From an uncultured Cohaesibacter sp. (GTDB taxonomy: Bacteria > Pseudomonadota > Alphaproteobacteria > Rhizobiales > Cohaesibacteraceae): DNA of 64,000 nt. A program made the position numbers and the translations under genes. Numbering within the stretch: position 1 is the first letter of the stretch; every line of letters starts with the position of its first letter. Shown here piece by piece: positions 1-64,000 of the stretch. The stretch is taken from contig NZ_OY761553.1 of NCBI RefSeq assembly GCF_963664735.1, forward strand, positions 4,878,408 through 4,942,407, read 5' to 3'. Under the pieces are notes generated by a model. The model worked only from the letters and a program-made list of their open reading frames with translations, searched no databases and had not been told where the DNA came from.

Positions 1-910
1 AATGGAGGTGCATTATTTGACACCTCTGGATTTCAAGACTGTGCCTTGTCCAACCTATCCGGAAATCCGCCTGTCGCTGACCATGGGTTATGGTGTGGCC
101 AAAAAGATTGATGAAATCAATCCTGACTATGTTCACATTTCAACTGAAGGCCCACTGGGCTTTTGGGCACGTCGCTTTTGTCGCCAGAGAAACCAGGCTT
201 TTACGACCTCTTATCACACGCGTTTTCCAGAATATCTAGCTGCCCGGTTCCCGGTTCCGTTGTCGCTTTCCTATGCGGCCCTGCGGTGGTTTCATAATCC
301 GGGTAGCTGTTGCATGGTGGCTACTCCTAGCTTGAAGCGGGATCTTGATGCGCGCGGGTTCAGTAATTTGCGCTACTGGGGGCGTGGTGTTGATCTTGAG
401 CTGTTCCATCCGCGAGAAAAGAAGGTGCTGGATTTCCCCGGACCTTTGCTGCTCTATGTCGGGCGCGTTGCGGTTGAAAAGAATATCGAAGCATTTCTGA
501 AGCTCGATGTTGAGGGAACCAAGATTGTTGTTGGGGATGGACCTCAAAAAGAGGAATTGCATCAGCGCTATCCCGAGGTGCAATTCCTTGGTCTGAAGGA
601 AGGGGAAGAGTTGGCGGAAATCTATGCTTCCTGCGATATTTTCGTCTTCCCTTCAAAGACAGATACCTTCGGGATTGTTCTTCTGGAAGCGTTGGCATCG
701 GGGCTGCCTGTTGCTGCGTATCCGGTGATGGGCCCGGTTGATGTGATCGGTGACAGCGGCGTGGGCGCCTTGAATGACGATTTGGAAGCTGCCGTTCATG
801 ATGCGCTAAAAATTGATCCTCAGCTATGTCTGGACTATGCCCAGCATTATAGCTGGGAGGCGAGTGCTGAGCAGTTCATGTCCAACATCACCAAGATACA
901 CCCGGAATAA
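1..910 (+). CDS. Glycosyltransferase family 4 (GT1-like fold), 5' truncated by window edge
   Basis: Retaining GT-B glycosyltransferase that probably moves a sugar from a nucleotide donor onto a lipid or polysaccharide acceptor at the inner face of the membrane. About 302 residues are visible, while family members usually have 340-400. The first visible Met reads as an internal residue of the usual N-terminal H-x-V-h-x-h-TP segment, so the true start lies left of the window. The C-terminal half has the donor-binding signature: LLYVGRVAVEKN near residue 150, then IFVFPSKTDTFGIVLLEALA with the spaced acidic residues of the E-x7-E motif, then a GLPV turn. The acceptor cannot be told from sequence. 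The gene converges on the lipoprotein gene at 1087. Confidence 0.85.
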   Translation, partial: MEVHYLTPLDFKTVPCPTYPEIRLSLTMGYGVAKKIDEINPDYVHISTEGPLGFWARRFCRQRNQAFTTSYHTRFPEYLAARFPVPLSLSYAALRWFHNPGSCCMVATPSLKRDLDARGFSNLRYWGRGVDLELFHPREKKVLDFPGPLLLYVGRVAVEKNIEAFLKLDVEGTKIVVGDGPQKEELHQRYPEVQFLGLKEGEELAEIYASCDIFVFPSKTDTFGIVLLEALASGLPVAAYPVMGPVDVIGDSGVGALNDDLEAAVHDALKIDPQLCLDYAQHYSWEASAEQFMSNITKIHPE

Positions 911-1086
911 GAATGTTACCTATGCGCGCTATGTGCTTAGGCACTTGGTGAGCCCCTTTCAAGACAGCATTGTCCTTTGGACGGCGCAAGGTTATCGCTT
1001 GGCATTGAAGGTTTGCCAGGCGATGGCCTTTTTTCATATTCTGATTGTTGTGAGAAGCTTAAGCTTGGCTCAAATCCGGCTGAGGT

Positions 1087-1692
1087 CTAGATGGTTTTCA
1101 GCACCCATGACAGGATATCGGTCAGGACGGCATTGAGCGCTTTGTCCATGGCCGCAACGCCCTTTGCTGGTGTTGCTGAGCCTGCGGGCTCTGTTGCGTC
1201 GAATTGGCGAGAGGCAACCACGCGTCCGGTTCGGTCATTGATGATTTTGACCGACAGTGCGATATGGGCTTCTGGGCTGCTCGTATCTCTGACTTCAAAA
1301 GCGCGAACGGACGTGGCAAGCTTGTAATCAACGACGACGCCGTCACCCGGTTTTACGACGGAACGAATACGGTTTGAATTCTCAAAGGTCTGAACCAGTT
1401 TGTCCTGCAGCACATTGGGCAGGTTGTCGCTCCATTGAGCATCGCCAAAATAGGTGATTTCTGCGGAATCCGGACGGACGACAATCATTTCGCTGTCAAG
1501 CGACTTCAAAGCAGTTGGAATGGCAACTAGCAGCTGAGCATTGCTGCGGCCCTTAAGGTTCTGGAACTCAACAGGGGCGCTCAAGTCATAGGTTGTCAGT
1601 TCCTTGCTGCTGCCGATCACAGAGCAGGATGCGAGCCACATAGCAAAGCAAATTGAAGTCGCAATGCGGATATATCGGGTCGCAGAAATCAA
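1087..1692 (-). CDS. ABC-type transport auxiliary lipoprotein (PqiC/MlaB-operon type)
   Basis: Predicted outer-membrane or periplasmic lipoprotein that serves the MCE/Mla transporter encoded just upstream. The lipobox LASC precedes a mature body of about 180 residues typical of the ABC-transport auxiliary lipoprotein family. The frame opens at 1716, but no ATG gives a full signal peptide. A TTG at 1692 has GAGG eight bases upstream (1701-1704 on the plus strand) and yields a 22-residue signal ending at the lipobox Cys, so I chose it. The gene is last in the mlaE-mlaF-mlaD series, separated from mlaD by about 240 bases. The role comes from operon position and family; the substrate is unknown. 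Confidence 0.75.
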   Translation of the reverse strand: MISATRYIRIATSICFAMWLASCSVIGSSKELTTYDLSAPVEFQNLKGRSNAQLLVAIPTALKSLDSEMIVVRPDSAEITYFGDAQWSDNLPNVLQDKLVQTFENSNRIRSVVKPGDGVVVDYKLATSVRAFEVRDTSSPEAHIALSVKIINDRTGRVVASRQFDATEPAGSATPAKGVAAMDKALNAVLTDILSWVLKTI

Positions 1693-1931
1693 AAGAATTA
1701 CCTCAGCAATAATCAAATTTACTTGGTGCCTACATTACCTCAGAAATAAAAACTGCCAACCGGTTTTTCACTAATAATGCCGATTTTCTTTAGTGTTTTA
1801 AACATGTCGTACAAATTCGGATGTAAAATCAACCGTATTTGATTGTCATGAATAAAAATATGCCAGCGGTCAGTAGTTGTTTCCAAGTGTTGCTATTGTT
1901 GCAATCTTGTCGTTAATGTCGTCTGAATGAA

Positions 1932-3329
1932 TTAGTATCTTTGATTGAACCTTTTCACTTTGTTGCCTCCAAAGATCACGCTTGAAGGGTCTTTTTCCAA
2001 CTTGTCTACGGCTCCTTCAACGCGCTTTATTGTGCGTCTTGCATCGGAAACCATCGCTTCAACCTCTCTCAAGCCTCGACCCGAGAATCGGGCAAGGCCA
2101 TTGGAGATTTCATCTGCGCGGCTGTCAAATTTGTCTGCCACACTGCGAATAGACCTTGCTGCCAGAGTGACTTCTTCGATAACGCCTTTGCCTCCCTCTT
2201 CATCGGAGAGAATACCATCGACTTTGCCCAAGATGCCATCAATTCGCTTGGACGAATTGTTCAGGCGGGCAGCAAGTTCCTTGGCGTCGGTCACGATTGC
2301 GTTGAAATCCTCCGTCCGGGTGGCCATGGATTGAGAGAAAGTATTGATATTCGCGGACGCCATTTTCGCATTTGCCAGAATAGCATCAATGTCGCTTGAG
2401 GATTCTTCCAGAGAACTTGCAAAGGACTGCAAGGAACTGACCGCAGAGCGGATTACTTCAGGATCTACACTTTCAACCAGTTTGTTGATTCTGCCCAAAG
2501 AGCCATTGAGGTTGGTCGAGAATTCATTGATCCCCTTGGCAGCTTCAGACGCATCGGCAACGATGGTATCGAACTTGTCCGAGGTTGAAACCAGATTGTC
2601 GCTGAATTTCTCGATATTGGAAACACTGGTCTTGATGCTTTGAGGATCGACCGAGGCGAGCAATGTGTCTGCACGATCGCTCAGTCCCTCCAGACGCTTT
2701 GACAAAGATGTCAGCCCTTTGGCCGCGTCAGACGCATCGCTGAGGAACGTACCGATATTTTCGGAGTTGTCGTTAAGGGCGGTTGTGAAATTCTCGATAT
2801 TCTTGATTGTCGTTGCTACGCCATCCTTGTTGTTGTCGACGACATCTTCGACCTTGGACAAGACCCGATCAGCACGGGACATGATCTGCCTTGCTCCTTT
2901 CATCAAATCTTCAAATGACGAGCTTTTGGCAATCAACTCCGGAACCTTATTCTGATCGAGAAGATCGGGAAGATCAGGGCTGCCGCCCTTTATTTCGATG
3001 GTGCCGACACCTGTCAGCCCCTGAAAAGACAGGCTGACGTCACTATCGCTCTTGAGCGGGATATCCGAGAAGACTTGCAGGCTTGTTTTTACATAGCGGG
3101 GATTATTGGGGTCATATTCCAGTTTTTGAACAGAGCCCACCTTGATGCCATTGAACATAACCGCTCCACCGCGGTTGAGGCCAGCAACAGAACCTTCAAA
3201 GCGCACGATGACCGCTTTCGTTGGCCGCGCCTCATCATATTTGGCAATCCAGTAAATGAAGCCAAACCCGACTGCTGTCAGAATCAGTGTGAACAGGCCG
3301 ATGGCCACATAATTGGCTTTTGTTTCCAT
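1932..3329 (-). CDS. MlaD-type MCE domain protein
   Basis: Periplasmic substrate-binding subunit of an Mla-type phospholipid transporter. One N-terminal membrane helix (about residues 8-28) is followed by a single MCE beta domain (about 38-115) with the usual GLNRGGAVMFNGIKVG stretch. The rest, to residue 465, is a long polar helical region of alternating Asp/Ser/Asn-rich segments with a repeated short pattern (DASEAAKGI, DASDAAKGL), likely coiled coil. E. coli MlaD is about 180 residues, so the helical tail is much longer and may extend through the periplasm as in PqiB or YebT-like proteins. It starts three bases after the ATPase gene stops, which indicates one transcript. Confidence 0.9.
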   Translation of the reverse strand: METKANYVAIGLFTLILTAVGFGFIYWIAKYDEARPTKAVIVRFEGSVAGLNRGGAVMFNGIKVGSVQKLEYDPNNPRYVKTSLQVFSDIPLKSDSDVSLSFQGLTGVGTIEIKGGSPDLPDLLDQNKVPELIAKSSSFEDLMKGARQIMSRADRVLSKVEDVVDNNKDGVATTIKNIENFTTALNDNSENIGTFLSDASDAAKGLTSLSKRLEGLSDRADTLLASVDPQSIKTSVSNIEKFSDNLVSTSDKFDTIVADASEAAKGINEFSTNLNGSLGRINKLVESVDPEVIRSAVSSLQSFASSLEESSSDIDAILANAKMASANINTFSQSMATRTEDFNAIVTDAKELAARLNNSSKRIDGILGKVDGILSDEEGGKGVIEEVTLAARSIRSVADKFDSRADEISNGLARFSGRGLREVEAMVSDARRTIKRVEGAVDKLEKDPSSVIFGGNKVKRFNQRY

Positions 3330-3332
3330 GTT

Positions 3333-4145
3333 TCAGCTCTTGTCCCATTGTCTGATAGCGCGTTTGCCAGTGAAATAGCTTTTGATCCACGGATGCGTAT
3401 TCTTCTGCAATTCATGCATGGATCCGATTGCCAGAACTCGGCGCTCTGCAAGAACGGCGATTCTGTCGCAAGCCTGGCTAAGGCTATCCAAATCATGAGT
3501 TACCATAAAAACGGTCAGACCCAAAGTGTCTCTCAGGGTCGAAATCAATTCATCGAATTCTTCAGCACTGATCGGATCCAGACCCGATGTTGGCTCGTCC
3601 AGAAATAGCAGTTGCGGGTCAAGCGCCAGAGCGCGTGCGAGTGCTGCGCGCTTGATCATGCCGCCAGAAAGTTCTGAAGGAAATTTATGCGCGGCATCAG
3701 GCGTCAGCCCGACCAGTTCCAGTTTGGATATGGCCAGCTCGTCCATCAATCTTTGCGGCAGCGAATAATATTCCCGCATGGGCACCTGAATATTCTGCAA
3801 AACAGAGAGGGATGAAAAGAGAGCCCCATGCTGGAAGAGAACGCCGAGGCGCCGTTCGATTGCCAATTGTGCCGAGCGGGACAGGTGTTCCATATCCTGC
3901 CCAAACATGATGAACTGTCCGGTCTGTCGCTGCAGCAAGCCAAGAATACTGCGCAAGAGAACACTTTTGCCGGTTCCCGATGCGCCTACGATGCCCAGAA
4001 TTTCACCGTGCTTTACATCCAGATCCAGATTTTCCAGAACAAGCCGTGAATCGAAGCCGACGGTCAGTCCGCGCACAGACAATAGGGGGGAAGCATCCTT
4101 GCTGTTGTTTGGTCCGCTCTGATATTGCTGGTTGTGTGCTGGCAT
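3333..4145 (-). CDS. ABC transporter ATP-binding protein, MlaF-like
   Basis: Cytoplasmic ATPase that energises the MlaE permease. It has a Walker A motif GASGTGKS, a Q-loop region after LFQHGALF, the ABC signature LSGGMIKRAALARALA, Walker B LLFLDEPTSGLD and an H-loop MVTHDLDS, all in the expected order for a 270-residue ATPase. The Ile-Lys after the signature glycines is typical of MCE-associated ATPases. The gene lies between the permease (ending at 4156, a gap of 10 bases) and mlaD (gap of 3 bases), so the three form a translationally tight operon. Confidence 0.92.
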   Translation of the reverse strand: MPAHNQQYQSGPNNSKDASPLLSVRGLTVGFDSRLVLENLDLDVKHGEILGIVGASGTGKSVLLRSILGLLQRQTGQFIMFGQDMEHLSRSAQLAIERRLGVLFQHGALFSSLSVLQNIQVPMREYYSLPQRLMDELAISKLELVGLTPDAAHKFPSELSGGMIKRAALARALALDPQLLFLDEPTSGLDPISAEEFDELISTLRDTLGLTVFMVTHDLDSLSQACDRIAVLAERRVLAIGSMHELQKNTHPWIKSYFTGKRAIRQWDKS

Positions 4146-4155
4146 GGCTTTCTCC

Positions 4156-5310
4156 CTAAAAGCCTATCGCGGCGAAGAATATTGCAAATAGGCCATCGAC
4201 CATTACCATTAGGAAAATGGATTTGACGACTGCTGCTGTTGTTCTTCTGCCCAGGCTTTCGGCGCTACCGCCCACTTGCAATCCTTCGCTGCAAGAGATC
4301 AGGGCAATAATCAACGCCATGAATGGAGCCTTTATGACGCCGACGAGAAATGTATTGATGGCAACAGCTTCTCTTAGCCAGTTGATATAGGTAATCGGCG
4401 AGATGTCGGAATAGGCCCAGAGCAGCATGCCGCCGCCGACAAGTGCGGCAACATTTGCCACCAGCCCCAACAAGGGCAGTGCGATAATCAGGGCAATGAC
4501 GCGCGGCGCAATGAGCACTTCAATGATATTCAGCCCCATGACGCGCATGGCATCAATTTCTTCGCGCATTTTCATGGAGCCGATTTCCGCAGTGAATGCA
4601 CTGCCGGATCGTCCGGCAACGAGAATGGCTGTCAACAATATGCCGACTTCGCGAAGAACCAGAATGCCCACCAAATCAATGACGAAGGTTTCTGCACCAA
4701 ATTTACGGAGTTGAAACGCGCCTTGCTGGGCAACGATGGCGCCAACAAGAAAGGACATCAGTGCCACAATCGGCACGGCTTTCAGTCCTGTCTGTTCCAT
4801 GTGGTGAACAATGGACGTGAAGCGCAGTCTTCTGGGATTGATAAAATTCTTGATGAGGCTTGTAACGATCTCTCCGGTTAGAAATGCCAGTATCCTTATA
4901 TCCTTGAAAATTTCGACGACATCTTCGCCGGTCTTTTCAAGCACAGATATAAAGAAATTCTGGTTCTCTTGCGCGGGAGGGGGCGTCTGGTTCGTTGCGT
5001 CAACCGCATTGAACAGTGTTACGTGGTCAGGCTTGATTGGGTCTGCATGGGTGAGGTCCAATTTCAAGCCGCGCAGGAGGCGTATGATCACCCACGCTCC
5101 AGACGTGTCCAAGGCGCAAAGGCCAGAAAGCTCGATCTTCCTGACATCTATATTATTCTTGATGGCCGTGTCTACCTGCTGGTCCGCGGCCGCTAGTGTA
5201 TCAATTGTCCAGTCGCCGGATAGATAAAGCGTAGCTGGCTCGCCATCATTATGGGCCTGCAAAAGAGGCGATTGCCCTGAACCGGCAATGTCTTGGTCTT
5301 TTGGAGCCAT
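4156..5310 (-). CDS. STAS-MlaE fusion permease of an Mla-type lipid transporter
   Basis: Inner-membrane permease of the lipid transporter. Residues 25-115 form a STAS-like domain (the role played by separate MlaB in E. coli) with IELSGLCALDTSGAWVI around the usual Asp-Thr-Ser-Gly loop. Residues 130-384 form the MlaE domain with five to six hydrophobic helices, including the conserved REVGILLTAILVAGRSGSAF block and the EEIDAMRVMG coupling segment. At 384 residues it is the usual size of the fused STAS-MlaE form. It is the first gene of the operon; the next gene upstream, an MFS transporter, ends 184 bases away. Confidence 0.9.
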   Translation of the reverse strand: MAPKDQDIAGSGQSPLLQAHNDGEPATLYLSGDWTIDTLAAADQQVDTAIKNNIDVRKIELSGLCALDTSGAWVIIRLLRGLKLDLTHADPIKPDHVTLFNAVDATNQTPPPAQENQNFFISVLEKTGEDVVEIFKDIRILAFLTGEIVTSLIKNFINPRRLRFTSIVHHMEQTGLKAVPIVALMSFLVGAIVAQQGAFQLRKFGAETFVIDLVGILVLREVGILLTAILVAGRSGSAFTAEIGSMKMREEIDAMRVMGLNIIEVLIAPRVIALIIALPLLGLVANVAALVGGGMLLWAYSDISPITYINWLREAVAINTFLVGVIKAPFMALIIALISCSEGLQVGGSAESLGRRTTAAVVKSIFLMVMVDGLFAIFFAAIGF

Positions 5311-5494
5311 ACTTCACTTCGCCTTGTCATCGTTTTTGAAATGCTCATCGAAGACTAAAAGTTAAGCGATGAGAATCAATATGATTATAATTATTTAAGC
5401 CATGAAACTACATATACAGAATTACCAAGGAGTCCCCATTCTTTATACAGTAAAAACGGCCTTCTTGCAGAGGGTCATTTGAACCAATTACGAT

Positions 5495-6700
5495 TTAATT
5501 TGAAGCTTCCTGCGGTTCATCCGCCTTTATGCGCCTGAGCGAGAAGAAACGGCTGGTCAGCAGCAAAAGGAAGGCGACCAGTCCAATCGCGCTCATGATC
5601 ATAAAGGCAGATCCTTGCAGTTCCGCATAAAGAAAGCCTGAGGCTGTTGTGGCGAGTGCCGATAGTAAGCCGGTAAGCATCGTGTAGAGGCCTTGTGCAG
5701 TTCCCGAGAGTTCATCGTCGACCGTTTCATTGATGAAGAACATCATGCCCAAATGCGCGCAGCCAAAGGTGCCTGCATGCAGCACCTGAAGTACGACATA
5801 TCCATATGTTGGAAGTTCCAGAGGGAACGCAGCCCAACGGACAATCGCGGTGAGGGCGGCAATCATTATGAGCGCTTTCCAGTTCAGGCGTGCCGATATC
5901 CTCTTGGAAAAACGAAACAGAATGATTTCGGCGACTGAGGCTATGGACCACAAAATGCCGGTCATATTGGGCGCGATACCAATCTGGTTCCAATAGATGG
6001 AGGAGAACGAATAGAGCATGCTGTGGGAGGCCTGAATTAGAGACGCTGCAAATAGAATGATCCAGAAACTGCCTTGGGCAAACTGTTTCAGCTGAGCCCA
6101 ATCCAGTCGCGTTCCTTTGGAAAGGGTCTTGTTGTCGATCTGGCGAGGATCTGTCGGGAGGGTCATAGTCGAAAGAATGAAGAGCATATTGCCCATAACC
6201 AGCAACCAGATCACCTTGTTCGCTCCGAATATTTCCATGAAAAGCCCTGCGGCGAGATTGGCAATCATGAAGGCGAGGGTGCCAGAGCTGCGCATGCGTC
6301 CATAATCAAGGCCAAATCGACGTGTTCCGGCAAGGGCCAGAGAGTCTCCAACCGGCACAATCGCGCTTTGGGCGATATGTGATAAGGCCATAACAACGGC
6401 GATCCAGATTATGCTGTCGTTAAGCGTAATCAGCACAAAACTCAGGCCATAAACACTGCCGTAAATGCGCAGGGCCAGCCGCCGGTCGCCGATTTTGTCC
6501 GAAATTGCCGCCATAATTGGCGTAAAAAGCACGCGAGCAATCATCGGTATGGTTAATATCAGGCCAATATGCTCGGCACTGAATGCCAAACTTTTAAGCC
6601 AAACCGCAAAAAACGGCACATAAATGCCATAGGGAAAGAAGAATCCGCCAAAAAAGAGGGACATTCGGACTGAGTATTTTTGCTGAATTTGGGCCTTCAT
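5495..6700 (-). CDS. MFS transporter, 3-phenylpropionate/nucleoside permease-like group
   Basis: Twelve-helix major facilitator transporter of 401 residues. The N-terminal helix is rich in Phe and Gly (MSLFFGGFFFPYGIYVPFF), followed by a cytoplasmic loop DKIGDRR between helices 2 and 3. This resembles the HcaT/NupG-like MFS_1_like group more than drug exporters. I chose the Met at 6700 because longer starts up to 6838 run into the divergent cheZ-like gene that begins at 6820, and because homologous proteins begin a few residues before this first helix. The substrate is not predictable. The short 6701-6819 interval must hold both promoters. Confidence 0.82.
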   Translation of the reverse strand: MKAQIQQKYSVRMSLFFGGFFFPYGIYVPFFAVWLKSLAFSAEHIGLILTIPMIARVLFTPIMAAISDKIGDRRLALRIYGSVYGLSFVLITLNDSIIWIAVVMALSHIAQSAIVPVGDSLALAGTRRFGLDYGRMRSSGTLAFMIANLAAGLFMEIFGANKVIWLLVMGNMLFILSTMTLPTDPRQIDNKTLSKGTRLDWAQLKQFAQGSFWIILFAASLIQASHSMLYSFSSIYWNQIGIAPNMTGILWSIASVAEIILFRFSKRISARLNWKALIMIAALTAIVRWAAFPLELPTYGYVVLQVLHAGTFGCAHLGMMFFINETVDDELSGTAQGLYTMLTGLLSALATTASGFLYAELQGSAFMIMSAIGLVAFLLLLTSRFFSLRRIKADEPQEASN

Positions 6701-6819
6701 CGCGGGTTTGCCTGCTAAAAAGTAAAATTGCGTTAAGATTTGGCCTGTAGCATCAGACGGTGAGAATGCGTATATCGAGCCTGATTCGCGCCATTTACGA
6801 TAGGAATTTGGTCTGAACC

Positions 6820-8340
6820 ATGAGCAAACCAATGCCACCTTCCCCGCTGAGACAAGAGGACTATCTGGCGATTGAATCCGCCGTGATGGAAACTGCCAGA
6901 GGACGCTGGTTTCTTGCGGAATATGCCCGTAGAAATCGGAATGCAGATACAGATACCTTATTGACGGCGATCGATAAACTGGAAAAAACGATCGTACGTG
7001 AAAGAGCTCCGTCTTCCTTGATGCATCAGGTGCGCATGGATCTGGCTGATATGGCCAGTGCCATAGATCGCACCAAGAAGGAAATCGCTCAGATCAAGCA
7101 TGAGGACAATGAAGGATCCGAACGCTTCGAACGGGCGACGATGGAACTGGATGCCATTGTATCTCAGACAGAAAGTGCTACCGGCGACATTCTGAGCGCC
7201 GCTGAAAAAATACAGGAATTTGCCTGGACGCTGCGCGAACAGGGCGCAGATAACGACAAGTGTGATGAACTGGACATGGAAGCGACCAACATCTATATGG
7301 CGTGTTCGTTCCAGGACTTGACCGGTCAACGTATCCGTAAAATTGTGGATGCCATGCGCTATGTAGAGAGCCGCATCAATTCCATGATTGATATCTGGGG
7401 CTTTGAGTCCGATGGAGTTGAAGTCGACCAGAACCATCATCGAAGCCATGATGTGCGGCCTGATGCCCACTTGCTCAATGGTCCGGCCTTGGCTGGAGAA
7501 GGGGTTGATCAGGGCGATGTTGACATGCTGTTCGATAATGCAAATCTGCATGAACAAGCCGATCAGGATGATGTTGACGCCCTTTTTGACAATGCTCCAA
7601 CCATCGACAATGAAGCAGACGACCTGCCTGAGGAAATGAGTCAGGATGCTGCGGATGCCTTGTTTGCGACAGATTCTGTATCAAGCGATGAAGATGAAGT
7701 TGACTTGAGCGAAGCCGAGGATGCTTCTGAGGCGGCTGCGGATGTTGAAGAAGAATTCGTCGAGGATGCCGAGTTCGAGGCAGTCGCTGAAGACGAGGCC
7801 GCCGCTGAAGATGCTTTTGCCGCTGAAGTTGACGATAATGTTTCAGAAGAGGCTGCTTCCGAATCCGAGAACGTCGTGGAAGATGCGACTGATGCAGAAG
7901 AAATGGTTTCTGTACAGGATGGCGACGTCGAATTTGTTGATATGCAGGATCTCGATTGGGCCTCTGCTTCTGAAGCTTCCGAATATCTGGAAACTGTTGA
8001 ACCTGAAGCCCAGCAAGAGACCGAGGCTGCGTCTGAAGAAGCGACTGAGGTTGAAGCCACCTCGGAGCTTGATGATTTTGATGCGCTGGAAGTCGAAGCC
8101 GAGGGGGATGTATTCGAAACAGCATCTGCCGATGATGAAGATGGCAAGCTCGAAGCTGCTGGTGAGGTAGATCCCGAGGCTGAGTCTGATGCTGAGATGG
8201 AAGCCATGATGGACGGTGAGGCCGATATCTTTGCCTCCGCAGATGTGTTCGATTCTGCTTTGGATGAAGAATTGGCGTCCAGTGACGAGCAAGAAGAAGA
8301 GCCAATGGATCTGCGTGATCGTGTGGCTCAGTTTAGCTGA
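6820..8340 (+). CDS. cheZ: CheZ-type CheY-phosphate phosphatase with long acidic tail
   Basis: Chemotaxis phosphatase that should speed dephosphorylation of CheY-P. Residues 1-195 form the helical CheZ core. The catalytic block SFQDLTGQRIRKI carries D166 and Q170, matching D143 and Q147 of E. coli CheZ in QDFQDLTGQ. A linker with LLNGP (residues 218-222) is followed by three acidic repeats, DQGDVDMLFDN (230-240), DQDDVDALFDN (248-258) and SQDAADALFAT (274-284). These resemble the E. coli CheZ C-terminal CheY-docking peptide SQDQVDDLLDSLGF. Residues 290-500 are Glu/Asp/Ala-rich and probably disordered, making the protein (506 residues) more than twice E. coli length. It converges with the giant repeat gene across a shared terminator. 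Confidence 0.85.
   Translation: MSKPMPPSPLRQEDYLAIESAVMETARGRWFLAEYARRNRNADTDTLLTAIDKLEKTIVRERAPSSLMHQVRMDLADMASAIDRTKKEIAQIKHEDNEGSERFERATMELDAIVSQTESATGDILSAAEKIQEFAWTLREQGADNDKCDELDMEATNIYMACSFQDLTGQRIRKIVDAMRYVESRINSMIDIWGFESDGVEVDQNHHRSHDVRPDAHLLNGPALAGEGVDQGDVDMLFDNANLHEQADQDDVDALFDNAPTIDNEADDLPEEMSQDAADALFATDSVSSDEDEVDLSEAEDASEAAADVEEEFVEDAEFEAVAEDEAAAEDAFAAEVDDNVSEEAASESENVVEDATDAEEMVSVQDGDVEFVDMQDLDWASASEASEYLETVEPEAQQETEAASEEATEVEATSELDDFDALEVEAEGDVFETASADDEDGKLEAAGEVDPEAESDAEMEAMMDGEADIFASADVFDSALDEELASSDEQEEEPMDLRDRVAQFS
7507..7671 (+). repeat. Three tandem CheY-docking-like peptide repeats inside cheZ
   Basis: These codons encode residues 230-284 of the CheZ-like protein. Three units with the pattern D/S-Q-x-D-h-D-x-L-F follow one another at spacings of 18 and 26 residues. 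Each resembles the single C-terminal docking peptide of E. coli CheZ (DQVDDLLDSLGF) and the EIDALL-type N-terminal peptide of FliM. The third copy has Ala in place of the second hydrophobic residue. Confidence 0.7.
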
Positions 8341-8395
8341 TCATTTTTATATTCCTGCTCGCCGGACCGAGGCGATTGCACGAAAAATATCGAAT

Positions 8396-8424
8396 AAAAA
8401 AGGGTGCCCTTGGCACCCTTTTTC
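8396..8424. terminator. Bidirectional intrinsic terminator between cheZ and the giant repeat gene
   Basis: The stem GGGTGCC (8402-8408) pairs with GGCACCC (8412-8418) around a three-base loop. It is flanked by six A and five T, so it can act in both directions. It lies between the stops of the two convergent genes. Confidence 0.9.
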
Positions 8425-8488
8425 TTTAGCTGTGTGGCGAGGCTGACGATTGAGCATCAGCCTCGATTTTTGAAATCAGCCAAACGCC

Positions 8489-11400
8489 TTAGCCTAGGCG
8501 GCCGCTGGCATGGGCAAGCATCGTATATATCTTGCCGGTATCCGAGGTGAGATAGTTCATCGTAGTGGTGCCGTCACGATCTTTTCTTGAAATATCGTCC
8601 AGTATCCGTTCGAAGTCACCTACATAGCGGTTTACCGTGTTGCGGAAGTCGGTGTCGCGCTGATAGCGCATGCGTACATCCTCGAAGGTCTGTTGACCTT
8701 TGAGAGTGTAGAGGCGACGGGTAAAGCTGCCCCCTTCGCCGCGACGATAGCTTTCCCAAGCTTCCGACTGATTGTTTGTGTCAATACCGCGGATGATATC
8801 CTTGGAGATTGGCGCCAGAGCTTCGGCATCTCCCGGCTGAGGGATATTGTCTTCCGGCTGGGATGCGCGGCGCAGCAGATCGGAAACCCAGCCGCCAGAG
8901 CGACCTTCGTGATCATCCCGTTGAGCCGGTTGAGCATAGTTGCTTGCGGGCTGCTGAGGCTGTTGCTTTGGCTGTTCAGGCTGGCGCATTGGCTGTTGCT
9001 GCTGAACCGGCTGACTTGGGCGCTGGTTCATGGAGGCCTGAGCCGTGTTGCGCTGCTGATTGGAGCGATCAGAAGAGGACACGGTATCAAACATGTTGCC
9101 GTGACGCTGAACAACGCGCGACAGTTCCTTCAGAGCATCGATTTGCTCGGAAACGACACGGCGCATTGCTCCGGTTGCTTCTCTGGTTTCTGTCGGAAGT
9201 TCGGTCAGACCCTGCTTCAGTTCGGCCCGTGTGACGTCCAGATCACGTTTGATTTCTTGCGTGATCGCACGGATGTCCTGCGTTGCCTGTTCGAAGCGGC
9301 TGTTTGCATCTGCCATCGACTGAGCCATTTCTTCGCTCATCTCGCGCTGTACTGCACGGATGGACTCTGCTGCTCTTCTTCCTTCAGAAGCGGCATTGAT
9401 GCGCAGTTGTTCCAGCTGATCCATTACTTCCTTGGAGACGCCTTCGGTGCTCTGGCTGAGCAGCATTCCAACATCTCTTGCACGTCCCTCTGCGGTGCTG
9501 AGGGTGCTTGCAATAATCGAAGTGAAGTTGTTGAGGACATTTTCGATAGCCTCGGTACGCTGAGCCAGATCTTCGGTCATGCTGGAGAGCATTGCGCGGC
9601 GTTCTTCGACCGTGCCTTCCAGTCGATCATTGGTGTTTTCCATGATCCGGGTCGTATTGACCAGTGCTGTGGCCTGCTCTTCAAATTTGTCTGTAAGAGA
9701 GGAGACCTGCCCAAGGATGCTGTTGGAAACATCGCGCAGATCATGCACATGGCCGGTGAGTTGGTTCGTGGAATTACCAGCCTCATTGACAACCGTTTCG
9801 ACGACATTGCGGAACTGGCTGGTCTGTTCAGACAAGCTGGTTTCGATGGTCGAAAGGCTATGACCTGCATTGAGCAGAAGCTCTGACAAGGTTTCGTTGG
9901 CGTGTTTCAGGCGCTCAACGATTTCCGTGCCATCAGCACGCAACAGCTCGTTGGTGCTGCTCATGGACTGGCTTGCCTCGTCGGAAGCTATGCGCATGGC
10001 TTCCACAAGACGCTTGTTCGAGGTGTCGAGCTTGATGATCGCATCGTGGCTGCTTTGTGCAATCGACTTGACCAGGTTGCTGGACGAGGTTTCGAGAGCA
10101 ATTCTGGCCTGATCCGAGCTGATGGTAAGGGCTTCCACCGTGCGCTTGGAGCTTTCGTCCATCGCAGTGAGTGTCTCGGTTGATTTCTCGCCGATGGTTT
10201 CGACCGCTTGACGAGAGCTTTCCGTGAGAGCCGAAACGGCGCGTCTGGACCCTTCATCAAGAGCAGCCAGGGTGCCGCTCGATGTTTCACTCAGTGCGTG
10301 GACTGCACGCCGTGACGTATTCTCAAATGCGGCCAAGGCGCTGCTTGAGTTCTCCGTAAGGGCAGAAACCGTCCGCTGAGATGTTTCTTCAAAGGCTGCC
10401 AGCGTCTCGCTTGAGCTATCGCTAAGAGCCTTGGCGGCCAATTCTGCACTTGAGGAGAGAGCAAACTGCGTACGGGACGTGCTTTCTTCAAGCATGCTTA
10501 CTGCTTGCTGAGCGCTGTCGGACATGGTTTGTGCCGCACGTTCGGTGCTTGCTGTCAACGAGCCAACAGAACGATCGGTGTTTTCTGTGATCGCCTGAAC
10601 GGCGCGGCTTGTGCTCTCGTTGAGCGTATCCGTTGCCCGGGAGCTGTTTTCACTGATGGCGCTGACTAGCTGTTCGCCAGTTTGAGCCAGAGTTTGTGAG
10701 GCGCGTGCGCTTTCCTGAGCCACTGCACGAGCAATCTCGCCACCGCGGCTGGACAGGCTGTGAATGATGCTTTCTCCGGCCTTCTGGAAGGTCTCGGTGA
10801 TGCTTTCAGAACGGCTGTCCAATGCATGGACAACTGCGTTGCCTTTTTCATCCAGAATGGAGGAAAGCTCGGCAGAGCGAGAGCCCAGAACCGCATTGAA
10901 GCTTTCTGTCTTTTCGGTGATCTCTGCGCTTGCTGTTGTTAGGGTGGATGCAAGAGCATCACGAGCCTTGGCGCTTTCGGTCGCAAAGTTGGTAGAGATT
11001 GCGTTCAGGCGATCATTGAGGATGGCCTCGATCTGAGCCGACCGGCTGTCGAGAGTTTCGGCCACTTCAAAGACCTTGCTGCCCAGAGATACGTTGATCT
11101 CGGCAACGCGATCTGACAGGGTTTCCGTAAGCTCGTGGGCCTGACGTGACAGGGTTTCTCCAACCAGAGTAAGGCGCTTGTCCATGCTCTCGTTGATATC
11201 ATTCTGGCCTTGTGAGTAGGCCGTGGCGATATCTCTGGTGCGCTCAAGCAGGGTTTCGTTGATGTTGCGCGCACGATTGTCGAGGGTCTCGTCGAGCTTG
11301 CTGGTTCTTTCTTCCAGCGCCGAGTTGAGCGTATCTGCCTTGGTTGCGAAATTCATCGTCAGGCTGGATACGCTGTCTTCGAAGCCGCTGAGGCGTGTGG

Positions 11401-14050
11401 CAATTTCCTGTTCGAAATTCTCGGTGCGGCTTGTAAGAGCGTTTGCCACTTCCTCGGCGCGCGCCGAAACGCTGACGGTAAAGCCTTCCAGCCGGGTATC
11501 GAGAAGGGTTTCGATTTCTCCTGCGCGTGCAAACAGGGTCTGGTCAAGCGAGTTGATGCGCTGATCCATGGACTGGCTGAGCGAGTCAAGTCTATCACCC
11601 AGATGGCTGACAAGGTTGGTGCCGCCAACCGTGATGATTTCGTCGAATGCCTTGACGCGCTCTTCCATTGCCTTGCGAATATCTTCGCTCTGGCCTTGAA
11701 GGGCGTTGGTGAGTTCACCACCGGCATTCTCGAACAGTTCCTTGACCTTGTTGCCGCGCTGGGCAATGACCTTGGCGATTTCGGTACCGACCATGGCCAG
11801 ACGCTCGGTAACTTCCATGGAGCGAGAATTGAGTGCATCCGTTGCCTTGCCGGTTGCCTGTTCGAGATTTTCCGACATGGCCTTGGATTGGGATTCAAGC
11901 ACATTGTTCATGCTGCTTGTCCGCTCATCCAGCATGGAGCCAAGATTGTTGGCGTGGGCTTCGAGCTGCTCGTTGAGTTCGCCACCCTTGACTGCAACCG
12001 TGTGATGAATGCGGTCGGCAGTGGTGTCCAGTTTGCTGGAAAGCTGCTCGCCCTGCGAGGACAGTGTTTCGGAAATATGCGTGCCGGTTTCCGTCATGCG
12101 ATGGGTGAGAGTATCGCCGGTTCTGGAAATCGTCTGGGCAATGTTGGTACCTGTTTCGTCCAGTTTCTCGTTGATCTCGGTTCCACGCAGGGAAAGATCG
12201 ACAAGAAGAGCGTCGCCAGTGCCTTTGAGAGCCTGGGAAACTTCGGAAGACCGTTCCGTGATCGCTGTAACGATTTCGGTGCCCTGAGTGCGGATATTTT
12301 CGGCAACAGTCGAGCCGGTTTCCGACATGGAACGCGTCATCGTCGTGCTGATTTCGGAGAGGCTGCCGGTAACTGCCGTGCCGATTTCTCTCAGTTCCGA
12401 GGTGATAGAACCGCCGGTTTGGGCAAGATTGGTCGTTACATCCGAACCGAATGTCTTGAGGTTGTCGGTCAGGGATTGGCCCGTCGTGGCGATATTTTCC
12501 GTGACTTCGGTGCCGATGGTTTTGAGCTCGTTGCTGAGAGAACCGCCGGTGTAAGCCAGATTTGCGGTCACTTCTTCGCCAATCGTTCTGAATTCGCCGG
12601 TCAGGCTGCTTCCTGTATTGGACAGGTTCGCGGTGACTTCTGAGCCAACATTTCTCAGCTCGCTGGTGAGGGCGCTGCCTGTTGTCGCGAGATTTTCTGT
12701 AACCTCGGAGCCGATGGACTGCAGCTCACTGGTAAGAGCATTGCCTGTCGTTGACAGATTTGCGGTTACGTCGTTGCCGATGGACTGCAGACTGGTGTTG
12801 AGACCTGCTCCAACCTCGGCGATATTGTTCGTCACGGTTTCGCCGGTTTGAGACAGTGTAGAGGTCAGTTCTTGTCCTGCGCCAATGAAGCGATCGGTGA
12901 CTTCATGTCCGATGCTTGCCAACTGGCTGGTCAGGTCGCTGCCCGTCATTTCCAGTTTCTGGGAAATATCTGAACCGGACATGGTCAACTGATTGGTGAT
13001 CGATTGGCCTGCGTCGGTCAGCGACTCGGTAACATTCGCACCAGTCGTTGACAAACGGTCAACCAGATCGGAGCCGCGATTGGAGAGCACATTGACCATT
13101 GTCTCGCCAGCGTTGGCCAGTGCGATGGTGATCTGCTCGCCTTTTTCGGCCAGCGAAAGGGTAACGCGTGAGCCAGCGTCGGAAACGCTCTTGGAAATGG
13201 ACTCGCTGGTGGTGTTGAGCTCATCGGAGAGGCTCGTGTGAGCGCCGGAAATTGATGCTCTGACGCGTTCGGAGTTGGTTACGATGGCTTCACGCTGGGT
13301 GATCAATTCGTCGATCAGTGAGCGGATGCGCAGTTCGTTTTCCGTGTAGGCGCGTTCCAGCGAGGAAACCTCGTTGTGCACCATGACTTCCAGTTCGGAA
13401 GCCCGTGCAAGCGCTCGTTCGATGCCGTCACTCATGGAGGCCACTTCGCGGCGGATGGCCTGACCCACATTGACGACAGACTCTTTGGCCACATTTTCAG
13501 GCTCAACCAGGCGCATGGCGACTTGCGTCATTGCGTTTGAAACCTGGCGCATTTCATGAGCACGGATGACGATGTACGCCATCATGAAAAATAGAATGAC
13601 AGGTAGGAAAATTCCGGCGAGTGCGGCTAGAGCAGCCGGAGAATTCATCAGGGAGGCAAACCCGTCTTGTGCAATCTGCTCACCACCGAAGCCCATAAAG
13701 AATATGGCTCCGCCAATGGCTACCCAGAACAGCGATAGTATTGTGGCAAACATGTAAGGCGCAGAGCTTGGTGGCTGCTGCAGGGAATGCAACAAATGTC
13801 CGACCGACTGCTGATCGTCGTTTGCAGGCCTTGGTTTGACTTTTTTACTTCGGGATTCCCCTTTGGATGAGGAGCCGTCAGCCTTGGACGCGACGTTGTC
13901 GCTCGCGTTATCCTTGGCTTTGTTAGCATTGCCTTTGGACCTGGATTCATTTGCCTCATCGGAGACGTCGAAATCCATTTTCAAAGCGTCTTCAACCGCC
14001 GACAGAGCCGCTTCTGTCGGATCCTGAATCTTTGGAGACTTCGTTACCAT
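8489..14050 (-). CDS. Giant membrane-anchored 11-residue-repeat (hendecad) protein
   Basis: 1853 residues, function unknown. Residues 1-95 are charged and low-complexity. Two membrane helices follow (about 100-121 and 141-163) with a short loop, then VIRAHEMRQ, so the long remainder should be cytoplasmic. From residue 271 to 897 I count 57 consecutive 11-residue units (typical GNDVTANLSTT, hydrophobic at unit positions 4 and 8, Gly at 1). A 7-residue insertion follows, then 42 more units (905-1366, typical TSRAVQAITEN), then another 7-residue insertion. Weaker helix continues to about 1650. A Gln/Pro-rich linker (about 1660-1710) leads to a compact conserved-looking C-terminal domain (about 1715-1853). 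Such proteins are often labelled apolipoprotein-like or kinesin-like from weak repeat hits; I do not accept those functions. Confidence 0.9.
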   Translation of the reverse strand: MVTKSPKIQDPTEAALSAVEDALKMDFDVSDEANESRSKGNANKAKDNASDNVASKADGSSSKGESRSKKVKPRPANDDQQSVGHLLHSLQQPPSSAPYMFATILSLFWVAIGGAIFFMGFGGEQIAQDGFASLMNSPAALAALAGIFLPVILFFMMAYIVIRAHEMRQVSNAMTQVAMRLVEPENVAKESVVNVGQAIRREVASMSDGIERALARASELEVMVHNEVSSLERAYTENELRIRSLIDELITQREAIVTNSERVRASISGAHTSLSDELNTTSESISKSVSDAGSRVTLSLAEKGEQITIALANAGETMVNVLSNRGSDLVDRLSTTGANVTESLTDAGQSITNQLTMSGSDISQKLEMTGSDLTSQLASIGHEVTDRFIGAGQELTSTLSQTGETVTNNIAEVGAGLNTSLQSIGNDVTANLSTTGNALTSELQSIGSEVTENLATTGSALTSELRNVGSEVTANLSNTGSSLTGEFRTIGEEVTANLAYTGGSLSNELKTIGTEVTENIATTGQSLTDNLKTFGSDVTTNLAQTGGSITSELREIGTAVTGSLSEISTTMTRSMSETGSTVAENIRTQGTEIVTAITERSSEVSQALKGTGDALLVDLSLRGTEINEKLDETGTNIAQTISRTGDTLTHRMTETGTHISETLSSQGEQLSSKLDTTADRIHHTVAVKGGELNEQLEAHANNLGSMLDERTSSMNNVLESQSKAMSENLEQATGKATDALNSRSMEVTERLAMVGTEIAKVIAQRGNKVKELFENAGGELTNALQGQSEDIRKAMEERVKAFDEIITVGGTNLVSHLGDRLDSLSQSMDQRINSLDQTLFARAGEIETLLDTRLEGFTVSVSARAEEVANALTSRTENFEQEIATRLSGFEDSVSSLTMNFATKADTLNSALEERTSKLDETLDNRARNINETLLERTRDIATAYSQGQNDINESMDKRLTLVGETLSRQAHELTETLSDRVAEINVSLGSKVFEVAETLDSRSAQIEAILNDRLNAISTNFATESAKARDALASTLTTASAEITEKTESFNAVLGSRSAELSSILDEKGNAVVHALDSRSESITETFQKAGESIIHSLSSRGGEIARAVAQESARASQTLAQTGEQLVSAISENSSRATDTLNESTSRAVQAITENTDRSVGSLTASTERAAQTMSDSAQQAVSMLEESTSRTQFALSSSAELAAKALSDSSSETLAAFEETSQRTVSALTENSSSALAAFENTSRRAVHALSETSSGTLAALDEGSRRAVSALTESSRQAVETIGEKSTETLTAMDESSKRTVEALTISSDQARIALETSSSNLVKSIAQSSHDAIIKLDTSNKRLVEAMRIASDEASQSMSSTNELLRADGTEIVERLKHANETLSELLLNAGHSLSTIETSLSEQTSQFRNVVETVVNEAGNSTNQLTGHVHDLRDVSNSILGQVSSLTDKFEEQATALVNTTRIMENTNDRLEGTVEERRAMLSSMTEDLAQRTEAIENVLNNFTSIIASTLSTAEGRARDVGMLLSQSTEGVSKEVMDQLEQLRINAASEGRRAAESIRAVQREMSEEMAQSMADANSRFEQATQDIRAITQEIKRDLDVTRAELKQGLTELPTETREATGAMRRVVSEQIDALKELSRVVQRHGNMFDTVSSSDRSNQQRNTAQASMNQRPSQPVQQQQPMRQPEQPKQQPQQPASNYAQPAQRDDHEGRSGGWVSDLLRRASQPEDNIPQPGDAEALAPISKDIIRGIDTNNQSEAWESYRRGEGGSFTRRLYTLKGQQTFEDVRMRYQRDTDFRNTVNRYVGDFERILDDISRKDRDGTTTMNYLTSDTGKIYTMLAHASGRLG
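9953..13240 (-). repeat. Coding region for 99 eleven-residue repeats
   Basis: This DNA encodes residues 271-1366 of the giant protein. In-frame 33-base units repeat throughout, and many adjacent pairs form 66-base (22-residue) super-units, as in residues 414-545 where IGxEVTxNL alternates with TGxxLTxEL. The unit phase changes only once inside the span, by an extra seven codons (residues 898-904), and again just after it (1367-1373). The counts close exactly on the 1853-residue length. Confidence 0.88.
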
Positions 14051-14611
14051 GTCTGCTCTAGCCTTGTTCTACTCAATACATGCACTGGATTTGGTTCAGA
14101 TTGCCGCTTGGGGGGCTGCTATTGCTCGTTCACTTCACTTCAAGCAAACATTGCCTCATGCAATTGGCAGAGCCCGCGCAGTTTGAACCATATTGCCACC
14201 TGCTTCTATCTTGCCATTTCACCGATTTTTTAAAGGTGCCAAGCGCTCAGGGACGAGGCGCAGCCTGATGAAAAGGGGATAGAAAAAGTGCCCAATATAT
14301 CAGGTGACATCGTACAAGGAGAGAATGGCCAAAGGAAATACTATTTTTATGAGTTAGTCCCAACTTGTTAACCAAACGGGAGCGATTGGGCAGCCTGTTT
14401 CAAGCATTGAACGAAGGTGCTGTTGTTAACTATATGAATTAATTATAATTTTTTATCTTTTTATTGTGTGCTTCCAATTGAATAGTCATCTGGCTTATTG
14501 CACAAAATATTTAGGGCGAGTCATCGCGAATCTGGCGATTATGGTTAACGCCGGGTAACCATATTTGAAAACTGTTTGATTCCGGGAAAGTGAGATTCTG
14601 GGTGAGGGAAA
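14051..14611. other. 561-base divergent intergenic region
   Basis: It separates the giant repeat gene (minus) from the Hpt gene (plus) and must carry both promoters. It is AT-rich near 14430-14470. I see no convincing gene; a 62-codon frame at 14080-14268 has no ribosome site or recognisable product. The only clear element is the inverted repeat at 14541-14562. Confidence 0.6.
14541..14562. promoter_or_regulatory. Inverted repeat ATGGTTA...TAACCAT upstream of the Hpt gene, CtrA-like
   Basis: Arms ATGGTTA and TAACCAT flank an eight-base centre 50-70 bases upstream of the Hpt start. It contains TTAA, six bases, then GTAACC, close to the TTAA-N6-TTAACC arrangement seen before fliL. It could be a CtrA-type or other dimer operator; the second half-site is imperfect. 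Confidence 0.4.
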
Positions 14612-14944
14612 ATGGCCATGAATACACAAAAATGCAGTCTTGATCTTGCTCACCTGTCACAACAGACGATGGGGGATTTGGACCTGCAGAGGCAGGTTTT
14701 ATCCATATTCGTCGAGCAAATGAAACTCAAAATCCCCCAATTGGCTCCACAAATGGAGGGGCTTGGTGAACTCGCCCATAGCATCAAAGGGTCCGCAAAG
14801 GGAATAGGCGCGTGGCAGGTTGCGAAAGCTGCAGAGGAAGTGGAAAAGTCGAGCGGTGATCCATCTGCGGAAATTGAAGCCTTGCTTCTCGCAGTCGATG
14901 TGTCTTTGCAGGATATCGAGACCTTGTTGCAGTCAGATGGTTGA
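14612..14944 (+). CDS. Hpt domain phosphotransfer protein
   Basis: Single-domain histidine phosphotransfer protein of 110 residues that relays phosphate between a hybrid kinase and a response regulator in the cytoplasm. The motif ELAHSIKGSAKGIGA carries the phospho-accepting His at residue 56, in the expected four-helix layout. GAGG at 14604-14607 lies 4 bases from the ATG at 14612 and 10 bases from a second in-frame ATG at 14618, so either may be the start. It is much smaller than ChpT, the Hpt-like partner of CckA, so it is probably a different relay component. Partners cannot be named, though a CheZ-like gene and cckA are in the same window. Confidence 0.85.
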   Translation: MAMNTQKCSLDLAHLSQQTMGDLDLQRQVLSIFVEQMKLKIPQLAPQMEGLGELAHSIKGSAKGIGAWQVAKAAEEVEKSSGDPSAEIEALLLAVDVSLQDIETLLQSDG

Positions 14945-15064
14945 GCCGTGGCGAGCGGCAAGGCCTGTGCGTTACCCTTCGATACAATTCGTCCTCTTTG
15001 TAAATGGGACAAAATTGTCTATATGCATGTAGCACGACCAATTTCAGACCAGTGAGCAGAGTCC

Positions 15065-15385
15065 ATGCCTAAAATTACCTTTATCACATTTGATGAAACG
15101 AAATACGAAGTGGATGCCAAAGATGGTGCGACGGTGATGGAAACCGCCATCAAGAATGGCGTTCCCGGAATCGAAGCCGAGTGTGGGGGCGCCTGTTCTT
15201 GTGCGACCTGTCATGTATATGTTGATGAAGCCTGGGCTGAAAAGACCGGTGAGCCAGGCGCCATGGAAGAGGATATGCTCGATTTCGCTCAGGATGCGGA
15301 TGACCGCAGCCGTCTGTCGTGCCAGATCAAGATGAGTGATGAGCTGGATGGGCTGGTTGTTCGAATTCCGGAAAGTCAGGCCTGA
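15065..15385 (+). CDS. 2Fe-2S ferredoxin, adrenodoxin/FdxB type
   Basis: Small electron carrier of 106 residues that passes electrons to a monooxygenase or iron-sulfur assembly partner. The four cluster ligands follow the adrenodoxin/putidaredoxin pattern: C40, C46, C49 (C-x5-C-x2-C inside [20 protein letters not shown]) and C86 in RLSCQI. C44 is an additional non-ligand cysteine. Length and termini match the family. The gene stands alone with its own strong terminator at 15421. No neighbouring cytochrome P450 or reductase is present, which favours a housekeeping role such as Fe-S assembly. Confidence 0.92.
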
Positions 15386-15420
15386 TAGCAGACGTTACTT
15401 ACCGGTGTAAGTAATTTTAC

Positions 15421-15454
15421 AAAGCGGAGGTCTCTCGAGGGCCTCCGCTTTTTC
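15421..15454 (+). terminator. Intrinsic terminator after ferredoxin gene
   Basis: The stem AAAGCGGAGG (15421-15430) pairs with CCTCCGCTTT (15442-15451) around an 11-base loop and runs into T residues. It lies 36 bases after the ferredoxin stop. Confidence 0.9.
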
Positions 15455-15500
15455 ATTGCATGTGTCGATTGGATGGGGCAAGTTACTTGGGTAATTGGTA

Positions 15501-16175
15501 ATGTTCGAAAGAAGAAAATTATCCATGATGACCGAATGCTGTGCTGATCAAAGATCACGACCTCCGCTTGGTGGCTTCATGCCAATTGGCGTGCATCTTG
15601 TGTGTGGGATGTCCGTAGTGTCGCGCCAGCGCGCCAAGATCGTTCCGTTTGCAAGTGGTGATGTGGTGGAGATCGGGTTTGGGTCAGGTCTGAATCTACC
15701 ACATTATGATCGAGGCAAGGTGCGCAGTCTTGTCGGAGTTAATCCCGATGACGGCCTGCCGGAATTGGCCAGGCGCGCTATTGCCAAGCAGGATCTTCAT
15801 GCCGAGTTGCTGGTCGAGAGTGCCGAGGCAATGTCGCTTTCAAGCGAGTCTGCAGATACGGTGGTCGTTACCTATAGCCTGTGTTCTATCCCGGATGTAA
15901 AGGCGGCTTTGAGCGAGGCGCATCGGATTTTGCGTCCCCACGGGCGGCTTTTGTTCTGCGAGCACGGGCTCTCGCCCAAGGCTCACGTGGCAAGACTTCA
16001 GGATCGTTGCAATTCGACATGGCGTGCTTTGGCTGCCGGGTGTCATCTCAATCGGGACACGGGAACCTTGATCCGGCAGGCCGGATTTGAGATGGAGCGC
16101 TATGATATCTACGATCTGGGCTGGGGGACAAGGGTGCTTGGCACCCATCATGTTGGTATAGCCCGCAAGATTTAG
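15501..16175 (+). CDS. Class I SAM-dependent methyltransferase (UbiE/type 11 group)
   Basis: Soluble methyltransferase of about 224 residues. Motif I, DVVEIGFGSGLNLPHYD, lies near residue 56-72, with a post-I acidic region VGVNPDDG, a motif II-like segment SADTVVVTYSLCSIPD, and motif III HRILRPHGRLLFCEHG. This layout fits the type 11 group acting on small molecules or lipids; the substrate is unknown. The start is uncertain: TTG at 15495, ATG at 15501 and ATG at 15525 are all in frame, and none has a strong ribosome site. I prefer 15501 because it keeps the usual N-terminal basic segment. It converges on the MFS gene ending at 16213. Confidence 0.8.
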   Translation: MFERRKLSMMTECCADQRSRPPLGGFMPIGVHLVCGMSVVSRQRAKIVPFASGDVVEIGFGSGLNLPHYDRGKVRSLVGVNPDDGLPELARRAIAKQDLHAELLVESAEAMSLSSESADTVVVTYSLCSIPDVKAALSEAHRILRPHGRLLFCEHGLSPKAHVARLQDRCNSTWRALAAGCHLNRDTGTLIRQAGFEMERYDIYDLGWGTRVLGTHHVGIARKI

Positions 16176-16212
16176 TTATTTTCGCATCAGCAAGCCGTGA
16201 CTCTCTAAACTG

Positions 16213-17424
16213 CTATTCCGCCGCAGGCTGAGGGGCCGTTGGTGCCTTGCCAACCCATTCGTTGCCTTCATGCGGGTCGCGGGGGACGAAGCGCGACAGA
16301 ATGAACGAAATTACCGCCATGCAAGACCCCAGCAAGAAAACCGCGGAGGGGTTGATCAGCCAGATCAGGCCGAAGCTTGCCGGTATGACGATGGCCGCGA
16401 TGTGATTGATGGTAAAGGCCACTCCGGCTGTTGGAGCGATGTCGGCAGGATCTGCGATTTTCTGGAAATAGGTTTTCATGGCAATCGCCATGGCAAAGAA
16501 GGCGTTGTCCGCGACATATAGGGTTGCTGCCATCCAGGGGGTGCTTACAAACGCGTATGCAGTGAAAATGATGAATAGACCAACATATTCTATGCCCATC
16601 ATGCGCCGTTCACCAAAGCGACCGATGAATTTGCCGATTTGCGGAGCAAAGAACATATTGAAGATGCAATTGATGAAGAAAAGCGCTGCGATTTCGTCAA
16701 CGCGGTAGCCGAATTTCTCCACCATCATGAAACCTGCAAAGACAGTGAAAATCTGGCGTCGGGCCCCTCCCATGAAGGTAAGTGCGTAATAGAGCCAGTA
16801 GCGCTGACGCAAAACGAGCTTCTTGCGCTGCGGGTTGGGGGCTTCAAATTGGGGGAAAAGGAACCAGAGCACAATGATCATGATGATCGTCATTGAGCCG
16901 CCGATGAGAAATACCGTCTGGTAGGAAAGATGCAGTGTTTTCCATGTAATGAAAATGACACCATAGGCGACCAGCTGTGCAGTCGCGGCGATCGACAGAA
17001 TGCGGCCCATCATCGCCGGCGCCTTGTCCTTGGGGAGCCATTGCAAGGAAAGCGACTGGTTGGCCGTTTCATAATAATGGAAGCCGATGGACATGATGAT
17101 GGTCGAGAAATAGAGCCCGTAAATGGTGGGCAGAAAGCCCGTCATGGCAACCCCGACGCCCAGAAAGGCCAGCGCCAGAAAGGCCATCGTCTGCTCGCGC
17201 ATGATCAGCAGAACGAAAATCGCAGTAAATGCAAGAAAGCCGGGGATTTCGCGAATGGATTGTGAAATGCCGATTTCCCGTCCTGTGAAGCCGACCTCGT
17301 TGATTGCGAAATTGTTCAAGAGATTGTTCCAACTGGCAAAGCCAAGCTGGTTTGCCGCCGCCATAAGCATGAGCAGGACGAACGGAGTGCGCCAGGAACT
17401 GGCAGAAGCAGCAGGGGCTTTCAT
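16213..17424 (-). CDS. MFS transporter
   Basis: Integral membrane protein of 403 residues with about twelve hydrophobic helices in two six-helix halves separated by a basic loop (FEAPNPQRKKLVLRQRY, near residue 200). It has no substrate-diagnostic motif that I recognise. The N-terminal helix contains NQLGFASWNNLLNNF, a polar stretch unusual for drug exporters. The start has a clear cytoplasmic leader (MKAPAASASSW). Upstream, 17425-17605 contains no gene. Substrate and direction of transport are not predictable. Confidence 0.8.
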   Translation of the reverse strand: MKAPAASASSWRTPFVLLMLMAAANQLGFASWNNLLNNFAINEVGFTGREIGISQSIREIPGFLAFTAIFVLLIMREQTMAFLALAFLGVGVAMTGFLPTIYGLYFSTIIMSIGFHYYETANQSLSLQWLPKDKAPAMMGRILSIAATAQLVAYGVIFITWKTLHLSYQTVFLIGGSMTIIMIIVLWFLFPQFEAPNPQRKKLVLRQRYWLYYALTFMGGARRQIFTVFAGFMMVEKFGYRVDEIAALFFINCIFNMFFAPQIGKFIGRFGERRMMGIEYVGLFIIFTAYAFVSTPWMAATLYVADNAFFAMAIAMKTYFQKIADPADIAPTAGVAFTINHIAAIVIPASFGLIWLINPSAVFLLGSCMAVISFILSRFVPRDPHEGNEWVGKAPTAPQPAAE

Positions 17425-17605
17425 GGGCGGGACCTTTGAAAAAAGGAAACGGTAGGGCCTGTCTATCTAGCAGGTGTTGAATGATCCCGTCAAACAAAGA
17501 AACTTGATGAAAGCACGCAAGCCAAACCCGTGGGGCACAATAAGGGTTTATTGGTCGTGCTGATGCTTGCCAGCGCCGGGTGTGGTCGCTGTCTTTTTCT
17601 AGAAT

Positions 17606-18727
17606 CTATCGCTTTGAGCCGTTGCTTTTTTCGTCGGCCTGTTCGTCTTTCGCTTCCATCTCTTCTGAGGTTGCGCGGAGGGTCTTGATCACTGCGCCCA
17701 ACTGCGGTTGAGCTTCTGTGATAAAGGGCATGGGGCGGCAAAGCGCAATGGTGGTAAGGCCGATTCTGGCGGTCAGGATGCCATTGAGCAAGCCTTCGCC
17801 GAGTTTGGCGGACAAGCGTGCTGCGAGCCCGTGACCGACAATCTGCTGAAGCAGGCTTTCTCCTGCGGCCATGCCTCCCGTTACGGCGAGGTGGCTGGCG
17901 ATGTGTCCGGACAGGCGCAGCATGGCGACAAAGCCGGGGCGGTTGCCATAGCTCTCGGCAATGAAGCGGATCATGCGAACAGTTTCCACCAAAACCACGA
18001 CGATATCGAACAGGGCTCGCGGGCTGAGCGCTGTGACGACCGCGACTCGTTTGGCTGCCTGATGGACGCGGTGGGTCACCAGCCTGTCGATCGGCGGCAT
18101 GAGGATCTGCTCGGTTTGGGCGAGAATATCTTCGCGGTCAAACATATGTGGCAGGTCTTGTTTCAGCGTCTGTCTTGCCCGAAAAAGGGATGGCTGTTCC
18201 TGATAAAGATGGAGCAGTTCATTGGCGATTTTCATCGCGTCTTTGCGGTCTCCCTCCTCGTAAACAGACGCAACTTCGGCGCGCATATGGTCCAGTTTCG
18301 AAAGGCGACGCAATGCCAATAGCTCGCGTGCTACAAAGAACAGGAGCGACAATATTGCTATCGCAACGAGCGCCAGACCGACCCATCCCAGATAGTCCCA
18401 GCGGGCAAAAAGATCACGGATGAGACCATCGAGCCACAGCCCGACAGCCAGCATGACAATACCTGAAAGGGCGCTCCAGAAGAATGCAGAAAGGGACCAG
18501 CTGCGTTTGCGAACTGGCTTATATTGCTGTTCACTCTGGTTATTGACCTTGTCGAAATAGTCCTCGCTATCCGGAGTAAAGTCTGCCGAGAGCGAAAGCG
18601 TTGCGCCGGTGTCGGACGAAGGGCGTGCGATGTCATCACCATAGGCGCCCCGATCCAGTTTGACCGCACGGGGAGCGCGTCTGCGAGCGCTGTTCTGATC
18701 GCTTTCCGAAGAGGTGTCCTTGGTCAT
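17606..18727 (-). CDS. YcjF-like membrane protein (TIGR01620/DUF697)
   Basis: Inner-membrane protein of 373 residues in the TIGR01620/YcjF family, the partner of the YcjX P-loop protein encoded directly upstream. Residues 1-85 are polar and probably disordered. Two membrane helices lie at about 90-110 and 117-137. The C-terminal half (about 200-345) is the DUF697 domain with the conserved LSPRALFDIVVVLVETVRMIRFIAESYG stretch, split here between two helices. A charged tail follows. Its ATG overlaps the ycjX-like stop (ATGA), showing translational coupling. In enterobacteria the pair belongs to an envelope-stress regulon; the biochemical role is unknown. Confidence 0.85.
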   Translation of the reverse strand: MTKDTSSESDQNSARRRAPRAVKLDRGAYGDDIARPSSDTGATLSLSADFTPDSEDYFDKVNNQSEQQYKPVRKRSWSLSAFFWSALSGIVMLAVGLWLDGLIRDLFARWDYLGWVGLALVAIAILSLLFFVARELLALRRLSKLDHMRAEVASVYEEGDRKDAMKIANELLHLYQEQPSLFRARQTLKQDLPHMFDREDILAQTEQILMPPIDRLVTHRVHQAAKRVAVVTALSPRALFDIVVVLVETVRMIRFIAESYGNRPGFVAMLRLSGHIASHLAVTGGMAAGESLLQQIVGHGLAARLSAKLGEGLLNGILTARIGLTTIALCRPMPFITEAQPQLGAVIKTLRATSEEMEAKDEQADEKSNGSKR

Positions 18728-20280
18728 TTCAGAATGTCTCCCAGTAGATAGTCGAGGGCGCGGTCAAGGCGAATGTGGGGCAGCGAGAGTGCGACCCCGT
18801 CAGCATCCTTATCAAGTTCTGGAGGCCTGAAGCGGACAAAGCAAAGAGGATCTTCGAACTGTTCTGGCTGTTGAGAAACTGATTCAACTTCGGGTCTTGT
18901 GTCTTCAAGTTCTGATTCTGCTTTTGGGGTGTAAGTGGGGTGAGAAACTGATTCAACTTGTTTGAAAACTGATTCAGGGTTTTTAGGTAAGTCACCGGGA
19001 AATAAAGCAAATTCCGTTTCGCCGTCAAACTCATCTTCACCTAGAGATTCACCTTGCATCGGAATGCCTATGAGCGAGGGAAGCTCGTCGCCTTCTACGG
19101 TCAGGGTTGCTTCACGTGTCGCTCTGACAGCAGCGATGGCCATGGTTTCGTAGTCCGCGCCTGACGCCTCCACACGCTTTGCAGCCCGTTCGACCAGACG
19201 GTTCAGGATGTGCTCAAGCCGGTCGTGGGAGGTGTGGTGCAAGTGGTCCGCCTTGGTTGCGGCAAAGAGGATTTTGTCGATCCGGCGGGAGACCAGATTA
19301 CGCAGCCAGAAATGTGAGCCGGGTCGGAAGGCCCGAAGAATTTCTGTGATCGTGTCTTCCAGCTCAGCCAATGTATCGGGGCCTTCGTTGAGAGCTGCGA
19401 GCAGGTCGATCAACACGATCTGTCTGTCGAGGCGGGCAAAATGGTCGCGATAGAAGGGTTGCACGATGGAGGCTTTATAAGCTTCGAAACGGCGCTCCAT
19501 TGTGGCCCATAGGCTTTTGCGATCTTTGCTGTAAAGTTCATCCGGCAAAGGGGCGAAGGTGAGGGCCGGGCTGTCTTCCAAATCGCCGGGCATCAGGAAG
19601 CGTCCCGGTGTCAGAAGGGCATAGGCGCCGCGTGCCTTTTTTGCCTTGAGTAGATACGCGGTAAAGTTGCTTGCAGTTTGTCTGGCTATGGTTTCAACAG
19701 CGGGCTCGTCACCCTGTGCGTCTTCTTCAAGCTTGGTTCGGATCGTGGCTGCAAATGCCAGCCAGTCCTCAGAATGGGGCTTGTAAAGCGGTTGGCTTGC
19801 CTGATTGAAAGAGCGTTCTGACCAGCTTCTGAAGCTGTGCTCCATCAGAGTCAAGTCCAACAGCCATTCGCCGGGATAGTCGACGATGTCGATGGACATG
19901 CGATCTGATCTGAGGGTGCGCTTGAAGGTGTCTCTGGATTGATATCTGAGCGATAATCGCACCTGACTGGTGCGGCTGGTTGATGATGGCCAGACGCGTT
20001 TGTCTGTAAGATCTGCGACATGATCTTCATAGCGAAAACGAGGGGTCAGGCTGTCTGGCTGTGGGCTTATTTCTGCCGAGCCAATACGTCCTGTCGCATG
20101 GGCTTCAAAGCGTGGCAGGCGTCCGCGGTGGATGATGTTGTGCAGGGCGGAAGAGATGAAAATTGTTTTGCCCGCACGGGCCAGACCCGTAACGCCAAGG
20201 CGCACAGATGGTTCGGTCATCTCGCTAGCAAAATCTGCCAGATTTGCTGTGGCAATGCGAAGTTCTTCCAGGACTTTCAT
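18724..20280 (-). CDS. YcjX-like P-loop NTPase (DUF463)
   Basis: Cytoplasmic YcjX-family NTPase of 518 residues, with a Walker A motif GLARAGKT at residues 32-39 and a DIVDYPGEWLLD segment resembling a G-protein switch II. E. coli YcjX is about 465 residues. The excess lies near residues 430-475, where a low-complexity Glu/Ser/Pro/Gln-rich stretch with the duplicated element VESVS interrupts the domain before the conserved DPLCFVRFRPPEL end. The ribosome site AGAGG precedes the ATG by a normal distance. It is the first gene of the two-gene ycjX-ycjF operon. Confidence 0.87.
   Translation of the reverse strand: MKVLEELRIATANLADFASEMTEPSVRLGVTGLARAGKTIFISSALHNIIHRGRLPRFEAHATGRIGSAEISPQPDSLTPRFRYEDHVADLTDKRVWPSSTSRTSQVRLSLRYQSRDTFKRTLRSDRMSIDIVDYPGEWLLDLTLMEHSFRSWSERSFNQASQPLYKPHSEDWLAFAATIRTKLEEDAQGDEPAVETIARQTASNFTAYLLKAKKARGAYALLTPGRFLMPGDLEDSPALTFAPLPDELYSKDRKSLWATMERRFEAYKASIVQPFYRDHFARLDRQIVLIDLLAALNEGPDTLAELEDTITEILRAFRPGSHFWLRNLVSRRIDKILFAATKADHLHHTSHDRLEHILNRLVERAAKRVEASGADYETMAIAAVRATREATLTVEGDELPSLIGIPMQGESLGEDEFDGETEFALFPGDLPKNPESVFKQVESVSHPTYTPKAESELEDTRPEVESVSQQPEQFEDPLCFVRFRPPELDKDADGVALSLPHIRLDRALDYLLGDILK
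18872..18976 (-). repeat. Direct repeats of 19 bases inside the ycjX-like gene
   Basis: The plus-strand element TGAGAAACTGATTCAACTT occurs exactly at 18872-18890 and 18941-18959, 69 bases (23 codons) apart, with a partial third copy at 18963-18976. It encodes VESVS in the reading frame. The 69-base period keeps the frame open, suggesting in-frame duplication of a linker. Confidence 0.85.
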
Positions 20281-20468
20281 GTCTGCGCCTCTTGTGAGGG
20301 TAAGGCGTGCCTTATTGAAAACCGGTGAGATCCATTTTTCATAAAGGGCTACGGATTGCCTGCGTTTGGTTGATCCAGCTCAGGCTTGCTCTTGTAGCAT
20401 GTAGGCAGGAAAGAGGGAGATTGCAATCAGGACAGTATGTTTTGAAGGTCGGTTTGCACTTCTGAGGC

Positions 20469-20491
20469 GTGGGAGAGTTCATCCCTCCCAC
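20469..20491 (-). other. Hairpin downstream of the sixA-like gene
   Basis: GTGGGAG (20469-20475) and CTCCCAC (20485-20491) form a seven-base-pair stem. There is no T-run on the transcribed side, so it is not a convincing intrinsic terminator; it may be a 3'-end stabilising hairpin. Confidence 0.35.
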
Positions 20492-20528
20492 ACCAATATA
20501 GACGTTTCACTTTATGCTTTGCTTGGTG

Positions 20529-21098
20529 CTATCGGCGGAAGAATGTCGGTGCTGGATTTTCGACGATCAGTTCTTCTTCATCCAGATTTATGTCTTTGGG
20601 TTTGATGAAGTCAACCAAGAGGCCCGACCCCTTGGATAGCTCGTCCCAGCTGCTGCAATTGAATTCCAGCACTGCGAGGGCTGCTGTCGGGTATTTTACT
20701 CTCAGGTGCATGATCTTTGCCTGATCGCCAGAGCCGGCCAATTCGACCGCGACATCCTGAAGGCCCGTATTGTGGCCTACAATCATCAGATTCTCGCTGT
20801 CTTTGGCGTTTTCTTTGAGCAGGGCGAGATAATTCGGGTTGTTGCCCTCATAAAGGGCATCAAGCAACCTCACGCTCACATCACCGGTCAGGCTGGGAAT
20901 GATGCCCGCCATGGTTTCCTTTGTTCTCTGTGACGTTGAGCAAAGGATGCGGTCCGGGTGGTAGTGGCGCGTTTTCATGACACGCCCGATTTTGGGGGCA
21001 TCTCGCTGGCCGCGCTTGTTCAGGGGGCGATCAAAGTCATGCAAAGAAGGGTCTGACCAGGATGATTTTGCGTGTCGCAGCAGAAATAGTCTTAGCAT
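20529..21098 (-). CDS. SixA-type phosphohistidine phosphatase (histidine phosphatase superfamily)
   Basis: Cytoplasmic phosphatase of 189 residues related to E. coli SixA, which removes phosphate from histidine residues of phosphotransfer domains. The RHG motif is LLRHAKSSW with the nucleophilic His at residue 9, and the second catalytic His is in MIVGHNTGLQD. Conserved arginines lie in RPLNKRGQRDAP and SQRTKETM. The C-terminal 30 residues (KPKDINLDEEELIVENP) extend beyond the usual SixA end. Whether the target is an Hpt domain cannot be told from sequence, although an Hpt gene lies 6 kb away. Confidence 0.87.
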   Translation of the reverse strand: MLRLFLLRHAKSSWSDPSLHDFDRPLNKRGQRDAPKIGRVMKTRHYHPDRILCSTSQRTKETMAGIIPSLTGDVSVRLLDALYEGNNPNYLALLKENAKDSENLMIVGHNTGLQDVAVELAGSGDQAKIMHLRVKYPTAALAVLEFNCSSWDELSKGSGLLVDFIKPKDINLDEEELIVENPAPTFFRR

Positions 21099-21571
21099 GG
21101 TGTTTCTGTCTCCTGTTGTCGCCGTGGTTTTAATAATAGTTCTAGTGTGCTTCTCCGCGCAATGCCTTGCAAATGTGGCAAGAGCTGGACGGAGGGGCTT
21201 GCCCTATGACGAACCGTAGCCAAGTCTGCTTGAGATTGGTGTTTGTTCACTTGTTTTCGATGCTCTTGAGGTCAAAAGAGCAGGGCCCCGTTCCTGTGCT
21301 TTCTTGCTGAGTAAAGCTACATCTTCATGACAGTCGGTTACTTTTGATTGTCTCATTTGCCAAGTCACGCCGCAGGTCGCGCATTCTCTTCATGATTAAG
21401 CGGCAACTTCAGTGCCGAACGCATCGCCCAGTACGGGGAATCGGGGAGCTATTCGCATCATTTCGCAGCTCGTATTTATTGGCTTTCTTGGTGGGTGGCG
21501 GATGGGGTGGTGCTTATCTACCATTGCAAATTTTTCCGATGTGTGTCTGCTGTGGGAAAAAATTTGCCTAC

Positions 21572-21586
21572 TTAACAAAGGGTTAA
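21572..21586 (+). promoter_or_regulatory. CtrA-like box TTAA-N7-TTAA upstream of flgE
   Basis: TTAACAAAGGGTTAA has the exact TTAA-N7-TTAA form of the full CtrA recognition site. It lies about 107 bases before the flgE start and about 50 bases before a sigma54-like element. Confidence 0.6.
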
Positions 21587-21632
21587 AAAGTTTAAGTGTC
21601 TGAATTTATAAAATTATTTCTGATTATGAAAA

Positions 21633-21649
21633 TTGGCCTGCTTTTTGCA
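21633..21649 (+). promoter_or_regulatory. Sigma54-like -24/-12 promoter for flgE
   Basis: TTGGCCTGCTTTTTGCA has GG and GC separated by exactly ten bases and matches the consensus YTGGCACG-N4-TTGCW except for two positions in the -24 element. Transcription would begin near 21660, giving a leader of roughly 30 bases before flgE. Confidence 0.65.
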
Positions 21650-21692
21650 AACTCAATGCTAATCTATTTGTATCTGGTCAAAAGGACGTATC

Positions 21693-23075
21693 ATGAGTCT
21701 TTATTCAGCGCTTACAACTTCTGTCGCCGGCATGGGTGCGCAATCAACTGCGATGCAGAATATTTCGGGCAATATTGCCAATACATCGACAAATGGTTAC
21801 AAGCGTGTTGATACTGCGTTTGTTGACCTTGTTAGCAATGTTACTGCTGACAAAAGCAAGCAGACGTCGGGATCCGTGCTCGCGGGCTCTCGCCAGACAA
21901 ATACTGTTTCCGGGTCGATCGATGCCTCGCAGACGACAACTCACATGTCAATCAGTGGTGACGGGTATTTTGTTGCCTATGAGAAGATTGGCGAAGTTGA
22001 TGGTCAGCCGATTTTTGATGGCACGCCGCTCTATACGCGCCGAGGCGATTTTACTCAGGATGAGGATGGGTATTTCGTTAACGAGGCTGGATACTATCTG
22101 GCGGTGATCGAGCTTGACGACACAACGGGCAATCCGGTTAGCTCCGTGCCGAAGCCAACGACGTTCCTTGAGGGGTTCATGGCTGCCGAGGCAACAACGA
22201 CGCTTACATATAATGGTAACTTGCCTGCGGTGCCGACCACATCAGATTCCACGGGCAGTCTGCTTACGGCCGGGTCCGGCTATACAGCTGATCCAACAAC
22301 ATCTGGTGCCGGTGTTGTTCAGGCGCAGGACGAAACCCTGTTTCTCAGTCAGTCCATTTCAGGTGGTGCGATTACGGCCTATGTTGCCAATGGTGAGAAT
22401 GCCAGTGTGCAGTTGAGATGGGCCAAGATTGCAGATGGAGATCCTTCGGCAGTTCCTGCCACGGAAGATACCTGGAACCTGTTCTACAAGTCTGATTCCG
22501 AAGCAACCGGAGCGGCTACCAAATGGGTTAACGTTGGGCAGGACTACACATTCGATTCGGCGGGTCAAATGACCGCTCCGCTTACGAATGTGACGGTGTC
22601 TGCCATGACTATTGATGGAGTCGCTCTTGGCGATATCACGCTTGATCATGGTGGTAATGGCGATGGCATTACCGCTTATGCGACCCAATCCGGTGTCGCC
22701 AACATGAATCTTTCTCAAGATGGCGCTGCGGCTGGTGAGCAGACCAGCATTTCCATTGATAACTCCGGCTATATCGTTGCCAACTATTCAAACGGCAAAT
22801 CGAGCAATATGGCTGAGGTCATTCTTGCTTCGTTTGATGGCGACAACTATCTGGCGCGTGTTAGTGGTGGAGCATTCCGGGCAACGGAAGATTCCGGCTT
22901 GGCAATTCTCGGCGCAACCGGGACTATCCGAGGATCTTCGCTGGAATCATCCAACGTTGATATCGCTGACGAATTTTCGAAAATGATTGTCTCGCAACAG
23001 GCTTACACGGCGAATACGCGTGTCTTGTCAACGGCAAGGGATATGCTTTCCGAGGTCATGCAGATCATTCGGTAG
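21693..23075 (+). CDS. flgE: Flagellar hook protein FlgE
   Basis: Monomer of the extracellular hook that joins rod and filament, exported by the flagellar type III apparatus. The 460-residue protein has the axial-protein N-terminus MSLYSALTTSVAGMGAQS with NISGNIANTSTNGYKR, the hook core TPLYTRRGDFTQDEDGYFVN, and the C-terminal helix SSNVDIADEFSKMIVSQQAYTAN split across the usual coiled-coil region. The central part (about 150-330) is variable and surface-exposed. It is the first gene of flgE-flgK-flgL, with both a CtrA-like box and a sigma54-like promoter upstream. Confidence 0.95.
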   Translation: MSLYSALTTSVAGMGAQSTAMQNISGNIANTSTNGYKRVDTAFVDLVSNVTADKSKQTSGSVLAGSRQTNTVSGSIDASQTTTHMSISGDGYFVAYEKIGEVDGQPIFDGTPLYTRRGDFTQDEDGYFVNEAGYYLAVIELDDTTGNPVSSVPKPTTFLEGFMAAEATTTLTYNGNLPAVPTTSDSTGSLLTAGSGYTADPTTSGAGVVQAQDETLFLSQSISGGAITAYVANGENASVQLRWAKIADGDPSAVPATEDTWNLFYKSDSEATGAATKWVNVGQDYTFDSAGQMTAPLTNVTVSAMTIDGVALGDITLDHGGNGDGITAYATQSGVANMNLSQDGAAAGEQTSISIDNSGYIVANYSNGKSSNMAEVILASFDGDNYLARVSGGAFRATEDSGLAILGATGTIRGSSLESSNVDIADEFSKMIVSQQAYTANTRVLSTARDMLSEVMQIIR

Positions 23076-23144
23076 GCACTTTCATCAAGCCCAGTCCTCT
23101 TCTTGCTGATGAATGGTGAGGGGAGGCTGAGTGGAGGGTAAAAT

Positions 23145-25004
23145 ATGGCATTGAGTCGGGCATTGTCCGTAGCGACTTCGGGTTTGAAAGCGACAAACCG
23201 CGATCTTGAGATCGTGTCGTCCAATATTACCAATGCCAATACGGCCGGTTATACCAAAAAGGTATCCAGTCGTCAGGATATGGTGCTGAACGGGCAGGTC
23301 ACCAGCGTGGTGCAGACCGATGTTCAGCGCACCCTCGATCTTGTCGCCCAAAAGCAGTTCTGGACCGAGACGGGGGCGACGAGCTATTCCTCGACGATAA
23401 GCAATTACTTGTCTCAGGTCGATCAGATGCTGGGGCAACCGGGGGACGCCAATGCTCTGGACGCTTTGGTTAATGATTTTGCGACATCTTTGCAGGCGCT
23501 TGAGACGAGTCCCGACGATGCCACCACGCGCTTGCAGGTTTTGAATGATGCGTCCGTCATGACGCAAGCGATGAATGATGCATCCGATACGATACAGGCT
23601 TTGCGGCAGGATGCCGAATTCGCTCTGGAAGATGCGATTCAGAATGTAAATGAGATTCTGAAGAATATTGAAAAGCTTGATCGGCAGGTTCAAGAGATAT
23701 CGCTCGCCACTGGCGAAGATGCCGTCGGTTTGATGGATCAGCGTGATGCATATGTGAATCAGCTTTCGGAACTGATGCCCATTCGCGTCGCGCAGCGGGA
23801 TAATAATTCCATCCAGATTTCCACCACCAGCGGCATGTCATTGTATGATGTGGCTGCTTCGGAATTTGAATTTACGGCCTATGGAACCGTTGGTCCCTAT
23901 ACGGAGTGGGATCCCCAAGCGACAGATAATCAGCTTGGCACGATTTATCTGAAATCCAACAACAGCGATCTGCATGATGTCACCTTGTCTGGCGGTTTTG
24001 GCGGTAGTCGCATTGGCGCCTTGCTGGAGCTTAGGGACGATCTTCTGGTTGAGGCGCAGCACCAGCTTGATAGTTTGGCTGACGGGCTGGCAGATGCGTT
24101 TGGCAAGTTTGATGTTGATGGCTCAGCGGTCACTTCCGGTGCGCAAGAGGGCTTTGACCTTGATTTGACGGATTTGCAGCCCGGTGATGAATTTACCTTC
24201 ACCTATGAGGATGTGGGTACTGGGCAAACAAATACCGTCACCTTTGTTCGCGTTGAAAATCCCGCTGTTTTGCCGCTAGCAGATGATGTGACTGCACGCG
24301 ATGATGATACTGTCTTCGGTATCGATTTTTCATCAGGAATGGCTAGTGTCGTAACGCAGGTGCAAACGGCACTCGGTGGCGCGTTTACCGTGTCCAATCC
24401 AGCGGGCGACAGTTTGCAGATTTTGGATGATGGGGCTGCCAATACCGTCAATATCCAATCATTCGATGCAAAGGCGACCGCGACGGGGCTTCAGCAGACC
24501 GCAGACGCTCTGCCGTTTTTCGTTGATGGCGGGCAAGGGCCCGGTATCTATTCGGGCAGTGTGGATGGCATGACGCAGCAAACCGGCTTCTCCGGGCGCA
24601 TCTCTGTCAACGAGGCCCTGTTTAATGATCCGACCAAACTCGTCCAGTACAGCGCCAGCACCGGAATCGGTGATCAGGAACGACCTGCCGCTCTCTACAG
24701 TGCTTTGACAGAGGCGGAACTCAGTTTCACCTATCAGGATGGTGGAGCGCCTGTGACCATGACCGTGGACGAATTTGCACGGCAGGTGATTTCGTTTCAG
24801 GCACAGCAGGCCGCGACCGCGCAGACCCGGCATGAGGGACAAGAAATTGTCATGAACAATGTTCTGTCGCGGTTTGAGCAATCAGCCAGCGTGGATGTTG
24901 ATGAAGAGTTGGCGCGGCTTCTTGAATTGCAGACGGCCTATTCGGCCAATGCGCGCGTGATGACCGCAGTAAAAGACATGATGGATGCACTCATGCGGAT
25001 CTAA
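23145..25004 (+). CDS. flgK: Flagellar hook-associated protein FlgK (HAP1)
   Basis: First hook-filament junction protein, 619 residues. The N-terminus (MALSRALSVATSGLKATN then VSSNITNANTAGYTKK) and the C-terminal helix (DEELARLLELQTAYSANARV) are the conserved D0/D1 helices of HAP1. The middle, with LGQPGDANALDALVNDFATSLQALE, fits FlgK. GGAGGG lies nine bases before the ATG. It follows flgE by 69 bases and is followed directly by flgL. Its length is close to that of other alphaproteobacterial FlgK proteins. Confidence 0.94.
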   Translation: MALSRALSVATSGLKATNRDLEIVSSNITNANTAGYTKKVSSRQDMVLNGQVTSVVQTDVQRTLDLVAQKQFWTETGATSYSSTISNYLSQVDQMLGQPGDANALDALVNDFATSLQALETSPDDATTRLQVLNDASVMTQAMNDASDTIQALRQDAEFALEDAIQNVNEILKNIEKLDRQVQEISLATGEDAVGLMDQRDAYVNQLSELMPIRVAQRDNNSIQISTTSGMSLYDVAASEFEFTAYGTVGPYTEWDPQATDNQLGTIYLKSNNSDLHDVTLSGGFGGSRIGALLELRDDLLVEAQHQLDSLADGLADAFGKFDVDGSAVTSGAQEGFDLDLTDLQPGDEFTFTYEDVGTGQTNTVTFVRVENPAVLPLADDVTARDDDTVFGIDFSSGMASVVTQVQTALGGAFTVSNPAGDSLQILDDGAANTVNIQSFDAKATATGLQQTADALPFFVDGGQGPGIYSGSVDGMTQQTGFSGRISVNEALFNDPTKLVQYSASTGIGDQERPAALYSALTEAELSFTYQDGGAPVTMTVDEFARQVISFQAQQAATAQTRHEGQEIVMNNVLSRFEQSASVDVDEELARLLELQTAYSANARVMTAVKDMMDALMRI

Positions 25005-25037
25005 CCGCTGAGGATGGACAGGAAATGGGCTCTGAAC

Positions 25038-26540
25038 ATGATCGGTACTCTTAATGGATACTCATCCTCTGTGATGATGAATGTGCTGAGAAACAATTCC
25101 AGCCTCATGCAGGATCTTACCATCCAGCTCAGCACTGGCAAAAAAGCGCAGACTTACGGCGGACTTGGTGCTGATGTTGGAGAGGCTCTCGGTCTTCGTT
25201 CCCAGATCAATTCGATTGAGGGATATCAGAGTGGCATCCAGCAAGCGCAGATCCAGATCTCGATGATGAATATCAGTCTTGAGCGCATTGTCTCGATGGG
25301 GGCTGAGGTGAGTGGCTCTGCCACTGGCACCCAATATGACATCACATCCAACAACAAGTCGGTTGCGCAAGCTACTTCCGAGACGCTCGTCAAAGAAATG
25401 ATCGGCCTTCTTAACACTGAAGTTGACGGAGATTTCGTTTTTTCTGGTAGAACAACGGATGTGGCACCTGCGCTCAGTTTTGATCGAATCGTCTATGGCT
25501 ATGGCGGCGAGGACGGTCTCATGACCGTTACTGATGAACGTATCCGTGCAGATGCCGGGGCGGATGGATTGGGGCGCCTTACGCTGGCGACTGCTGGTCC
25601 GACATTTACTCTTAGCGAGGAGGCGACGGACTTTGGCTACAAGCTGAGCGCTGTAACGAGTACGCTTGATAATGTTACGGTTACCGGGCCTGCGGGTAGC
25701 CCTGCCAGCATTGATGTGACTGTAACTGGAACCCCTGTTGCCGGTCAGGTTCTCAGCTTTACCTTCGATATGCCGGATGGAACGACCGAGGTCATTCAAA
25801 TGACCGGCCAGGAGGGAGCAACGAGCCCATCAGATGGCAAGTTTACGATCAATGGTACGCCGGACGTTGTTGCCGCCTCTATTCAGGATGTTCTCACCTA
25901 CCAGTTGGGCAGGAATGTCTCTTCTGCGGGAGAGGCTGCCTCTCGTATCCAGGGTGCCCTCGATTTTTATATGACATCCAATGGCGGAGAGCCGATGCGT
26001 GCCGTCGGGAATCCAGAAACCGCAACCACTCTGGACACTGCAACAGCCGCGGGCAAGCCAACTGTCAACTGGTATGTCGGTGACAATGATGCTTCAGTTA
26101 GCTCCAGAGACACGGCGAAAGTTCAGATCGATAACAAACTGGATATTTCATACGGTGCAAGGGCGAATGAAGCCAGTATCGCGCGCCAACTTGCCTATAT
26201 GACGGCGCTGTCCCTGCCTACTTACGATCAGGACAGCGATCTGGACGAATTGCGCTACACGACATTTGCCGATGCGGTCAAGTCAGGTCTGTCGAGTGTC
26301 AATCAGGGAGATGTTGTCAAAACAACTCTGACCGAGATTGGTGTGGCCGACAAGGTCTTGGAAGACGCAAATTCCCGCCACATTACGACCGTGAGCATGT
26401 TGCAGACAGCATTGACGGAAAAGGAAGGGATCAACGATGAAGAGGTCGCTGCAAAACTGATGACGATACGGACGACGATCGAGTCTTCCTATCAGGCCGC
26501 TTCGATGATGTATGATCTGTCTCTTACGAATTTCATCTAG
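25038..26540 (+). CDS. flgL: Flagellar hook-associated protein FlgL (HAP3)
   Basis: Second junction protein between hook and filament. The N-terminal helix has the flagellin-like LTIQLSTGKKAQTYGGLG and the C-terminus MTIRTTIESSYQAASMMYDLSLTNFI. At about 500 residues it is well above the E. coli length (317), with the extra mass in the central domains (about 150-370). The frame is also open from an ATG at 25014, ten bases after flgK stops, but GAGG abuts that codon. The Met at 25038 gives the family start MIGTLNGYSSS, so I chose it with moderate certainty. Confidence 0.9.
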   Translation: MIGTLNGYSSSVMMNVLRNNSSLMQDLTIQLSTGKKAQTYGGLGADVGEALGLRSQINSIEGYQSGIQQAQIQISMMNISLERIVSMGAEVSGSATGTQYDITSNNKSVAQATSETLVKEMIGLLNTEVDGDFVFSGRTTDVAPALSFDRIVYGYGGEDGLMTVTDERIRADAGADGLGRLTLATAGPTFTLSEEATDFGYKLSAVTSTLDNVTVTGPAGSPASIDVTVTGTPVAGQVLSFTFDMPDGTTEVIQMTGQEGATSPSDGKFTINGTPDVVAASIQDVLTYQLGRNVSSAGEAASRIQGALDFYMTSNGGEPMRAVGNPETATTLDTATAAGKPTVNWYVGDNDASVSSRDTAKVQIDNKLDISYGARANEASIARQLAYMTALSLPTYDQDSDLDELRYTTFADAVKSGLSSVNQGDVVKTTLTEIGVADKVLEDANSRHITTVSMLQTALTEKEGINDEEVAAKLMTIRTTIESSYQAASMMYDLSLTNFI

Positions 26541-26587
26541 TTCGTTAAGTCTTGTAAATCGACTTTGACGTTAACCTTGAAAAGTAA

Positions 26588-26613
26588 AAAGCAGCTTGTT
26601 CGGCTGCTTTTTG
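26588..26613. terminator. Bidirectional terminator between flgL and flaF
   Basis: AAAAGCAGC (26588-26596) pairs with GCTGCTTTT (26604-26612) around a seven-base loop. It lies between the convergent flgL and flaF genes and is A/T-flanked on both sides. Confidence 0.85.
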
Positions 26614-26738
26614 CATTTTGACCTGGTTTTGTATTTCCGAATGCAAATTGCAAATTAAAAAGCGCCGAACCTTGCTGGGTCGACGCTTGTATATTTTCTC
26701 GAAGTGTCATTCTGACAATGACTGCTGTGAACTGGATG

Positions 26739-27107
26739 CTATCCGTTGGCGCGCAGGCCCTCAGCAATATTCTTGTTTATGTTGATCAGGCTGTCAACGG
26801 TCGCCTTGCTGGGATCTGACATGATCTGAATTGTGTGATTGAAAGTGAAGATGCCGAGATTGACGAGGTTTTGACGCAAATCCTTAGGCATTTCATGGTT
26901 TTCGTTCATCAACTCACCCACGAAGAGGGTCCAGATTTTGCGATTGAACGTAAGCGCTTCCTCGAGCTGCTCGGGGGTGCTGTCGGGTGATTTCGTTCTC
27001 TGCAACTTGGCTGCCGCCTTGATCAACAAAGCGGCTTCACGTTCCCGCGGGGATCCTGCCTGGGAGCTGGCGTCCTGATAAGCTCTAGCAGCTGAATGAT
27101 TGTACAT
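26739..27107 (-). CDS. flaF: Flagellar biosynthesis regulator FlaF
   Basis: Cytoplasmic protein of 122 residues needed for flagellin production in alphaproteobacteria, acting with FlbT. It shows the family start YNHSAARAYQDASSQAG, the central TFNRKIWTLFVGELMNENHEMP and the end LININKNIAEGL. The start codon overlaps the flbT 3' end by 23 bases, so the two are translated from one message. In Caulobacter, FlaF and FlbT have opposing effects on flagellin mRNA translation. Confidence 0.93.
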   Translation of the reverse strand: MYNHSAARAYQDASSQAGSPREREAALLIKAAAKLQRTKSPDSTPEQLEEALTFNRKIWTLFVGELMNENHEMPKDLRQNLVNLGIFTFNHTIQIMSDPSKATVDSLININKNIAEGLRANG

Positions 27108-27483
27108 TCCGAAGTAACTCCTCTTCGAACTTTATAAGAGCTTTTGCTTCTTTTAGTGCAGGATAAAAGGAACTGGTTAATATTTTGTTATTTATGCTGT
27201 CAATTATCGTTAACGCGCTGGGGGCTGCGTGTAAAAAATCATTTACCAAAGTGAAGTACATGTCCTTATGCTCTGCTATATCTTGAGCGAGATACATAAG
27301 TTGTATGCACAAATATATTCTTTTGGCAGGACTATTTGCAGTGTCGGAGGTAAGGATGTCTTTTTCGCGTAATATTGGAGCTTCGCCGTCTACAAAAAAG
27401 CGAGCTCTATGATCGCCATTCGTAATAACGCTGCTTCCAATAATAATACGTTCGCCTGGGCGAAGTTCTATTTTAAGAGACAT
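27085..27483 (-). CDS. flbT: Flagellin translational regulator FlbT
   Basis: Post-transcriptional regulator that in Caulobacter binds the flagellin mRNA leader and promotes decay until the hook is finished. The 132-residue protein opens with MSLKIELRPGERIIIGSSVI and contains RARFFVDGEAPILREKDIL, both family hallmarks. It lies directly downstream of the first flagellin gene, separated by a terminator at 27692-27724. It overlaps flaF. Confidence 0.94.
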   Translation of the reverse strand: MSLKIELRPGERIIIGSSVITNGDHRARFFVDGEAPILREKDILTSDTANSPAKRIYLCIQLMYLAQDIAEHKDMYFTLVNDFLHAAPSALTIIDSINNKILTSSFYPALKEAKALIKFEEELLRNVQSFSC

Positions 27484-27691
27484 CTTTTTTCCTTTATGCG
27501 CAGAAGTTGTTTTTAGCGCTCATTTGATATTTTTCACAGGTTCTTTAGTTTGAAAGCTGTAATGAAGTTCGTTCTAAAGATGCCCCTGCGCACTTACTCG
27601 CAATGTGCAATTTCATATTTCGGATATTTCTTTATTTTAATCCGAATAACTTGAAAAGATCAAATAGAAGAAAAGAAGAATTCATTATTAC

Positions 27692-27724
27692 AAAGAAAGG
27701 CGGAGTATTTCTCCGCCTTTCTTT
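27692..27724 (-). terminator. Terminator downstream of flagellin gene 1
   Basis: AAAGAAAGGCGGAG (27692-27705) pairs perfectly with CTCCGCCTTTCTTT (27711-27724) around a five-base loop, 20 bases after the flagellin stop. Confidence 0.9.
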
Positions 27725-27743
27725 ATGTTTATGGATTTTCTGA

Positions 27744-29147
27744 TTAGGCCCGCAGGAAGCTGGTAACTGCCTGGTCTGCCTGAGAAGCCAGAGACAGGGC
27801 GGTGGTGGACAGGGTCTGGCGAGTTTGCAGGGCCAACATGTTGGCGCCTTCCTCGTTGGAGTCTGCCAGTACCAGGTTATCCGCACCAGTTTGCAAGGTG
27901 TTGATCATTTCCTTGGTGTAGTCCTTACGGATCTGCACGGTGGAAAGGTTGGAACCGAATGTGGAAGCCTGTTTGCGCAGCGTAACAAGAGCGTCTGCCA
28001 GAACATCAAGCTTCAGGTTGGATTCATCGGTGTCCAGCGTGGTTGCATCGGTCAGGGCAAGACCCGAAGACGTCATATCGGCGGACACGATGGTCAGATC
28101 GGACTTTTTCTCATCGCGATGTTCGTTGAAGGAAACGGTCAGATTGTTGCTGGAGCCATCAATCAGGTTGATGCCGTTATAGCTTGAGTCACGAGCCAAC
28201 TCATCAATCTGATCCAGAATTTCGTTGAACTGGTCAACGAGTTCTGAGTTGGAAGCGTCCTGCGTCCCTGCATAGTTCTTGATTACCAGGGTATCTGCAG
28301 TACCTGCGTCTGCTGCGGTGTAGGTCGCGTCGGTATCGCCCGGATCGGTGACGCCGCCAGCGCCGTCGGCGTTGATGTCAACGAATGCGCCAAAGCCGAG
28401 GCCTGCCATCAAGGTATTGGCTGCCTGAGTAGAAGAACCGGACGCTGCGCCATCATCGTGTGCAAGGGACAGAGTCAGTTCAGAGTTGCCGTTCGCACTG
28501 AGGTCAAGACGACCATCTTCGGTGATCTTTGCTGTGGCAACACCAGAAGCGTTGATGTCATCGACAAGGTCTTTGACTGTGTAGGCCTGACTGCCCGTCG
28601 TGTCCAAGTCACCGTCGGTCAAGCTTTCGCCCGTGTTGCTGAAGTGCTCAAGCAGGTCGAAAGTTTTCGTCACACCGGTTGCTGATTTGGATTCCAGCGT
28701 GAAGTTGGATGTTGCAGTGAAGCCGATGTTGGCACTGTTAAGGGCGATGCCTTCAGCACGCTCTTTTGCGGTTGATTCAGAAGCGCCGGAGGTATTAATA
28801 CCCGCATTGCCCTGAATGTTTGTGCCGGTATTGGACGAGTTGTTTGATTGTGCCTGACGAACGGTTGCCTGAGCGCTTTCTACCAGATCGGTAATTGCGG
28901 AAATACCATTGTCCGCCGCCTCAATCGTTTTGATTGAGTTCGAGATGCCGTCAAGCAGGTTGCTCAGATCGTTTGCACGGGCAGAGAGACTTTCAGAGGT
29001 AAAGAAGTTGGTTGGGTTGTCCAACGCTGAGTTAACTTTTTTACCGGTTGCCAGACGATTTTGTGTCAGGGACATCATGTCAGCAGTTTTCTGCAAGGAC
29101 AAGAGGTTTGAGCGCACGCCGGCGGAGAGAGTGATATCCGAAGACAT
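27744..29147 (-). CDS. Flagellin (copy 1)
   Basis: Filament subunit of 467 residues. The conserved D0/D1 N-terminus ends with RLATGKKVNSALDNPTNFF and the C-terminus with SLASQADQAVTSFLRA. Start: the frame opens eight codons earlier at 29171, but the ATG at 29147 follows AGAAAGG and gives the same MSSDITLSAGVR start as copy 2. It is about 280 bases downstream of flagellin copy 2 in the same orientation and highly similar to it, including the central TFDLLEHFSNTGESLTDG region. It is likely controlled by FlbT/FlaF encoded next to it. Confidence 0.94.
   Translation of the reverse strand: MSSDITLSAGVRSNLLSLQKTADMMSLTQNRLATGKKVNSALDNPTNFFTSESLSARANDLSNLLDGISNSIKTIEAADNGISAITDLVESAQATVRQAQSNNSSNTGTNIQGNAGINTSGASESTAKERAEGIALNSANIGFTATSNFTLESKSATGVTKTFDLLEHFSNTGESLTDGDLDTTGSQAYTVKDLVDDINASGVATAKITEDGRLDLSANGNSELTLSLAHDDGAASGSSTQAANTLMAGLGFGAFVDINADGAGGVTDPGDTDATYTAADAGTADTLVIKNYAGTQDASNSELVDQFNEILDQIDELARDSSYNGINLIDGSSNNLTVSFNEHRDEKKSDLTIVSADMTSSGLALTDATTLDTDESNLKLDVLADALVTLRKQASTFGSNLSTVQIRKDYTKEMINTLQTGADNLVLADSNEEGANMLALQTRQTLSTTALSLASQADQAVTSFLRA
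28537..28589 (-). repeat. 53-base block identical to flagellin copy 2 (30218-30270)
   Basis: The two flagellin genes are identical base for base here, while flanking codons differ at synonymous positions. It encodes the VKDLVDDINASGV region. Confidence 0.85.
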
Positions 29148-29235
29148 AGGGTTACCTTTCTGGGTACTCACATACAGATATTGTTTAGCCTCCTTCTGAG
29201 GCTTAAGTAGATGGTCGCGCGTAAACCCTAATTTA

Positions 29236-29263
29236 AGGTTAACCAGTCCTTTTCAATTAACCT
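29236..29263 (-). promoter_or_regulatory. Inverted repeat in the flagellin 1 leader
   Basis: AGGTTAA (29236-29242) and TTAACCT (29257-29263) flank a 14-base spacer, 90-115 bases upstream of the flagellin 1 ATG. It could be a DNA operator or, if transcribed, a leader hairpin near which FlbT acts. The half-sites are TTAACC-like but the spacing is not that of a CtrA box. Confidence 0.4.
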
Positions 29264-29380
29264 AAATAAAGTGTTTCGTTTCCGCTTGTACAAAATCGGC
29301 GGTTTATTGTGTCTAATCAGAAACTTGGAAATAATTGGAAATTTAAGATTTTACTAATCTGGCTGCAAAAGTGTTAAAAA

Positions 29381-29407
29381 AAACGGGGCCAAAAGGCCCC
29401 GTTTCAT
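29381..29407 (-). terminator. Terminator downstream of flagellin gene 2
   Basis: AAACGGGGCC (29381-29390) and GGCCCCGTTT (29395-29404) form a ten-base-pair stem with a four-A loop. It lies 24 bases after the flagellin 2 stop, with A-rich sequence (U-run in RNA) beyond it. Confidence 0.92.
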
Positions 29408-29427
29408 CGTCAAAACTGTTGCTGCTA

Positions 29428-30825
29428 TTAGCGCAGGAAGCTGAGAACTGCCTGGTCTGCCTGAGAGGCCAGAGACAAAGCGGTGGTGGACAGTGACTGG
29501 CGCGTCTGCAGAGCCAGCATGTTTGCACCCTCTTCGTTGGTATCGGCCAGAACCAGTTCGTCTGCACCTGTTTGCAGGGTATTCATCATGTTCTTGGTGA
29601 ATTCTTCACGGATCGTCACCGTGTTTAGGTTCGAACCAAAGGAAGATGCCTGACTGCGCAAAGTGCTCAGTGCGGTGGACAAGGCGTCGAGCTGGTTGTT
29701 GGATTCTGTGGTGTCCAACGTAGTCGCATCGGTCAAAGCCAAGCCAGAAGAACTCAGGTCAGCAGAAGCAATCGTGAGTTCCGACTTTTTGTCATCACGA
29801 TGTTCGTTGAACGCCACGGTCAAGTCGCTGCCGGTGCCATTGATCAGATTGATGCCGTTATAGCTGGCGTCACGAGCGAGTTCGTCGATCTGATCCATGA
29901 TCTCATTGAACTGTGTAACCAATTCAGTGTTGGAAGCGTCCTGAGTTCCTGCATAGTTCTTGATCTGCAAGGTATCAGCAGTACCGGAGTCAGCTGCCGT
30001 GAAGGTGGCGTCGGTGTCGCCCGGATCGGTTACGCCACCAGAGCCGTCAGCGTTGATGTCGACATAAGCGCCGAAGCCGAGGCCTGCCATTGCGGTGTTG
30101 GCAGCCTGAGTGGAAGAACCAGATGCTGCACCGTCATCGTGTGCTACAGTCAGGGTCAGCTCGGCATTGCCGTTAGCACTGAGGTCAAGGCGGCCGTCTT
30201 CGGTGATTTTTGCCGTTGCAACACCAGAAGCGTTGATGTCATCGACAAGGTCTTTGACTGTGTAGGCCTGGCTACCCGTCGTGTCCAAATCACCATCGGT
30301 CAAGCTTTCGCCAGTGTTGCTGAAGTGTTCAAGCAGGTCGAAAGTCTTGGTCACACCGGTTGCCGATTTGGCTTCCAGCGTGAAGTTGGATGTTGCAGTA
30401 AAGCCGATGTTGGCACTGTTAAGAGCGATATTTTCTGCGCGCTCTTTAGCGGTAGATTCAGATGCGCCGGCGGTGTTGATGCCTGCTGTAGCCTGAATGC
30501 TGGTGCCAGTATTGGAAGCGTTGTTGGCCTGAGCCTGTTTCACTGTAGACTGCGCACTTTCAACCAGGTTGGTAATGGCGGAAATACCGTTATCAGCGGC
30601 TTCCAAAACCTTGGTTGCGTTACCAATGGAGTCCATCAGGTTGTTCAGCTCGCCAGCGCGGGCATTTAAACCTTCAGAAGTGAAGAAGTTGGTTGGATTA
30701 TCAAGTGCAGAGTTAACTGCCTTCCCGGTGGCGAGGCGGGTCTGCGTTGAAGCCATCATGTCTGCGGTGTTCTGCAGAGCAAGCAAGTTGGCGCGTACGC
30801 CGGCGGAGAGAGTAATATCTGACAT
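29428..30825 (-). CDS. Flagellin (copy 2)
   Basis: Second filament subunit, 465 residues, starting MSDITLSAGVRANLLALQ. It shares conserved terminal helices and the same central insert with copy 1, with scattered substitutions near both ends. Each copy has its own terminator and leader, so they can be regulated separately. AGAAAGG precedes the start as in copy 1. Adjacent paralogous flagellins are common in alphaproteobacteria and may occupy different filament zones. Confidence 0.94.
   Translation of the reverse strand: MSDITLSAGVRANLLALQNTADMMASTQTRLATGKAVNSALDNPTNFFTSEGLNARAGELNNLMDSIGNATKVLEAADNGISAITNLVESAQSTVKQAQANNASNTGTSIQATAGINTAGASESTAKERAENIALNSANIGFTATSNFTLEAKSATGVTKTFDLLEHFSNTGESLTDGDLDTTGSQAYTVKDLVDDINASGVATAKITEDGRLDLSANGNAELTLTVAHDDGAASGSSTQAANTAMAGLGFGAYVDINADGSGGVTDPGDTDATFTAADSGTADTLQIKNYAGTQDASNTELVTQFNEIMDQIDELARDASYNGINLINGTGSDLTVAFNEHRDDKKSELTIASADLSSSGLALTDATTLDTTESNNQLDALSTALSTLRSQASSFGSNLNTVTIREEFTKNMMNTLQTGADELVLADTNEEGANMLALQTRQSLSTTALSLASQADQAVLSFLR
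30218..30270 (-). repeat. 53-base block identical to flagellin copy 1 (28537-28589)
   Basis: Exact match to the corresponding stretch of the other flagellin gene. Confidence 0.85.
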
Positions 30826-31354
30826 TTCCCCATAACCTTTCTGGTTAGTACTCGTCGTCCCTTATGGACAATGACCATTCGTGGTCAGGGGAAGCATGCG
30901 CTCCAATCCAGAATCATTAGTAAAATTATATGGTTAACGAAATTCAGGGTTAACGCGGAGTTACGATTGGTGAGTTAAGGTTACTGGAGTGTAAAAAAAT
31001 GGAATTGCCAATCGGAATTGATATTTTTATCAATATTTTGAGCTTTTCTGCCTTCTTGTTCAAAATGGAAAAAGTCGTAAAAATCGAACTTGAGACTTGT
31101 GGGAATTTACTGTCTTGGCGCGGAAAGTCTGATCGGGATCTTGTTACAAAAGATAAAATTTTTAAAAAAATGTCCGGCAAGCGGTAATTTGTGACGTCTG
31201 AAGAGAGAAAATTTGGGGAGGCGCAGGAAAAGAAATTCTCCTTTTGGTTGTCTTTGATTTTCTTGCAATTTAAAAACATAAAGTACATGCCGCGCGAAAT
31301 GGGAAAATCGCACAGCATCTAAAGACTGTTCTTGGGTATGGAATAGATGAAGAC
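30826..31354. other. 529-base AT-rich region upstream of flagellin 2
   Basis: It should hold the flagellin 2 promoter and leader. I see no gene I can support. A 62-codon frame on the plus strand at 30999-31187 has GGAG nine bases before its ATG but no recognisable product. The only clear elements are the GGTTAACG direct repeats at 30932-30955. Confidence 0.5.
30932..30955 (-). promoter_or_regulatory. Direct repeat GGTTAACG upstream of flagellin 2
   Basis: GGTTAACG occurs at 30932-30939 and 30948-30955, exactly 16 bases apart, about 110-130 bases upstream of flagellin 2. The TTAA cores are separated by 12 bases, so this is not a standard CtrA site, but GTTAAC elements recur before other flagellar genes here. 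Confidence 0.4.
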
Positions 31355-31747
31355 CTATATATTGACTTCAAAATGCGGTCGGTCTTCGTCTTTGTCAGGT
31401 TTTGCCGGGACCGTTTGATAAGCGCGCAGGTTCATATACTCTCCGGCTTGCTTTTCTGTGTTTTGCTCTTCTTCAAGAGATGATGTCAATTCAGAGAGAT
31501 CGTCGTTTGAGAGCAATTCGCGGGTTTTTCTTCGTCCCTGCCGTTTTTGGTGGCTTTCGCCGCCCGATTGTTCCTGATCACTGTCCTGAGCGTCATAGCC
31601 TGTGTTGCCATGTTTGAAATCGACGGACTGATCACTTGAAGCGGTTTCCAGCGCTTCTTCGGTTTCACTTCCGGCACTTGTTTTCTTCGCCGCGGATTTA
31701 CCTCGTACGGTGGCTGGCGGCAGCATTTTCTGGACAGAAAGATCCAT
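31355..31747 (-). CDS. Unknown flagellar-locus protein, hydrophilic, 130 residues
   Basis: I do not recognise this gene. From the ATG at 31747, which has GAGG eight bases upstream, it encodes about 130 residues that are highly charged, Ser/Glu/Lys/Gln-rich and without membrane helices. The protein is probably disordered apart from the short segments RELLSNDDLSELTSSLEEEQ and MNLRAYQTVPAKP. It lies between flagellin 2 and the flbY-flgJ-flgI operon in the same orientation, with its own upstream spacer. Position suggests a flagellar role such as chaperone, adaptor or regulator, but nothing in the sequence proves it. Confidence 0.65.
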   Translation of the reverse strand: MDLSVQKMLPPATVRGKSAAKKTSAGSETEEALETASSDQSVDFKHGNTGYDAQDSDQEQSGGESHQKRQGRRKTRELLSNDDLSELTSSLEEEQNTEKQAGEYMNLRAYQTVPAKPDKDEDRPHFEVNI

Positions 31748-32069
31748 AGGTCGCCTCAAGTTAAACAAAGGATATGTTTCTGCAAGTATAGCTTATATAG
31801 AATTGTTTGTCATTTTTGATGATTTCTTAAACATACTTGAGGCTTAAGTTTATGAAATATATAAATTTGTTCAAAGAAAAGTGAAGGCTTTGCGAATTTT
31901 CATTCGTTCCACTTGGGCTGAATTTCACCCAAAAGGTCCGAATCGTCCATTGCAAGAATTGGGGTCGTTTGTGTTCTGAAGCAGTTCAAACAGAAAAGCA
32001 AAAAGGAGCATTCAATAATGAATGCTCCTTTTTTAATTTCACTAAACACAAGAAAATGCTTGGACTTGC
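31748..32069. other. About 320-base spacer upstream of the unknown gene
   Basis: It holds the terminator at 32001-32034 and presumably a promoter for the unknown gene. The stretch 31790-31880 is AT-rich. No further gene is seen. Confidence 0.6.
32001..32034 (-). terminator. Terminator downstream of the flgI-flgJ-flbY operon
   Basis: AAAAGGAGCATTCA (32001-32014) pairs perfectly with TGAATGCTCCTTTT (32019-32032) around a four-base loop, 36 bases after the flbY-like stop. Confidence 0.9.
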
Positions 32070-32576
32070 TCAAGACTGGGTATCGATTGATATTCCCTGC
32101 TTTTGAGTAACTCCTGAAGGAGCCTGGCCAGCTCTGCCATAGGTTTGAGCCTTGGCACCTTTCTGAATTTGCGCGTTGATATCGCCAATCAATTCGGAAG
32201 ACACCTCTTTTGCTGTTGCGATGACTGCGAGGTTTGTCTGCAATGTATTTTGAAACATCTCGTGGCGGCGCGCCAGTTGAGCTGCATCTTGCGGTGCAAG
32301 CTGCTTTACCAAAGAGGCGTTGGTGGTGATGGCTTTCTGAAGCAGCATATATTGGATCGAGAGCTGATTTTTTGCTTCAACAAGATCAAGAGCCTGTTTG
32401 ATGTCGCCTCGTTTGAGCAAATCGGTTTCTTCAATCAGAACATCATCAAGAGAGTCCATGATCTGCTCGATCGCTCCGATGAGGCGCTGTGCATCTTCCA
32501 GTCCGCCGACAGGGGTTTTGGCGAGTGTGGCTGCCTGAGTTACAGGATTGGTGTTGCTGTTTGGGCTATCCGACAT
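32070..32576 (-). CDS. FlgN/FlbY-like flagellar protein
   Basis: Soluble helical protein of 168 residues, of the size and character of FlgN-type export chaperones. In Caulobacter the gene at this position is called flbY. Residues 25-140 form amphipathic helices (LIGAIEQIMDSLDDVLIEET, then QYMLLQKAITTNASLVKQL); the last 25 are Gln/Ser-rich. It is the last gene of flgI-flgJ-flbY, one base from the flgJ stop. By analogy it may hold FlgK or FlgL before export; this is an inference from family and position. Confidence 0.72.
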   Translation of the reverse strand: MSDSPNSNTNPVTQAATLAKTPVGGLEDAQRLIGAIEQIMDSLDDVLIEETDLLKRGDIKQALDLVEAKNQLSIQYMLLQKAITTNASLVKQLAPQDAAQLARRHEMFQNTLQTNLAVIATAKEVSSELIGDINAQIQKGAKAQTYGRAGQAPSGVTQKQGISIDTQS

Positions 32577-32577
32577 T

Positions 32578-32880
32578 TTATTGTTTCACTTCCTGTATGT
32601 TCATCAGTTCGCGCATTACGGAGTCCGCAATGCCGATACCGCCAGATTTTGTTATTTCGTCTGCGTAGGTTTCTGTCAAAAGGCTGCGATAGGTGTCTTG
32701 AGCGAAAGAGTCACCAAACTCGTCTTGACCAACGCCCTCGAACATTCCGGACAGCATTTGCGAAAGAAAGACGCTCTCGAATTCCTGTGCGGCCTGTTGA
32801 GCCTGTTCCTGTTTGCTCAGGTTGGTCTGCAGACCTTTGCTCTGAACGATCGAGTATGGGGCGGAATTGACAGTTGTCAT
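32578..32880 (-). CDS. flgJ: Rod-binding protein FlgJ, N-terminal domain only
   Basis: Rod-capping or rod-binding factor of 100 residues. It contains the FlgJ_N hallmark AAQEFESVFLSQMLSGMF and ends LMNIQEVKQ. It lacks the muramidase domain fused to FlgJ in gammaproteobacteria, as is usual in alphaproteobacteria, so a separate wall hydrolase is expected. I start at the ATG at 32880. A GTG at 32886 overlapping the flgI stop is also in frame and would add two residues. Confidence 0.88.
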   Translation of the reverse strand: MTTVNSAPYSIVQSKGLQTNLSKQEQAQQAAQEFESVFLSQMLSGMFEGVGQDEFGDSFAQDTYRSLLTETYADEITKSGGIGIADSVMRELMNIQEVKQ

Positions 32881-32882
32881 GA

Positions 32883-33992
32883 TCACATCACCTCGATTTC
32901 AGCCTGAAGAGCTCCGGCTGCTTTAATGGCTTGAAGAATGGAAATCATGTCTCTTGGGCCAACGCCAAGTGCGTTGAGACCGGAGACCAGATCGCGTAAC
33001 GGAACACTGCCTTCGAGCATGGCGAGTTTCTTTTCGTCACCAGTCGAAACGTCGACGTTCGTGCGCGGGGTGACAGTGGTTTGCCCTCCTGCAAGAGCAT
33101 TGGGTTGATTGGTCTGAGGGGTTTCAGTAACTGTTACAGTGAGGTTGCCTTGCGCGATGGCTACGGTGCTTACCCGAACATCTTGCCCCATGACTATGAT
33201 GCCTGTGGTTTCGTCGATCACGATCTTGGCAGGCAGGTCGGGTTCTACGTTCAACTGTTCAATGTCGGTAATGAGATCAACCATGTTGCCATTGAAATTA
33301 TGGGGCAGGGTGATCCGTACGCCGGTCGGGTTCAATGGTTCCGCTACTGGCTGACCGATAAGATCGTTGACAGTTTGAGCAATGCGCCTTGCTGTCGTCA
33401 GGTCCGGGTTGCGCAAAGACAGGCGCATCGTGGTCATGCTGGCCAGCTGGAAGGACAGTTCACGTTCAATAAGAGCGCCGTTTGCTATGCGCCCAGAAGT
33501 CGGAACACCTTGCGTTACGGTGGCTGCATCTCCCTCTGCGGTGAAACCACCAATGGCGATTGGCCCTTGAGCGATTGCATAGGTCTCGCCATCGGCACCC
33601 ATCAGAGGGGTTACCATCAATGTGCCGCCCTGAAGGCTTTTTGCGTCGCCCAGAGCGCTGATCGTGGCGTCAATGCGAGAGCCTTGAACCGAAAATGGAG
33701 GAAGAGTTGCGGTTACGATGACGGCGGCAACGTTCTTTGTGTTCAGATTGGTGCCGGTGATGTTGACGCCCATCCGTTCCAACATCGATTGCAAGCTCTG
33801 CTTGGTAAATGGTGCGCTATTAAGAGAATCTCCGGTGCCATTGAGGCCAACAACCAGACCATAACCGATCAGCTGGTTATCTCGAATGCCTTCGAAATCG
33901 ACAATATCCTTGATCCGGGATGCGCTTTGAGCCGGAAGGATGGATACGCAAAATACTGCAAAGACCATCAGGATAAAGGAACGGACTGACAT
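32883..33992 (-). CDS. flgI: Flagellar P-ring protein FlgI
   Basis: Subunit of the peptidoglycan-level ring around the rod, exported by Sec. Signal peptide residues 1-23 end in PAQSA. The mature start SRIKDIVDFEGIRDNQLIGY and LVVGLNGTGDS are diagnostic, as is the end LNALGVGPRDMISILQAIKAAGAL. At 369 residues it has the usual length. It is the first gene of the flgI-flgJ-flbY operon and has a near-perfect sigma54 promoter 64-80 bases upstream. Confidence 0.95.
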   Translation of the reverse strand: MSVRSFILMVFAVFCVSILPAQSASRIKDIVDFEGIRDNQLIGYGLVVGLNGTGDSLNSAPFTKQSLQSMLERMGVNITGTNLNTKNVAAVIVTATLPPFSVQGSRIDATISALGDAKSLQGGTLMVTPLMGADGETYAIAQGPIAIGGFTAEGDAATVTQGVPTSGRIANGALIERELSFQLASMTTMRLSLRNPDLTTARRIAQTVNDLIGQPVAEPLNPTGVRITLPHNFNGNMVDLITDIEQLNVEPDLPAKIVIDETTGIIVMGQDVRVSTVAIAQGNLTVTVTETPQTNQPNALAGGQTTVTPRTNVDVSTGDEKKLAMLEGSVPLRDLVSGLNALGVGPRDMISILQAIKAAGALQAEIEVM

Positions 33993-34055
33993 TGTTTTTA
34001 AAACCTTCTCGAGCAGGCTGTTGATGTCTTGAAATTCTCAATTTGCAAATGGTGT

Positions 34056-34071
34056 TGCAATGATCGTGCCA
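34056..34071 (-). promoter_or_regulatory. Sigma54 -24/-12 promoter for flgI
   Basis: The minus strand reads TGGCACGATCATTGCA, an exact match to TGGCACG-N4-TTGCW with ten bases between GG and GC. Transcription would begin near 34045, about 50 bases before the flgI ATG. Confidence 0.85.
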
Positions 34072-34188
34072 GCCTTGGGATTAATCGGGCCAAGGTCGAA
34101 AATGGCGGGCTTTTGCCAAATTTTATACTAATTAAGATTCATTCTAATAATGTTTGGTTTTGTAAGGAGGCAGAAATTGCCGGGCCAG

Positions 34189-34203
34189 TTAACTTTCCGT
34201 TAA
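34189..34203 (+). promoter_or_regulatory. CtrA-like box TTAA-N7-TTAA upstream of fliX
   Basis: TTAACTTTCCGTTAA is an exact TTAA-N7-TTAA site about 110 bases upstream of the fliX ATG, with a further GGTTAA at 34211-34216. In Caulobacter fliX is a CtrA-controlled class II gene. Confidence 0.65.
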
Positions 34204-34312
34204 CTAATTAGGTTAATCTTTTCCTAAGACGCCGGATAAAGAAGCCTTACGGATTGGTCTTCCGTCTTGTATAATCGGTGTGAACCGACCGTCAGATAAC
34301 GAGGAATGCAAA

Positions 34313-34741
34313 ATGCGAATTCAGGGTGGATCCGGAGCGAAACATGTTGGAAAGACAGGCAGTGCCGGGGCTTCCAAATCATCTTCCGGTAGTTTTTCTG
34401 TTCCTCAGGAAACGCAAAGTACATCGCGGTCTCAGCAAACCGAGCAAACAGCTGCCTTGCAGGATATGTCTGCATTGTTGGCGCTGCAAACTGTGGACGA
34501 TGCTCTTCAGGGCAAGCGCCGGAAAGCTGTTCGCAAAGGCAATAAGATGCTGGATCTTCTCGAAGAAATCAAAATGGGCATTTTGTGCGGGACCTTGTCT
34601 TTGTCAGTCTTGAGACAGTTGGAGAGACTGGTCGCAGATCAAGAACCAAGTGGTGACGAACGAATCGATGCGTTGCTTGAGGAAATCGGGCTTCGTGCAC
34701 AGGTGGAAATTGCGAAATTGGAATTGGTTGATGAACCCTGA
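34313..34741 (+). CDS. fliX: Flagellar assembly regulator FliX
   Basis: Cytoplasmic regulator of 142 residues that in Caulobacter couples basal-body assembly to the sigma54 activator FlbD. It shows the family layout: a short Met-Arg-Ile-Gly-Gly start, a Ser/Gln-rich linker, then the helical domain RRKAVRKGNKMLDLLEEIK, GTLSLSVLRQLERLV and DALLEEIGLRAQVEIAKLE. GAGGA at 34301 supports the ATG at 34313 over an in-frame start 33 bases earlier. It lies divergently from flgI across a shared control region, as in Caulobacter. Confidence 0.9.
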   Translation: MRIQGGSGAKHVGKTGSAGASKSSSGSFSVPQETQSTSRSQQTEQTAALQDMSALLALQTVDDALQGKRRKAVRKGNKMLDLLEEIKMGILCGTLSLSVLRQLERLVADQEPSGDERIDALLEEIGLRAQVEIAKLELVDEP

Positions 34742-34887
34742 GTGCCAACCATTGATTTGTAACCTGTTTTCTGAATTCTCTCCCTCAAATTAATGTCTTT
34801 ATACTTTTTTTCTAAAGAATAGTTGTGCGAAAGCCTTGCTCACTTTATATAACGAGCGTCTTTTCTAGGGAACCAAGGGGTTGGCCC

Positions 34888-35304
34888 ATGTCGATCGAGA
34901 TAGATGATGACTATCGTCCTTCGGATAGTGAGCCCTTCATGAATGAACGGCAGGTTGAATATTTTCGTCTTAAGCTTCAAGCGTGGAAAGACGATATTCT
35001 GAAGGAAAGCCGTGAAACTTTGCAGCATCTTCAGAATGAAAACTCAAATCATCCGGATCTGGTGGACAGGGCTTCTTCTGAAACTGACCGGGCTATCGAG
35101 TTGCGTGCGCGTGACCGGCAGAGAAAACTGATTTCAAAAATCGATGCTGCCTTGAAGCGGATTGAAGATGGATCTTACGGCTATTGCGAAGATACCGGAG
35201 AGCCTATTTCGCTTAAGCGTCTTGATGCGAGACCAACCGCAACGTTGTCGATCGAAGCTCAGGAACGCCACGAGCGCAGAGAAAAAGTATATCGCGACGA
35301 CTGA
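34888..35304 (+). CDS. dksA: DksA-family RNA polymerase-binding regulator with one zinc-site cysteine
   Basis: Transcription factor that enters the RNA polymerase secondary channel and, with ppGpp, adjusts promoters in starvation. The 138-residue protein has the coiled-coil ending ALKRIEDGSYGYC and the C-terminal block EPISLKRLDARPTATLSIEA. Only one cysteine of the four-Cys zinc site is kept (YCEDTG, then Ser where CIDC-type members have Cys), as in alphaproteobacterial DksA. AAGGGG before the ATG at 34888 supports that start rather than the upstream frame opening at 34825. Its position inside the flagellar locus is notable. Confidence 0.9.
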   Translation: MSIEIDDDYRPSDSEPFMNERQVEYFRLKLQAWKDDILKESRETLQHLQNENSNHPDLVDRASSETDRAIELRARDRQRKLISKIDAALKRIEDGSYGYCEDTGEPISLKRLDARPTATLSIEAQERHERREKVYRDD

Positions 35305-35369
35305 TTGTCTTTTGGCTGGTGCTGTCAGTCCGGGCGCAATCTGTCTGTCGGAAGGTGTTTCAATAATAG

Positions 35370-35405
35370 AAGGCGCGGATCATGGAGAAAGATCCGCGCC
35401 TTTTA
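35370..35405. terminator. Bidirectional terminator between dksA and flgH
   Basis: AAGGCGCGGATC (35370-35381) pairs with GATCCGCGCCTT (35391-35402) around a nine-base loop, followed by T residues. It lies between convergent genes. Confidence 0.88.
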
Positions 35406-35548
35406 TATGTGATCAGGCCAAATTGGGGAGCATGGATCTGATCACGGTTGAGAGACCACATGGGGAGCGGGTCTCTTCAAGACCAATGCCGGTGGTTATC
35501 GGTATTGGTGGGGAGCTTGGGAGCTGCGGGCCGGAGCCCGCAACGGGG

Positions 35549-36295
35549 TTAGAACGGTAGGATGATGTCCATGACCTGCTGACCATAGCGAGGCTGTTGA
35601 ACATCGGTGAGCTGTCCGCGACCACCATATGCGATGCGGGCCTCGGCAATTTTTTCAGACTCGATCGTGTTGTCTGACGCAATGTCTTCAGGCCGGACAA
35701 TGCCGGCAACGAGGATTTCGCGTACCTCGAAGTTGACCCGGATCTCCTGTCTGCCTTCAATGACCAGATTGCCGTTAGGCAGGACTTGCAGGACGACAGC
35801 GGCAACAGATGTGTCGATCGTTTCAGAGCGGTCGATTGCACCACTTCCTTCGGACGATGAACTGGAAGAGGCATTTGCCAGAGACGATGCGTCAATGTCT
35901 TTGCTGATCCCTGAAAGGGCGCTTGTCAGAACAGAGCCTACAGATCCGGAAAGACCGACATCGTCGCTGCCGCTTCTGCTTCTGGAGCTGGTGTTATCCA
36001 TTTTCGCGCTATCGGTGATGCTGACTGCGACTGTAAGAATGTCTCCGACTTTGTTTGCTCGCTGATCCTTGAAGAATTTGCGGGCCCCTGTCTGCCAAAG
36101 CGAGTTCGGGCTATAGGCTGCCGGTTGAACTGTTGGCATTGGCATTTGTACTGGCCGGTAGCCTTTTTGTGTCGTCGGGTTGCTAATCGAGCTCAAAGCC
36201 GGTTCTTTGCCAATGTTTTTGAGGCGCTCGCCAGCACCGCAAGCACTGAGAGCTGAGGCCATGAGGCTGATGGTTATGATGTGGCTCAGTTTCAT
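35549..36295 (-). CDS. flgH: Flagellar L-ring lipoprotein FlgH
   Basis: Outer-membrane ring subunit of 248 residues. The signal ends in a lipobox LSAC (Cys19). The mature protein has the FlgH features SLWQTGARKFFKDQRANKVG and LTVAVSITDSAKM, and ends with the QPRYGQQVMDIILPF motif. It is the last gene of flgF-flgG-flgA-flgH, two bases from the flgA stop. Confidence 0.95.
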   Translation of the reverse strand: MKLSHIITISLMASALSACGAGERLKNIGKEPALSSISNPTTQKGYRPVQMPMPTVQPAAYSPNSLWQTGARKFFKDQRANKVGDILTVAVSITDSAKMDNTSSRSRSGSDDVGLSGSVGSVLTSALSGISKDIDASSLANASSSSSSEGSGAIDRSETIDTSVAAVVLQVLPNGNLVIEGRQEIRVNFEVREILVAGIVRPEDIASDNTIESEKIAEARIAYGGRGQLTDVQQPRYGQQVMDIILPF

Positions 36296-36297
36296 GA

Positions 36298-37338
36298 TCA
36301 GTTAGCTCCAAGTGAGGCCACGGTCTGCAATGGCTTGCTTATTTTAAGAAGGCCATGGTCAATGATTTCAGCGCGGACAATGCGATTGGTCTGTGCATTC
36401 TGAACCGGAATAATGTCGCCCTTGGTTCCGTTGGCCAATGCCTTGCCCATGATTGAGAGGCTCAAGTTTCCGGCGTCAAAGGTGATCGTTACCGTGTCTG
36501 ATCTTTTCACCATGTCGGGTGCTGTAAAGTAGGCGCTGTTGGCGATCATTCCGGCGCGCATGGTCTGTTTGACTGCCATCCCGACAACTTCATTGATTTC
36601 AGCAGGGTTAGCCAGTCGGGCTTTTTGAAGCGGCATGCGTGTAAGGATTACGTCATTTTCAGTGACAACCTCGCCGCGCTGTACGGCTCGGGTCATGACC
36701 GGAACCATGACCGTTTCCATCGCATGTCCGTTCAGGTGGATCGCTCCCAGATCGTCACGTCCGTAGATGAACAGATTTGCAACGAAACGGCCGCTCATTC
36801 TGTCGAACTTGAGGTCCCGGATTTCGAATGGTGAAATTCCGTCTGGCGCGGCATGCTGATCAGCCAAATGGCCGTTTAGCTCGATGTCGAGTTTGGCATC
36901 GGATGAGACATATCCTTTGGATTTCATCTGGTCTTCAAGGCCTTTGAAAATGTCAGCCTCAGTGACAAGTTCCGAGAGGCGCGACACTTTGACAACAGAG
37001 ATATTGTTGGTCGAGACTTTACGAAGACCTGCGCGCAATGCTGCTTCAACAACTCGGTCAGCCTGGATCGTGCCGCTCTGCCCCAGAGATGGAGACCTGA
37101 ATACCGCCTTATTGGCAAAATTGCCGACATTCTTGAAGAGATCTCCAAGGGTGACCAATCTGCTATCGACGGTGACGTTCTGTCTCAGGATCGCAGTATC
37201 TGCGTCTAGTGTTGCTGCCGTTGCCGTCTGAGCAAGCAGCAGACAGGCCAAGGCGAGCTTGAGCATCAGCCATTGAGCTCTCGCTGCTTGTAAAATCAGT
37301 CTCAGGCTTTCTGCGCGGATGTTAAATGAGTGTTTCAT
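36298..37338 (-). CDS. flgA: Flagellar P-ring assembly chaperone FlgA
   Basis: Periplasmic chaperone needed to assemble FlgI into the P-ring. The 346-residue precursor has a hydrophobic signal (LMLKLALACLLLAQTATA) after an N-terminal extension of about 24 residues; an internal Met at 37266 could be an alternative start, but AGG precedes the ATG at 37338. The C-terminal SAF-like domain has RAVQRGEVVTENDVILTRMP and the final VQNAQTNRIVRAEI block. It is longer than E. coli FlgA (219 residues), as is common in alphaproteobacteria. Confidence 0.9.
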   Translation of the reverse strand: MKHSFNIRAESLRLILQAARAQWLMLKLALACLLLAQTATAATLDADTAILRQNVTVDSRLVTLGDLFKNVGNFANKAVFRSPSLGQSGTIQADRVVEAALRAGLRKVSTNNISVVKVSRLSELVTEADIFKGLEDQMKSKGYVSSDAKLDIELNGHLADQHAAPDGISPFEIRDLKFDRMSGRFVANLFIYGRDDLGAIHLNGHAMETVMVPVMTRAVQRGEVVTENDVILTRMPLQKARLANPAEINEVVGMAVKQTMRAGMIANSAYFTAPDMVKRSDTVTITFDAGNLSLSIMGKALANGTKGDIIPVQNAQTNRIVRAEIIDHGLLKISKPLQTVASLGAN

Positions 37339-37348
37339 TTTACCTGCC

Positions 37349-38134
37349 CTAGCTTAGCTGAGATGTGGCGGACAACATGTCGTCGGCAGCCTGAATAACG
37401 CGAGAATTCATTTCATATGCGCGCTGGGCGGCAATCAGATCTGAAATCTCGGTCACCGAGTTGACGTTGGCGCTTTCCAGATACCCTTGCAGGAGGTTGC
37501 CATAGCCATCTTCGTTAGGAGTGGCAACTTGAGGCGCGCCGCTTGATCCTGATTCAAGGAACAGGTTGTCGCCCATGGGTTCCAGACCTGCTTTGTTAAC
37601 AAAGCGGGCCATTGTGAACTGTCCGAGGGTTGTTGTGGTTGTTGCATTACCAACAGTAACCTGAACCTCTCCATCGTTGCTGATGGTGATGTCCTTGGTG
37701 TCGTCGGGGAAGGTGATGCCCGGCTGTACAACGTAGCCGTCGGCGGTTACCAGACGCCCCTGGCTATCCATTTCGAATGAGCCATCTCTTGTGTAGGCGG
37801 TGCGTCCATCCGGAAGCGTTATCTGGAAATATCCCTCACCACGGATGGCAACGTCCAGTTCCTTGTTGGTCGATTCAAGTTCGCCCTGAGACATGATGCG
37901 GGACGTGGCTGCCAGTCGAACACCGGAACCGATCTGAACGCCGACAGGCACCTCGTTACCCTGAGCGGATGAGTTGGAACCGGAACGGCGCAGATCCTGA
38001 TAGAGAAGGTCCTGGAATTGGGCTCTCTGTTTCTTGTAGCCGGTGGTTCGCATGTTGGCGATGTTGTTCGACGTGACCTCGACGTTGCGTTCCTGCGCCA
38101 TCATGCCTGTGGATGCGATATGGAGTGCTCTCAT
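37349..38134 (-). CDS. flgG: Distal rod protein FlgG
   Basis: Main component of the distal rod, 261 residues as expected. It has MRALHIASTGMMAQERNVEV and NNIANMRTTGYKKQRAQF at the N-terminus, the rod-specific insert after QDLLYQDLRRSGS, and the C-terminal ESANVNSVTEISDLIAAQRAYEM. GGAG precedes the ATG by eight bases. It is the second gene of flgF-flgG-flgA-flgH, 24 bases after flgF. Confidence 0.95.
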   Translation of the reverse strand: MRALHIASTGMMAQERNVEVTSNNIANMRTTGYKKQRAQFQDLLYQDLRRSGSNSSAQGNEVPVGVQIGSGVRLAATSRIMSQGELESTNKELDVAIRGEGYFQITLPDGRTAYTRDGSFEMDSQGRLVTADGYVVQPGITFPDDTKDITISNDGEVQVTVGNATTTTTLGQFTMARFVNKAGLEPMGDNLFLESGSSGAPQVATPNEDGYGNLLQGYLESANVNSVTEISDLIAAQRAYEMNSRVIQAADDMLSATSQLS

Positions 38135-38158
38135 TTTCGATCTCCTGCTTTGTTAGCG

Positions 38159-38899
38159 TCAGGCGTTTAGTCTGCCGAGTTTATCGATTGCTGTTTCGCG
38201 CAAGTCATTCGTTTCCTTTAGTGCATTAGCCAGAGAACCATATGCTCTTGAAACTTCGATCATGCGGGCAATTTCAACAACGCCGTGGACGTTGGATTGC
38301 TCTACATGACCGCCCATCACGTTAGGTGTTTCGACGGGAACGGGATTTTCGCCAATGAACAGCGAGCGGCCTTCTTTCTTGAGTGTCCGCAGATTGTCAA
38401 AGGTCACGACCTGCAGACGACCCAACTCTCCTTGATCGGAGGTGATCAAGCCGTCGCGCGAAATTTGAATACCGTCGTCTTCTTGAGTGATGTTGATAGG
38501 GCCATCGGTGCCGAGTACCGGATATCCATCCGTTGTTACCAGCTGTCCCTGTCCATTTACGTCAAACTCGCCATTGCGGGTGTAACGCTGACCGTTCGGT
38601 GTATTGACGACAAAGAAGGACGTGTCGTCGTTCATTGCGGCATTCAGCGGATTGCTGGTCGCGATGATGTCTCCAGGCTCCATTTCCTGAATGATGACGT
38701 CGTCCTGAACGTAGGAAAGCTTTTTATCCGAAGAGCGGAAATCGTTCATTTCCGCTACCGGCATGATATATTCTTTGAACAGAAGGTTATCGGACTTGTA
38801 ACCAGCTGTATTAATGTTCGCCAAGTTGTTGGCGATAACATCCATCTTGCGTCGCAGAGCCATCTGCCGCGTAAGACCTATGAGTTGAAGGTTCTCCAT
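38159..38899 (-). CDS. flgF: Proximal rod protein FlgF
   Basis: Rod protein of 246 residues from the Met at 38899, which gives the family N-terminus MENLQLIGLTRQMALRRKMD. The frame remains open upstream to 39046, but that part has no rod-protein character and would include the promoter. NNLANINTAGYKSDNLLF and the C-terminal EIARMIEVSRAYGSLANAL are typical. It is the first gene of the flgFGAH operon, under a sigma54 promoter at 38972-38986. Confidence 0.93.
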   Translation of the reverse strand: MENLQLIGLTRQMALRRKMDVIANNLANINTAGYKSDNLLFKEYIMPVAEMNDFRSSDKKLSYVQDDVIIQEMEPGDIIATSNPLNAAMNDDTSFFVVNTPNGQRYTRNGEFDVNGQGQLVTTDGYPVLGTDGPINITQEDDGIQISRDGLITSDQGELGRLQVVTFDNLRTLKKEGRSLFIGENPVPVETPNVMGGHVEQSNVHGVVEIARMIEVSRAYGSLANALKETNDLRETAIDKLGRLNA

Positions 38900-38971
38900 A
38901 ACCGTTAACCACTTTGCTCCCAATTGATGCGCATTTCTGCTCCCCAGCGTAATGCGTTCAGAGAATGTTAA

Positions 38972-38986
38972 GCATGAAGCGTGCCA
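38972..38986 (-). promoter_or_regulatory. Sigma54 -24/-12 promoter for flgF operon
   Basis: The minus strand reads TGGCACGCTTCATGC, with a perfect TGGCACG -24 element and GG and GC separated by ten bases. The -12 element is ATGCT instead of TTGCW. It lies 73 bases upstream of the flgF ATG. Confidence 0.78.
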
Positions 38987-39108
38987 AAATGCGAAAGCTA
39001 TATTTTTCAATGACTTAACATTATTTTGTCTAGGCAGGTTAGGCAAAATGGTAAGGTAAAAACGTCCGGTGGGAAAAAGTTGCCTATAAGCATAAGGCGC
39101 TAATTTGG

Positions 39109-39127
39109 AAAGGTTTTGTTAACCTTT
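39109..39127 (+). promoter_or_regulatory. Inverted repeat AAAGGTT-N5-AACCTTT upstream of fliL
   Basis: Perfect seven-base arms (39109-39115 and 39121-39127) flank TTGTT. It lies 62-80 bases before the fliL ATG, next to a CtrA-like element, and may bind a dimeric regulator. Confidence 0.4.
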
Positions 39128-39140
39128 TCTGCGGTATTTA

Positions 39141-39156
39141 TTAAGAGTCATTAACC
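39141..39156 (+). promoter_or_regulatory. CtrA-like site TTAA-N6-TTAACC upstream of fliL
   Basis: TTAAGAGTCATTAACC lies 34 bases before the fliL ATG. The half-sites are intact but the spacer is six rather than seven bases. fliL-fliM is CtrA-controlled in Caulobacter. Confidence 0.5.
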
Positions 39157-39189
39157 AAGATTTATGAATCGTTATCAGGCTGGGCAGTA

Positions 39190-39693
39190 ATGTCAGACGA
39201 ACAAGAAAATGGCGAAGATGGTGAAGGTGGTGCTTCTGGTGGCGGCAAGAAAAAGCTGATCATCATGATTGCGCTTGCGCTGCTGCTTCTTGGTGGAACC
39301 GGAGCCGGCGTTTACTTTTTCATGTTTGCTTCAGGTCCTTCAGAAGTGGTTGAACCTGAAAATGACCCCAATGCCGAGCCTGAAAGCAAAGCCTATTTCT
39401 ATGACTTGCCTGAATTGACAGTGAACCTGAACTCGCAGAACAGAAGGGCGCAGTATCTTCGTCTGAAAGTTTCGTTGGAATTGCTCAGTCAAGAGCAGGC
39501 AAGCAAAATTGAACCTTTTATGCCTCGGGTTCTGGATGCATTTCAGGTTTATCTGCGCGAATTGAGAACCCGGGATCTCGAAGGGTCTGCGGGCTTGTTT
39601 CGCCTGAAAAGAGAGCTTCTCAAGCGCATCAATGATGCAATCTATCCTGTGAAGGTGAATGATATTCTGTTTAAGGAGATCCTTATTCAGTAG
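39190..39693 (+). CDS. fliL: Flagellar motor protein FliL
   Basis: Inner-membrane protein of 167 residues that surrounds the stator and supports torque. A short polar N-terminus is followed by one membrane helix (about 19-40, LIIMIALALLLLGGTGAGVY) and a periplasmic stomatin-like domain with YFYDLPELTVNLNSQNRRAQ and the C-terminal DAIYPVKVNDILFKEILIQ. It is the first gene of fliL-fliM-DUF6468-motE, nine bases from fliM. Confidence 0.94.
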   Translation: MSDEQENGEDGEGGASGGGKKKLIIMIALALLLLGGTGAGVYFFMFASGPSEVVEPENDPNAEPESKAYFYDLPELTVNLNSQNRRAQYLRLKVSLELLSQEQASKIEPFMPRVLDAFQVYLRELRTRDLEGSAGLFRLKRELLKRINDAIYPVKVNDILFKEILIQ

Positions 39694-39701
39694 GGTGTGA
39701 C

Positions 39702-40868
39702 ATGGCAGACGACGACGATGACAGTGTAGACCTTATGGCCGATTGGGGCGCCGCTCTTGAAGAGCAAGGTGCCGGTAGTGCCGACGAAATGGCTGCGCAA
39801 TGGGCGGCGATGATCGATGAGCCGATGGACGGAGACGATGGTGCTTCGCGCGGTGCTGATCGTGTGCTCAATCAGGAAGAAATCGATAATCTGCTCGGCT
39901 TCAGTCTGGATGACGGTTTTGCCGGTGAGCGCAGTGGTGTGCGCGCCCTTATCGATTCCGCGATTGTCTCTTATGAACGATTGCCAATGCTGGAGATCGT
40001 CTTCGACCGTTTGGTTCGCATGACGACAACCAGTCTTCGCAACTTTACTTCCGATAACGTTGAAGTGTCTCTCGACTCTATCACGTCCATTCGTTTTGGC
40101 GACTATCTCAATTCTATTCCGTTGCCGGCCATTCTCACCGTTTTCAAGGCTGAGGAATGGGATAACCTGGGTCTTATTACGGTTGATTCCAGCCTGATTT
40201 ATTCGATCATTGACGTTTTGCTCGGTGGCGGACGGGGCACCTCTGCCATCCGCGTCGAAGGTCGCCCTTACACGACGATCGAGCTTAACCTTGTCCGTCA
40301 GATGATCGAGATCGTGCTTGAAGATGCCGAGGCTGCTTTTGCACCTCTTTCTCCGGTCAACTTTAAACTGGAGCGCCTTGAAACAAACCCTCGGTTCGCT
40401 GCGATTTCTCGCCCTGCAAATGCGGCAATTTTAGTTGAATTGCGTATTGATATGGAAGACCGAGGCGGCAAGATCGAAATGTTGCTGCCATATGCTACCA
40501 TTGAACCGATTCGGGATCTGCTTTTGCAGATGTTTATGGGTGAAAAGTTTGGTCGCGATCCGATCTGGGAGGGACATCTGGCAACTGAAGTGTATATGTC
40601 AGAGATACAGGTAGATGCCCTTTTGTTCGAAAAGAAAATGTCACTCAATGAAGTGATGAAGCTGGATGTTGGGCAAACCTTGATGCTGGATAGTGGGCCG
40701 GATGATCCTGTTCGTCTGAAGTGCGGGAACGTTAACCTCACCAAGGGGGTTATGGGCCAGCATAATGGGAATATCTCAGTTCAGGTTTCTAAGAAATTGA
40801 CAAAACCAAAAATGACGCTAGCCGCGTTTGAAAAAGCCGCTCAAGGCGGATCCGGAAAGGGTGAGTAG
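39702..40868 (+). CDS. fliM: Flagellar switch protein FliM
   Basis: C-ring switch protein of 388 residues that binds CheY-P and sets rotation direction. The CheY-P-binding motif LNQEEIDNLLGF is at residues 56-67 rather than at the extreme N-terminus; an acidic extension with MADWGAALEEQ and EMAAQWAAMID precedes it. The CheC-like middle domain (YERLPMLEIVFDRLVRMTT onward) and the C-terminal SpoA domain (residues about 295-365, VGQTLMLDSGPDDPVRLKCG) follow in order. It abuts the DUF6468 gene without a gap. Confidence 0.95.
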   Translation: MADDDDDSVDLMADWGAALEEQGAGSADEMAAQWAAMIDEPMDGDDGASRGADRVLNQEEIDNLLGFSLDDGFAGERSGVRALIDSAIVSYERLPMLEIVFDRLVRMTTTSLRNFTSDNVEVSLDSITSIRFGDYLNSIPLPAILTVFKAEEWDNLGLITVDSSLIYSIIDVLLGGGRGTSAIRVEGRPYTTIELNLVRQMIEIVLEDAEAAFAPLSPVNFKLERLETNPRFAAISRPANAAILVELRIDMEDRGGKIEMLLPYATIEPIRDLLLQMFMGEKFGRDPIWEGHLATEVYMSEIQVDALLFEKKMSLNEVMKLDVGQTLMLDSGPDDPVRLKCGNVNLTKGVMGQHNGNISVQVSKKLTKPKMTLAAFEKAAQGGSGKGE

Positions 40869-41429
40869 ATGTCTGCAGGAATGATGATTGAATTGCTTGT
40901 TGCTTTTTTGCTCGTTCTTACGATCGGCTATTGTATGACGCTTAATCGTCGGCTGAAGCGTCTTCGCAACGACGAAGAAGCCTTGCGGGCAACCATTGCA
41001 GAGTTGATCACTGCAACCGAGATTGCCGAGCGCGCCATTCTGGGTTTGAAAGCAACTGCCGGAGATTGCGACAAGAATTTGGCTCATCGGTTGATGGAAG
41101 CCGAGCGGCTTGCTTCTGAGCTTCAATATTATGTATCGCAGGGAGAGGGCGTTGTCGGGCGGCTTGTTAAAATTTCTGATGCAGTCCGCGGTGGTGCTGG
41201 GCAACAGGCATTGCCTGCTGCAGCGGCCCTCGAACCTGAAGTAGAGTTTGATCGTTCCTCGTCCCGCTATGGCAAAGTTTCCGCTCATGCGCACTATGAA
41301 ACCATAGAGCGAGAACGGACGGCACCGTTGGTGGAAGCTGTCGAAACGCCTCGTAGTTTGAAAGATGTTGCCGCAGCCACATCTGAACGTCTGATGGCAA
41401 TCAGGCAAAAGAGAGGTGTTGCTGCATGA
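40869..41429 (+). CDS. DUF6468 family membrane protein of the flagellar locus
   Basis: Protein of 186 residues with an N-terminal membrane helix (about 5-22, MIELLVAFLLVLTIGYCMTL) and a cytoplasmic helical region with LRATIAELITATEIAERAI and ASELQYYVSQGEGVV. It corresponds to the DUF6468 family found between fliM and motE in many alphaproteobacteria. Its stop overlaps the motE start (ATGA). The function is not known; constant position next to fliM and motE suggests a motor-associated role. Confidence 0.8.
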   Translation: MSAGMMIELLVAFLLVLTIGYCMTLNRRLKRLRNDEEALRATIAELITATEIAERAILGLKATAGDCDKNLAHRLMEAERLASELQYYVSQGEGVVGRLVKISDAVRGGAGQQALPAAAALEPEVEFDRSSSRYGKVSAHAHYETIERERTAPLVEAVETPRSLKDVAAATSERLMAIRQKRGVAA

Positions 41430-42139
41430 CCCAGGTTCGCTTGCTTCCCGTCGTTCTTATTGCTGTTGTCGGGTTGTTGTTTATCAAAGTTGCTCATCTG
41501 GTGGTGTATAGTGATTTTGTCGGCGGATCCACCATTCCGGCTCAGGCTCAGGAAGCTGCAGCACCTGCTCCAAAAGTAGAGCCTGCGGATGCTGCCGCGG
41601 CTCCGGAAAATACCGAGGCAGAACCGCCAAAAGACGCTAATGAGCCGCCTTCATTGGTTGAGGGCATGAAGGTTGATCCGACTCAGAGTTCTCGCTCAGA
41701 GCTTGCCATTCTTGAGCGTCTCGCCAATCGTCGCAAAGAGCTTGACGAGAGAGCCAAAAGCATCGAAATGCGTGAGGCTCTGCTCAAGGCCGCAGAAAAG
41801 CGCCTCCAACAGCGTGTCGATGAGCTGAAATCTATAGAGAAGTCCATTGAAATCGCCACAAAAAAGCGTAATGAGAAGCAGCAAGAAGATATTGCGCGTT
41901 TGGTTGCCATGTATTCGACGATGAAGTCAAAGCAGGCTGCCGAGATTTTCGAAGTTATGGATCAGGATATCTTGCTTGATATTGCCAAGTCGATGAAATC
42001 GCGCAAACTTGCGTCGATCATGGGCGAGATGAAAGCTGAATCGGCCAGTATCCTCAGTCGCGCGATTGCTGATAGTAACTCTCTTGATCCCAAAATGCTT
42101 TCGAAGCCTTCGGACGAGCTGCCCCAAATCGGTAACTGA
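41426..42139 (+). CDS. motE: MotE-like flagellar motility protein
   Basis: Periplasmic MotE-type protein of 237 residues; in Sinorhizobium MotE chaperones the periplasmic motor protein MotC. One N-terminal membrane or signal helix (about 5-26) is followed by an Ala/Pro/Glu-rich linker, a long coiled coil (about 85-150, LAILERLANRRKELDERAK) and a MgtE-N-like end with MYSTMKSKQAAEIFEVMDQD and LASIMGEMKAESASIL. No motC is visible, so the partner may differ. It overlaps the DUF6468 gene by four bases. Confidence 0.82.
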   Translation: MTQVRLLPVVLIAVVGLLFIKVAHLVVYSDFVGGSTIPAQAQEAAAPAPKVEPADAAAAPENTEAEPPKDANEPPSLVEGMKVDPTQSSRSELAILERLANRRKELDERAKSIEMREALLKAAEKRLQQRVDELKSIEKSIEIATKKRNEKQQEDIARLVAMYSTMKSKQAAEIFEVMDQDILLDIAKSMKSRKLASIMGEMKAESASILSRAIADSNSLDPKMLSKPSDELPQIGN

Positions 42140-42259
42140 TCAAATGGTAAATTCCTAGATTGTTTTACTGATTTTGGTAATTCGTGGGAAAGCATTTTCA
42201 TTTATTTTGGTCCTTGTGAAGAATGACCAATAATCCACTCGTTTACCAAGCGGCAGTTT

Positions 42260-45200
42260 GTGATGGGACTCTGGAGAGCTTTAATTTCGAAGATGGCTGA
42301 GCAGATAGCACCCACACGCTTGCTGTGGCGGGGGAAGCTGCGTGATCGTCAAACTTTGGCGCCTTGCCAGCGGTTATCTTCTCTTTTCTTGTTGCCGTTT
42401 ATGCTTGTTTCCCTCTCGTTTGCGGCCATGGCTCAGGATGCTGCGGGGCTGAACGGGGACGGGGAAAGCGGCAAGCTTGAAATTGTCACGACCAAGCAAG
42501 AGGGCTTTGGCCGCATCATCCTGAATTTTGTCGGGCGCAATTTGCTTCCTGGTTATTCGGTCAAGCAGGACAACAGCATTTTTGTTGTTCGTTTTGACAA
42601 TTCCGTTCAGGCGACACCGGTTACAAATCTGCCATCCATCTTGCCCGATTACATAACTGTCGCTCGGCTAGACCCTGATGGTAAAGGGCTTCGTATTGCT
42701 TTCAAACCGAATGTCCGGGTCAATACCATGGAAGCCGGCGAGAAGCTTTTTGTGGATATTTTGCCTACGAGCTGGCAGGGACTGCCGCCCTCTTTGCCGC
42801 AGGATGTGGTTTTGGAACTTGCCAAGCGCGCGGAAGAAGCTTTGCGTCTGGCCCGATCTCTGGAACAATCCAAACTGGCAACCCGCACGAATCCAAAGCT
42901 GGATTTGCGTGTGGGCGATCATCCCACTTTTACCCGAATTGCGTTTGTCTGGAATGTGCCGTTTGACTCGACTTTCCAGCGACAGGGGCAGGAAGTTCGT
43001 GTCGATTTTAATCACAAGGCTGATGTTGATCTCTCCAAGCTTCGTGCTGAATTACCCTCGCTCGTCAATGATATAAGTATGAACCATGATGGGGGCGGGA
43101 CGAAATTTTCAATCATTGTCTCCCCCACTTCAGACGTTCGTGCTTTTCGGGAAGACGATTCCTACGTTGTCGATATCACTGGTGATAAGGTCTTGTTTGA
43201 CGCCAAAGGGGCCGAGGAGACCGTTACACGCGCAATATCGACTACAGGCGACAGCGGTGTCGTCGTCGCCAAGGGTGCAGGCGATGCGCCGACCATGAAT
43301 GCTGGTGACTGGCTGGCTGACAAGACGAGAGACGACGAGAGTGGTATTATTCTGGGGCCAGGGCCGCAAGGCGAAAACCAGGATAATACGCTTTTTGCCA
43401 ATTCACAGGTAACCGAGCCGATTGATCCCAACGCCTCCGGTGCAGGGTGGCAGAATGGGCAAAATGCTTCTGGGCAAAGAGATACCCGTACGTCTGACCC
43501 TCTGCAGAAAGATTTGGCAATTCCTCCGGAAACGAGCGCAACCCAACCTGCCAACAGTGGTTTGAATGCGACCTCAAGCCCGATTATGGGCGATACTCAG
43601 CCGCAGTCACCCTCTCAGGAAACGGTCCAACAAGATGCCCCCCCAACGGCATTGGCTCCAGAGCAGGCCGGGCAAGACCAGATTTTGCCGGGAGAAGACC
43701 GTATTTCGGGCGAGGGTAACGCCGAGCAGATGTCGGGTGCCATTCCTGATCTGACCGCACAAATGCTTCCTGTTGAAGCCAAAGCATTTGGCCGGTCGGT
43801 TCGGCTCTATTTTCCGTTCAAGGATCCTACGGCATCAGCTGTCTTCAAGAAGAGCGGCGTTATCTGGGCTGTTTTTGATACCGCATTGGGACTGGATGTA
43901 TCGGCTGCGCGCGCCCAGTTGGCTCCTATTGCTGACGATCTGGAAGTTTGGCGCTCCGGTCGTACGGCCGTGTTGCGCATACCGCTGAAGAATTCGCGCC
44001 TCGTTACTTTTTCACCTGAAGGTTATGGCTGGTTACTGACGATCGGCGACATGATCGTTGAGCCGACCAAGCCGCTTCATATGGCCAGAACCAAGATTAG
44101 TGGTGGCAGATCTGCCATGCGCGTCAAGTTTGAGGGTTCGGGCAGTATTCTTAAATTGAGGGACCCCGGAACAGGCGAGAATCTGCATGTGGTGACCGGC
44201 CTTGGGCCAGCAAGAGGATTTGTCAAATCACAGCAGCTGGTTGATTTTTCCACTTTGGTTTCTGCTCATGGCATTGCGCTAACGGAAAATGTGGATGATC
44301 TGCAAGTCGCGCGAGATGGCGGATTTATCTATATCAGTTCCAGCCGGGGGCTTACCCTTTCCAACTCTGGCACCGTCAAGGTTGATGTGAGCGGATTGAC
44401 CAGTGAAGCGAGCAAGGTCAGGGAGACATATCTCAATCTGGAGTCCTTGATTGCCAAAACCCCGATACAGTTTGCGCGCGAGCGACAGGCTCTTGAAGCC
44501 AAGGTGTCACAGTTTGATGACCTGATGGCAATTCAGAGCGAAATGGCGCTGGCAAAGCTGTTGCTGGCCAACGGTTATGCTTCTGAAGCGCTGGGGCATT
44601 TGCAGATTATCGAGGATTCTGCTCCGGAGTTTGCCCGCGGGCGTGGGTTTCGCACGCTCTATGCTGCCACAGAGTTGTTTGCAGGGCGACCTGACTCCGC
44701 TTTTCGCCGTTTGAATCACCCTGAGTTTGATAATGATCCAGATGCTTCTGTTTGGCGAGGATTGGCCGCAGCCCGGTCTGGACGGTGGCGTGAGGCCGAG
44801 GATGCTCTCGATCTGGCATCGACCGTTTCTCAGGACTACAGCGTTCATGTGCGCAATATGATGCTCCTTGACGGTGTTGAGATTTCGCTTCTTGATCAGC
44901 AATTTGGCAGCGCATCTGCTGCACTTGCCGAAGTGAACCCGGCCTATCTGAATCAGGAAGGTGTTGCGCGTTACAATTTGCTGCGCGGGAAAATCGCCGT
45001 TGCCCGCAACAAGTCTGCTGAAGCATTGGAAGCCTTCGAAACTGCGCGCGAGACCAAATATCTTCCGATTTCGACAGATGCCTGGTTGCAGGAAATCAAG
45101 CTGAAAAATCAGGAAAAGCAGATTACCAATGATCAGGCAATCGATGAGTTGGAGGGGTTGACCACCATTTGGCGCGGTGATGAAGTCGAGCTCAACGCCT

Positions 45201-46216
45201 TGCGCACCCTGGCGCATCTGTATGTCGACAAAGGTGAGTATCGAAACGCCTTTGAAACATTGAAAGCTGCGACGAGTTCAAATGCTGCCTCTGATGTTAC
45301 ACGCGTGTTGCAGGAAGAAATGAACGGCGTATTTTCTTCGCTGTTCCTTGATGGCAAGGTCGATGAGCTTTCCGCTATCAAGGCTCTTTCCCTTTACTAT
45401 GATTTTCGTGAGCTGACACCGGTCGGTCGTCGGGGCGATGAGATGGTTCGGCGATTGGCAGACAAACTGGTCGAAGTCGATCTGCTCGATCGGGCTGAAG
45501 AACTGTTGAAGCATCAGGTGGACAATCGCCTGAAGGGTGCCGCCCGTTCCCAGATTGCCGCAGATCTGGCGGTAATCTATCTGCTTGATCGCAAGCCTAA
45601 CATGGCCCTTGATGTGTTGCGTCGGACAAGACAATCCCAGCTGCCTTTGTCGCTGGAGCGCCAGCGGCGTTTGGTGGAAGCCAAAGCTCTGGCTGAGCTG
45701 AACAAGGTGGATCTGGCTCTTGATCTTGTCAAACCGTTGCAGGGCAGCGATGTTGAACAGCTCAGAGCGGATATCTTGTGGCGTGCAAAGCGTTGGCAAG
45801 AGGTGGCCGAGCAAATAGAGCAAATGATGGGAGACCGCTGGAGCGTGCCTGATGCCTTGGACAAGGACGAGCAGACAAATATCTTGCGTGCCGGTATCGC
45901 TTACAGCCTGTCGGACGACCGGCTGGGGCTTGATCGTTTGCGCCGCAAATATGCAAAGATGATGTCTGACACGCCGGTTTCAGGTGCTTTTGATGTGGTG
46001 ACATTGCCAATCGAGCAACGCAACGGGCAGGAATTCCAGTCGATTGCTCAGGAAATAGCGGGTATCAGCACGATGGAGCGGTTCCTCAAGGAATATCGGA
46101 ACCGATATCTGCAGCCAAACAGTGCTGCGTCTGACAATATGGCGAATGGGGCCGCTCAGCCGGGCGGTGGGGCGAACAATGCCGCGCCGAACAATAACTC
46201 GGCTCCGCAAGTCTAG
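42260..46216 (+). CDS. Large TPR-containing exported protein of the flagellar locus
   Basis: 1318-residue exported protein. A long N-terminus leads to a hydrophobic signal (about 44-58, LFLLPFMLVSLSFAAMAQD). Residues 70-330 and 520-680 contain two beta-rich AMIN-like stretches (KQEGFGRIILNFVGRNLLP; AFGRSVRLYFPFKDPTAS) separated by a Pro/Gln/Asn-rich linker. Residues 740-1260 are helical TPR-type repeats (LAKLLLANGYASEALGHLQI and similar). The tail is Asn/Ala/Gly-rich. It sits 120 bases after motE in the same orientation. I would expect a periplasmic scaffold for the motor or rings, but the family has no established function I can name. Confidence 0.75.
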   Translation: MMGLWRALISKMAEQIAPTRLLWRGKLRDRQTLAPCQRLSSLFLLPFMLVSLSFAAMAQDAAGLNGDGESGKLEIVTTKQEGFGRIILNFVGRNLLPGYSVKQDNSIFVVRFDNSVQATPVTNLPSILPDYITVARLDPDGKGLRIAFKPNVRVNTMEAGEKLFVDILPTSWQGLPPSLPQDVVLELAKRAEEALRLARSLEQSKLATRTNPKLDLRVGDHPTFTRIAFVWNVPFDSTFQRQGQEVRVDFNHKADVDLSKLRAELPSLVNDISMNHDGGGTKFSIIVSPTSDVRAFREDDSYVVDITGDKVLFDAKGAEETVTRAISTTGDSGVVVAKGAGDAPTMNAGDWLADKTRDDESGIILGPGPQGENQDNTLFANSQVTEPIDPNASGAGWQNGQNASGQRDTRTSDPLQKDLAIPPETSATQPANSGLNATSSPIMGDTQPQSPSQETVQQDAPPTALAPEQAGQDQILPGEDRISGEGNAEQMSGAIPDLTAQMLPVEAKAFGRSVRLYFPFKDPTASAVFKKSGVIWAVFDTALGLDVSAARAQLAPIADDLEVWRSGRTAVLRIPLKNSRLVTFSPEGYGWLLTIGDMIVEPTKPLHMARTKISGGRSAMRVKFEGSGSILKLRDPGTGENLHVVTGLGPARGFVKSQQLVDFSTLVSAHGIALTENVDDLQVARDGGFIYISSSRGLTLSNSGTVKVDVSGLTSEASKVRETYLNLESLIAKTPIQFARERQALEAKVSQFDDLMAIQSEMALAKLLLANGYASEALGHLQIIEDSAPEFARGRGFRTLYAATELFAGRPDSAFRRLNHPEFDNDPDASVWRGLAAARSGRWREAEDALDLASTVSQDYSVHVRNMMLLDGVEISLLDQQFGSASAALAEVNPAYLNQEGVARYNLLRGKIAVARNKSAEALEAFETARETKYLPISTDAWLQEIKLKNQEKQITNDQAIDELEGLTTIWRGDEVELNALRTLAHLYVDKGEYRNAFETLKAATSSNAASDVTRVLQEEMNGVFSSLFLDGKVDELSAIKALSLYYDFRELTPVGRRGDEMVRRLADKLVEVDLLDRAEELLKHQVDNRLKGAARSQIAADLAVIYLLDRKPNMALDVLRRTRQSQLPLSLERQRRLVEAKALAELNKVDLALDLVKPLQGSDVEQLRADILWRAKRWQEVAEQIEQMMGDRWSVPDALDKDEQTNILRAGIAYSLSDDRLGLDRLRRKYAKMMSDTPVSGAFDVVTLPIEQRNGQEFQSIAQEIAGISTMERFLKEYRNRYLQPNSAASDNMANGAAQPGGGANNAAPNNNSAPQV

Positions 46217-46249
46217 CGCTCATACATGTGTCTCTTGGATCGATCTGGA

Positions 46250-46278
46250 TGCGCCTCAAATGTTCGAGGCGCATTTTT
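46250..46278. terminator. Terminator between the TPR gene and fliP
   Basis: TGCGCCTC (46250-46257) pairs with GAGGCGCA (46266-46273) around an eight-base loop and is followed by five T. It lies 34 bases after the TPR gene stop and ahead of convergent fliP. Confidence 0.88.
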
Positions 46279-46378
46279 GTTTGCACACTGCTTGTGATGT
46301 CGGTTTTGCTGTCGGCGGCTTCATCTCAGCAGGAGTTAGGCGTCTACTCACGCTCATCCATTTGGCGATGTCTTTGCG

Positions 46379-47197
46379 CTAGCTGCCTAAAAAGCTTCTC
46401 ACCAGAGAACCGGTTATCAGATTCCATCCATCAACCAATACGAAGAAAATGAGCTTGAATGGCAGGGAAATAACAACGGGCGGAAGCATCATCATGCCCA
46501 TCGACATCAGGATTGACGCCACCACCAGATCGATGATGATAAAAGGCAAATAAATCAGAAAGCCTATTTCAAAACCGCGTCTCAACTCGCTGATCATGAA
46601 AGCCGGAATCAGTACGCGCAGGCTGATATCCTCCGGGGTGTCGGGTGCTTCCTGATTGGCCATCTCAAGGAATAGAGCAAGATCCTGCTCCCTTACATGG
46701 CGTCGCATGAAGACATGAAAGGGTTTCATGGTCAGATCGAATGCTTCAGGTGCCTCAATCGTGCCATCGACCAGCGGTTCTATGCCTGTGTTGTAGGCTT
46801 CCTGGAACGTTGGCGCCATGATGAATGCGGTGAGAAAGAGCGCAAGACTGACCATCACCGTGTTGGGCGGTGATGTTTGCAGCCCAAGCGCGGATCGCAG
46901 CAGAGACAGTACAACAATGATTCTGGTGAATGACGTCACCATGATCAGGATTGATGGAGCCAAAGACAAAACGGTGATCAGAGCGACGAGCTGAACCGCT
47001 CGCTCTGTCAGGGTCAGGTCATCTCCGAACCCGATCGACAATTGCTGCGCCAATGCCGGATTTGTCGACAGAACGAAAAGTCCTACCGTAACCGTGAGGC
47101 AGGACAGAAGGCTTAGCCAGATGAGCCTTGCTGATGGTTTGCCGATCTTGCGCGACTCAATCTGGCTGCGAGAGTCTTCCGAGCTGGTTTCCGTCAT
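46379..47197 (-). CDS. fliP: Flagellar export gate protein FliP
   Basis: Core of the type III export channel, 272 residues with a polar N-terminal extension, a signal-like first helix (about 28-50) and the conserved helices SLAPSILIMVTSFTRIIVVL, NTVMVSLALFLTAFIMAP and IGFLIYLPFIIIDLVVASIL. The end, LVDGWNLITGSLVRSF, is diagnostic. Its start overlaps the fliO stop by four bases. Confidence 0.96.
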   Translation of the reverse strand: MTETSSEDSRSQIESRKIGKPSARLIWLSLLSCLTVTVGLFVLSTNPALAQQLSIGFGDDLTLTERAVQLVALITVLSLAPSILIMVTSFTRIIVVLSLLRSALGLQTSPPNTVMVSLALFLTAFIMAPTFQEAYNTGIEPLVDGTIEAPEAFDLTMKPFHVFMRRHVREQDLALFLEMANQEAPDTPEDISLRVLIPAFMISELRRGFEIGFLIYLPFIIIDLVVASILMSMGMMMLPPVVISLPFKLIFFVLVDGWNLITGSLVRSFLGS

Positions 47198-48552
47198 TTC
47201 TTGATTTCGCTCGAAAGCTCATTGAGGAGACGATTGATTTCATCATCATAGGAAGCCGAGGTCGCAAGCGGCTTAAGGGGCTGCTCCTGCGAGGGCTCGA
47301 CAGCAATCTCCGGAGCGGTCTTTTCTTCCTGCTCTTGAGAAGCTATATCTGCCTGTTCGTCCTTTTGCTCGTGTTTTGCTGCTTCATTCTGCTCACTCGG
47401 AGCATGATGCTCTGAATGCTCTGAATGAGACCTTGGCGTTGTCTCTTCGGCGGCTATATCCTGCTTTTCGGCTTTTCGTGCCTTATTGCTGCGTCCCTCT
47501 TGATCCGGGCTTATCGGCTGAGCGGGAATTGCATCAGGGGTCTCTTTAGCTAACTCTTTTTGCTCCTCGGAGGCAGAAGCTTGATGCTGCTCTTCTCGCT
47601 GAGCCTTCATCGCTTCTTGGGCCTCTGGGGCCTCTGGTGACTTGGCCGCGGAAGTCTTTAATTGCGTTGCTTCCTCTGGAGCTGTCTGGTTCTTCTCCAA
47701 ATCCGTTGGCATTGTATCTTTGGTCGAAGCAATCGGCCGCGATTTCTGCGGCTTTTGATCCACTTCAGGGGCTGGATTTTCACGACTACTGCCGTATGCG
47801 GGCTGTTGAGGCGCTACCGGTTGTTGATGCCGTTGCTCAGGATGGATAGCCGGGGGGGAGAGAGGGGCCACTCTGTCTCGCGGGGTCAGATTTTCCGGCA
47901 TCCGGGTATCCCTTGCGGCAGGTTCGCCGCGAAGAGGCTCGTTGTAGGCTGGCTGGCCGATCGACGGGCCTTTCCGTATCGGAGCTGGATGCATTTGCTG
48001 AGAAGCCCTCAAGGGATGAGACCCTGCTGGCGGCTCAGGAGAGTAGATCTTGGGGGCTGGGCTGGCCATTGGCCGGGAGCCTGAAACTGCGTGCTGGGCG
48101 GCTGCGGGGTGCTGTGCCGGTCCTGCTGGCCCAGCTAATGGCGGAATATGTGCGCCCGGCTTTGGCTGGCTGGGGGCTGAGGCAACAGGAGCGAGAGGTT
48201 GCTGCTGCGTTGCCGCTGGCAACGGGGCCTGCGCCTGTGGCGGAACAGGATGAAGCGCTGGTTGAAGTTGTGCCGGTGCAGGCTGGATGTGATGTTCAAC
48301 GAGAATATCTGTTTCGCCGCCAATTAGCAGGAGATGTTCAACATTGTCTCGGCGCACCAGAAGGAGGCGCCGCTTGTGGTCGACTGCAATGACTTCCTTG
48401 ATGGAAAGCCGAGGGTCTTCACCCTGTCTGGCAATCTTGCCTGACACCACGTTCAGCTTTTTCATGAGCCATGTGAGTAGAAAGATCAAAACCAGGATGA
48501 TGGCAAAGCCGATCAAGACCTGTACGAGTACTCCGCTTTCGATGCTCAACAT
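47194..48552 (-). CDS. fliO: FliO-like export assembly protein with very long disordered tail
   Basis: FliO helps assemble the FliP ring. Residues 1-90 are a normal FliO: a membrane helix (about 8-29, VLIGFAIILVLIFLLTWLMK), VSGKIARQGEDPRLSIKEV, then AVDHKRRLLLVRRDNVEHLL. Residues 95-452 are Pro/Gln/Ala-rich, then Glu/Lys/Gln-rich, and should be disordered, ending in a short helix DDEINRLLNELSSEIKK. E. coli FliO is about 120 residues. I start at the ATG at 48552; the frame is open to 48660, but that part precedes the membrane helix and lacks FliO character. It is coupled to fliP by ATGA. Confidence 0.85.
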   Translation of the reverse strand: MLSIESGVLVQVLIGFAIILVLIFLLTWLMKKLNVVSGKIARQGEDPRLSIKEVIAVDHKRRLLLVRRDNVEHLLLIGGETDILVEHHIQPAPAQLQPALHPVPPQAQAPLPAATQQQPLAPVASAPSQPKPGAHIPPLAGPAGPAQHPAAAQHAVSGSRPMASPAPKIYSPEPPAGSHPLRASQQMHPAPIRKGPSIGQPAYNEPLRGEPAARDTRMPENLTPRDRVAPLSPPAIHPEQRHQQPVAPQQPAYGSSRENPAPEVDQKPQKSRPIASTKDTMPTDLEKNQTAPEEATQLKTSAAKSPEAPEAQEAMKAQREEQHQASASEEQKELAKETPDAIPAQPISPDQEGRSNKARKAEKQDIAAEETTPRSHSEHSEHHAPSEQNEAAKHEQKDEQADIASQEQEEKTAPEIAVEPSQEQPLKPLATSASYDDEINRLLNELSSEIKK

Positions 48553-48877
48553 AGGGGGGTCCAATCTTATTGTAATTTGTCTTTGTGCCAGATTCAGGCC
48601 TTCCCGATTTCCCAATCTCGGAAAAGATCTGCCTTTGGCGAATCTGGAATTCTTAATCATTCTACCGATTTTGAAACAAAATTGGCGTACTTAATGTGCA
48701 ATTTGCAATTTTTTACCCCCTGTAAATCCCGTCGATCTTGGCGGAATTCTGCCTGTTTTTATCGAGAGTTCGGTTTTGTTAATAACTTGTTAACCAATTA
48801 CTAGGCAAAATTTGCCGTAGAGTGGTTTGCCGTAGTCACCAAATTGAATCCGTACTTCTGGTTTATGAGGCAAGAAA
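48553..48877. promoter_or_regulatory. Divergent fliO-flgB control region
   Basis: This 325-base interval separates fliO-fliP (minus) from flgB-flgC-fliE and following genes (plus). It contains an exact CtrA-like box at 48779-48793 and an AT-rich segment at 48690-48720. Control by CtrA of both directions would match class II genes in Caulobacter. Confidence 0.65.
48779..48793 (+). promoter_or_regulatory. CtrA-like box TTAA-N7-TTAA upstream of flgB
   Basis: TTAATAACTTGTTAA followed by CC is an exact TTAA-N7-TTAA site, 85 bases before the flgB start codon. Confidence 0.65.
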
Positions 48878-49285
48878 TTGGCCATCGAGGATCTTAAATT
48901 ATTTTCCATGCTGCGCGAAAAGATGCATTGGCATCAGACGAGACAGCGCGTGCTTGCAGAAAATATCGCCAATGCTGATAGCCCTGAATATAGCGCCAAA
49001 GATCTTGCTCCGATTGATTTCGGCAGCATCCTGAAGCTCAACAAACAGGGCGGCTTGCAGACGGCTCTGACCAACCGGGGCCACCTGAAAGGCAAGGCGA
49101 TCTTTCCTGATGGTAGTCTGGTTAGCACGAAGGTTGACGGCTTTGAAGTGACACCTTCAGGAAACAGCGTGAACCTTGAAGAACAGATGATGAAAGTGAC
49201 TGCCAACCAGATGGATTATCAGGCCGTGGCCACCCTCTACTCCAAAGGGTTGGGCATGATAAAAACTGCGGTCAGAAAAAGTTAA
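48878..49285 (+). CDS. flgB: Proximal rod protein FlgB (TTG start)
   Basis: First rod protein, 135 residues, with LREKMHWHQTRQRVLAENIA, NADSPEYSAKDL and the C-terminal MMKVTANQMDYQAVATLYS. The start is TTG at 48878: GAGG at 48867-48870 lies seven bases upstream, and this start yields the expected N-terminus MAIEDLKLFSML. The first in-frame ATG (48908) would delete conserved residues. It is the first gene of the flgB-flgC-fliE-fliQ-fliR-flhB series. Confidence 0.93.
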   Translation: MAIEDLKLFSMLREKMHWHQTRQRVLAENIANADSPEYSAKDLAPIDFGSILKLNKQGGLQTALTNRGHLKGKAIFPDGSLVSTKVDGFEVTPSGNSVNLEEQMMKVTANQMDYQAVATLYSKGLGMIKTAVRKS

Positions 49286-49370
49286 CGGCTGATTGCTCCG
49301 GAGTTGGGTAGCAGTTGTTTCGTGTCAGGTTTTGACAAATTCTCGATGTGTTTAGATGAAAGGTTAGAAG

Positions 49371-49781
49371 ATGGACTTTTTGAAATCTATCATGATTGCC
49401 GCCTCTGGCTTGCATGCACAAAGTGGTCGTATGCGGGTGATTTCGGAGAACATCGCTAACGCTGACTCAACGGCTCGAACCCCTGGCGGGGATCCTTATC
49501 GCCGTCAGATTCCATCCTTTCGCTCTCACTTCGACAAAGAAGTCGAGGCGCAGCTGGTGGAGATGGGGCGGGTTTTGCCGGATAAATCCGATTTTCGCGT
49601 TCAGTATGATCCCGGCAACCCTGCTGCGGACGGCAACGGTTACGTCAAATTGCCAAACGTGAATTCTCTTATGGAAGTGACTGACCTACAGCAGGCCCAG
49701 AGAAGTTATCAGGCCAATTTGAACGTCATCACTTCAACCCGAGAAATGATTACCAAGACACTTGAAATCCTGAAAGCATGA
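49371..49781 (+). CDS. flgC: Proximal rod protein FlgC
   Basis: Rod protein of 136 residues with MDFLKSIMIAASGLHAQSGR, SENIANADSTARTPGGDPYR, the NPAADGNGYVKLPNVN turn and the C-terminal LQQAQRSYQANLNVITSTRE. Length and motifs match the family. It follows flgB by 85 bases. Confidence 0.95.
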   Translation: MDFLKSIMIAASGLHAQSGRMRVISENIANADSTARTPGGDPYRRQIPSFRSHFDKEVEAQLVEMGRVLPDKSDFRVQYDPGNPAADGNGYVKLPNVNSLMEVTDLQQAQRSYQANLNVITSTREMITKTLEILKA

Positions 49782-49836
49782 TTGGCACAGGTGAACGCAA
49801 CCCCTTTTGGCCAAGATGGGCCTGATGAGTTAATCG

Positions 49837-50157
49837 ATGATCAATACTTCCCTGAGTGCTGCTAACGCTTATAATCTAGCCCAACAGCTCACGAATCAGA
49901 CTAAACCAGATCAGACACTGCAGAAGGCTGTCGATGCCAAACCGGACTTTGGCGCCATGGTAAAAGATGGCGTGCAAGGGGTTTTGGATAAAGGTGATGT
50001 GGCCGAGAAGACCGCAACGTCGATGGTTGAGGGTAAGGCTGATGTGGTGGATGTTGTGACTGCGGTTGCTGAAACCGAAGTGGCCTTGGAAACGATGGTG
50101 TCTATTCGGGATCGTGTGATTTCTTCTTATGAATCAATCATGCAGATGCCGATTTAG
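49837..50157 (+). CDS. fliE: Hook-basal body complex protein FliE
   Basis: Small protein of 106 residues that links the MS-ring to the rod. It has an N-terminal helix, FGAMVKDGVQGVLDKGDVAE, and the C-terminal FliE core AVAETEVALETMVSIRDRVISSYESIMQMPI, given here as two adjacent helices. The order flgB-flgC-fliE is the usual one. Confidence 0.9.
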   Translation: MINTSLSAANAYNLAQQLTNQTKPDQTLQKAVDAKPDFGAMVKDGVQGVLDKGDVAEKTATSMVEGKADVVDVVTAVAETEVALETMVSIRDRVISSYESIMQMPI

Positions 50158-50225
50158 GCCTGAAGTGTTCCGTTTCCAATCTGGCCGGATCGGTTTGGCA
50201 GTTCGAATTGCGAAGGAGAATTGAG

Positions 50226-50489
50226 ATGACCGGTCCGGAAGTGCTTGATATTGCCCGTGAAGGGGTTTGGGTGTTGATCAAGATTGCTGCCCCGATCATG
50301 CTGGTCGGTCTGGTAATCGGTGTTGTTATTGCGCTCTTTCAGGCTCTCACGCAAATCCAGGAAATGACCTTGGTGTTTGTTCCCAAGATTCTGGCAATCT
50401 TTGTTACGATCCTTCTGACAATGCCATTTCTCGGTGCGACGCTCAGCGGCTATATGCGCATGTTGATGGAGCGTGCCATTACTGGCTGA
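50226..50489 (+). CDS. fliQ: Flagellar export protein FliQ
   Basis: Two-helix export-gate subunit of 87 residues with EVLDIAREGVWVLIKIAAPI, FQALTQIQEMTLVFVPKILA and FLGATLSGYMRMLMERA. AAGGAG at 50212-50217 supports the ATG at 50226; the upstream TTG at 50208 would precede the ribosome site. Confidence 0.94.
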   Translation: MTGPEVLDIAREGVWVLIKIAAPIMLVGLVIGVVIALFQALTQIQEMTLVFVPKILAIFVTILLTMPFLGATLSGYMRMLMERAITG

Positions 50490-50524
50490 ACGTCTAGCAG
50501 ACGTTCGTCCGGCGCGGATCATCC

Positions 50525-51286
50525 ATGCTCTTCGATTTTCTTCCTCAGACAGCCTATATTTTCATGCTGATGTTTGCGCGCATCGGCACCATGTTCATGT
50601 TGCTGCCTGCGTTCTCGGAAAATGCGGTTTCTGTGCGTTTGAGGCTGGTGATCGCTGTGATGTTCTGCCTTGTGCTCTATCCCATGGTTTCTGGCAACTA
50701 TGGTGTTGTTCCGACCAATTTTGCCGCGATTCTGGTTGCGATGGCGCGGGAAATGGTTGTTGCCGTTTTGCTTGGGCTGTCCGTAAAATTGGTCATGGTC
50801 GCCCTTCAGATCGCCGCAACGACGATCGCTTTCCAGATGGGGCTCAGCTTTGCCATGGGGTCGGACCCTTCCTCCGGCCAGCAGACCGTGCAGATCGGGA
50901 CCTTTCTCAATATGCTCGCCATCACCATGATTTTCATAACAAATCTGCATTATCTGATGATTGCCGCGATCTATGACAGCTATCAATTGTTTCCGGTCAA
51001 CCAGCCGATACCGATTGGCGATATAGCACAATATGCAACGGATATATTGGCTCAGTCTTTCATCATTGGCATCAAGCTTTCGGCTCCATTCATAGTTTAT
51101 GGTTTGGTTTTTCAGTTTGCACTCGGGCTTTTGGCGCGACTCATGCCACAGTTGCAGGTGTATTTTCTGGCAATGCCGGCCAATATTTTCGTCGGACTGC
51201 TGTTGCTGATGGTTCTACTGGTAACCATGATGACCTGGTATCTGGGGCATATGGAAGATATGCTCGGGAATTTTATCGTGCGATGA
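50525..51286 (+). CDS. fliR: Flagellar export protein FliR
   Basis: Export-gate protein of 253 residues with about six membrane helices, including PQTAYIFMLMFARIGTMFML and MGLSFAMGSDPSSGQQTVQI. The last helices LLARLMPQLQVYFLAMPANI and the basic/acidic C-terminus match FliR. It lies between fliQ and flhB. Confidence 0.94.
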   Translation: MLFDFLPQTAYIFMLMFARIGTMFMLLPAFSENAVSVRLRLVIAVMFCLVLYPMVSGNYGVVPTNFAAILVAMAREMVVAVLLGLSVKLVMVALQIAATTIAFQMGLSFAMGSDPSSGQQTVQIGTFLNMLAITMIFITNLHYLMIAAIYDSYQLFPVNQPIPIGDIAQYATDILAQSFIIGIKLSAPFIVYGLVFQFALGLLARLMPQLQVYFLAMPANIFVGLLLLMVLLVTMMTWYLGHMEDMLGNFIVR

Positions 51287-51329
51287 ATTGCTCGCGAAAA
51301 CCGGATTAAGGCAGGATTAGGAGACTGTC

Positions 51330-52415
51330 ATGGCCGATGATAATGATGATGCAGAAAAGTCGGAAGAGCCCACGCAAAAGCGTCTTGATGACGCGATAAA
51401 AAAGGGTGATGTGGCCAAGAGCCAGGAAGTCTCTGCGTGGTTTTCCATGATGGGAACCGGCTTGGTGATTGCTGCCTTGGGGGGGTATATTGCCAAGGGC
51501 GTTACTGTCAATCTGCGCGGCTTTATTGAGCATTCATGGGAATTGTCGCTCAACGGCTCATTGCTCGCCCAATTGTGGGCAAAAGTCAGCCTTTCCATGC
51601 TTGCCGTCATTATCCTGCCGATGCTCGCCCTTGTTACGGTTGCTGTGATCGGCAATCTGGTTCAGCACAGATTTGTTTTTACGACAGAACCGATTACGCC
51701 CAAGCTTAGCAAAGTAAGCCCGATGAGTGGCTTCAAGCGGTTATTTTCCAAAGAGAGTCTCGTCAACTTCGTTAAGGGATTGCTCAAGCTATCTGTGGTC
51801 TCTTCACTATTCTGGTTCCTGCTCTATCCGGAAAGGGACAAGCTGGATCTTGTTATTGGTCTTGAGCCGGTCAAGCTGCTTGCGCTTGTTCAGAGCTTGG
51901 CCCTCAAGCTGATTATAGGCGTCATCCTGTTCATGACGGTGGTGGCTGGCATTGATTTTCTCTATCAGCGCAATCGCTGGTATGAGAAGCAAAAGATGTC
52001 GTTTCGTGAAATCAAGGAAGAGTTCAAGCAGCAGGAAGGTGACCCGATGGTCAAGGCGAAATTGCGGCAGGTGCGCATGGAGCGCAGTCGCAAGCGCATG
52101 ATGGCTGCCGTGCCCGAGGCTTCTGTCATTCTGACCAACCCGACACATTATTCCGTTGCCTTGAAGTATGATGCCAACAGCATGCGTGCGCCGCTGTGCG
52201 TGGCCAAAGGTGTGGATGACACTGCCATGCGCATTCGCGAAATCGCGCGGGAGCATGATGTGCCGATCGTGGAGAACCCTCCGCTTACACGTGCGCTCTA
52301 TGCAACGGTGGAAATTGATGATGAAGTGCCCGAAGAACACTATAAAGCTGTTGCTGAAGTGATCAGTTACCTCATGAAACTCAAAAAACGATCAAGTTGG
52401 TCTAGCCGCAACTGA
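51330..52415 (+). CDS. flhB: Flagellar export switch protein FlhB
   Basis: Self-cleaving export protein of 361 residues that switches substrate class from rod/hook to filament. It has an acidic/basic N-terminus (SEEPTQKRLDDAIKKGDVAK), four membrane helices and a cytoplasmic domain with the autocleavage motif NPTH at residues 270-273. The linker FREIKEEFKQQEGDPMVKA is conserved. It is the last flagellar gene of this strand; cckA begins 70 bases later without an intervening terminator. Confidence 0.96.
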   Translation: MADDNDDAEKSEEPTQKRLDDAIKKGDVAKSQEVSAWFSMMGTGLVIAALGGYIAKGVTVNLRGFIEHSWELSLNGSLLAQLWAKVSLSMLAVIILPMLALVTVAVIGNLVQHRFVFTTEPITPKLSKVSPMSGFKRLFSKESLVNFVKGLLKLSVVSSLFWFLLYPERDKLDLVIGLEPVKLLALVQSLALKLIIGVILFMTVVAGIDFLYQRNRWYEKQKMSFREIKEEFKQQEGDPMVKAKLRQVRMERSRKRMMAAVPEASVILTNPTHYSVALKYDANSMRAPLCVAKGVDDTAMRIREIAREHDVPIVENPPLTRALYATVEIDDEVPEEHYKAVAEVISYLMKLKKRSSWSSRN

Positions 52416-52484
52416 AGTTTTCGGGCAATTTGAAACGCGACGATTCTATCACTAACGCCGGCAATCAAGGCAGGGAAATACCAG

Positions 52485-55145
52485 ATGGTTAAGCTGACAG
52501 GTCAGGAAAACATGGAACCAGCCATGATCGATCACAGTGAACGATCTGGTAGTATCAAGTGGTTACTATTATTGGCTTTTCTGCTTGTTGCTTCCGCCGT
52601 TTTTCTTGTTGTTTTCAAGGGGCAGACCAGCGGTCAGATCCAGTTGGTCTTTTTGAGCGTGTTAGCCGGGGTCGGAATTCTTGCGCTGCTCGGATTTGCG
52701 GTCGGGCTGATTCAGCTCGGGAATCAGGCTCCAGCTCCCCATTTGACACGGCAATTTGTGGATAGCATGAACGAGGGTATTCTGGTTTGTGATGTCAAAG
52801 ACAGGATTGTTTATGCAAATGCCGGTTACGCCAAGCTGACCGGAGCTCAGGGGTCCGATGCCATTCGATCCATTGAGCTCAGTTTTGCCGGTGAACCGGA
52901 CGCGGCAGAGGCAATCTACCGTTTGTCTGAAGCCGTGCGCGAGGGGCGGCCTGCACTTGAGGAATTCCGCCTTTTCAAGGCACCTTCCGACATGTCGGAG
53001 GATGATGGTGAGTCACAGGCTCGCTGGTATCGCATTCGTGTGCGCAAGATGCATGATGTCGGGGTTAGCGGCAAGGTCGAAGGGCTGCATGTCTGGCAAG
53101 TCTCCGATATCACCCGTGACCGGGAGCGGCAGGAAAATATTTTCCAGGAATTGCAGCTGGCCATCAATTATCTCGATCATGCGCCGGCAGGCTTCTTTTC
53201 TGCCGAACCGGACGGGCGTGTCATCTATATGAACGCCACGCTGGCGGATTGGCTCGGTTATGATTTGGCTCAGTTCGAGCCACGGCAGTTGAACCTTAAT
53301 CAACTGGTGCCAGGTGACGGTACTGCCTTGCTTGAAGCTGCGACCAGTGCGCCGGGTGCTCCGAAAACAGAAATGATCGATCTGGATCTGGTAAAGAGCA
53401 ACGGGCAGAGCTTGCCGGTCCGCTTGATGCATCGTGTGCCGATGGCGTCCGATGGCACACCGGGTGCTTCGCGAACACTGGTGCTCAACCGCAGTCCGGG
53501 AGAAGATATTTCTGAAGAACTTCGAGTTGCCGAAGTCCGTTTTGCCCGCTTCTTTAACAATACGCCAATTGCGATTGCTGCACTCACAGGGGACGGCCGC
53601 GTCCTTAGAACCAATGCTCCATTCGCGCGGCTCTTCCGCGCTGAAGTGCCCGGGGAAAAAGGGGCCGAGATTGCAGCTAACAGTGAGGGGGAAGAGAAAA
53701 CTCCTTCAATCCTCAATCTCGTCGCGGAGAAGGATCGTGGTGGGCTCAAGGAAGCCTTGGAGCAGGCGCTTCAGGGACAGAGTAACATTCTGCCTGTGGA
53801 ATGCGTTCTTGCTGAAGACAAGAACCGTACTGTGCGTTTCTTCCTGTCCGGAGTGGAAGACAGTGAAGGGGACGGCGAGCAGGTCATCGGCTATGCGATT
53901 GAGACCACAGAACAGCGTGCGCTTGAAGAGCAATTCTCTCAGAGCCAGAAAATGCAGGCTGTTGGTCAGTTGGCGGGTGGCGTCGCTCATGACTTCAACA
54001 ACGTGCTGACGGCCATTATCGGTTTTTCCGATTTGCTCCTGACGAGCCATCGCCCTAGTGATCCTGCGTTTCAGGATATTATGAATATCAAACAGAATGC
54101 CAACCGGGCGGCGTCTCTGGTGCGGCAGCTTCTGGCATTCTCTCGTCGCCAAACCCTGCGCCCGCAGGTGCTTGAATTGGGCGATGTTCTGGCGGATCTG
54201 TCGATCTTGCTTGACCGGCTTCTGGGCGAAAAGGTGGATCTTGATCTCGTCCATGGTCGTGATTTGTGGCCGGTTAAGGCCGATCTCAACCAGCTCGAGC
54301 AGGTGATCGTCAATTTGGCGGTTAACGCTCGCGACGCTATGCCAGATGGCGGACATCTGACTATTCAGACGCGTAATCTGTTTGCCAACGAAGCTGCCGA
54401 GATGCCGTATAAGCAGCTAGAAGCTGCGGACTATGTGCTGCTGGAAGTGGTCGATAGCGGCACGGGTATTCCTGCGGATATTCGCGACAAGATCTTCGAG
54501 CCATTCTTCTCAACCAAGGATGTTGGCAAAGGAACGGGCCTTGGTCTTTCCACTGTTTATGGCATCATCAAGCAAACCGGTGGTTTCATATTCCTTGAAA
54601 GTGAAATGGGAGAGGGGACAACCTTCCGCATCTTCCTGCCTCGCTTTGTGGCTGAGGCGAAACCGGCAGTGGATGAGCTGGTCGAGGGCGATGATACTGA
54701 ACAGCAGGCTCAGAAACTGTCTGGGGCAAACGGCAAGGATGATGGTGAAACGCCGCCAGCTGTGACAGACCTTACCGGCAGTGCTACGATCCTGTTGGTC
54801 GAGGACGAGGAAGCTGTGCGGGCCTTTGCCGCCCGAGCCCTGGCTTCTCGTGGTTATCAGGTTTATGAAGCCGGATCCGGGGCTGAGGCGCTTGAGCTCA
54901 TCCATGAAATTGAGGAGCCGCTTGATCTGGTGGTGTCGGATGTTGTCATGCCGGAGATGGATGGCCCGACCATGCTTGGCGAATTGCGCAAGATCAGGCC
55001 GGAATTGAAGGTGATCTTCATGTCAGGTTACGCAGAGGAAGCATTCCGTAAAAATCTGCCTGATAATGAAGAATTCGGCTTCCTGCCGAAGCCGTTTTCG
55101 CTCAAGCAGTTGGCTACCAAGATCAAGGAAATGCTGGATGGCTAA
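52485..55145 (+). CDS. cckA: Cell-cycle hybrid histidine kinase CckA
   Basis: Membrane hybrid kinase of 886 residues that in alphaproteobacteria phosphorylates CtrA and CpdR through ChpT. Two membrane helices lie at about 24-45 and 52-75. Two to three PAS-type domains span about 85-470. The HisKA domain carries [20 protein letters not shown] with phospho-His 502. The ATPase domain has [16 protein letters not shown] and a [13 protein letters not shown]2 box. A receiver domain (about 768-885) has the phospho-Asp 819 in [12 protein letters not shown]. The combination of VAHDFNN-type H-box and fused receiver identifies CckA. Its location behind flhB may tie its expression to the flgB operon. Confidence 0.9.
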
Positions 55146-55198
55146 CGCAGCCTGTGCATGATGCTCGACCCGTCCTTCTGAGGTTGTTAGCTCATAGA

Positions 55199-55230
55199 AA
55201 AGCCCGCCAGGCATATGACTGGCGGGCTTT
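55199..55230. terminator. Bidirectional terminator between cckA and psuG
   Basis: AAAGCCCGCCAG (55199-55210) pairs perfectly with CTGGCGGGCTTT (55219-55230) around an eight-base loop. It serves both convergent genes. Confidence 0.9.
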
Positions 55231-55257
55231 GTCATTCTGCTTTGAAAGCGAATAGTT

Positions 55258-56175
55258 TCAGAGGGCCTTGGCAATTTTTGCTGCCAGACGAGCGTTGTTT
55301 TTCACCAGAGCAATGTTGGTAACAAGGCTGTCGCCGTCAGTCAGATCCTTGATGCGGGAGAGCACGAAGGGGGTTACTTCCTTGCCGGAGACGTGGCGCC
55401 GATTGGCTTCGCTGATTGCTTCGAGAATGAAGGTTTCCATTTCATTGCGCGGAATTTCGTCAGCTTCCGGAACAGGGTTGGCAACGATCATGCCACCCTC
55501 AAGGCCAAGGGCTTTGCGCATTGAGTAAAGGGCAGCAATGTCTTTGGGTTCGTCAAGACGCAATGGGCAGGCGTGGCCACTTTCTCGAGACCAGAAAGCA
55601 GGGAACTCATCGGTTCCAACGCCGACAACCGGTACTCCTAGTGTTTCAAGGACCTCTAGGGTTTTGGCAATGTCGAGCAGTGCTTTTACGCCAGCCGAAA
55701 TGACCATGACCGGCGTTTTGGCCAGCTCCTGAAGGTCGGCGGAAATGTCGAAGCTTTCCTCGGCGCCGCGGTGCACACCGCCAATGCCGCCGGTGGCAAA
55801 GGTGGCAATGCCTGCCAGAGAGGCGCAAATCATCGTTGCGGCAACCGTGGTGGAGCCGCTTTTGCCGCTCACCAGTGCATAGGCCAGATCGGCTCTTGAG
55901 AGCTTCAGTATGTCGTCGCGCTGTGCCAGAGCTTCAACTTGCTGCTCTGTCAGCCCGACATTGATTACACCATCCAGAATGGCGATAGTCGCCGGGCAGG
56001 CGCCTTCCTGACGAATGATGGCCTCAACTTCCAAAGCCGTTGAAACATTTTCAGGATATGGCATGCCGTGGGTGATAATGGTCGATTCCAAAGCCACAAT
56101 GGGAGCGCCAGCGGCGCGGGCTACTGTGACTTCTTGACTGTAGACGATGGGCAAGGTGGATAGGTCAATGCTCAT
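55258..56175 (-). CDS. psuG: Pseudouridine-5'-phosphate glycosidase
   Basis: Cleaves pseudouridine 5'-phosphate to ribose 5-phosphate and uracil. The protein is 305 residues from the Met at 56175 (the frame opens upstream, but homologues begin at this point). Family blocks are VALESTIITHGMPYPEN, then SGKSGSTTVAATM, FATGGIGGVHRGAEESFDIS and SVGVGTDEFPAFW-type sequence (VVGVGTDEFPAFWSRESG). It is downstream of psuK with a 76-base gap, so the pair forms a complete pseudouridine breakdown route. Confidence 0.93.
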   Translation of the reverse strand: MSIDLSTLPIVYSQEVTVARAAGAPIVALESTIITHGMPYPENVSTALEVEAIIRQEGACPATIAILDGVINVGLTEQQVEALAQRDDILKLSRADLAYALVSGKSGSTTVAATMICASLAGIATFATGGIGGVHRGAEESFDISADLQELAKTPVMVISAGVKALLDIAKTLEVLETLGVPVVGVGTDEFPAFWSRESGHACPLRLDEPKDIAALYSMRKALGLEGGMIVANPVPEADEIPRNEMETFILEAISEANRRHVSGKEVTPFVLSRIKDLTDGDSLVTNIALVKNNARLAAKIAKAL

Positions 56176-56251
56176 TATGCTGTGACTTTCTCGTTCGCTG
56201 AAGGGCTTTTCGTTTCTAGCTTGATGGCTAGTCGTGTCGTTCTCGATGTTT

Positions 56252-57184
56252 CTAGCTTTGCGGAATGTCGGCGATACAGGCATCCAGCACAACGCGGTTC
56301 AATATGTCCGGGACAGTTTGTTCACTCATCAGGCTGAGGCTTGCGCCGGCCATGCCATAGTTCAAAGCCTTTTCAAACGGGGCATTGAGCAACAGGGCAT
56401 GCAAAACACAAGCTGTCAGTGTGTCTCCGGCTCCGTTGGATGATTTGACTCGCACGGGAGGGGCTGGCAGAGAGAATGTCTCTTGGTCTTTCCATGCTGT
56501 AAGGCCTGCGTTGCCTTTCGTGATGACACCGGCTCTGACGCCAATTTCCTTGAGGATTTCGGGCAGAGCATCCAACTCGGCAAACTCATCTGCCAGAATG
56601 GCAGCTTCGGCCTGGTTGCAGAAAAGCAGATCGATCTGGGGCAAAATGTCCCGAGCGCGATTTGCTTTGGGGCCGGATACGGCACTTATTGCCAGTTGGT
56701 TTTGGCCTTTATGCTCGGCTAGCGCTTGCAACACGGATGGAGACAGGTTTGTATCTGCAATGATTTTTCCCGGCTTGGGGAAAATGTCGAGGCAACTGAC
56801 CGCTTCATCGGCAGGATACTTGTCATAAATTGCCATGTCGGCAATTGCCGCGATGAGGGAACCATTGACATCCTCAATCGCCGTATAGCTTGCGCTTCGC
56901 TGTTTCTCACTTGTCAAAATGAGCGAAATGTCGATGCCTGCTGCCAGCAATTGCTGTTTGAGCAAGTCGGCATCGTCATCTTTTCCCGAAATCGTCGAGA
57001 GTGCTACATTCCAATTCAGCTTTGCCAGGCATCGGGCGATGTTACCTGCAACACCGCCGACATTTCGGCTCAACGTGCCGGGGTTTGATTGCTCCGGTTC
57101 CAATCTGGCCAGGGAGCGCCCGATCCTGTCTATGTGGGCGCCGCCAATGACTAGAATATCTGGAATTAAAGTTTCGGTGGCCAT
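56252..57184 (-). CDS. psuK: PfkB-family pseudouridine kinase
   Basis: Sugar-kinase-fold enzyme of 310 residues that phosphorylates pseudouridine for PsuG. It has an N-terminal VIGGAHIDRIGRS, the GGVAGNIARCLAKL signature 1, and the ATP-site motif SSNGAGDTLTACVLHALL with the catalytic Asp in GAGD. The assignment to pseudouridine rests on adjacency to psuG and the HIDR element. I start at the ATG at 57184 rather than an in-frame TTG at 57196. Confidence 0.87.
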   Translation of the reverse strand: MATETLIPDILVIGGAHIDRIGRSLARLEPEQSNPGTLSRNVGGVAGNIARCLAKLNWNVALSTISGKDDDADLLKQQLLAAGIDISLILTSEKQRSASYTAIEDVNGSLIAAIADMAIYDKYPADEAVSCLDIFPKPGKIIADTNLSPSVLQALAEHKGQNQLAISAVSGPKANRARDILPQIDLLFCNQAEAAILADEFAELDALPEILKEIGVRAGVITKGNAGLTAWKDQETFSLPAPPVRVKSSNGAGDTLTACVLHALLLNAPFEKALNYGMAGASLSLMSEQTVPDILNRVVLDACIADIPQS

Positions 57185-57270
57185 GCTCTCTACCAACTCA
57201 ATTCAGCTGCTCATGATTGTATCAGACTTGCAGTGAAGGCAAAGTGAGTGCTCGTCTGAGCGTCATAGAA

Positions 57271-57298
57271 AAACCGCCGCTTGGTTAGGCGGCGGTTT
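57271..57298 (-). terminator. Terminator downstream of mmsA
   Basis: AAACCGCCGC (57271-57280) pairs with GCGGCGGTTT (57289-57298) around an eight-base loop, 66 bases after the mmsA stop, with A residues beyond it that read as U in the transcript. Confidence 0.85.
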
Positions 57299-57363
57299 AT
57301 CTCTTACTTGGGGTATAAAGCGATTAGGGGCCGCTTGTAAAGAGGCCAGAAGGCGCGACCTTC

Positions 57364-58866
57364 CTAGTCCATGGCCTTGAAGTTGAATTCGCCGCCTTCC
57401 TTGATGCCGGAGAACCAGCGAGCCGTCACGGTCTTTGTTCTGGTATAGAAGCGGAATGCGTCGGGGCCATATTGGTTGAGGTCGCCGAAGGACGACTTTT
57501 TCCAGCCGCCAAATGTGAAGTAGCTGAGGGGGACCGGGATCGGGAAGTTGATGCCAACCATCCCGACATTGACACGGTGGGCAAAATCGCGGGCTGTGTC
57601 TCCGTCGGCAGTATAGATTGCAGTTCCGTTGCCGTAGGAATTGTCCATAACCACCTGAAGCGCTTCTTCGTAGCTTGATGCGCGCATTTGACAAAGAACA
57701 GGTCCGAAGATTTCCTGCTTGTAGATTTCCATGTCCTCAGTGACATTGTCAAACAGGGTCGGGCCAACGAAGAAGCCTTTCTCATAGCCTTCCAAAGAGA
57801 AGTCGCGGCCATCCACGACAAGCTTTGCGCCCTGTTCGACGCCGCTGTCGATCAATCCCATGATCTTTGCCTTGGCCTGAGCCGTGATCACCGGGCCATA
57901 GTCAATATCTTCCCCTTGGGTATAGGTTCCTACTTTGAGCTTCTTGATGCGGGAAACAAGCTTTTCTGTAAGGATATTGGCGGTTTTCTCACCAACCGGC
58001 AACGCGACAGAAACGGCCATGCAGCGTTCACCTGCTGCGCCATAGCCTGCTCCGATCAGCGCATCTGCGGCCTTGTCGAGATCGGCATCCGGCATGATGA
58101 TCATATGGTTCTTTGCACCGCCAAAGCACTGGGCCCGTTTGCCGTTGGCGGCTGCCCGGCCATAGATATACTGAGCAATCGGTGTGGAGCCGACGAACCC
58201 GATGGCCTGGATGGTTTCATTATCAAGAATGGCATCTACGGTTTCTTTGTCTCCGTTAACAACCTGAAGAACACCGTCTGGCAATCCGGCTTCCTTGAGC
58301 AACTGGGCAAGGCGCAGTGAGGTAGACGGGACGCGCTCGGATGGCTTCAGGATCATTGCGTTGCCGCAGACAAGGGCCGGAGCCATTTGCCAGAGCGGAA
58401 TCATGGCAGGGAAGTTGAAGGGGGCTATGCCTGCAACGACGCCCAGCGGCTGGCGCATGGAATAAAGGTCAATGCCCGGTCCGCCATTGTCGGTAAATTC
58501 GCCTTTGAGTAGGTGTGGTGCTCCCATGCACACCTCCACAACTTCCAGACCGCGCTGAATGTCACCATGGGCATCTGGAAGGGTCTTGCCGTGTTCAAGG
58601 CTGACCAGCTCTGCCAATTCATCCATATGCTCGTTGATCAGGGCTCCAAACTTCATCATGACGCGCGCCCGGCGCTGAGGGTTGGTTGCTGCCCAAGCTG
58701 GCTGTGCTTTGGCTGCAGCCTCTACGGCGGCGCTTAGCTCTTCGGAGGTTGCCAGCGCCACCTTGGCCTGAATTTCACCTGTTGCAGGGTTGTAGATATC
58801 GGCAAAGCGACCAGATGCGCCTGGCACTAAGGAGCCGTTGATATAGTGGCCATATTCACGGGTCAT
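57364..58866 (-). CDS. mmsA: CoA-acylating methylmalonate-semialdehyde dehydrogenase
   Basis: Aldehyde dehydrogenase of 500 residues that converts methylmalonate or malonate semialdehyde to propionyl-CoA or acetyl-CoA in valine, inositol and beta-alanine breakdown. The nucleophile is C282 in GAAGERCMAVS, with oxyanion Asn151 in APFNFPAMIP. The usual ALDH general base Glu is replaced by Asn253 in GGAKNHMIIMPDAD, which is characteristic of the CoA-dependent group. Divergent from a LysR gene that may regulate it. Downstream terminator at 57271. Confidence 0.93.
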   Translation of the reverse strand: MTREYGHYINGSLVPGASGRFADIYNPATGEIQAKVALATSEELSAAVEAAAKAQPAWAATNPQRRARVMMKFGALINEHMDELAELVSLEHGKTLPDAHGDIQRGLEVVEVCMGAPHLLKGEFTDNGGPGIDLYSMRQPLGVVAGIAPFNFPAMIPLWQMAPALVCGNAMILKPSERVPSTSLRLAQLLKEAGLPDGVLQVVNGDKETVDAILDNETIQAIGFVGSTPIAQYIYGRAAANGKRAQCFGGAKNHMIIMPDADLDKAADALIGAGYGAAGERCMAVSVALPVGEKTANILTEKLVSRIKKLKVGTYTQGEDIDYGPVITAQAKAKIMGLIDSGVEQGAKLVVDGRDFSLEGYEKGFFVGPTLFDNVTEDMEIYKQEIFGPVLCQMRASSYEEALQVVMDNSYGNGTAIYTADGDTARDFAHRVNVGMVGINFPIPVPLSYFTFGGWKKSSFGDLNQYGPDAFRFYTRTKTVTARWFSGIKEGGEFNFKAMD

Positions 58867-59003
58867 GAAGACCTCCCAGAGACTGATTGTTGCTATTGTT
58901 GGGATAGTGTCTCAACAAATATTATATATCAAGGCTCGTAAAATCGCATCTGTTGTGCAAATATTAAAGTTATGGTGCGGCTCTAAACGGGAATGGATCC
59001 AAG

Positions 59004-59885
59004 ATGAATTGGGATGATGTGCGGATTTTTCTTGCGGTTGCGCGGGCAGGTCAGATTTTGCAGGCGGCGCGACGTTTGGGGGTGAATCATGCCACGGTGG
59101 CGCGTCGGCTTACTTCGTTGGAAGAAGCATTGCAGGCAAAATTGCTCAAGCGCCATACCTCGGGATGCTCACTCACTCCGGAGGGCGAGAGCTTTTTGCT
59201 GACGGCAGAGCGCATGGAGACAGAAATGCTCGCTGCGCGCGCTCACATCGGTTCAACAGATACCGCTGTTGCTGGCGTGGTACGCATTGGTGCTCCGGAT
59301 GGTTTCGGGGTTACATTTCTGGCTCCGCGCCTTCAACCATTGCTGGAGCTTTATCCTGATTTGACGGTGCAGCTGGTGCCAGTTCCCCGCTCCTTCTCGC
59401 TCGATCGCCGCGAGGCAGATATTGTTATTTCTATGGACAGACCATCGCAAGGGCGACTGGTGGCCAGAAAGCTGGTTGATTACAGTTTGGGTTTTTATGC
59501 TTCGTCCAGCTATATCGAGCGCTTTGGGATGCCCGCCTCGCGTGATGAGCTTAAGAATCACCGCTTGGTCGGTTTTGTGGAAGACCTGATTTACTCTCCT
59601 TCGCTGCATTACAAGGACGAGATGATGAAAGGGCAGCAGTCCCAGTTTGAATGTGCGAGCGCTCTGGGGCAAACCGAAGCGGTCAGAGCTGGGGTCGGTA
59701 TAGGTGTTTTGCATGGATTTATAGCCAGAGAAGACGAAACCCTTGTAGAAATATTACCGGATTTAAAAATTCAACGGGCCTATTGGGCTGTTTATCATGA
59801 AAGCACGCGTCAGTTGAGACGTATCAAAGCAGTTTCCGATTTTATTTATAGGCTTGTCGAGCAAGAGCGCGAGATATTCCGATAG
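59004..59885 (+). CDS. LysR-family transcriptional regulator
   Basis: DNA-binding regulator of 293 residues. The N-terminal winged helix contains FLAVARAGQILQAARRLGVN and HATVARRLTSLEEALQAKL; the effector-binding domain covers about 90-290. It is divergent from mmsA, with a 137-base gap that is AT-rich near 58910-58970, the usual arrangement for a LysR regulator controlling the neighbouring gene. The effector could be an intermediate of valine or inositol breakdown, but this is inferred only from position. Confidence 0.88.
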   Translation: MNWDDVRIFLAVARAGQILQAARRLGVNHATVARRLTSLEEALQAKLLKRHTSGCSLTPEGESFLLTAERMETEMLAARAHIGSTDTAVAGVVRIGAPDGFGVTFLAPRLQPLLELYPDLTVQLVPVPRSFSLDRREADIVISMDRPSQGRLVARKLVDYSLGFYASSSYIERFGMPASRDELKNHRLVGFVEDLIYSPSLHYKDEMMKGQQSQFECASALGQTEAVRAGVGIGVLHGFIAREDETLVEILPDLKIQRAYWAVYHESTRQLRRIKAVSDFIYRLVEQEREIFR

Positions 59886-59950
59886 AGTCTTTCGCTGCTG
59901 CATGTGGCATTATGACCACATCCACTTTAAACTTTTGTAGGTTAATGTGG

Positions 59951-59980
59951 TTGACAATCCAAGGATTTTCCATTCATTAT
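59951..59980 (+). promoter_or_regulatory. Sigma70-type promoter of mbfA
   Basis: TTGACA (59951-59956) and CATTAT (59975-59980) are separated by 18 bases. The start would be near 59987, about 25 bases before the mbfA ATG. The downstream end overlaps the Irr-type palindrome. Confidence 0.6.
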
Positions 59981-59995
59981 TAGAATAATTCTAAT
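59979..59995 (+). promoter_or_regulatory. Irr operator / iron control element upstream of mbfA
   Basis: ATTAGAATAATTCTAAT is a near-perfect 17-base palindrome matching the TTAGAA-N3-TTCTAA form of the iron control element bound by the haem-responsive regulator Irr. It covers the -10 and start region of the mbfA promoter, a position suited to repression under iron limitation. mbfA is a known Irr target in rhizobia. Confidence 0.82.
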
Positions 59996-60011
59996 CTAAG
60001 GTTATTCTCCC

Positions 60012-60995
60012 ATGGTCTTGAGTCTTTTTACCAATAGCAAGCGTTCTTTCTCGACGCTTTCAGAGAAAGAAGTGCTGGCATTGGCTATCTCCTCAGAAGA
60101 GGATGATGCTCGCATTTACAGGGCTTATGCAGAGCATTTGCGTACTGAGTACCCGCAGACGGCTAAGATTTACGAAGATATGGCTCTCGTTGAGGACCAG
60201 CATCGCAGCAATCTTATCGAGATGTATAAGGCCCAGTTCGGAGAGGCAATTCCTCTCATTCGGCGTGAGCATGTTCGCGGTTTTTATGATCGCAAACCTG
60301 ATTGGCTGATGAAGTCTCTATCGCTGGAAAAAATCCGCAACGAAACCATTTCGATGGAGAACCAGTCTGCGCGTTTTTATCGTGCAGCGATTGATCAGGT
60401 CACAAACGCCGATACGCGCAAGTTGCTCGGCGATCTGGCTCTGGCAGAAGAGGGCCATGAGGATATGGCTCGCGATTTACAAGGCGAGCACACTCCTGAC
60501 GATGTGAAAGATGATGAAGCCAGTCATGAGCACAAGCAATTTGTTCTGACTTGGGTGCAGCCCGGCCTTGCTGGTCTTATGGATGGCTCTGTCTCTACAC
60601 TCGCGCCTATCTTTGCCGCCGCTTTTGCAACACAGGATACATGGCAAACATTCCTGATCGGTTTGTCTGCCGCTGTTGGTGCCGGTATTTCCATGGGCTT
60701 TACGGAAGCTGCCCATGATGACGGCAAGATTTCGGGGCGTGGGTCTCCCATCAAACGCGGTATTGCGTCTGGTGTGATGACGATGCTCGGTGGCCTTGGC
60801 CATGCATTGCCTTATTTGATCCCGTTCTTCTGGACTGCGACTTTCATCGCCGTTGTCATCGTCTTCTTCGAGCTTTGGGCGATTGCCTGGATCCAGAACA
60901 AATATATGGAAACGCCGTTCCTGCGCGCAGCCTTTCAGGTCGTGCTTGGTGGAGCGCTGGTGCTGGCTGCCGGTATCCTCATCGGCAGTGGCTGA
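60012..60995 (+). CDS. mbfA: Membrane-bound ferritin / iron exporter MbfA
   Basis: Fusion of an N-terminal ferritin-like (erythrin) domain and a C-terminal VIT1/CCC1-type membrane domain, 327 residues. Ferritin ligands visible are E29/E30, EDQH (E61, H64), E111/E116 and EEGH (E146, H149). From about residue 185 there are five hydrophobic helices, starting TWVQPGLAGLMDGSVSTLAP and including GAGISMGFTEAAHDDG. In Agrobacterium and Bradyrhizobium, MbfA exports iron and protects against peroxide. An Irr-type operator overlaps the promoter. There is no clear ribosome site before the ATG at 60012. Confidence 0.92.
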   Translation: MVLSLFTNSKRSFSTLSEKEVLALAISSEEDDARIYRAYAEHLRTEYPQTAKIYEDMALVEDQHRSNLIEMYKAQFGEAIPLIRREHVRGFYDRKPDWLMKSLSLEKIRNETISMENQSARFYRAAIDQVTNADTRKLLGDLALAEEGHEDMARDLQGEHTPDDVKDDEASHEHKQFVLTWVQPGLAGLMDGSVSTLAPIFAAAFATQDTWQTFLIGLSAAVGAGISMGFTEAAHDDGKISGRGSPIKRGIASGVMTMLGGLGHALPYLIPFFWTATFIAVVIVFFELWAIAWIQNKYMETPFLRAAFQVVLGGALVLAAGILIGSG

Positions 60996-61295
60996 TCTGG
61001 CTTCCTGCTTTCCATGAAAGCCATTCAGGGCCCGTTGCTTGTCTCTTGGTTGAGAAGGAGTGGCGGGCCTTTTTCGTTCGTCAGAGTTGTTGTGGTTCGT
61101 GCGGGATCGCTTGCCAATTCGATTTTGAGAGTTGCCCGCCGTTCAAGCGAAAGTGAAAGGTGGGTGATCAGGATAACGCGAAGGGTTAATTGCCAAATTG
61201 TCGCAGCCTTTGATAGGCTGATGCGACCGTTCCCTAAATTGTGGTGAGGTTGCTCATGGATGAGGCACCTCGGTAACTGTTTCAGGAGAGACAAT
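60996..61295. other. 300-base interval between mbfA and the CBS gene
   Basis: I see no gene that I can support and no strong hairpin. It presumably contains the CBS gene promoter near 61200-61270; AGGAGAG at 61284-61290 is that gene's ribosome site. Confidence 0.5.
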
Positions 61296-61823
61296 ATGGC
61301 ACCAAGTTCTTACCAAGCGCCTCGCACGGATAGTCGTGGTCAGGAAAGCACCTCTCAAGATGCGCGCATTGCTTTTGAGAAGGCATATTCAACAACGACC
61401 GTGGGCGACATTCTGAAAGACAAGGAAGTCTCACTTTATGCCGTGACGGTCAGTTCCAGCCTGCAAGCCGTCATAGCCGAACTGGAAATACGCAAAATTG
61501 GCAACATGCCAGTGATCGATCCCAACAAGGGGCTGGTTGGCGTTGTCTCCGAGCGCGATGTCATTCGCGCGACCGGTGAGTTTGGAAATGAGGCTCTTGC
61601 GCGTCCTGTGAAAGACTTTATGACTGCCAATCCGCAGACCTGTTCGAAAGAGGATACCGTTGGCGATGTCATGAAGAGAATGACGGACGGACGTTTCCGC
61701 CATATGCCTGTGGTCGATGGCGATGAGTTGGAAGGCGTGATTTCAATTCGCGATATTGTCATGCATCGCGTCAAGGAAGTCGAATATGAGACCCTTCGCC
61801 TCAAGCAGCTTATGGTCGGCTAG
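61296..61823 (+). CDS. Two-CBS-domain protein
   Basis: Stand-alone CBS pair of 175 residues, likely an adenosine-nucleotide-binding regulator in the cytoplasm. CBS1 covers about 37-97 (YAVTVSSSLQAVIAELEIRK; NMPVIDPNKGLVGVVSERDV) and CBS2 about 108-168 (KEDTVGDVMKRMTDGRFRHM; GVISIRDIVMHRVKEVE). AGGAGAG precedes the ATG at 61296, which I prefer to the open frame starting at 61260. The ligand and partner are unknown. Confidence 0.88.
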   Translation: MAPSSYQAPRTDSRGQESTSQDARIAFEKAYSTTTVGDILKDKEVSLYAVTVSSSLQAVIAELEIRKIGNMPVIDPNKGLVGVVSERDVIRATGEFGNEALARPVKDFMTANPQTCSKEDTVGDVMKRMTDGRFRHMPVVDGDELEGVISIRDIVMHRVKEVEYETLRLKQLMVG

Positions 61824-61837
61824 CCTGTTTGCAGGAA

Positions 61838-61867
61838 ACATCTCTGGCACCGGATTGCCGGAGATGT
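61838..61867 (+). other. Hairpin between the CBS and SDR genes
   Basis: ACATCTCTGGCA (61838-61849) pairs with TGCCGGAGATGT (61856-61867) with one wobble pair and a six-base loop. There is no T-run, so it may be an mRNA-stabilising or attenuating hairpin rather than a full terminator. Confidence 0.5.
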
Positions 61868-61916
61868 GATCCAGCCCGGTTCCCGTTTCGTATCCTTTAG
61901 CAAGGAGTGTGACGGG

Positions 61917-62675
61917 ATGAGTTATCATCATGAAAATTGCAAGCGCGTATGGCTCATCGGGGCGAGTTCCGGGATCGGAGCTGCGCTTGCCAAGAAGCTC
62001 GCTCAAGCTGGTGTTGAGGTGATTGTCAGCGCCCGCCGGGCAGAAAAGCTGCAAGAGCTGGCACAATGGTCCAGCAAGATTACGCCTTTGCCGCTTGATG
62101 TAGAGCGCGCTGGTGCTATTCACGATGCTGTCGCGGAGCTGGATGCTGACGGGCGGTTGCCAGATCTTACCATCTACTCTGCTGCCATCTATGAGCCCGG
62201 TGGCATGGACATACTTTCTACGGAAGCTGCCAGAAATCACATGAGTGTAAACTATCTGGGTGCTGTGTCCTTGCTTTCGGCACTCTTTCCAAAACTGAAA
62301 GAAAAGAGGAGTGGATCGATTGCGATTGTATCTTCGCTGTCGTCATATTGTGGTTTGCCGAAGGCGGCTCTCTATGGTCCCACGAAAGCGGCGCTAACCA
62401 GCCTATGTGAGACGATCAAACCGGAATTTGATGAGGCCGGTGTTGGCCTGCAGCTGATTAATCCGGGCTTTGTCGATACGCAACTGACGAGGAAAAATGG
62501 TTTTCCAATGCCGTTTCTCATTTCTGATGAGGAGGCTGCGAGAAGCATTCTGCGTGGATTGCGGCGTTCGTCTTTCGAGATCGCTTTTCCGAAGAAAATG
62601 GCCTTTGGGCTAACGCTTTTGCGCTGGTTGCCTTACCGTTTGTATTTTCGCCTGATGAGGAGGTTGATTGGATGA
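61917..62675 (+). CDS. Short-chain dehydrogenase/reductase
   Basis: NAD(P)-dependent oxidoreductase of 252 residues. It has the cofactor motif GASSGIGAALAKKL, an NNAG-equivalent at IYSAAIYEPGG, catalytic Ser in VSSLSSYCG and the active-site YGPTKAAL (Tyr-x3-Lys). The start at 61917 follows AAGGAG; an in-frame start at 61866 would place the promoter side inside a hairpin. The stop overlaps the next gene by four bases. It resembles SDR genes found with CFA synthase-type genes in the singlet-oxygen and membrane-stress clusters of alphaproteobacteria. Confidence 0.87.
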   Translation: MSYHHENCKRVWLIGASSGIGAALAKKLAQAGVEVIVSARRAEKLQELAQWSSKITPLPLDVERAGAIHDAVAELDADGRLPDLTIYSAAIYEPGGMDILSTEAARNHMSVNYLGAVSLLSALFPKLKEKRSGSIAIVSSLSSYCGLPKAALYGPTKAALTSLCETIKPEFDEAGVGLQLINPGFVDTQLTRKNGFPMPFLISDEEAARSILRGLRRSSFEIAFPKKMAFGLTLLRWLPYRLYFRLMRRLIG

Positions 62676-63118
62676 CGCACCCTGCACCAAAACGGTTGGC
62701 CGTTGCTCAGCACTATGCGCAATATTTTGAGACCTTGAGCCCAGAATCGGCAAGAGACGCCGAGGGATTGATCAGCGATGATATCCATTTCATTGATCCG
62801 TTCAATGATGTGCGTGGAAGGCAGAATTACAGGCGCATCGTCGACAAGATGTTTGAGGATGTCAAAGACCCTGAGTTCCAGATTCTTGATCTTGCCTGGT
62901 CGGATGATCCCGACCTTTGTCTCATGCGCTGGGATTTCTCATGCACAGTGCCTGTAATTGGGCATTGGACCGTTCGTGGGGTGAGCGAAATCCGTTTCAA
63001 TGAGCATGATCAGATTTGCGCTCACTATGACTATTGGGACGCCAGTCGGCATTTCTATATGCGCTTGCCCGTGATTGGCCGGTTGCTGAGGGCAATACAG
63101 AAGAAAGCGAGCATCTAG
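62672..63118 (+). CDS. NTF2-like (SnoaL fold) protein
   Basis: Small alpha+beta barrel protein of 148 residues. Features are the helix YAQYFETLSPESARDAEGLI, the INDPFND-like turn HFIDPFNDVRG, and the sheet end HYDYWDASRHFYMRLPVIG. It is translationally coupled to the SDR gene (ATGA). Its function is unknown, possibly isomerase or ligand binding; the fixed pairing with SDR and CFA-type genes suggests a membrane-lipid modification or stress route. Confidence 0.82.
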   Translation: MTHPAPKRLAVAQHYAQYFETLSPESARDAEGLISDDIHFIDPFNDVRGRQNYRRIVDKMFEDVKDPEFQILDLAWSDDPDLCLMRWDFSCTVPVIGHWTVRGVSEIRFNEHDQICAHYDYWDASRHFYMRLPVIGRLLRAIQKKASI

Positions 63119-63142
63119 TCGCTTTCTTCCAATTTTTCCGAT

Positions 63143-64000
63143 TTATCGGGCTGGCCGTTCGTAGCAATAGTGCCCGACGTCAATGATTTTGTTCGCAAAG
63201 CCTGCCTCGCAGTAGGCCAGATAGAAAAGCCACATGCGCTTGAAGCGTTCATCGTAGCCGAGCTTTGATATGTGTGGCCACTGGGCTAAAAAGGCTTTGC
63301 GCCAGCGGGCGAGGGTTTTTGCATAATCAGAGGCGAAGGTTTCTTTGAAAACCGGCAAGAGCCCGGCCTTTCTGGCGTGGTGGTCCATGTGGCTCTCGGT
63401 AGGCAGCATGCCGCCAGGGAAGATGAAGGCCTGAATGAAATCTGCTCCGCTGCGATATTGCTCATATCGACTTTCATCGATCGTGATGGCTTGCAGCGCG
63501 GCCCGGCCACCGGGGCGCAGGTTGTCATGAAGGTGCTTGAAATATTCCGGCCAATTTTCTTCTCCAACGGCTTCAATCATCTCGATAGAGGCAATGGCGT
63601 CATATTGACCGGTTTCGTGGCGATAATCGCGCAGATGGAAACGGGCAAGCTCGCCAAAGCCTTTGGAGCGGGCACGATCAATCGAAAAATCGAGTTGTTC
63701 GCGTGACAGCGTCAGACCTTCCACCTTGCAGCCGATGTTTGCAGCACGCTCGGCAAAGGCACCCCAGCCGCATCCGATTTCAAGGATTGTTTGCCCCGGC
63801 TGGGCATTGCTCAATTCCAGCACGCGGTCCAATTTGCGGATTTGAGCTTGCTCGAGACGTCCATATTCATCTGTCCTGTAGGCCGATGAATAGGTCATCG
63901 TGGGGTCCAGCCAAAGCTGATAGAAGTCGTTGCCCATATCATAGTGGAAGGAAATATTCTTGCGGCTGCCGTTGATGGTGTTGGCCCGTGCCAAATGTTT
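63143..64000 (-). CDS. Cyclopropane-fatty-acyl-phospholipid synthase-type methyltransferase, 5' truncated by window edge
   Basis: Methyltransferase that adds a methylene bridge or methyl group to unsaturated acyl chains of membrane phospholipids. About 286 residues are visible; the family is usually about 400, so the N-terminal lipid-binding part lies right of the window. Seen here are the entry helix SFHYDMGNDFYQLWLDPTMT, SAM motif I ILEIGCGWGAFAERA, SIEMIEAVGEENWPEYF and the C-terminal MWLFYLAYCEAGF. The apparent start near 63994 is an internal Leu codon. It converges on the NTF2-like gene with a 24-base gap. Confidence 0.9.
   Translation of the reverse strand, partial: KHLARANTINGSRKNISFHYDMGNDFYQLWLDPTMTYSSAYRTDEYGRLEQAQIRKLDRVLELSNAQPGQTILEIGCGWGAFAERAANIGCKVEGLTLSREQLDFSIDRARSKGFGELARFHLRDYRHETGQYDAIASIEMIEAVGEENWPEYFKHLHDNLRPGGRAALQAITIDESRYEQYRSGADFIQAFIFPGGMLPTESHMDHHARKAGLLPVFKETFASDYAKTLARWRKAFLAQWPHISKLGYDERFKRMWLFYLAYCEAGFANKIIDVGHYCYERPAR

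Follow-up and report, generated by a model that had tools for sequence, protein, structure and literature searches.

The window analysed here, a 64,000-nucleotide stretch of Cohaesibacter DNA, carries a gene on its minus strand (8489..14050, stop codon included, ATG start) whose 1853-aa product is built for much of its length from 11-residue units. Within its own 4.94 Mb single-contig genome the protein has a single match, which is itself.

Hendecads between a membrane anchor and a C-terminal domain

The protein opens with a region of 99 residues (13754..14050; all features of the gene lie on the minus strand) that combines a conserved SPKIQDPTEAALSAVEDALKLDF-like motif at residues ~5-27 with a variable low-complexity stretch. 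Two transmembrane helices are predicted by hydropathy at residues ~100-118 (13697..13753) and ~144-162 (13565..13621), where AlphaFold2 places helices at 97-122 and 138-182. An earlier sequence-only reading of this DNA had set the rod behind two N-terminal membrane helices, and hydropathy backs this arrangement. The juxtamembrane region that follows (residues 165-259; 13274..13558) contains the most conserved stretch of the protein, GQAIRREV..M.DGIERALARA.ELE..VH.EV..LER.Y.ENE.

For the rod itself, that reading had counted 57 units without a break (271-897), the seven residues TMNFATK, 42 more units (905-1366) and a second seven-residue piece, and its arithmetic is right. Block A, with its 57 units, lies at 11360..13240, and an extra unit fits at 260-270. 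The single heptad interruption (898-904) is at 11339..11359, and the second heptad (1367-1373), placed by both the block count and a Viterbi parse, is at 9932..9952. By the column composition of the units, the stretch between the two heptads divides into B1 (19 units, 905-1113; 10712..11338), where Lys or Arg occupies position 11 in 68%, and B2 (23 units, 1114-1366; 9953..10711). The Viterbi parse, made with a family-wide unit profile, returns 57 units at 260-886, seven residues at 887-893, 43 units at 894-1366, another seven residues, and 15 further units in short runs up to residue 1589. The blocks thus give 99 hendecads and the parse 100, the heptad being placeable one unit either way. If ~100 consecutive hendecads formed a single straight helix rising 0.15 nm per residue, they would span ~166 nm.

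Position 8 is a large hydrophobic residue (ILVMFWY) in 99/99 units and position 4 in 76/99, while the best single column reached 0.51 when block 271-897 was shuffled 2000 times. The spectrum of hydrophobicity has its peak, of power 142, at 3.665 residues; the maximum in 100 shuffles was 11.1. The stripe is narrow in block A, where two columns are 98-100% hydrophobic and the remaining columns at most 21%. This block has a high content of Gly, Thr and Ser. Gly marks its position 1, as first noticed, in 67% of units, and drops there to 16% in 905-1113 and 4% in 1114-1366. The net charge of the rod is -0.5 to -0.8 per unit. In B2, position 4 is mostly Ala or Ser/Thr and large hydrophobic in 3/23 units, position 5 is hydrophobic in 70% and position 8 in 100%, Ser or Thr stands at position 1, and Ala is frequent at 4 and 7, which makes for a wider (positions 4, 5, 7 and 8) and less bulky apolar face. 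The original description of hydrophobic residues at positions 4 and 8 of each unit therefore holds for the first 76 units but fails for the last 23 (1114-1366), because of the Ala, Ser and Thr at position 4 and the hydrophobic position 5. Of the marks of a hendecad coiled coil, the 11/3 periodicity with a core at a/d/(e)/h was found.

Beyond the second heptad, a conserved helical segment of broken hendecads (1374-1654; 9089..9931) leads to a Pro/Gln-rich variable linker (1655-1718; 8897..9088; mostly pLDDT <50) and a conserved helical C-terminal domain (1719-1853; 8492..8896), for which neither Pfam nor NCBIfam has a model covering the domain. The length of residues 1350-1640 is constant across 15 other aligned sequences of the genus and family. 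In single-chain AlphaFold2 models, long helices run over 344-543 (N-terminal model) and over 1402-1552 and 1557-1654 (C-terminal model), the Pro-rich linker (~1655-1718) is modelled with low confidence, and the C-terminal domain is compact and helical, its mean pLDDT being 88-97 over 1741-1850. The global confidence of both models is low (pTM 0.34 and 0.28), and single helices at such values fit a coiled coil, a lipid-bound helix and a lone helix alike. The protein contains no Cys, Pro and Trp are absent from residues 260-1366, and the Pro-free stretch as a whole covers residues 185-1618.

Orthology with RgsE and GPR

Judged by its sequence, the window protein is orthologous to RgsE of Sinorhizobium meliloti and hence, by published homology, to GPR of Agrobacterium. 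The RgsE sequence used is from S. meliloti strain Ak57 (CP090106.1, a record labelled plasmid), in which a gene of 2089 aa annotated "kinesin" was taken as RgsE by its length, homology and neighbours; the published RgsE (SMc00190) is likewise given as 2089 aa (PMC7327166). One alignment joins residues 13-1635 of the window protein to RgsE (340 bits, E 4e-98, 25% identity), and the non-repeat ends match separately, at 42% identity for residues 1-270 (E 8e-61) and 47% for residues 1719-1853 (E 3e-49). Four genes are found near both the window gene and the S. meliloti gene. These encode an Hpt-domain protein (14612..14944, plus strand), a 2Fe-2S ferredoxin (15065..15385, plus strand), a YcjF-like protein (TIGR01620; 17606..18727, minus strand) and a YcjX-like protein (PF04317; 18724..20280, minus strand). 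In 80 named stretches of the order, matches to the window Hpt protein occur in 57 and to the ferredoxin in 78; the YcjF-like and YcjX-like genes lie near the gene in 3/3 Rhizobiaceae loci, and all four neighbours are present in these 3/3 stretches.

Two other names were considered for this protein. The kinesin annotation of the S. meliloti gene finds no motor-domain Pfam match in either the window protein or RgsE, and the NCBIfam model ZorA scores below its curated cut-off of 190 in both (34.8 bits for the window protein, 69.8 for RgsE).

The surroundings of the gene hold further observations. Convergent with it is a gene for a 506-aa protein (6820-8340, plus strand) that matches CheZ (PF04344, E 7e-9) and whose C-terminal half is very acidic; it is matched in 8/80 named stretches and in 0/3 of those from Rhizobiaceae. 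Mla-type lipid transport genes (MlaD-like, ABC ATPase, MlaE permease) lie close to the rod gene at 1932-5310 on the minus strand, and an MlaE match is present in 47/80 named stretches. Elsewhere in the window, a 1317-aa ORF (42263-46216, plus strand) has no Pfam match at E <= 1e-5.

Published work on the orthologues supplies much of the biological setting. RgsE is described as a homologue of GPR with 42% identity, and fusions verified both its membrane anchoring and its cytoplasmic location (PMC7327166), in agreement with the earlier placing of the rod in the cytoplasm. At the growth pole, GPR is reported to form a 200-nm ring with six foci, and cells without GPR lose their rod shape (PMC8262873). 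Brucella RgsE is likewise reported at the new pole (PMC9938171). The statement that the protein has no assigned function is thus overturned, GPR and RgsE being studied polar-growth proteins, while its description as a cytoskeletal or spacer element comes near the published idea of a scaffold; its further suggestion of a membrane-coating element is conjectural. GPR/RgsE, a mostly helical protein of ~2000 residues, organizes polar growth in a large bacterial order.

Repeat phase in the genus and the order

Rod segments of 13 same-genus orthologues were measured between conserved anchors, with the window rod as reference. Among length events that are not all independent, 22/22 non-zero segment differences are multiples of 11, in contrast to 1/15 in two segments beyond residue 1640. 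Gain and loss of whole units cluster at window residues 419-560 and 1145-1300, the changes are often of 22 residues, and total length spans 1616-1914 aa among the 14 same-genus proteins. Two frame-split same-genus copies, L034 (G004) and L044 (G016), were left out of these counts; the splitting of their rod gene over frames reflects either assembly error or real loss. Exceptions come from L046 and L047, which represent two further genera of the family and whose segment 750-990 differs by +37 and +15, both 4 modulo 11. In the alignment, each has 4 inserted residues next to the 7-residue piece of the window protein, after residue 896; together with that piece they would make up a whole unit. Whole-unit differences may owe something to unequal recombination among repeats as well as to selection on phase.

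Across the order, 103 proteins (14 from Cohaesibacter) parse into 10,373 units, with a median of 107 per protein, while shuffled proteins yield a mean of 1.0 unit and a maximum of 6. Of the 80 named loci, 12 were dropped for having no frame with both N- and C-terminal parts, as were the 4 from Cohaesibacter among the other 68; G005, which gave no match, G009, with a weak one, and G035, with a frame of 178 aa, were left out too. The longest run among the 103 proteins, 160 uninterrupted hendecads, is found in Blastochloris sulfoviridis (L121).

Interruptions of these runs follow a simple grammar. Counting gaps of at most 25 residues (n = 176), with longer gaps left out, 77, 64 and 23 are 7, 3 and 10 modulo 11; together, 164/176 fit whole heptads (one, two or three), compared with 3 in the opposite class, 4 modulo 11. 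Gaps of 3 residues weigh heavily in this count (56 cases, the window's longest-flanked one near residue 1520), and as many of them may be one inherited site, they are not to be taken as separate events. RgsE parses into 115 hendecads, and 10/12 of its inner interruptions are of 7, 14 or 25 residues, the remaining two being long (96 and 72). Between residues ~265 and 1450 of RgsE, 11/11 register changes are -4 (equal to +7), with mixed steps further on. Each +7 step rotates the stripe through 33 degrees, and what was column 8 in one run is thereby carried on as column 4 in the following run. The one-way bias to +7 would fit a need to lower the overtwist of an 11/3 helix relative to a relaxed one.

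These data bear on whether the repeat needs a function at all. A rod that arose as a by-product of tandem duplication, under the sole constraint of staying helical, would be expected to change within the genus by whole units, often 22 residues, as is observed, and a tandem pair of 66-bp copies (22 aa, 78% matches) is visible at 12656..12790 on the minus strand. However, this is the only tandem repeat that TRF finds in the rod DNA, from which it follows that most units are old, and yet position 8 has remained hydrophobic in every unit; the heptad fit of short interruptions across the order also speaks against such an origin, and a pure by-product appears very improbable. Length fares little better as the selected property. 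The rod might serve as a molecular ruler or spacer that sets the ring diameter or the distance from anchor to C-terminal domain, being Pro-free with an anchor at one end and a domain at the other, and the straight length of residues 185-1618 (~215 nm) is close to the published 200 nm of the ring. Against this stand the variation in length, both in the genus and among uncut frames of the order (~840 to 2940 aa), and the frequency with which units are gained and lost in two zones, which leave the ruler improbable, if slightly less so than the by-product.

The reading preferred here, and held to be probable, is that the RgsE/GPR orthologue acts at the growing pole as a scaffold, a coiled coil that is anchored in the membrane and locked in phase. 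If the published orthologues are a guide, the inner membrane would anchor the protein, most of which would lie in the cytoplasm; the protein would be located at the growing pole (as a ring in the case of GPR) and would be needed for normal rod shape and polar growth. The hydrophobic stripe at positions 4 and 8 of the first 76 units, with Gly, Ser or Thr at position 1 and often Arg, Lys or Thr at position 11, would pack helices together as a long coiled coil. Packing of helix on helix along this stripe would in turn make each rod a phase-locked scaffold between anchor and C-terminal domain, in which whole units could come or go while the phase could not. Occasional heptads (period 3.5) would absorb part of the overtwist that 11/3 (3.667) imposes relative to a relaxed helix.

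The main competitor to such packing has the rod resting on lipid in the form of an amphipathic 11/3 helix, comparable to those of exchangeable apolipoproteins or perilipin 4, and gathering lipid at the growing pole. A lipid role is favoured for GPR by Zupan et al. (PMC8262873), and it agrees with the match of the window protein to PF01442 (Apolipoprotein; 201 bits, cut-off 90), a phmmer match to ApoA-IV chains (best E 6e-7), the 11/3 period, the Gly/Thr/Ser-rich composition of block A and the wider apolar face of B2. A profile match between two 11-residue repeat families, however, requires no common ancestry; the hydrophobic face of block A is just two columns wide, the rod is net negative, and homologues outside the order mostly have a 25/7 repeat (see below). 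Apolipoproteins typically consist of 22-residue helices punctuated by Pro, unlike residues 260-1366 with 0 Pro. The perilipin 4 helix is said to lack bulky residues (PMC8064757), whereas position 8 of the rod is bulky throughout. Lipid binding as the main role of the rod is thus considered unlikely, although it is clearly ahead of a ruler. Helix-helix packing is instead indicated by the two-column stripe of block A, the net negative charge, the interruptions in whole heptads and the repeats of 25 residues seen in homologues.

Packing in fixed phase also suggests a rereading of published mutants. In GPR, the deletion A-IV-4cc removes 20 residues of predicted coiled coil and is reported to give the strongest interference among the deletions tested, exceeding removal of the whole surrounding domain (PMC8262873). 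A loss of 20 residues cannot be composed of 7s and 11s and would rotate an 11/3 stripe through 164 degrees, and the phenotype may therefore reflect broken phase rather than lost content. Three points count against such an explanation. The abstract of the same paper gives the coiled coils as 21 residues (PMC8262873), which is three heptads, yet this still makes a 98-degree turn in a pure 11/3 helix; A-IV-1cc, a 20-residue deletion in another domain, complemented well alone; and A-IV-4cc alone still gave paired foci and partial complementation (PMC8262873). More generally, the repeat grammar recasts an "apolipoprotein-like helix" as a phase rule, which allows sharp predictions for deletions.

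The wider family and known systems

According to Krol et al. (PMC7327166), every Rhizobiales family has RgsE homologues, and distant homologues occur in Emcibacterales and Rhodospirillales. A profile of the C-terminal domain (A2) matches 194/199 genomes of the order and 112/289 drawn across the class Alphaproteobacteria, and the domain thus serves as a marker; outside the order it picks up homologues in 108 sampled genomes, where the rod has another period. In the class-level sample, 111 of 113 places were taken, 108 of them outside the order, and a broken match (G139) was left out. The N-terminal profile matches 66/108 outside-order genes, 57 of them near the protein start. One outside-order gene, near Sphingomonas, has a C-terminal part with 72% identity to a Sphingomonas parapaucimobilis record.

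An 11/3 rod was found in 0/108 of the outside-order genes. Their periods are 25/7 in 68, 29/8 in 12, 18/5 in 14 and other values in 8, with 6 too short, and 87/102 rods of at least 200 residues have a lag of 25, 50 or 75 among their three strongest self-similarities; rods below 200 aa were left out of period counts (6/111 class genes and 2/40 of a later set). Within the order, 82/91 members are at 11/3 with the window genus counted once, in a sample that leans to close kin (12 at 11/3 and 8 not among the 20 other families of the first draw). Eight of the nine exceptions are short proteins of 837-1169 aa. The expectation that orthologues keep the 11-residue phase, set out in the sequence-only reading, is accordingly borne out in the genus and in most order members and breaks down outside the order. 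In a quick tree of the N- and C-terminal domains, which took in 53/108 outside genes (N-terminal match at E < 1e-5, near the start), the order forms one clade (100*), and the 11/3 state changes 3 times compared with 26 by shuffling. Lineages of this wider bacterial family thus vary sharply in their repeat, and the 11-residue rod of the window protein is one of its states.

The order has been described in print as being without MreB. At E <= 1e-25, MreB was found in 23/199 of its genomes (G020, G030, G037, G332, G337 and 18 others). Among 150 listed protein lengths, of which 13 are below 800 aa and look cut, MreB genomes account for 0/100 proteins above 1500 aa and 16/37 of those at 800-1500 aa (Fisher p 4e-11, uncorrected for kinship). 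The GPR homologues in these 16 genomes measure 815-1498 aa, the shortest perhaps cut by a contig end. Three MreB genomes carry 11/3 rods (1232-1391 aa). In a test of independent pairs, the association between MreB and length is not significant; it is a pattern of clades and not a proven link. A broader scenario would have membrane-anchored rods across the class locked, lineage by lineage, to ratios of heptads and hendecads (25/7, 29/8, 11/3), with the unipolar-growth order having converted and expanded its rod to a giant 11/3 form, and the supercoil expected to pass from left- to right-handed, as the scaffold took over shape control from MreB. This scenario is tentative, and on present data rather doubtful.

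In the literature searched, no connection of hendecads with the GPR/RgsE family was found, subscription papers, including the first GPR paper, being outside reach; the words "repeat", "11-mer" and "22-mer" are absent from the main text of PMC8262873. Known systems resemble the window protein to different degrees. Exchangeable apolipoproteins such as ApoA-IV have helical repeats that are found by the same profile, above the Pfam cut-off, but the window rod differs in having no Pro, a narrow stripe in block A and a membrane anchor. The hendecad (undecad) coiled coil of NadA3, as published, has an 11-residue coiled-coil repeat in common with the window protein; NadA3 is an adhesin, whereas the window protein forms a putative cytoplasmic rod of ~100 units, and other members of the order reach up to 179. 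TipN of Caulobacter crescentus, a new-pole protein of 882 aa compared here by its published description, has been called similar (PMC8546619) or analogous (PMC13170164) to GPR, so that this likeness is already in print.

The closest relatives remain RgsE and GPR. RgsE resembles the window protein in both ends, the rod, the two N-terminal transmembrane helices, the PF01442-scoring repeat, the C-terminal domain and the gene neighbours, and its hendecad count equals that of the window protein by the same parse. It differs in its greater length, in more heptad interruptions and in the low identity of the long alignment. GPR of Agrobacterium tumefaciens (Atu1348), likewise compared by published description, is given as 2115 aa with two N-terminal transmembrane helices, a continuous helix of 1700 aa, PF01442 domains over ~75% of its length and a Pro-rich region near the C terminus (PMC8262873). 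A long PF01442-scoring helix, a Pro-rich region and a conserved C-terminal domain are among the traits that the window protein shares with both.
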